Shown here: piece after piece, positions 1 through 21,083 of the stretch
How positions within the stretch are numbered: position 1 is the first letter of the stretch
How the letters are laid out: every line of letters starts with the position of its first letter
Source: a virus
Length of the DNA: 21,083 nucleotides
Virus record (IMG/VR): IMGVR_UViG_3300001472_000240
Span: 1-21,083 of that record
Strand: one strand, 5' to 3'
Position numbers and translations under genes: made by a program
The notes under the pieces: model-generated
Told to the model about the DNA's origin: nothing
Database searches by the model: none
What the model saw: the letters and a program-made list of their open reading frames with translations, nothing else

Positions 1-452
1 CTTACCAAACAACATCTGCTGACTTCGCTCAAATAGATCAAGATAATACTTTTGTTGGTACACAGACATTTAACAAACTTAAGTCAGGATTTAATACAAA
101 GGTTTGTGGTGCTTATGCTAGTGTTTTAGGTGGTTATTATAACGATGCTTCAGGTGGCGGTTCAGCTGTAGCAGGTGGTAACAATAATGATACATGTGCT
201 AACTTTTCATTTATAGGTGGAGGTGATGATAATTTTATTGCTAGTGCTGGTACAGAAGGTGCAGTGGTTGGCGGTAACTGTAATAATCTTCGTCATTGCA
301 GAGCTACTATAGCAGGAGGTTCACAGGTTGCATCTGTAAGTGGATCAATGCTGCATGCGCAAAGTTTATACCTCAAAACCCTACCAACATCTAACCCAGG
401 AGTCGTTGGGGTTGTATGGAATGATAGCGGTACTTTAAAGATATCTACCTAA
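1..452 (+). CDS. Tail-fibre-like structural protein, C-terminal part (5' truncated)
   Basis: The reading frame is open from base 3 to the stop at 450-452 and runs off the left edge, so about 149 C-terminal residues are visible. The protein is rich in Gly, Asn, Ala and Ser, with short imperfect repeats of the type GGN/GGD (for example VLGGYYND, VAGGNNND, IGGGDDN, VVGGNCNN, IAGGSQ) spaced roughly 15-20 residues apart. Such repeats are typical of trimeric beta-rolls or beta-helices in phage fibres and YadA-like head domains. It ends with a segment like LPTSNPGVVGVVWNDSGTLKIS, a C-terminal pattern I associate with phage fibre and virion proteins. It is followed 42 bases later by a glycosyltransferase. 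Role in host recognition is inferred. The N-terminal part and any attachment domain lie outside the window. Confidence 0.6.
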   Translation, partial: YQTTSADFAQIDQDNTFVGTQTFNKLKSGFNTKVCGAYASVLGGYYNDASGGGSAVAGGNNNDTCANFSFIGGGDDNFIASAGTEGAVVGGNCNNLRHCRATIAGGSQVASVSGSMLHAQSLYLKTLPTSNPGVVGVVWNDSGTLKIST

Positions 453-478
453 TAGGTATTGATTTTTGCTCAACCCAA

Positions 479-486
479 TATAAATT
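479..486 (+). promoter_or_regulatory. T4-late-promoter-like box TATAAATT
   Basis: TATAAATT lies 8 bases before the ATG at 495. It differs from the T4 late consensus TATAAATA at the last base and from the 5-base spacing seen at most other sites in this window, so it is a weaker member of the set. Confidence 0.4.
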
Positions 487-494
487 ATTGTGTA

Positions 495-1514
495 ATGAGC
501 GAACAAAGTCCAGAATTTGCAGTCTTTAACATCGAAGGAGGAATCGGTAAACATATTTGTTCTACCGCTGTGGTAAAGGCATATAAGAATAACCATCCAA
601 CTACTAAAATTATTGTAGTGTGTGCTTGGCCTGAGATTTTTCTCAATAATAAAGATATTGAGAGGGTATATCGATTAGGCAATATACCATACTTCTATGA
701 AGATTATATCTATGGTAAGGATACGGTAGTATTTTCTCAAGAACCATACAAGCAAACCTCCCATATTAAGAAGCAAAAGCATCTCATACTTAGTTGGTGT
801 GAGATGATTGGCATTAACTACACAGGTGAAGCACCCAAGTTATCAATGAATATGCGTGAGACTGGATACATAGATCCAGAATTAGCTCAGATTCCTAAAC
901 AGAAGCCAATATTACTTTTCCAACCATTTGGAGGTCCTGGTAAAGAACATCAGGCTGATCCATATTCTTGGTCGCGAGATATTCATCCACAGGTTGCTCA
1001 AGAATTAGTTAACCAGCTAAAAGAACATTATCAAATTATTCATATTTGTTATGACTTCCACCATAAATTGAACGATGTAATTAGATATGAAAAGGTTGTA
1101 CCTAAGAAGACTCTATTCAATATGATTCGTTTTGCTGATCGATGCCTGTTTGTTGATTCTTCCTTCCAGCATGCAGCTGCTGCTATGGGTAAACCATCAA
1201 CAGTGGTTTGGGTGGCTACACAGCCAGAAGTGTTTGGTTATGATATTCATACCAATATTAAAGCACCAGTTGAATTTCCTAAGGGTACTATTGACTCATA
1301 CTTATATGATTATAACTTTACAGGCGCCATACATGAGTGTCCGTATGATGATGTATCGCAGATGTTTGATGTGAATGGGATTGTCGGATCGCTCTTACAA
1401 CAACCCAAACAACCAGAACAACAAGCACCAGTCCAACAACAAGTAGTAACTAGTGAAACTCCACCAAGTGCTGCTAAACGCGATACTAATAAGAAAAATC
1501 GTAAAAAGAAGTAA
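495..1514 (+). CDS. GT9-like (heptosyltransferase-fold) glycosyltransferase
   Basis: A 339-residue protein. The N-terminus has beta-strand/Gly-rich loop/helix order (VFNIEGGIGKHICSTAVVKA, about residues 9-28), like the G-D-x-x-x-(S/T)-P-A-x-(R/K) start of ADP-heptose:LPS heptosyltransferases. The C-terminal half has the GT9 nucleotide-sugar site pattern D-S-S-x-x-H-A-A-A-A-M-G-K-P-S (D221, H226) followed by VVWVATQPEVFGY. The last 40 residues are Gln/Pro/Lys-rich and probably disordered. I chose ATG 495 rather than the upstream ATG at 459 because a TATAAATT box lies at 479-486 and the 12 extra residues look non-coding. Lying directly after a fibre gene, it may glycosylate the fibre or another virion protein, or modify host LPS; the substrate cannot be read from sequence. 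Confidence 0.65.
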   Translation: MSEQSPEFAVFNIEGGIGKHICSTAVVKAYKNNHPTTKIIVVCAWPEIFLNNKDIERVYRLGNIPYFYEDYIYGKDTVVFSQEPYKQTSHIKKQKHLILSWCEMIGINYTGEAPKLSMNMRETGYIDPELAQIPKQKPILLFQPFGGPGKEHQADPYSWSRDIHPQVAQELVNQLKEHYQIIHICYDFHHKLNDVIRYEKVVPKKTLFNMIRFADRCLFVDSSFQHAAAAMGKPSTVVWVATQPEVFGYDIHTNIKAPVEFPKGTIDSYLYDYNFTGAIHECPYDDVSQMFDVNGIVGSLLQQPKQPEQQAPVQQQVVTSETPPSAAKRDTNKKNRKKK

Positions 1515-1532
1515 GTAGTACTCTTACGGATG

Positions 1533-1562
1533 AAAAGCCAGGAGTTAACTCCTGGCTTTTTT
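1533..1562. terminator. Bidirectional rho-independent terminator
   Basis: A perfect palindrome (1537-1556: GCCAGGAG arm, TTAA centre, CTCCTGGC arm) is flanked by A4 on the left and T6 on the right. It closes the + strand glycosyltransferase transcript. Read on the - strand, it also has a T4 run after the stem and sits just beyond the gp14 stop. Confidence 0.85.
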
Positions 1563-1563
1563 A

Positions 1564-2334
1564 TTAATAATAAGAGCCGTAGATATCGTTATCATTTACA
1601 TCCATATCATAGACGTTTTCTTTCGAGTCCTCATCAACGTCCCAATTGTAAGTCTTAGCATCTGATACACTATCTTCGCTAATATTAGTACTAAGAGTAC
1701 CAAACTTCGAATCATCATATACTTGCTCGTTTTTAGCTTCTTTGGGTGCATTAGGTTCGAATGAGTATTCAAATCTCTTAGCCCTGATACGATATACATA
1801 ATGTCCTAATATAGGATTGATAGTAGATACATCTTCATCTCTACGCTCTGTAATTTCATATATATTAGCAGACCGTCCTCCAGGTCTATCACAACCTAAA
1901 CCTGTCACTTCAACCAGATCACCTGATTTAGGTTCAACATCATCAAGAGTTGCGTACGAGGTGTTTGCACTCATTGCATTGCGGAAGGTTTCTATATGTA
2001 AGAAACCAGTAAATTCATCACCAGGATCAAAGCCAAATTGGGTGAGTGCTAATGCGTCTTGAGAAAGCTCTACATACATCTGCATACCAGATGCAGCCTC
2101 GAATACTGCTGTAGGCTCTTCACCATATAGCATATTAGCAGCAGATAAACTAAACGGTTTAATATAGTAATTAATATTAATACCATGATTGTTAATCAAA
2201 TCACGATAGGCTAAATCATATACTAGTTGCTCAGCCTGCAAATTATTTGCATTCACTAATTCACCGCAAGGTAAGCTAGCAGCCATCATCACCTCTTCTG
2301 GTGAGCAGTTTAATCTGTTAGTATTACAAGCCAT
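1564..2334 (-). CDS. gp14: Neck protein, T4 gp14-like
   Basis: A 256-residue protein; T4 gp14, the neck protein that helps close the filled head and join it to the tail, is also 256 residues as I recall. Features shared with the T4 neck-protein family are an early HGININYY strand (about 50-57), F-L-H-I-E-T-F (111-117), the PKSGDL turn (135-140), NIYEIT (157-162) and the RFEYSFEP block (187-194). The C-terminal 60 residues are Asp/Glu/Asn-rich and probably flexible. The ATG abuts the TAA of the preceding - strand gene with no gap, so translation is probably coupled. The transcript ends at the palindromic terminator at 1533-1562. The assignment rests on motif memory, not an alignment. Confidence 0.7.
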   Translation of the reverse strand: MACNTNRLNCSPEEVMMAASLPCGELVNANNLQAEQLVYDLAYRDLINNHGININYYIKPFSLSAANMLYGEEPTAVFEAASGMQMYVELSQDALALTQFGFDPGDEFTGFLHIETFRNAMSANTSYATLDDVEPKSGDLVEVTGLGCDRPGGRSANIYEITERRDEDVSTINPILGHYVYRIRAKRFEYSFEPNAPKEAKNEQVYDDSKFGTLSTNISEDSVSDAKTYNWDVDEDSKENVYDMDVNDNDIYGSYY

Positions 2335-2676
2335 TTATTTATTTTTTTTACGAAGAATAGCTTGTGGATGACCTTCCTCATTCTCAAACATTTCGATTTC
2401 TACACCAGAGTTACCGATACCCTTTACTGTACCTGGCTCAAACTCCATACCATACATCTGTAAAGAATTTGTAAGAGGTTGTCCTAATAGATTAATTGAA
2501 CCAGCACCACCGTTTATAAGGTTTCTAACATGAGGACATTTATGACCATATTCTTTTCTTGTTAGATTCTCATGTTTACGACCAGAGCGCATAATACTTT
2601 TACCACCCTTACGTACAGATGTAGCATTAGCATTCATCATTTGATTACCCTGATAGTACTCCTTGAATGTCTGCAT
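2335..2676 (-). CDS. Small basic protein of unknown function in the neck operon
   Basis: A 113-residue protein that I do not recognise. The start is set at ATG 2676 (MQTFKEYYQ...) rather than the upstream in-frame ATG at 2709, because CATAAATA (2682-2689) lies exactly 5 bases before it on the - strand and would otherwise fall inside the gene. The N-terminal half is basic with His/Cys residues (RSGRKHENLTRKEYGHKCPH), and the C-terminal half looks like a small beta domain (FEPGTVKGIGNSGVEIEMFENEEG) ending RKKNK. It is transcribed with gp14 and its stop touches the gp14 start, so a head-completion or neck role is plausible but only by context. Confidence 0.6.
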   Translation of the reverse strand: MQTFKEYYQGNQMMNANATSVRKGGKSIMRSGRKHENLTRKEYGHKCPHVRNLINGGAGSINLLGQPLTNSLQMYGMEFEPGTVKGIGNSGVEIEMFENEEGHPQAILRKKNK

Positions 2677-2681
2677 GTATA

Positions 2682-2689
2682 TATTTATG
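2682..2689 (-). promoter_or_regulatory. Late-promoter-like CATAAATA, 5 bases before ATG
   Basis: On the - strand the sequence reads G-CATAAATA-TATAC-ATG. It would drive the small unknown protein and gp14 and lies just downstream of the hairpin terminator at 2708-2737. Confidence 0.6.
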
Positions 2690-2707
2690 CTAGTTGTATC
2701 AATATAC

Positions 2708-2737
2708 AAAAAAAGACTCGTGCTTAAGCACGAGTCT
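2708..2737 (-). terminator. Rho-independent terminator on the - strand
   Basis: A perfect palindrome at 2714-2737 has 10-base arms (AGACTCGTGC / GCACGAGTCT) around TTAA and is followed on the - strand by a run of seven T. It stands 23 bases past the stop of the acidic protein gene and separates it from the next - strand promoter. Confidence 0.85.
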
Positions 2738-2760
2738 CTTAAATTATATGCTAGAATTAA

Positions 2761-3351
2761 TTATGCCTTAACAGCTTTGTTCATTGGCTGTACTTTAGGC
2801 TTACCGAAGCCATCACCTAAGTTACCAACTTTGTTACTCTTACCATCGTTATAGCTTCCGGAATGAGACTTAGGTTCACCACCCTTGTCAGAAGGTCCAG
2901 CAGCTGGCTTGTGATGTACTTTGTTCATTGGCTGAACTTTAGGTTGTCCGAATCCTTCTCCTGTGTTACCAACTTTATTGCTTTTACCATCGTTATAATG
3001 GGTGTTAAAAGCAGTAGGCTCACCTTCGTTATCTTCTTCATTTTCCATTCCACCTATCTCATAATCTTCAGCTTCTGGAGCGTCAGTTTCTGTATCATCA
3101 GCAGCTTCATCAGCATCGTCATCAACTTCTTCTCCACACGCAGCTTTGAGAATATCACAAAGATGTTGTGCAAGTTCTTTATCAAGTGTAATTGTTACTT
3201 CCTCTTCTGCATCGTCACCTTCGTCAGCAAGATCCTCATCAGGAGTTGCATCTTCAATACCGAGAGCATCAAGGTCATCAACTTCTTCCATTCCGAAGTC
3301 TTCGCTAATGACTTTGGCATAGAGTTCATCAAAAATAGATTTATTGGCCAT
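2761..3351 (-). CDS. Predicted nested product: internal in-frame start of the acidic protein
   Basis: An ATG at codon 131 of the acidic protein gene is preceded on the - strand by GACTAAATA, then five bases (AATAT), then ATG. That is the same box and spacing seen at the confirmed gene starts of this window, and GACTAAATA is identical to the box before the tube-fold gene at 11242. The product would be the 196 C-terminal residues, keeping the acidic region and both repeats. MANKSIFDELYAKV looks like a natural protein start. Nested in-frame late genes are known in T4 (for example within gene 17). It is inferred from the signal only. Confidence 0.4.
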   Translation of the reverse strand: MANKSIFDELYAKVISEDFGMEEVDDLDALGIEDATPDEDLADEGDDAEEEVTITLDKELAQHLCDILKAACGEEVDDDADEAADDTETDAPEAEDYEIGGMENEEDNEGEPTAFNTHYNDGKSNKVGNTGEGFGQPKVQPMNKVHHKPAAGPSDKGGEPKSHSGSYNDGKSNKVGNLGDGFGKPKVQPMNKAVKA

Positions 3352-3741
3352 ATATTTATTTAGTCCCTCCCGCGCAATTTCAAGTACTTCTTTGGAAAAT
3401 TCTTCATCTTCTTCAGCAGTTGAGCTTTCTGGATCATCTTTGTCGTCTCCTGCCTCCTTTTCTGCTGGTTGCTCTGTCTCAAGAGTAGGGCAGTTATCAT
3501 CTCCATAAGAAAGTCCTTTTATATTGTATGGATTTTTGTCTCCTACCTTTTTAATATCAACTTCTGATTCTTCAAACCCACCTTCTTTCGTTGGGCCTCC
3601 TGGTTGAATATCTGCATTACCTGTATTGGCGTTTTTGTCGCCAACTGTTTGCGCTTCTAAATTCTCAGCAACAACAGCAGCCTCATTACCAAGGTTACCA
3701 TAAACCTCGCCGAGATCCGTAAGGTCGTTCTTTTTAGCCAT
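2761..3741 (-). CDS. Acidic, repeat-bearing protein; possible scaffold/internal virion protein
   Basis: A 326-residue protein not recognised with confidence. It has three parts: residues 1-130 are polar and low-complexity with VGDKN twice; residues 131-245 start MANKSIFDELYAKV and continue into a very Asp/Glu-rich stretch with one helical patch (ITLDKELAQHLCDILKAACGEE); residues 249-322 carry two 26-residue direct repeats (249-274 and 297-322) of the pattern YNDGKSNKVGNxGxGFGxPKVQPMNK. The start ATG at 3741 follows CATAAATA (3747-3754) by 5 bases. An acidic, low-complexity composition beside packaging and neck genes resembles T4-type prohead core proteins, but this is only analogy. An internal start at 3351 is described separately. 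Confidence 0.7.
   Translation of the reverse strand: MAKKNDLTDLGEVYGNLGNEAAVVAENLEAQTVGDKNANTGNADIQPGGPTKEGGFEESEVDIKKVGDKNPYNIKGLSYGDDNCPTLETEQPAEKEAGDDKDDPESSTAEEDEEFSKEVLEIAREGLNKYMANKSIFDELYAKVISEDFGMEEVDDLDALGIEDATPDEDLADEGDDAEEEVTITLDKELAQHLCDILKAACGEEVDDDADEAADDTETDAPEAEDYEIGGMENEEDNEGEPTAFNTHYNDGKSNKVGNTGEGFGQPKVQPMNKVHHKPAAGPSDKGGEPKSHSGSYNDGKSNKVGNLGDGFGKPKVQPMNKAVKA
3357..3364 (-). promoter_or_regulatory. Internal late-promoter-like ACTAAATA, 5 bases before an in-frame ATG
   Basis: It lies inside the acidic protein gene and reads GACTAAATA-AATAT-ATG on the - strand. It fits the spacing rule exactly and predicts a nested transcript. Confidence 0.45.
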
Positions 3742-3746
3742 GCTAA

Positions 3747-3754
3747 TATTTATG
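3747..3754 (-). promoter_or_regulatory. Late-promoter-like CATAAATA, 5 bases before ATG
   Basis: On the - strand it reads CATAAATA-TTAGC-ATG, ahead of the acidic protein. With the box at 3802-3809 it forms a divergent promoter pair in the 78-base gap. Confidence 0.6.
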
Positions 3755-3801
3755 TCAAACGTTACTTAAAACAAGTAATAGTTGTAAAATAAAAGTTTGA
3801 G

Positions 3802-3809
3802 ATTAAATA
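3802..3809 (+). promoter_or_regulatory. Late-promoter-like ATTAAATA before terL
   Basis: GATTAAATA matches the boxes before 5537, 14132 and 20294, but the spacing to the terminase ATG is 10 bases, leaving room for a very short leader. Confidence 0.55.
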
Positions 3810-3819
3810 TGTCTAGTCT

Positions 3820-5523
3820 ATGGCTAAAAAAGATACAGGTATGTACTATATGGGTAATGATAATTTACCTAATCGGAATTGGCAAGGAGAATATACACCA
3901 GATAAGATTAAAGCTCTTAAGAAAGCTCAAAACAATATCTTATATTTTGCTGAGAATTTTTTCTATATTGTTAATTTGGATTCAGGTAAAGAAAAAATTA
4001 AGCTATATCCAGCTCAAAAGAAGGCTCTAAGGGCGATGAGAGATAATCGCTTCTATATTTTATTAGCATCACGTCAGATTGGTAAGTCTACTTTGATGAC
4101 AATTTATCTTTTATGGCAAGCTATCTTCCTAAAAGATCAGCGCATTCTGCTCGTCGCGAACAAAGAAGCCACTGCTATTGAAATCTTTTCACGAGTTAGA
4201 ATGGCCTATGAAGAGCTGCCCAACTGGCTCAAATCACCAGTTAAAGAATATGCGAAGACGTCTATGACTCTAGAAAATGGTTCTCGTATTGGTATTACGA
4301 CTACTACCGGTACAGCTGCTCGAGGTCAGTCTGTAAATTGTTTAGTAATTGACGAGATGGCCTTCATTGAACCCCACCTGGTTGATGAGTTTTGGAAATC
4401 TGTCTTTCCAATTATCTCTTCATCTAAGAAATCTAAAGCCTTTGTATGTTCAACTGCCAATGGTACACAGAATCTTTTCTATAGATTATACAATGGTGCT
4501 GAGACAGGAGAGAATGGTTGGGCCTATGGAAAGATATTGTGGAATGAAGTGCCAGGTCGTGATGAGAAATGGGCTAGCAGTACAAAGTTAACGATTGGAT
4601 CAGCTGAAGCCTGGCGTCAAGAGTTCTGTTGCGAATGGATTAACTCTGGTGAAGCTTCTATCGATGATGCTTTATACGAAATGATGGAGCGTCAAATATG
4701 TGACCCAGCAGTTACATTAGATGATGGGTGCTATAAAGTATGGGAGGAAGCTCAAGAGGGTAGAATATATGCTGCTGGTGTTGATACTGCAGAGGGTGTA
4801 GGAAAGGATAGTTCTATTATTCAAATGCTTGACGTTACTGATCCAGCTGAAGTAAGGCAAGTAGCAGTCTATCGTAACAATAAAATATCTCCAATGGAGT
4901 TTAGTAACAAAGTCTTTAAGATACTACGTAACTACGGATCTCCACTTGCGTTAGTAGAACGTAACAATTGTGGTGCCCAAGTTGTTGATCGCTTGGCCCA
5001 TGATATGGGTTACCCTAAATTAGTATCATATGGTAATAGCGCTGCTCATAGAAAAAAGCGCATGCAGGGTATGATTGCTCATACTAATACGAAGCATAGA
5101 GGTATTATTAATATGCGCTACTGGATGAATGATCTTAAATCGATCGTGATGCGAGATGCTGAGACGTTGGAAGAGCTTCGTAACTTTGTTCGGTATCCTA
5201 ATGGTACTTGGAAAGCTAGACATGGTTGTCATGATGATTTAGTAATGGCTTTAATGTATGGATATTATGTTCTAGATAATGAAATATGTGAGCAATATTT
5301 TGAGATTATAGAGAAAGATGATACTGGTCGGCCAAAGGCTATTGAGCCTTTAGACTTTGGTATATCGTTATTTGAGGATCCAACATCGATATATACAGAT
5401 AATGAAGTAACTGGTGGTAGTCCAGATCTTAATCCTGTTTATTGGGGCATGGCAAATAGTGATGATAACGATATGGGTGACGATTATTATGATCTAATAG
5501 ATCAAGGGTTCACACAACTATAG
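3820..5523 (+). CDS. terL: Terminase large subunit, T4 gp17-like
   Basis: A 567-residue packaging motor protein that hydrolyses ATP to pump DNA into the prohead and cuts the concatemer. The N-terminal ATPase has Walker A SRQIGKST (84-91), Walker B LVIDE (175-179, D178/E179) and the coupling motif STANG (211-215). The C-terminal RNase H-like nuclease has acidic residues at GVDTAEG (D322), LVERNN (E380) and HDD (D472/D473). Length is close to T4 gp17 (610). The ATG at 3820 gives MAKKDTGMYYMG and follows GATTAAATA by 10 bases. The next gene begins 13 bases after the stop with its own late box. The partner small subunit is not adjacent: its candidate is about 14 kb downstream on the other strand. 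Confidence 0.95.
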   Translation: MAKKDTGMYYMGNDNLPNRNWQGEYTPDKIKALKKAQNNILYFAENFFYIVNLDSGKEKIKLYPAQKKALRAMRDNRFYILLASRQIGKSTLMTIYLLWQAIFLKDQRILLVANKEATAIEIFSRVRMAYEELPNWLKSPVKEYAKTSMTLENGSRIGITTTTGTAARGQSVNCLVIDEMAFIEPHLVDEFWKSVFPIISSSKKSKAFVCSTANGTQNLFYRLYNGAETGENGWAYGKILWNEVPGRDEKWASSTKLTIGSAEAWRQEFCCEWINSGEASIDDALYEMMERQICDPAVTLDDGCYKVWEEAQEGRIYAAGVDTAEGVGKDSSIIQMLDVTDPAEVRQVAVYRNNKISPMEFSNKVFKILRNYGSPLALVERNNCGAQVVDRLAHDMGYPKLVSYGNSAAHRKKRMQGMIAHTNTKHRGIINMRYWMNDLKSIVMRDAETLEELRNFVRYPNGTWKARHGCHDDLVMALMYGYYVLDNEICEQYFEIIEKDDTGRPKAIEPLDFGISLFEDPTSIYTDNEVTGGSPDLNPVYWGMANSDDNDMGDDYYDLIDQGFTQL

Positions 5524-5531
5524 ATTAAATA
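5524..5531 (+). promoter_or_regulatory. Late-promoter-like ATTAAATA, 5 bases before ATG
   Basis: GATTAAATA-ACAGT-ATG; the box begins directly after the terminase stop codon, so the intergenic gap is almost entirely promoter. Confidence 0.6.
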
Positions 5532-5536
5532 ACAGT

Positions 5537-6115
5537 ATGGCTGTAAATCAAAACGACCAATCCTTTCTTAATAAAAGCAGAACAGATAAGTTTAAGCTTG
5601 TCTTTTCATTACCCCCAGCTTTACGTAAAATAAATTCAAAAACTGATAGGCAGACATTTAGCGTTAATGAAGATGCATTTCAGTTTTCTGTATATGGTGC
5701 TGTTGTACCAGAATTAGATGTGCCGGCATTACAAATTAGATATGGAGGATCTAATCTATATAACTCAACTCATGCGAGGGAGCCATACCCACCGGTGACG
5801 ATTGACTTTACTATTGATAATGGATTTAATAACTACTGGGTATTATATAAGTGGTTAGACTTGATGCATGATGAGAAAGAAGGGTTATATGATGCATCTG
5901 ATTTAGTTTCTGATGAGGACTTTAAAAATTATCAAACAGATATGACTTTGTATGGGCTTGATGAGTTTAATAACGAACGTATTCAATTTACATATACAAA
6001 AGCTTTTCCGGTTACAATAGGTAGTATTAATTATAATTATAGAACAGCAGAGGAAATTACATCTTCTATGACATTTGTCTATTCTCAAATACATACAAAA
6101 CTTATTAACTACTAA
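5537..6115 (+). CDS. Tail tube-fold protein (gp19-like)
   Basis: A 192-residue protein encoded directly upstream of the sheath. It has the order seen in T4 gp19: an N-terminal strand after a polar start (RTDKFKLVFSLPP), a middle segment like REPYPPVTIDFTIDNGFNNYWVLYKWLD (gp19: a WTVTVMND-type strand then a helix with VDW), and a C-terminal pair KAFPVTIGSINYNYRTAEEI / TFVYSQIH that parallels gp19 WPTNVGELQLDW...ALDYWE. It is probably the tail tube subunit or a tube-fold completion protein. Another tube-fold gene at 11242 competes for the major-tube role, so the exact assignment is open; next to the sheath is the usual gp19 position in T4. Confidence 0.65.
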   Translation: MAVNQNDQSFLNKSRTDKFKLVFSLPPALRKINSKTDRQTFSVNEDAFQFSVYGAVVPELDVPALQIRYGGSNLYNSTHAREPYPPVTIDFTIDNGFNNYWVLYKWLDLMHDEKEGLYDASDLVSDEDFKNYQTDMTLYGLDEFNNERIQFTYTKAFPVTIGSINYNYRTAEEITSSMTFVYSQIHTKLINY

Positions 6116-6148
6116 GGTAAAATATTTACAGATTTTTGTCCAAAAAAG

Positions 6149-6156
6149 CATAAATA
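6149..6156 (+). promoter_or_regulatory. Late-promoter-like CATAAATA, 5 bases before the sheath ATG
   Basis: GCATAAATA-ATGTT-ATG. The box fixes the sheath start at 6162. Confidence 0.6.
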
Positions 6157-6161
6157 ATGTT

Positions 6162-8498
6162 ATGGCTAATAGGACAATTCAATCTCCAGGTGTCGAGATT
6201 CGTGAGAGTGATTTATCACTCCGCACAGCTCAGACAGGCACTACAACGTATATTGCTGGATTCGCTTCCGAAGGACCTACAGATGAAGTTATTGGACTTG
6301 GAAATATTTCTGAGTTCGAACAAATCTACGGTACTCCAAAGACTCCAGCAGAAAGATATTTTTATCACTCTGCGCGCGCTGCTTTAAACTCTACCGGCTC
6401 TTTGCTAGTTAACCGCTTACCATATGGTGCGGCAAGCGGTCAGGGATTTGGTTCAAAGGTAAGTGTTCTTGCATACCCAGCTGCGGTTTATGATGAAGGG
6501 GGCAGCTTCAATCAAACTTCATATGAACTTTCCGGCGCAGGAACTTATCTCTTAGGCCGACCAACTCAGTTTGATATTACTAATGAGCAATACTTACAGC
6601 TCAAGAGTGGTCAATTGTTTGATGTTGGTAGTCGATCTGTTAGTAGCGGAGCACTAAATTCTGTCGGTGCTTTAAGTGGTGCGGCAGTAATTGTTGTTAA
6701 TAAAGCTCAATCAGTTGTTGATAATCAATTTAATGGGTATTATGTTGGTTTAACTGACAATACTCTTTTAAACCCAGCAACGAATTTTGAGGCTATACAA
6801 AGTGTATTTTCGGTTACTACAGGCGCACCCGCTACTGGCACATCATCTTTTACACAAGTACCAGCATCACGGTTTGAGTTCTCTCTTACTGCTACGCCAG
6901 AATTTGGCGATAATCCTGCTAACGGATCGATTTCACAGGTAATGGAAGATCGTATTGAAGGTTATGATATTGGTGGACGTGAATTTGACGATGCCTTAAA
7001 TGTGGGTGTATTTAAATTACGACAGTCAGTCTTTTCGAAAGAATCAAATAAAATTGATTACCTTCTTGAAGAAGGTTATAATGCCTCTATCGGTAAATAT
7101 CGTCAGCGTAATTCAGAAAACGGTGGCGCGCCAATTAACTTCAGTTTAGATTCTGTTGAAGAAAAATCGCGCAACATTGATGTTATTGTTAATCCGTTCG
7201 TATCAGATGCTACAACTGGAGTACAGCTTAAAGATGATGGTACACCTAAGTTTAAGGTTCGTATGTTTACAACCGCACTTAAAAGTGCTGTAGATTCAAG
7301 ATCGATCCCAGCAAGTGCATCTGGATTGAGTACGCTTTCACTAGCGTCTTCTTCTCTCCCCCTTGGGTTTAACAAAGCAGACAGTCTTGTTCCATTAGGT
7401 TCTTATGGTGATGTTGATCTTACCACGAAAGTAATCGGTAATATTCCAGGTAAGCTTGATCGCGCTCTTGATCGTATTCGTAACGATCGTAAGTTTGATA
7501 TCAGTATGATTGCTGAAGCTGGTCTCGGTACTATTAATACATATATGGATAGCTCATCAGCCACAAACGGGTTCGACGATACGAAAACAACAACTCAAAT
7601 TGAGGCCTTGAGAACTTCAGGTGATCTTGATTCTAGTGGTGGTCAAGCTCGTACTGCTTATATGAACGTCTTCAATAAGTTTGCTACATTTGCAGGACCT
7701 GCCAAAGATGGCGGCCGCGGTGATATCTTATTCATTGCTGATCCAATTCGTCAGTTAGTTGTAACTGGTACAAATAGCAAAGTTCAGAAGGATCCTAATA
7801 AGAACTTCTATACACACATCTACTGGGCAATCAGACATCAGTTTGAATTAGCTAATACCTCTTATGCTACTGCATATGCTAACTGGATGAGTGTTCCTGA
7901 TAACTACACAGGATTAAATGTTTGGGTTCCATCATCTGGATTTGCCGCTGCTAAGATGGCTTCTACTGATGCTGCTGTTGGACCATGGGGTGCACCTGCT
8001 GGATTCAACAGAGGTGTTATTACTGATGCTTCTGACATTGCTGTTACACCTAACCAACGTCAACGTGATGACCTTTACACAGCTAACCTCAATCCAATTG
8101 CTAACTTTGCAGATCAAGGTAATGTATTCTTTGGACAGAAGACATTGCTAAGAAAGCCAAGTGCATTTGATCGTATTAACGTTCGTCGTACATTCTTATA
8201 TCTTGAGAAGATTACTAAGAAGACGATGCAGTTCTTCCTCTTTGAGAACAATACATTGTTTACAAGGACACGCGTTACTAATACATTAACACCGTTCTTT
8301 GAGCGTGTTAAAGCTGCTGATGGTCTTTACGACTTTATGATTGTTTGCGATGATCGTAACAATACAGCAGAAGTAATTGATCAGAATGAGCTTATTGTTG
8401 ACATTTATCTCAAGCCAGTACGTACTGCAGAGTTTATCTTAGTTAACTTCTACGCTACTCGGACGGATGCAAGCTTCGAAGAGCTTGTTGGAAGTTAA
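6162..8498 (+). CDS. gp18: Tail sheath protein, T4 gp18-like
   Basis: A 778-residue contractile sheath subunit that surrounds the tube and drives it through the envelope. The N-terminus MANRTIQSPGVEIRESDLS followed by GFASEGPTDEVIGLGNISEFEQIYG is the classic sheath start (SPGVxIxExDxS, then the GxxxxGP and F..xYG segments). The C-terminal quarter carries the conserved block with RRTFLYLEKITKKTMQFFLFENN and DIYLKPVRTAEFILVNFYATR, which links neighbouring subunits. It is longer than T4 gp18 (659), with extra material in the middle that is probably a surface domain. An upstream in-frame ATG at 6075 would overlap the preceding gene; ATG 6162 is preferred because CATAAATA lies 5 bases before it and the family start aligns there. 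A strong terminator follows. Confidence 0.93.
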   Translation: MANRTIQSPGVEIRESDLSLRTAQTGTTTYIAGFASEGPTDEVIGLGNISEFEQIYGTPKTPAERYFYHSARAALNSTGSLLVNRLPYGAASGQGFGSKVSVLAYPAAVYDEGGSFNQTSYELSGAGTYLLGRPTQFDITNEQYLQLKSGQLFDVGSRSVSSGALNSVGALSGAAVIVVNKAQSVVDNQFNGYYVGLTDNTLLNPATNFEAIQSVFSVTTGAPATGTSSFTQVPASRFEFSLTATPEFGDNPANGSISQVMEDRIEGYDIGGREFDDALNVGVFKLRQSVFSKESNKIDYLLEEGYNASIGKYRQRNSENGGAPINFSLDSVEEKSRNIDVIVNPFVSDATTGVQLKDDGTPKFKVRMFTTALKSAVDSRSIPASASGLSTLSLASSSLPLGFNKADSLVPLGSYGDVDLTTKVIGNIPGKLDRALDRIRNDRKFDISMIAEAGLGTINTYMDSSSATNGFDDTKTTTQIEALRTSGDLDSSGGQARTAYMNVFNKFATFAGPAKDGGRGDILFIADPIRQLVVTGTNSKVQKDPNKNFYTHIYWAIRHQFELANTSYATAYANWMSVPDNYTGLNVWVPSSGFAAAKMASTDAAVGPWGAPAGFNRGVITDASDIAVTPNQRQRDDLYTANLNPIANFADQGNVFFGQKTLLRKPSAFDRINVRRTFLYLEKITKKTMQFFLFENNTLFTRTRVTNTLTPFFERVKAADGLYDFMIVCDDRNNTAEVIDQNELIVDIYLKPVRTAEFILVNFYATRTDASFEELVGS

Positions 8499-8518
8499 TA
8501 ATACTTCAAATAACTTTA

Positions 8519-8549
8519 AGAGGGGGTCGAAAGACCTCCTCTTTTTTTT
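8519..8549 (+). terminator. Rho-independent terminator after the sheath gene
   Basis: A 10-base-pair stem (8519-8528 with 8533-8542, one G-U pair), a GAAA tetraloop and a run of eight T (8542-8549). The T run is only on the + strand side, so it mainly insulates the sheath from the convergent spike gene. Confidence 0.9.
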
Positions 8550-8550
8550 G

Positions 8551-9777
8551 TTAATTCGGCTTTTGAGATGTTTTGGTAGAGTCTCCTGACTGAACTTTCT
8601 TTACATCATGGGTATGCTTAAGTAGAGATACACCACCAGGGCCTCCAGCTGTAATATCACCATTAGCTATAATCTCGCCCTGAACTATAAGGTCACCAGC
8701 TACATGTAAGTTGCCTGTAAAGACTGCTTGTGGTGTTATAAAGGTATGAGTATTGTCAGCTATATCGTTAATGTTAGGAGCATTACGAGCTGTTATAACT
8801 CCTGCTTCCATATAGATATCTGTATCACTAACTATAGTAACTCGACCAGCATCTCCAATTGTTGATCCAGTAATAGCAACTTCAGCCCCACCAACAGTAG
8901 TTCTACCTGTACCTGTGAAACTATTATCTCCACTAGATGTAAATCCTATTCCACCTGATCCAACTGAGGCTCTTAATTTTGTGCCAGCTGCAATTTGAAT
9001 ATCACCAAATGGTACTGCACTTGACGTGTCTTTACTTTCATATACCGATACACTAGTTTTAGACTCTACTAACTCACCATTTTTATATTCATATTTTTCT
9101 GTAACAGATCTACCATTCTTAATAATAAGTCCAGAATCGAATGATGTAGGCTTTGAACCAGCTTGAAGAATTAAATGCTTAGTAGAGAGCATTTTAATAC
9201 TACCACCTACACCCATCTCCTTCTCAATATTTGATAGAGGTGCAGCTTTTTCTTCCATTAACTGCGATACGTTATCTTGAGCTTTATTTGTTGCAAAAGT
9301 ACCTCCTTCTACAGCGCCGCTGCTAGCATCTGCTTTACCGTCTGTAGGATACTCTGTATCAGTATTGTTACCAGCACCGCCGTATAGTTTTTCTGGTCCA
9401 GCCTTAGCTGCAGCAATGTCTCGTGCTTCTTCAAGCCACGCATTACTTAATCCTTCTGTAAAAAATTTAGGAGAGCCTGCGATGATAGTATGATCTCCGT
9501 ATGTACGCTCTTCTTTATTGCTTTGCGTTTGACTAAAGCTATCACCGATTGTAGTGCTAAACTTATTGCCTTTAGTCAAATCCTGCATGTTGTTAGGAGC
9601 GAATACACTAACCGTCTTATTATTAAAATTTAAGTTAGCTCCTGAAGCGTGAGTAAGTTGTAATCTTTCCTGTGTAGTATTTTCATCAAACACGATACTA
9701 CCAGATTTGTTGTTAAGGACAGTCTGGCCCCGCTCATTAATAAACTCTGTAGGGCTTTTTATTTCTTTATCTAACAT
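8551..9777 (-). CDS. Baseplate central spike (gp5 C-terminal / gpV-like needle) protein
   Basis: A 408-residue protein. The C-terminal two thirds are strands of short Gly/Ser/Thr/Val repeats (HLILQAG, DIQIAAGTKLRASVG, GAEVAITG, VTIVSDTDIYMEAG, NLHVAGDLIVQGEIIANGDI) typical of trimeric beta-helical membrane-piercing spikes. Near the end is H-T-H (H388, H390) in LLKHTHDV followed by a short polar tail; HxH metal-binding tips are known in P2 gpV-type spikes. The N-terminal part has a repeat-like start (GSIVFDENTTQERLQLTHASGANLNF). No lysozyme domain is visible. It lies 19 bases after the OB-fold gene on the same strand, so the two may form one gp5-like spike from separate polypeptides. Confidence 0.7.
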   Translation of the reverse strand: MLDKEIKSPTEFINERGQTVLNNKSGSIVFDENTTQERLQLTHASGANLNFNNKTVSVFAPNNMQDLTKGNKFSTTIGDSFSQTQSNKEERTYGDHTIIAGSPKFFTEGLSNAWLEEARDIAAAKAGPEKLYGGAGNNTDTEYPTDGKADASSGAVEGGTFATNKAQDNVSQLMEEKAAPLSNIEKEMGVGGSIKMLSTKHLILQAGSKPTSFDSGLIIKNGRSVTEKYEYKNGELVESKTSVSVYESKDTSSAVPFGDIQIAAGTKLRASVGSGGIGFTSSGDNSFTGTGRTTVGGAEVAITGSTIGDAGRVTIVSDTDIYMEAGVITARNAPNINDIADNTHTFITPQAVFTGNLHVAGDLIVQGEIIANGDITAGGPGGVSLLKHTHDVKKVQSGDSTKTSQKPN

Positions 9778-9796
9778 CTTAGTTATTCGTTACGTG

Positions 9797-10516
9797 TTAT
9801 CCCTCTACACCAGCTCCAAAGGGATCATCTGCAGATGTAGACTCCTTAAATGTCGACCCATTACCAGGTGTCGTGGGATCAGTATTCATTGACTCACTAT
9901 TTAAATTACTATAAGCCATTGAATAGTTAGGATAGACTTCCTCGTTAAAACCAACTCCATGTACTGATTCAACATCAGCTACACTTGGTATTACACCTAA
10001 AATAATTGGCATACTTCTCTCGTTATTAATAAATGAAACAACCACTGTAGCACCTACACTTGGTAGTGCCATCATACCCTTATATGCGTTTGATCTATTA
10101 TCTGGGCTATAAGCGTTAGCTGTTACATTTACTCCTGCTGTACCTATAGAATTACCACCTAGGTAACCATCATGAGTATGAGAGTAAGCGTCAGCTGGTG
10201 GACATGCATTTAAATCAGTAATATTACCAGCATCACTTACACTTAGAATATTAGTATTAGCATTATATTTTGCACCAGTACCACCACCCATAATAGGCAT
10301 CATTACATGAGCATAAAACTCCTGACCTGTAGCATTTAATGCTTGGGTAGACATGGTATTTTCATTAGTTTTACCACGAGGCTGGTCGAAATCTTCTTCA
10401 ATAGAAGGGGTTAATCCATGAATAAAAACCTTTACACGATTCTGTGGAACAGTGTCGTCTTTACAGAGAAGATCACTATCATGAATTACTTTACCAATAT
10501 ATAAACTATCAAACAT
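9797..10516 (-). CDS. OB-fold baseplate hub protein, gp5 N-terminal/VgrG-like
   Basis: A 239-residue protein. The N-terminus MFDSLYIGKVIHDSD...NRVKVFIHGLTP starts like gp5 OB domains, and the classic closing block appears at MMALPSVGATVVVSFINNERSMPIILGVI (P-x-V-G-x-x-V-x-V-x-F...P-I-I-L-G). A central insert contains HTHDGYLGG. The real start is ATG 10516, one base after the stop of the upstream gene (TAA-G-ATG), not the in-frame ATG at 10657 inside that gene. In T4, gp5 joins this OB domain to a lysozyme and a beta-helix; here only the OB part is present and the needle is the next gene. The C-terminus ends in a flexible DPFGAGVEG tail. Confidence 0.75.
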   Translation of the reverse strand: MFDSLYIGKVIHDSDLLCKDDTVPQNRVKVFIHGLTPSIEEDFDQPRGKTNENTMSTQALNATGQEFYAHVMMPIMGGGTGAKYNANTNILSVSDAGNITDLNACPPADAYSHTHDGYLGGNSIGTAGVNVTANAYSPDNRSNAYKGMMALPSVGATVVVSFINNERSMPIILGVIPSVADVESVHGVGFNEEVYPNYSMAYSNLNSESMNTDPTTPGNGSTFKESTSADDPFGAGVEG

Positions 10517-10517
10517 C

Positions 10518-11132
10518 TTAAAATAAATCTGCTTTTGATACCATACGAGTTGCTCTATCAATCTCGTTGGCTGTTTTATTAATAGTATTGTTAATAGCGC
10601 CGGCAGGGGATAAAATACTTTCCGATATACTATTTGCAAACTCATCAATAGGCACAAGACCCTTACTTACATCAACTGCTGCCTTAGCAGAAACATTAGC
10701 CAGAGCTTGACTAGTTATACAATTTAATAAACTCGCTGCAGCGAAATTGCAGTTTTCTTTACTAGCAGTAAAATCTTTAATATCGCTTACCTTGCTGCTA
10801 AGTCCCTCTGCGAAACTTTTTATACTCTCAATAGCACCAGCAACTTCTGCTACTAAACCAGTAATAGTATTAAGAACACCAGCAATCGAACCTGTAATCT
10901 TGGCTATTGCATTATCTATTGTATCAGTAACAATACCACTAATGGCAGCTGTTGCATCTGACAGAATACTATTTGCTGATGCTAAAATATTACCCATCAA
11001 TGCTTTACCTAAATCTGGTAAATTAGATAAAATAGACGGTAAACATAATGCACCTTTAGCTATGGCTGTCAATTGATCTGCCCGAGCATTCGCTGAATTA
11101 AGAAATCCTTTTACTGACGAAATTAATCGCAT
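10518..11132 (-). CDS. Alpha-helical Ala/Ser-rich protein of unknown function, first gene of the spike operon
   Basis: A 204-residue protein that I do not recognise by name. It is strongly amphipathic with long hydrophobic, small-residue runs (ISGIVTDTIDNAIAKITGSIAGVLNTITGLVAEVAGAIESI) and few charges until the C-terminus. Three Cys (C30, C133, C143) include the pair in ENCNFAAASLLNCI; the lysin-bearing protein at 17575 has a comparable C-x5-C patch (DCLNSPC). Its stop is one base from the OB-fold start, and CATAAATA precedes it, so it is co-expressed with the spike. A hub-associated or spike-chaperone role is a guess from position. Confidence 0.6.
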   Translation of the reverse strand: MRLISSVKGFLNSANARADQLTAIAKGALCLPSILSNLPDLGKALMGNILASANSILSDATAAISGIVTDTIDNAIAKITGSIAGVLNTITGLVAEVAGAIESIKSFAEGLSSKVSDIKDFTASKENCNFAAASLLNCITSQALANVSAKAAVDVSKGLVPIDEFANSISESILSPAGAINNTINKTANEIDRATRMVSKADLF

Positions 11133-11140
11133 GATATATA

Positions 11141-11148
11141 TATTTATG
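11141..11148 (-). promoter_or_regulatory. Late-promoter-like CATAAATA before the spike operon
   Basis: GCATAAATA lies 8 bases before ATG 11132 on the - strand (TATATATC between). With the box at 11229-11236 it makes a divergent pair in a 109-base gap. Confidence 0.55.
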
Positions 11149-11228
11149 CAGTAGATCTATAATAGTCCACCTGTATAATATTTTATACAATCAAATGTAG
11201 TTCTTTTTGTTAATTTTCGTGTTGAAAG

Positions 11229-11236
11229 ACTAAATA
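11229..11236 (+). promoter_or_regulatory. Late-promoter-like ACTAAATA, 5 bases before ATG
   Basis: GACTAAATA-TTGAT-ATG heads the long + strand tube/baseplate cluster. Confidence 0.6.
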
Positions 11237-11241
11237 TTGAT

Positions 11242-11781
11242 ATGCCAGTTAATCAGACAATTCAAAATTTCTACCGCACTGCAGCAGATCGTGACTTTTC
11301 TCGAGACTTCCTTTTCCGCGTTACTCAAATGCAACTTCAAGGAGTTCCAGCTCTAACAGAAAATGATCTTGTATACGTCAAGACAGCAGCCCTACCTGGA
11401 CGTAGTATTACAAATGTAGCAGTACCATATATGGGCCTTGCGTTAAATATACCAGGAACAGTAACATACCCTGGATCAGACGGTTATGCCCTTAACTTTT
11501 ATCTTGACGCTGACAGTCAACTTCGTAATTATTTTGAAGGTGCTTCACGCTCTTTGTTTGATGATTTGAACTCTACTGGTGAATATGGTACTCCTGATGA
11601 TGATTTCTTTATTCAGCTTGCGCAGTTAGATAAAGAGCTAGAGCCTATTGCACAATACAAGCTAGTGGGAGCTTCTCTACGCAATATTGATAACATAGGA
11701 TATAATATCTCCGACGGTACTGGTACTACAGTTGAAGTTAATGCAACTATAGCTTATCACTACTATACAAAAGAGCAGTAA
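11242..11781 (+). CDS. Tail tube-fold protein (second gp19-like)
   Basis: A 179-residue protein. The order of elements fits the phage tube fold: N-terminal DFSRDFLFRVTQMQL strand, then LVYVKTAALPGRSITNVAVPYMG (the conserved ALPG...V...G segment also found in T4 gp19 as ATALPAG), the YPGSDGYALNFYLD strand with a helix, and a C-terminal pair YKLVGASLRNIDNIGYNIS / VEVNATIAYHYY. The ALPG match makes this as good a candidate for the major tube protein as the gene at 5537. Length (T4 gp19, 163) fits. It leads a + strand cluster and is followed five bases later by a third tube-fold gene. Confidence 0.65.
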   Translation: MPVNQTIQNFYRTAADRDFSRDFLFRVTQMQLQGVPALTENDLVYVKTAALPGRSITNVAVPYMGLALNIPGTVTYPGSDGYALNFYLDADSQLRNYFEGASRSLFDDLNSTGEYGTPDDDFFIQLAQLDKELEPIAQYKLVGASLRNIDNIGYNISDGTGTTVEVNATIAYHYYTKEQ

Positions 11782-11786
11782 TATAA

Positions 11787-12518
11787 ATGGGACAACCTAT
11801 TAAACAGCGCCTCCGTGTCCACCAAAATTGGTCTGGAGATATACCTCTCAAAAATCTTTGGGGAGTGCAGTTTCAGTCTAGAAATGGTACGTCTATGACT
11901 GAAGTTGGTAATCGTATTCGCAAGGTGCTTGAGGAGTACCAACCAAAAGCTTATCAAGTGGTTCCAGATTTAATTGATAAATTTTCAGAAGGTAAAGAAG
12001 GTTACTTATTGGCGCAGACTATTGCAATGCCTACTGAGAATGTTTCTATAAACACTACAGGTGTTGGTTCTGGAACTGGTGGGCTGATAGACGGGTATTA
12101 CGCTGATAATAGAGGTACGTACGGTAGTGGAAATCAAATTAGTATTAGCTTTTTAGAAACTAATATTGATGTTGTTGATTATTTTATCAAGCCGTGGATT
12201 GTTGCAACTGCCTATAAAGGTTTAATTGAAGATGGTGTTGATGATATTAAATGTAATATTGTGGTAACACAATATACTCGAGCAGATAACCAGTACGATG
12301 ATAAGCTGGGGTCGTCCCAAAATGCTGCTACAAGAAATGAGACGAATGTAATTGATTACAAATTACGTAAAGCTACTACATTCTTTAATTGCGCGCCATA
12401 TAATACTCAAGGTGGTGATCAAATGAGTTATAACGCTATTAGTTTATCTGACATAACTAAGACCGTGGGTTGGATATTTTCTCATTACGAGCTAAGTACT
12501 CCAGGCTTGTACACATGA
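11787..12518 (+). CDS. Tube-fold baseplate/tail protein (gp54- or gp19-like)
   Basis: A 243-residue protein that resembles the preceding gene product in plan: a mid-region GNQISISFLETNIDVVDYFIKPWIVATAYKGL (strand plus helix with a W), then VIDYKLRKATTFFNCAPYNTQ and a C-terminal MSYNAISLSDITKTVGWIFSHYEL strand pair. These are typical of tail tube and tube-initiator proteins. It is likely part of the tube initiation complex or the tube-baseplate junction, but T4 gp54, gp19 and tail terminator roles cannot be told apart from sequence. The ATG is five bases past the upstream stop, and its own stop overlaps the next start (ATGA). Confidence 0.55.
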   Translation: MGQPIKQRLRVHQNWSGDIPLKNLWGVQFQSRNGTSMTEVGNRIRKVLEEYQPKAYQVVPDLIDKFSEGKEGYLLAQTIAMPTENVSINTTGVGSGTGGLIDGYYADNRGTYGSGNQISISFLETNIDVVDYFIKPWIVATAYKGLIEDGVDDIKCNIVVTQYTRADNQYDDKLGSSQNAATRNETNVIDYKLRKATTFFNCAPYNTQGGDQMSYNAISLSDITKTVGWIFSHYELSTPGLYT

Positions 12519-13339
12519 AGTTTGATATTGAAGTAAAGTTACCTAGTAGTAAAATAAAAAGAATCCAAGAACTTAGTAATAAGGACTATCTCACTATAGT
12601 TAAATATATTAATAACAGTGATTACTATGGACTTAATAAATTTTTCGAAAGCACTGTTATTGATGATGATTTAAATATCTTCGATAGGCTTTATTTACTT
12701 CTATATTATAGAATGACTTTTATTGATAGTGTCATTACTATTGATAGAGATGGTAAACAAATAGATATTAGCTTAGTTACACTACTTAATAAGCTAGAAG
12801 AAAACTATAGAGATTTTGAACATACATTTAGCGAAAAGAATATAGAAGTTACACTCGACCTGCCTACTATTTCATACTATAGCACAATAGATGAGCTATT
12901 TACTTCAACAATACAAGAGGTAAAAATAGGTAATAAATCTTTAAACTTTTACGAATTATCCGCTGTAGAGCAATCACAAATACTTGACAATCTCCCCGTA
13001 GAAATTTTCAATAAAATTAAAGCCTATATTGAATCTATATCAAATGATTTGCTCGATGTAACTGTTATTGCTGAAAATAAAGCGGTAGGAGTTGAAAGAT
13101 TTGGTATTAATATTATTAGTAACGGTCTTATTGAATTAGTTGCAAATATTTTTACAACAGATTTAAATCAATTTTACAAACTGTTATACTATTTTCAAAA
13201 TACTATTACCCCTGGCTCAAATATATTTTTCGATCTATCACCAATTGAAACAAAAATTATATTGAATCAACATAATAAAAAAATCGAAGACGAAAATAAA
13301 GAGCTTCAGAAAAATCAAGAGCAACAACAGCAACAATAG
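12515..13339 (+). CDS. gp26-like baseplate hub protein, copy A
   Basis: A 274-residue protein whose ATG overlaps the previous TGA (ATGA), a translational-coupling arrangement; the upstream ATG at 12470 lies inside the previous gene. The start FDIEVKLPSSKIKRIQELSNKD, the DRLYLLLYYRMTFID block, the I-E-V-T-L-D-L-P-T strand and the closing LNFYELSAVEQSQILDNLP..IFNKIKAYIES fit the T4 baseplate gp26-type family (core LPS-x-K...D-R-x-x-x-L-L...R). The C-terminus is Lys/Glu/Gln-rich and ends in a Gln run. The next gene has the same plan, so the two look like tandem paralogues. Position before the tape measure gene agrees with the T4 hub gene cluster (26-51-27-28-29). Confidence 0.55.
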   Translation: MKFDIEVKLPSSKIKRIQELSNKDYLTIVKYINNSDYYGLNKFFESTVIDDDLNIFDRLYLLLYYRMTFIDSVITIDRDGKQIDISLVTLLNKLEENYRDFEHTFSEKNIEVTLDLPTISYYSTIDELFTSTIQEVKIGNKSLNFYELSAVEQSQILDNLPVEIFNKIKAYIESISNDLLDVTVIAENKAVGVERFGINIISNGLIELVANIFTTDLNQFYKLLYYFQNTITPGSNIFFDLSPIETKIILNQHNKKIEDENKELQKNQEQQQQQ

Positions 13340-13358
13340 TTGCATTTTAAAAACATAT

Positions 13359-13366
13359 GATAAATA
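13359..13366 (+). promoter_or_regulatory. Late-promoter-like GATAAATA, 5 bases before ATG
   Basis: GATAAATA-AGGTT-ATG. It fixes the next start at 13372 instead of 13357. Confidence 0.55.
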
Positions 13367-13371
13367 AGGTT

Positions 13372-14109
13372 ATGAACGCCGATGTCAAAACCTTCTTAGA
13401 TGATCTTAAGCAAGTTAACAATGCTAGCACAGTATCGATTAAAGTGCCATCAACTTCAAAAAAGGCTACATTTAGAAAATTTAATGTAACACAACAAAAG
13501 AAACTCCTTAAGTCTGCTTTTGATGGTGTGCAAGGGTCTATAGAAAGTTTAAATATATTTAACAATATTGTTAAAGACAACTGCCAAGATGATGTAGATT
13601 TTTTACTATGTGATAGGATACCAATTTTGCTTGAATTGCGTAAAGCGACGTCTGGTAACACATTTTCGATTGATGAAAAAGATTATAATTTAACTGAACT
13701 CCCAATATATAACATTAAAAATGTTAATCTTACAACTACTATTGAGGATAGTGGTATTGAAGTTACATGTAAGGTACCAACTATCGATACAGATATAAAA
13801 ATTAATAAAAAGATTATTGTGGAGTTAGGTAAGCTTACACCTGAACAGCAACAAAAACAAAGTATTGAGCTTGTATTAACTTATGAGATTGTTAAGTTTG
13901 TTGATACAATTAAACTGGGTGAAACATCTTTAAGCTTTAATGATCTTGGCGTCTATGAAAAGGTTAAAGTGATTAATGAACTTCCTCTATCATTGAATAA
14001 TTCTATTATCGACTATATATCAAGCATTAAAGAAGTTGAAGATAAATGTCTTACTTTTGATGATGATGCAGTAGTAGATATTGATGCTGGATTCTTAGCT
14101 GCAGAATAA
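13372..14109 (+). CDS. gp26-like baseplate hub protein, copy B
   Basis: A 245-residue protein. SIKVPSTSKKATFRKFNVTQQKKLLKSA is the characteristic gp26-family opening (LPS-x-K-K-x-x-x-R-x-F-x-x-x-x-x-K-x-L-L). Then come DRIPILLELRKATSG, a G-I-E-V-T-C-K-V-P-T strand and LSFNDLGVYEKVKVINELP.SLNNSIIDYISSI. It matches copy A block by block at low identity. The start at 13372 follows a late box by 5 bases; ATG 13357 would add only MINKV and would put the box inside the gene. The C-terminus is acidic. The family role is baseplate hub assembly next to the tape measure. Confidence 0.6.
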   Translation: MNADVKTFLDDLKQVNNASTVSIKVPSTSKKATFRKFNVTQQKKLLKSAFDGVQGSIESLNIFNNIVKDNCQDDVDFLLCDRIPILLELRKATSGNTFSIDEKDYNLTELPIYNIKNVNLTTTIEDSGIEVTCKVPTIDTDIKINKKIIVELGKLTPEQQQKQSIELVLTYEIVKFVDTIKLGETSLSFNDLGVYEKVKVINELPLSLNNSIIDYISSIKEVEDKCLTFDDDAVVDIDAGFLAAE

Positions 14110-14118
14110 GGCTCTAAG

Positions 14119-14126
14119 ATTAAATA
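14119..14126 (+). promoter_or_regulatory. Late-promoter-like ATTAAATA, 5 bases before GTG
   Basis: GATTAAATA-TATTT-GTG, ahead of the tape measure gene; supports the GTG start. Confidence 0.6.
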
Positions 14127-14131
14127 TATTT

Positions 14132-15940
14132 GTGGCTGATGATATATCACAAATAGTTGATGGCTTGAGACTTATTACTGCTCAGAAGTCAATGGGAGCC
14201 GCGGCCTCTGGTACAGAAACTAAAGGTAAAAAAGGTGTAATTATTGATTCAACGTCCAGTAATAAAAAGTCACAAGAAAAAAATAAAGAGGTAAGTGCTA
14301 CTCTTACCTCAAATGAGACGACGAGGTACACTAAGATATTCGAAATACTCCGTAATGTTATTAACCCTGATCCTGAAGCTGCAAGAACTGGAAATACAGC
14401 TAAAGATAAGGTTAAAGATATGTCTGCAACTACTCAAGCGGCTGCTGGCGCTAAGGAAGCGGAAGGAGGGCTACTTGGTAAGTTAGGTGCTATCGGCGCT
14501 TTGCTTGCTACGTTAGGTCCGCTTCTATGGAAGTTAATCAAGAAAAAGTTTTTTGAATATCTTGGAAAGTTTCTCAAGTTTCTTAAAGGTGCTTTTGTAA
14601 AGCTTTTAAAGGGTATCGGTAGGTTAATGTTAAGATTTGGCAAATTTTTATGGAACGGTGCTAAAAAAGCTGCTAAGGCTATTTGGAGTGGTCTTAAAAA
14701 GGTTGGTAAAAGATTGCTGGGGTTTCTCAAAAATACGGCAAGTAAAGTAGGCGGCGCGATTAAAGGCATGTTTAGCGCGCTATGGAATTCGAAATGGGCT
14801 AATGCTTTAAAAGGTGCAGTTAAAGGTGCTTTTAATGCAATAAAGGGAGTTTTATCACAAGCTCTTAATATCGTTAAAGGTGGTGCAAAAGCTGTAGCCA
14901 GTAGTGCTGCCGGTGTCGCCAGTGCTGCAAGTGGTGGGGGAAGTAAACCTAATAGGGGATTTTGGGGAACTCTATATGATAAAGGTACGGACCTTGCCAA
15001 GAAAGGAATTGATAAAACGAAGTCGGCTATAAAGACTACTGTTAAAGCAGTTAAAGCAGTTCCTGGAGTTGTTAAAAACGTAGCTAGATCGGGAGTGGAT
15101 TTAGTTAAGTCTGGTGTAAAGTATACCAAAGGAGCAGTAAAATATGTAGGTGGTAAGGTTTTAAAAGGTGTCTCACAAGCAAAATCAGCCTTAGGTAAAG
15201 TATTGAGACCGGTATTAAAGTCCGGAAAAGGGGTTTTAAAACCTTTATTAACAAAAATTCCTATTATTGGCGGGGCCATTGAAGCAGGGTTTGCTGCTTA
15301 CGATATAAATAAATATGCTGATGATCCAAAGAAGGGAGAGCAAGAGCTTAAAAAACTTATAGGTGATCGAGTTGTAGAAGGTATAGGTGGTGTTGGTGGT
15401 GGTGCACTTGCAGCTGCACTAACAGCAGCTACCGGAGCAGGTCTTCTTGTTTCTGTCCCAGCGTATATGATTGGTGATTATCTTGGAAGATTTGTAGCTA
15501 AGATTTTTACAGACAATTTCGATATGACTAAGCTTGGAGGGGTAGTAATGAATGCATTTGGCATTTCACCAGCAAATTCGAAAGAAGATGTTAAATCTCA
15601 GGTCAAGAAATTTAATGATGGTGTAATTACCCACGGTGGTCAGACAGTAAGAATTAATAGTAAGGATGATGTATTAGCTCTTAAGACAGGAGGACCTCTT
15701 GATTCGATGTTTAAAAGTAAAGATTCTAATGGAATACAAGACGCAGCAGTCTTTAACGATATTAAGAGTGTTAATATAGCTCAGCTTCAAATTCTTACTA
15801 GTATAAGAGATGGTATCATGGCTCTAGGAAGAACCAGTCAAGCAAGTACATCAAGCGGATCATCTACGGCAAACTTTAAACCTAATCTCGCAGCACTAGA
15901 ATATTACAACGATGGGAAGAAGAAGCGCGCTTTCGCCTAA
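14132..15940 (+). CDS. Tape measure protein, gp29-like
   Basis: A 602-residue protein with a GTG start (MADDISQIVDG). T4 gp29, the tape measure and hub protein, has 590 residues, and the gene order tape measure then gp48 matches T4. Residues 112-134 are hydrophobic (LLGKLGAIGALLATLGPLLWKL). A long basic amphipathic stretch follows (about 135-350) of short Lys/Gly/Ala/aromatic units such as AIWSGLKKVGKRLLGFLKN and GVDLVKSGVKYTKGAVKYVG. A second Gly/Ala-rich membrane-like segment is at 411-452. A compact C-terminal part ends YYNDGKKKRAFA. Hydrophobic segments suit a protein ejected into the host envelope. Sequence identity to gp29 was not established; the call rests on length, composition and position. 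Confidence 0.7.
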   Translation: MADDISQIVDGLRLITAQKSMGAAASGTETKGKKGVIIDSTSSNKKSQEKNKEVSATLTSNETTRYTKIFEILRNVINPDPEAARTGNTAKDKVKDMSATTQAAAGAKEAEGGLLGKLGAIGALLATLGPLLWKLIKKKFFEYLGKFLKFLKGAFVKLLKGIGRLMLRFGKFLWNGAKKAAKAIWSGLKKVGKRLLGFLKNTASKVGGAIKGMFSALWNSKWANALKGAVKGAFNAIKGVLSQALNIVKGGAKAVASSAAGVASAASGGGSKPNRGFWGTLYDKGTDLAKKGIDKTKSAIKTTVKAVKAVPGVVKNVARSGVDLVKSGVKYTKGAVKYVGGKVLKGVSQAKSALGKVLRPVLKSGKGVLKPLLTKIPIIGGAIEAGFAAYDINKYADDPKKGEQELKKLIGDRVVEGIGGVGGGALAAALTAATGAGLLVSVPAYMIGDYLGRFVAKIFTDNFDMTKLGGVVMNAFGISPANSKEDVKSQVKKFNDGVITHGGQTVRINSKDDVLALKTGGPLDSMFKSKDSNGIQDAAVFNDIKSVNIAQLQILTSIRDGIMALGRTSQASTSSGSSTANFKPNLAALEYYNDGKKKRAFA

Positions 15941-15954
15941 TACGATAAAAAGAT

Positions 15955-17172
15955 ATGAGTACGATTTTAATTAATACAGCCCAATCTACAGTAACCGAAT
16001 CTGTCGATATATTAGTACCTGGTGGAGGAGATATAAAAACATTAAAACTACCTAACGAAGATGTTCAGCCAAAATTAGCACCTAATGGTATTATTGATGT
16101 CGTTAATAATTTTAGTTGGTATGCTGGCCCTAAAGCAAGTGCAGCAGTTTTAAATAAGACACCGTGTGTATTTTTAACAGAACGAGAGCAAAAAATTAGC
16201 TCTTTGATTTCTGGTGCGATATATTATTTAAAAGCAGCAGCTAAAGGTGTTAAAGCTGCTAGCGATAATGTTAATGATATATTTGGTGTTGACCCTATAG
16301 CATTACTTGGTAAACTTAATTCTCTAGGTAATGAAGGGGGTATGATGAGTCAAATAAAAGGCACTGTTGGTAAATTTAAAGATGCGCTTGATGAGTATGC
16401 AGTAGAAGATACTGCGTTACTAGCAGCTCATAATCTTAAATCGTTAGAGGGTATTTATCTAACTACCAAAACCGGATTTGAATATAGATTACCTTTTTAT
16501 GATCCTCAGCAAACAGTAACGAGTGAGTGGGGCGAGAAAGATGAAAAAACGGGAGGAGTATTAGGTGGTTACATTACTGGGGCTATGAGTAAGGGAGAAA
16601 CTTTTTCCGAAACAATAAACATTACTCAGCCAGGTGTTTATATTGAAAAGCCTAAATATTTTCAGCATGCTACGGAGGGTATAACGAGAACAATTAAGTT
16701 CCCGCTCTTAAATACTATTCGTAGGTCTGATATTAATCAAGTGCAGCAAAATTATGAATTACTTTGGTTATTAGCTTTTCAGAATAAATCTTATAAAACT
16801 TCTTTTGCTAAAAGCCCACCACCGAAACTATATACAATTTCAGTACCAGGGCAGTTTTCCATGCCGTATGCCTATATTTCAGGTTTAACGATTAACTTTT
16901 TAGGTACTGTGAGACGTGCATCTGTTTCTACACCTATACTTTCTGATAAAAAAGTAATAACTAAACCAGTTGAAGTACCTATACCAGAGGCGTATGAGGT
17001 AACAATAGAATTTACATCACTAATTGGTGATTACGGTAATACAATGATGAGTGACGCGTTTACTACATCTGTTATTGGCGACACAGTAACACAAGGATCA
17101 GCTCCGGACCCGGAGGCGTCCCCAACTGGGATTGATCCATTCGGACCAGGCGGATCCGCCGGGCTCACCTAG
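15955..17172 (+). CDS. Baseplate tail tube cap/initiator, gp48-like
   Basis: A 405-residue protein. The tube-fold core is seen at LKSLEGIYLTTKTGFEYRLPFYD, then QPGVYIEKPKYF (225-236), IKFPLLNT (247-254), and LYTISVPGQFSMPYAYISGLTINFLGTVRR, the pattern I associate with T4 gp48, which caps the baseplate and starts tube growth. T4 gp48 has 364 residues. Residues 80-130 add an Ala/Gly helix. The last 25 residues are Pro/Gly/Ser-rich (DPFGPGGSAGLT) and are encoded by visibly GC-rich DNA with inverted repeats, unlike the rest of the gene. It lies 14 bases after the tape measure stop. gp54 is the alternative. Confidence 0.7.
   Translation: MSTILINTAQSTVTESVDILVPGGGDIKTLKLPNEDVQPKLAPNGIIDVVNNFSWYAGPKASAAVLNKTPCVFLTEREQKISSLISGAIYYLKAAAKGVKAASDNVNDIFGVDPIALLGKLNSLGNEGGMMSQIKGTVGKFKDALDEYAVEDTALLAAHNLKSLEGIYLTTKTGFEYRLPFYDPQQTVTSEWGEKDEKTGGVLGGYITGAMSKGETFSETINITQPGVYIEKPKYFQHATEGITRTIKFPLLNTIRRSDINQVQQNYELLWLLAFQNKSYKTSFAKSPPPKLYTISVPGQFSMPYAYISGLTINFLGTVRRASVSTPILSDKKVITKPVEVPIPEAYEVTIEFTSLIGDYGNTMMSDAFTTSVIGDTVTQGSAPDPEASPTGIDPFGPGGSAGLT
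17102..17160. repeat. GC-rich inverted repeats at the 3' end of the gp48-like gene
   Basis: There are two short hairpins in a GC-rich island: CTCCGG-ac-CCGGAG (17102-17115) and the perfect 12-base palindrome GGCGGATCCGCC (17149-17160). No T run follows, so they are not ordinary terminators. Confidence 0.6.
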
Positions 17173-17201
17173 TCTAAATTTGCAACCTATCAATTTAAAA
17201 C

Positions 17202-17573
17202 ATGAGTACAATAATAAATGGAAAAGTTCAAAACGAGATTACAGATCTAGCTACTCTAAGTCGTAATTTGTATGAAAATATTTTTAACGTTAATTTAATT
17301 GAAGACAACAACGTCTACTTTTACAATCTGTTAAATAAGGTAATTTTTCCAGACGATATAAGTGATGAGTTTACTGATGAAATTACTTTAATGTCTGATA
17401 AACCTTGGACTATGTTATCCTTTCAATTATATGGTACGATTAATTTATGGTGGACAGTTTACCTTTTAAATAAACCTGACTATATATTTAAAGCACAGGC
17501 TAATAATACATATAAATTTATTAAGTCTAAGTATATCACTAGTGTGCTAAATAGAATTACAATAAAAGATTAA
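17202..17573 (+). CDS. gp53: Baseplate wedge protein, gp53-like
   Basis: A 123-residue protein. The core MSDKPWTMLSFQLYGTINLWWTVYLLNK (about 64-91) is the hallmark of gp53-type wedge proteins (W-x-x-L-S-x-x-x-Y-G-x-x-x-L-W-W-x-x-x-x-x-N). T4 gp53 (196) has a longer C-terminal domain, so this is a compact form; the RNLYENIF start and acidic IFPDDISDEFTDEI middle are present. gp53 completes the wedge and helps join wedges around the hub. It follows gp48 by 29 bases, and its stop is one base before the next ATG. Confidence 0.75.
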   Translation: MSTIINGKVQNEITDLATLSRNLYENIFNVNLIEDNNVYFYNLLNKVIFPDDISDEFTDEITLMSDKPWTMLSFQLYGTINLWWTVYLLNKPDYIFKAQANNTYKFIKSKYITSVLNRITIKD

Positions 17574-17574
17574 T

Positions 17575-19821
17575 ATGGTTATTTATAGCAACAATCTTCA
17601 TGAAAAACTTCAGGGTATTGCAATAAGTAGAGATTACTTAAAGTACAATACTCCATTTTGTGATATAGTTGACGACCCTGAGTTTCAATTAGATATTGAC
17701 TTAGCTGTTGGATATAACAACGCAATTAATGGTAATCTTGCTGTAGCGGAAAACTTCGTACAGAATTTAGTTCTCAACAGCGGGCAGTTAGACTGGTCCA
17801 CTTTAGATTATTATACATCTAAAATTGTTAATAATCCAATTTTTGACTCGATAGTTCGTGACATTAAAAGTCGATTTGATAATCCTGAACTTTACTCAGA
17901 CGGGTATCAGGAATCTCTTAATGATCAGCTAAAGGATTGTCTTAATTCACCATGTAATTTGTTTTTAGATACTAGTGATAGTATTGGTAGAATGGCTCAA
18001 GCTGCTTCTACTAAATCTGCTGCTAATACTTTCGGTGTAGGGGATCTAAAAGATACCTTTACTAATATGATCGGTGAACTTGACCAGGCTGTTTTTAATA
18101 AAATTCCTGCACTATTTCAGGATGGGTTTGTTGAGGTCACGCAGCTAGCTAACAAGGCTTGGACTAATACACAAGCTGTACTTGCAGGTAAAAAGAACTT
18201 ATCTGAACTTTCTAAGTTAGCGCAAGGGGGTCAATCCCTTAGAAACACAGATAAAGTCTATAGATATACACCTGATATTAAATCTTATTTTGATTTCAAT
18301 ACTACAGGGTCTGCAATCCTTAGTAAAGTTAAAGAAAATCTCGGAGGATGTTTTGATAAATATCAGAATAAATATCGATACAATCCGTACATTGATAATA
18401 CGTCGTTTCCATCTGGTACGCATCCTGTGTATGTTAATGGTGAAACTATTGAAGCAGATGGAGCTAATAAAGTTCAAAGGGTAACTGATAACAATAAAAA
18501 CATGAAGAGGCAGACTGGTAACTTTTCTAGTTTACCGCCGTATGATAATACACCTGTAAGTGGTAAAGGATACTCTGATGGCAACGTAGCAATTTCACAA
18601 ACATTTACTCTACAATCAAAGAAGAGAGGAGTAACATCACACTACTCTGTTTTCGCTGGTCTTGTAGACTATGGTGAGAAGAGAGTTTGGTATGAAGATT
18701 ATTCCGCGTTGGCTGGTGATAAAATGACTTTAAAAGGTATTAGTAATCTAGGTGAAAATACGTACAGGCTTGGAGCCTCGTATATGAGTTCTGGAGGTTT
18801 AACAGAGCTAGGAAAAGCTATTAAAGGACAACTATCAGATAGTGATAAAAGGTCTATTGGTACTTATAATGTGACTGGCGCTATAGCGGTCGGTTGGAAA
18901 CATGATCTTACTGATGCAGGTATGGAAAGCCTTTATAATACACCTAAATCTGGTATTATTAATGATGGTGTTGCTGTAAGTCAGACTTTGTTTAGACGGT
19001 TTACTAATGATCCATCAGTTACACCTTTAAGTAAGAACTACAAAACACCCTTACAACTTAGTAATGAGTTTTTTGCTGCAATGAGAGTACCCAATGGTAA
19101 GTGGTATTATTACAAAGTTATTGACTGGAATGGTCAAAAAGAATCTAACGTTGATATGACTGTTGGTGCATATCAACATTTTATGAGAGCAAATGACTTA
19201 GGTGAACTTGGTGGGGCTAGCAAAGGTGTGCCTATTAGTGATACTGGATGGACCCGTGTTAAAAAGATTGCTCATGACAATCTTGGTACTATTGAGGTCA
19301 AGCTTTGTCAAGGTAGTATTGACAATATTAAAGCGCAGATGGGTGATATGCCTGAAGAGCTAGTTGAAACTAATCCTAACGTTAGTTATGCTATGCAGGG
19401 AAAACGTAATAAACCTATTCAACCAAAACTAGCTAATATGATTAATGCAGCTAGTGCAAAATCTGGCTATAAGATAGAGGTCTATTCTGGTGGTCAAGTT
19501 GCAGCACGCGATGGTGGCCGTAACGGTGTAAACCGAACAGGTTCAAAGAGGCATGATGATGGCTGGGCTGCTGACATTAGAGTGTATGATGGTAGTACTA
19601 GATTAAGTGCAGAAAATCCAAGTCATTTTGACAAGCTCTACCAATTTTCTAAAATACTTAAGAGTGTTGGTATTGAGAGTATTGGAGCTGGTCCAGGTTA
19701 TATGGCAGGCAACTTACACATTGATATCGCTATTAGTAATGGTAGGAGTGGTGCGCAGGCTACAAAGTGGGGCGTAAATGGTAGAAGTGCCAATACACCG
19801 CGTTGGCTGAGAAGTGTTTAA
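17575..19821 (+). CDS. Large tail protein with C-terminal M15-type peptidase domain (tail lysin)
   Basis: A 748-residue protein. Residues about 635-720 form an M15-like (VanY/hedgehog-type) zinc peptidase: the motif H-x-x-G-x-A-x-D is at H660-D667 (KRHDDGWAADIR) and the second His is in GNLHID (H715, D717), preceded by the usual IGAGPGYM loop. Such enzymes cut peptidoglycan stem peptides. The N-terminal about 240 residues are helical and resemble nothing I can name, with DCLNSPC. The middle (about 345-580) has two DG-x-x-(A/V)-x-SQT motifs and a segment KWYYYKVIDWNG...VDMTVGAYQHFM that faintly recalls double-psi barrel modules. It probably breaches the cell wall during tube penetration, replacing gp5 lysozyme. 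The stop overlaps the convergent small terminase stop. Confidence 0.75.
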   Translation: MVIYSNNLHEKLQGIAISRDYLKYNTPFCDIVDDPEFQLDIDLAVGYNNAINGNLAVAENFVQNLVLNSGQLDWSTLDYYTSKIVNNPIFDSIVRDIKSRFDNPELYSDGYQESLNDQLKDCLNSPCNLFLDTSDSIGRMAQAASTKSAANTFGVGDLKDTFTNMIGELDQAVFNKIPALFQDGFVEVTQLANKAWTNTQAVLAGKKNLSELSKLAQGGQSLRNTDKVYRYTPDIKSYFDFNTTGSAILSKVKENLGGCFDKYQNKYRYNPYIDNTSFPSGTHPVYVNGETIEADGANKVQRVTDNNKNMKRQTGNFSSLPPYDNTPVSGKGYSDGNVAISQTFTLQSKKRGVTSHYSVFAGLVDYGEKRVWYEDYSALAGDKMTLKGISNLGENTYRLGASYMSSGGLTELGKAIKGQLSDSDKRSIGTYNVTGAIAVGWKHDLTDAGMESLYNTPKSGIINDGVAVSQTLFRRFTNDPSVTPLSKNYKTPLQLSNEFFAAMRVPNGKWYYYKVIDWNGQKESNVDMTVGAYQHFMRANDLGELGGASKGVPISDTGWTRVKKIAHDNLGTIEVKLCQGSIDNIKAQMGDMPEELVETNPNVSYAMQGKRNKPIQPKLANMINAASAKSGYKIEVYSGGQVAARDGGRNGVNRTGSKRHDDGWAADIRVYDGSTRLSAENPSHFDKLYQFSKILKSVGIESIGAGPGYMAGNLHIDIAISNGRSGAQATKWGVNGRSANTPRWLRSV

Positions 19822-20294
19822 ATATCAATTACTTCTTCTTTCTCTTCACCATTAGTAAGAGCTTTGAGAACCTCTTCTCTTGACATTACAAGCTTAGCGG
19901 TATTGTCAAGGAGGTTAAGCTCTTTTTTCGAATCAATATCCATCTGCTTAACGTCTTTACGTACTTGAATGTTCTCTTTATTAGCATGTATCTTCTGCAT
20001 AGTCTCAATAGCGCTATTAGCTGATCGCATAAGCTCCGCTAAAGATGCTACATCTCTATTCTCTGGTGCAGATGAAATATAGTCCTTAACATTATCAACA
20101 GCATCTAGCGTTGTATCTATAAGTCTTGCAGTCGTCTTAACGAGATACTCTTCTAGTTCACCTGTATCAGGGACTTCAGCTGATTGTTTCGCCTTTGTAA
20201 CTGAATGATTTTGAGTACTTAATTGTGTAATGATGTCATCAACTGCATTGTCAATGTCATTATCAGGATCTAGAGATGAATCGTAGCTTTCCAC
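19818..20294 (-). CDS. terS: Terminase small subunit, gp16-like
   Basis: A 158-residue protein with a GTG start (MESYDSSLD); T4 gp16 has 164. An acidic N-terminus is followed by a helical central region: TARLIDTTLDAVDNVKDYISSAPENRDVASLAELMRSANSAIETMQKIHANKENI. It matches the T4 gp16 pattern where a helix ending in (F/Y)L-x-x-A is followed by a short polar turn, then the RxxxVxAxLMxxxTxxNxxIxxLHKDM-type helix. T4 gp16 forms rings that regulate the large subunit. GATTAAATA lies 5 bases before the GTG, with a GGAG in the gap. It is on the opposite strand from terL and 14 kb away. Its stop shares TTAA with the lysin stop. No alignment was run. Confidence 0.65.
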   Translation of the reverse strand: MESYDSSLDPDNDIDNAVDDIITQLSTQNHSVTKAKQSAEVPDTGELEEYLVKTTARLIDTTLDAVDNVKDYISSAPENRDVASLAELMRSANSAIETMQKIHANKENIQVRKDVKQMDIDSKKELNLLDNTAKLVMSREEVLKALTNGEEKEEVIDI

Positions 20295-20299
20295 TCCTA

Positions 20300-20307
20300 T
20301 ATTTAAT
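20300..20307 (-). promoter_or_regulatory. Late-promoter-like ATTAAATA, 5 bases before GTG
   Basis: GATTAAATA-TAGGA-GTG on the - strand, ahead of the small terminase. It also supplies a Shine-Dalgarno-like GGAG overlapping the start. Confidence 0.6.
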
Positions 20308-20333
20308 CTAAGTCTAATATAATCAACTAGTAG

Positions 20334-20361
20334 TTGAATTTTTTTATTAGTAGTATATTAT
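20334..20361 (+). promoter_or_regulatory. Possible sigma70-like (early) promoter before dut
   Basis: TTGAAT (20334-20339), a 16-base spacer and TATTAT (20356-20361) resemble a host-type promoter. Initiation would fall near 20368, on the second ATG of the dUTPase gene. AT-rich sequence makes chance matches likely. Confidence 0.3.
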
Positions 20362-20367
20362 ATGTGT

Positions 20368-20790
20368 ATGAAGTTAAAGTTTGAAAAGACTCATGTTGAT
20401 GCGGTGTTGCCAGTAAAAAATCATAATAATGATACAGGTATGGATGTTACTTCAGTTGAAAGTGTAACTATCCCTGCACGTGGCTCTGCGGTTGTTGGTG
20501 TTGGTCTTAAGTTTGCTTATATTGAAGAAGGCTTTTGGGTTAAAGTAGAAGGACGTTCTGGTCTCGGGTTTAAGCATGGTATTATACCACACCCAGGTAT
20601 CATCGATGAGGGTTATCGTGGTGATGCTGGAGTTAAGCTCTATAATCTAACTGATAAAAATTATGAAGTAAAAGCTGGAGATCGTATTGCTCAGTTCGTA
20701 GTATATGCTAACTACCCGGTTGAAGTATCAGAGGATTCTGTTGAAGAATCTGTTCGCGGTGATAAAGGCTTCGGTAGTTCAGGTAAATAA
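20368..20790 (+). CDS. dut: dUTPase (dUTP diphosphatase), trimeric family
   Basis: Hydrolyses dUTP to dUMP and pyrophosphate, keeping uracil out of phage DNA and feeding dTMP synthesis. All five trimeric dUTPase motifs are visible (numbering from ATG 20368, 140 residues): 1 DTGMDV (22-27), 2 GRSGL (62-66), 3 IIDEGYRGDAGV (78-89), 4 GDRIAQ (104-109), 5 RGDKGFGSSG (130-139). ATG 20368 (MKLKFEKTHVDAVLP) aligns best with family starts; an ATG two codons earlier at 20362 is equally possible. No clear late box precedes it, fitting an early or middle gene. The clamp loader follows after three bases, so the two are probably co-expressed. Confidence 0.93.
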   Translation: MKLKFEKTHVDAVLPVKNHNNDTGMDVTSVESVTIPARGSAVVGVGLKFAYIEEGFWVKVEGRSGLGFKHGIIPHPGIIDEGYRGDAGVKLYNLTDKNYEVKAGDRIAQFVVYANYPVEVSEDSVEESVRGDKGFGSSGK

Positions 20791-20793
20791 GTT

Positions 20794-21083
20794 ATGATTG
20801 AGTTTGACAAGATTTGGGTTGAGAAGTATAGGCCGGCTAAGTTAGATGATCTTATCCTCGATGATAAGTCTCTAAGAATAGTATCACAGTTTAAGGATGA
20901 AATTCCTAATTTACTATTTGTCGGCAGTCCTGGTACTGGTAAAACTACTCTTGCAAGAATTATTGTTAATGACATTCTAGGATGTAACTATCTTTATATT
21001 AATGCTTCTGACGAATCTGGTATTGATACTATTCGTCATAACATTACTAACTTCGCTCAGACCAAGTCATTTGATGGGGGCGT
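20794..21083 (+). CDS. gp44: Sliding-clamp loader ATPase, gp44-like (3' truncated)
   Basis: The first 96 residues of an AAA+ clamp loader subunit, cut by the right edge. IWVEKYRP (7-14) is the RFC/gp44 opening box, GSPGTGKT (44-51) is Walker A, and INASDESGIDTIR fits the conserved segment after it. In T4, gp44 forms the clamp loader with gp62 and loads the gp45 sliding clamp for replication; gp45 also activates late transcription there. Walker B and the SRC box lie outside the window. The ATG is three bases after the dut stop. Confidence 0.9.
   Translation, partial: MIEFDKIWVEKYRPAKLDDLILDDKSLRIVSQFKDEIPNLLFVGSPGTGKTTLARIIVNDILGCNYLYINASDESGIDTIRHNITNFAQTKSFDGG

Follow-up and report, generated by a model that had tools for sequence, protein, structure and literature searches.

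An uncultured marine T4-like phage has an open frame placed head to head with its large terminase gene: does this frame encode one protein or two? The window, i.e., the whole 21,083-nt stretch of DNA analysed here (IMG/VR record IMGVR_UViG_3300001472_000240), carries on its minus strand a strongly acidic ORF, codon 131 of which (3351..3349) is an ATG. An earlier note made from the sequence of this DNA had observed that TAAATA and exactly five bases stand before this ATG, and had proposed that a late promoter inside the gene yields two co-terminal products. The signal is indeed present: the minus strand across the site reads GGGACTAAATAAATATATGGCC, with TAAATA at 3362..3357, the spacer AATAT and then the ATG, the bases preceding which are GGGACTAAATAAATATATG. 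The parts of the locus are as follows.

2761..3741, minus strand: acidic ORF (long product), an open frame of 326 codons (326 aa) with its own start of the form TAAATA, five bases, ATG.
3747..3752, minus strand: late-promoter box TAAATA of the long product, five bases upstream of the ATG at 3741.
3357..3362, minus strand: nested late-promoter box TAAATA, in frame within the codons CTA AAT AAA, five bases upstream of the ATG at 3351.
2761..3351, minus strand: nested frame of 196 codons (196 aa), the predicted leaderless short co-terminal product MANKSIFDELYAKVISEDFG..., with an ATG invariant in 68/68 contexts.
3298..3351, minus strand: head of the short product, 18 residues, MANKSIFDELYAKVISED, a candidate capsid-targeting propeptide with [ILV]xE at residues 15-17 and putative processing.
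2764..3019, minus strand: C-terminal repeat region NTHYNDGKSNKVGN...QPMNKV, common to both products (translation and alignment).
3820..5523, plus strand: divergent neighbour, the terminase large subunit (gp17-like), from tblastn against T4-like terminase large subunits (best 38.7%).

The hexamer is uninformative by itself, because its count in the window (40 observed) matches that in shuffles (39.2 expected); the informative part is that it stands at a constant distance from a start codon. In 330 kb of sequence, comprising the window plus five contigs from relatives, 88 of the ORFs with 80 or more codons start five bases past a TAAATA (72 with ATG, 16 with GTG) and 31 start six bases past it, with no other distance accounting for more than 9. 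The nested signal has the same box and spacing as these 88 starts, in keeping with the earlier reading that it cannot be told from the signal of a true gene start. A 171-kb relative has 44 starts at gap five and 17 at gap six, and the nested site is its sole box start more than 50 codons inside an ORF. Across seven contigs of the lineage, 7/1,404 internal in-frame ATGs are preceded by TAAATA and five bases, one per contig and all at the orthologous nested site. The nested site is not a product of chance. Separately, the same spacing suggests corrections to three gene starts in the window: for the ORF called at 13357 the probable start is 13372, with TAAATA at 13361-13366 within the called ORF and the ATG five bases on; the sheath gene probably starts at the ATG at 6162 (box at 6151-6156 plus five bases) rather than at the TTG at 6075; and the small gene at 2335-2709 probably starts at 2676, where it has its own box and five-base gap.

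In T4, the late box TATAAATA is located at -13 to -6, and variants differing in the first bases have been described, such as CTAAATA in Aeh1 (PMC1524935). With this geometry a five-base gap would place +1 on the A of the ATG, thus predicting leaderless late mRNAs, while the gap-six peak would correspond to a one-base leader. Both the nested and outer starts display the T4-type form NTAAATA, with C, T or A as the first base, and a phage-encoded gp55-like protein is found in the relatives G009 (2.6e-17) and G015 (8e-18), the window itself being a 21-kb fragment. No gap-five peak is seen in T4, HTVC008M, phiM9, DSL-LC03, AG-345-L05, vB_Psh_XG4 or S-CRM01; in T4 the box-to-ATG gaps are mostly above 20, with the highest counts at 27-28. 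Likewise, SD-like 4-mers are found upstream of 3-13% of the ORFs in this lineage, as compared to 75% in T4 and 42-53% in the four other T4-like phages counted. By sequence, the genes in question have the attributes of leaderless genes, namely start codons that coincide with the predicted +1 and a scarcity of Shine-Dalgarno sequences, and we strongly infer that the late mRNAs of this lineage are leaderless. Genes starting five or six bases past TAAATA, structural ones included, are seen in the window and in G001, G009, G010, G011, G014 and G015. One of these relatives, G001, additionally codes at 31-36 kb (L171:13151-16091) for DUF1549/DUF1553 and DUF1501 proteins. The retrieved relatives of its DUF1501 protein (~30% identity) are mostly labelled Planctomycetota or Verrucomicrobiota, a label that might serve as a weak hint regarding the host.

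Homologs of the acidic ORF in IMG/VR show 39-93% identity, and tblastn recovered none from named phages in the phage collection searched. A terminase-anchored search (terminase identity 69-99%), whose loci are independent of the acidic gene, yielded 62 loci long enough to test, and 62/62 keep TAAATA, five bases and the ATG. The same holds for 80/80 loci from a second search with the nested region as the query, one of which required a looser head pattern; this search is partly biased in that one of its two patterns spans the box peptide and its contigs overlap the terminase-anchored set. Taking all loci together, TAAATA and the ATG are invariant in 68/68 distinct 90-nt contexts, and the base before the box, most spacer bases and the flanks are variable. 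The outer TAAATA box is also found in most relatives. The locus therefore comprises two starts in one frame with a common stop, kept in relatives, as expected of a nested in-frame pair. The earlier note had made its proposal depend in part on conservation of the box in relatives, and the proposal gains support on this count: box, spacing and ATG are exact in every relative that could be checked.

The conservation extends to the choice of codons. Among 40 sequences sharing less than 95% identity, 32 have CTA at codon 127, 5 have ATA and 3 have TTA, with CTA constituting 6.4% of the Leu codons elsewhere in the ORFs. Codon 128 is AAT in 40/40, versus 54% elsewhere, and codon 129 encodes Lys, Asn or Ile with A always as the first base. 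Close downstream, the invariant residues Ser135, Leu140 and Val144 are each encoded by several codons. The naive probability of this codon usage is ~10^-34, a value that is overstated, since it ignores the shared ancestry of the sequences. In these alignments the residues at the box vary while TAAATA does not, i.e., the DNA is conserved beyond the protein, and the peptide [GS][LI]N[NKI][FY]M is, on this evidence, the translated image of the predicted promoter. In some relatives the outer promoter is itself translated in the same frame, giving a similar SINNYM. No relative with the box peptide but without the hexamer was found among the terminase-neighbour loci, the second search or the 68 contexts. 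We also considered other uses of GGNYTAAATAAATATATG in viral contigs and set them aside, as matches outside the acidic-gene family are in unrelated frames.

The part upstream of the nested start ranges from ~93 to 314 codons across relatives, and the nested start nevertheless stays in frame; hence, the relatives preserve an uninterrupted frame as well as the internal start. The earlier note had suggested looking for relatives that encode the two parts as separate genes. None was found among the relatives with enough sequence, where the parts are fused, isolated broken frames aside. These are L133/L255, in which the N-terminal frame is broken and the nested frame intact, and L047/L022, with a stop 39 codons past the nested start; we read each as a single broken copy or a sequencing error. 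Such an arrangement could have arisen if two neighbouring genes fused long ago and the second retained its promoter, but no unfused ancestor of the two-part gene was found. A profile comparison of the outer and nested heads was weak (16 columns, probability 55%) and offers a hint that the two heads might share a common origin. The protein had further been said to change character at codon 131: its acidity does not change (D+E fraction 0.25 before and 0.26 after), and what does stand out in the alignment is conservation, which peaks around the nested head.

We consider it highly probable that the locus comprises two co-terminal late genes in one frame with two gp55-type promoters and leaderless mRNAs, whose products are likely of the prohead core or internal to the head; the nested start itself likewise has a high probability. 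Under this proposal, a gp55-type late promoter (TAAATA) upstream of codon 1 would direct the mRNA for the 326-residue protein, and a second promoter within codons 127-129 would direct an mRNA from the A of codon 131 or an adjacent base for the 196-residue protein, with both mRNAs being leaderless. Two proteins, one long and one short and with a common tail, are thus very probably produced from this gene. Given few Shine-Dalgarno sequences and late starts set by promoter position, a promoter arising in frame would automatically create a start. Both products would be late, acidic and mostly disordered, and internal initiation would expose a second targeting-like N-terminal peptide, predicted as (M)ANKSIFDELYAK, on the short form.

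Three other readings merit consideration. Ribosomes could initiate at codon 131 on the long mRNA, in which case TAAATA would be a non-Shine-Dalgarno initiation signal and not a promoter. The lineage is poor in Shine-Dalgarno sequences, the box is positioned where a ribosome-binding element could be, and T4 gene 21 offers a precedent, its short form being annotated as a product of internal translation initiation (NC_000866), with the second start at Met45 (PMC9026906). Nevertheless, the hexamer fits the T4-type late promoter (PMC1524935), a gp55-like sigma is encoded by relatives, and the box precedes a subset of the genes of the lineage, many structural ones among them, rather than every start. 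We therefore regard this translational route as unlikely.

The other two readings are less probable still. An internal promoter mainly boosting the downstream same-strand genes (2335-2676 and head closure Hc2), with an incidental ATG, would not require that all relatives keep exactly five bases between the box and an in-frame ATG, nor that they avoid GTG, which is tolerated at 16/88 other starts and never occurs at the nested site. Same-strand genes do lie at 2676 and 2334, and internal late promoters are known elsewhere, for instance in phage AR9 (PMC5312081), but the gene at 2676 has its own box and five-base gap, and we hold this reading to be very improbable. Least probable of all, to the point of being barely credible, is that the box is kept only because the long protein needs the peptide. 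Its region is a predicted helix (112-132) and among the best conserved parts of the protein; yet L/I, K/N/I and Y/F substitutions occur while TAAATA is constant, and synonymous codons are avoided at 127 and 128 whereas S135, L140 and V144 use several.

As to function, Pfam gives no match for the acidic protein and PHROGs give weak, uninformative matches of unknown function: phrog_24078 matched 4/29 family members, and four members scanned singly gave no match. Thus, homology to known core or internal head proteins was not detected with either resource. The predicted structure has a mean pLDDT of 49.6 and is mostly disordered, with short helices at 3-28, 112-132, 136-146, 154-159 and 188-201. 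Downstream of the acidic gene on the same strand are the small gene and then head-closure Hc2, and in G014 the same strand continues with the portal, a neck protein, a gp4-like gene, the gp21 protease, a gp22-like scaffold and the major capsid protein, the gp4-like and gp22-like genes being named by sequence and position without a scored match. As the gp22-like gene is separate in G014, the main scaffold is another gene, and the acidic product would instead belong to the core or the internal proteins. A point against a role in the head is that in G015 the acidic gene is far from the capsid cluster.

The head of the short product is well conserved, with the consensus M(A/S)KKSVFDKLYxKVMVNE, and in 29/29 aligned homologs the nested product has an [ILV]xE whose last residue is number 17 or 18. 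T4 cleavage sites prefer L or I at P3, and many relatives have V at this position of the supposed site, which also counts against the head role. In T4, gp21 trims targeting propeptides of 10-19 residues from the N-termini of the internal proteins (PMC9026906), and comparable gp21 processing may be predicted for the nested head. Short heads ending in [LI]xE or similar are also seen in late-box or nearby proteins at G001 3372(-), G009 30786(-), G014 18533(-) and G001 39813(-); such heads (MTNFEKRFFKVLNE, MTKFEKRFLKSLNE, MRFSKLSNIILE) resemble targeting propeptides. An EAY-type head motif was examined for enrichment in late genes and dropped, being present in 2/55 only. The idea of a scaffold or internal protein in two forms, which the earlier note had raised, is plausible but unproven; our preferred reading, to which we give somewhat less than an even chance, places the acidic protein and its two forms in the core or among the internal head proteins. 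We would be similarly tentative in extending the model to the whole marine T4-like lineage, which might possess a leaderless late regulon whose start codons are fixed by promoter position alone and, within it, one head gene with two promoters and two co-terminal proteins that differ in their targeting peptides, the ratio of long to short form being set by promoter strength.

If these predictions hold, the late start sites of the lineage could be read straight from DNA, and the short product will everywhere escape gene callers that favor the longest frame. While T4 has a leader of about 20 bases between the late promoter and the start codon, leaders seem to have been lost throughout the late genes of this lineage, a matter of relevance to the way in which phage gene expression is adapted to hosts with little use for Shine-Dalgarno sequences. 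The nested pair would further be an uncomplicated example of a single frame in which two promoters determine two protein forms. Nested in-frame late products are already known in T4; what appears new is the leaderless arrangement, the gene family and the lineage-wide conservation. No earlier report of the gene family or of leaderless late genes in T4-like phages was found in the literature searched, a body that excludes most subscription journals.

Several known systems resemble parts of this arrangement. Phage lambda C/Nu3 is a co-terminal pair in a head gene, comprising a protease and a nested in-frame scaffold; the protein is unrelated, the upstream part of the acidic ORF is not a recognised protease, and we know of no separate late promoter in C/Nu3 of the kind of the nested TAAATA. 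T4 gp67 is, like the protein studied here, acidic, and to our knowledge no nested pair occurs in the genes for gp67, gp68 and IPI-III. These are core proteins with N-terminal propeptides removed by gp21 (PMC9026906), but they show no sequence family match to the acidic protein, whose head location is a prediction. In AR9, 13 late promoters lie within ORFs and are suggested to yield N-terminally truncated proteins; however, the polymerase and promoter are different, and the UTRs of 26-491 nt are not leaderless (PMC5312081). The gp21s form of T4 gene 21 is an in-frame shorter version of a prohead-core protein and is reported to be essential (PMC9026906), but it is a protease, not an acidic protein, and is annotated as arising by internal translation initiation. 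T4 gene 26 is also annotated with a co-terminal short form (NC_000866). T4 gene 17 has late in-frame co-terminal shorter products annotated as arising via internal transcription and translation (NC_000866). It encodes the large terminase, whereas all relatives that could be checked conserve the site in the acidic gene, a site predicted by its geometry to be leaderless.
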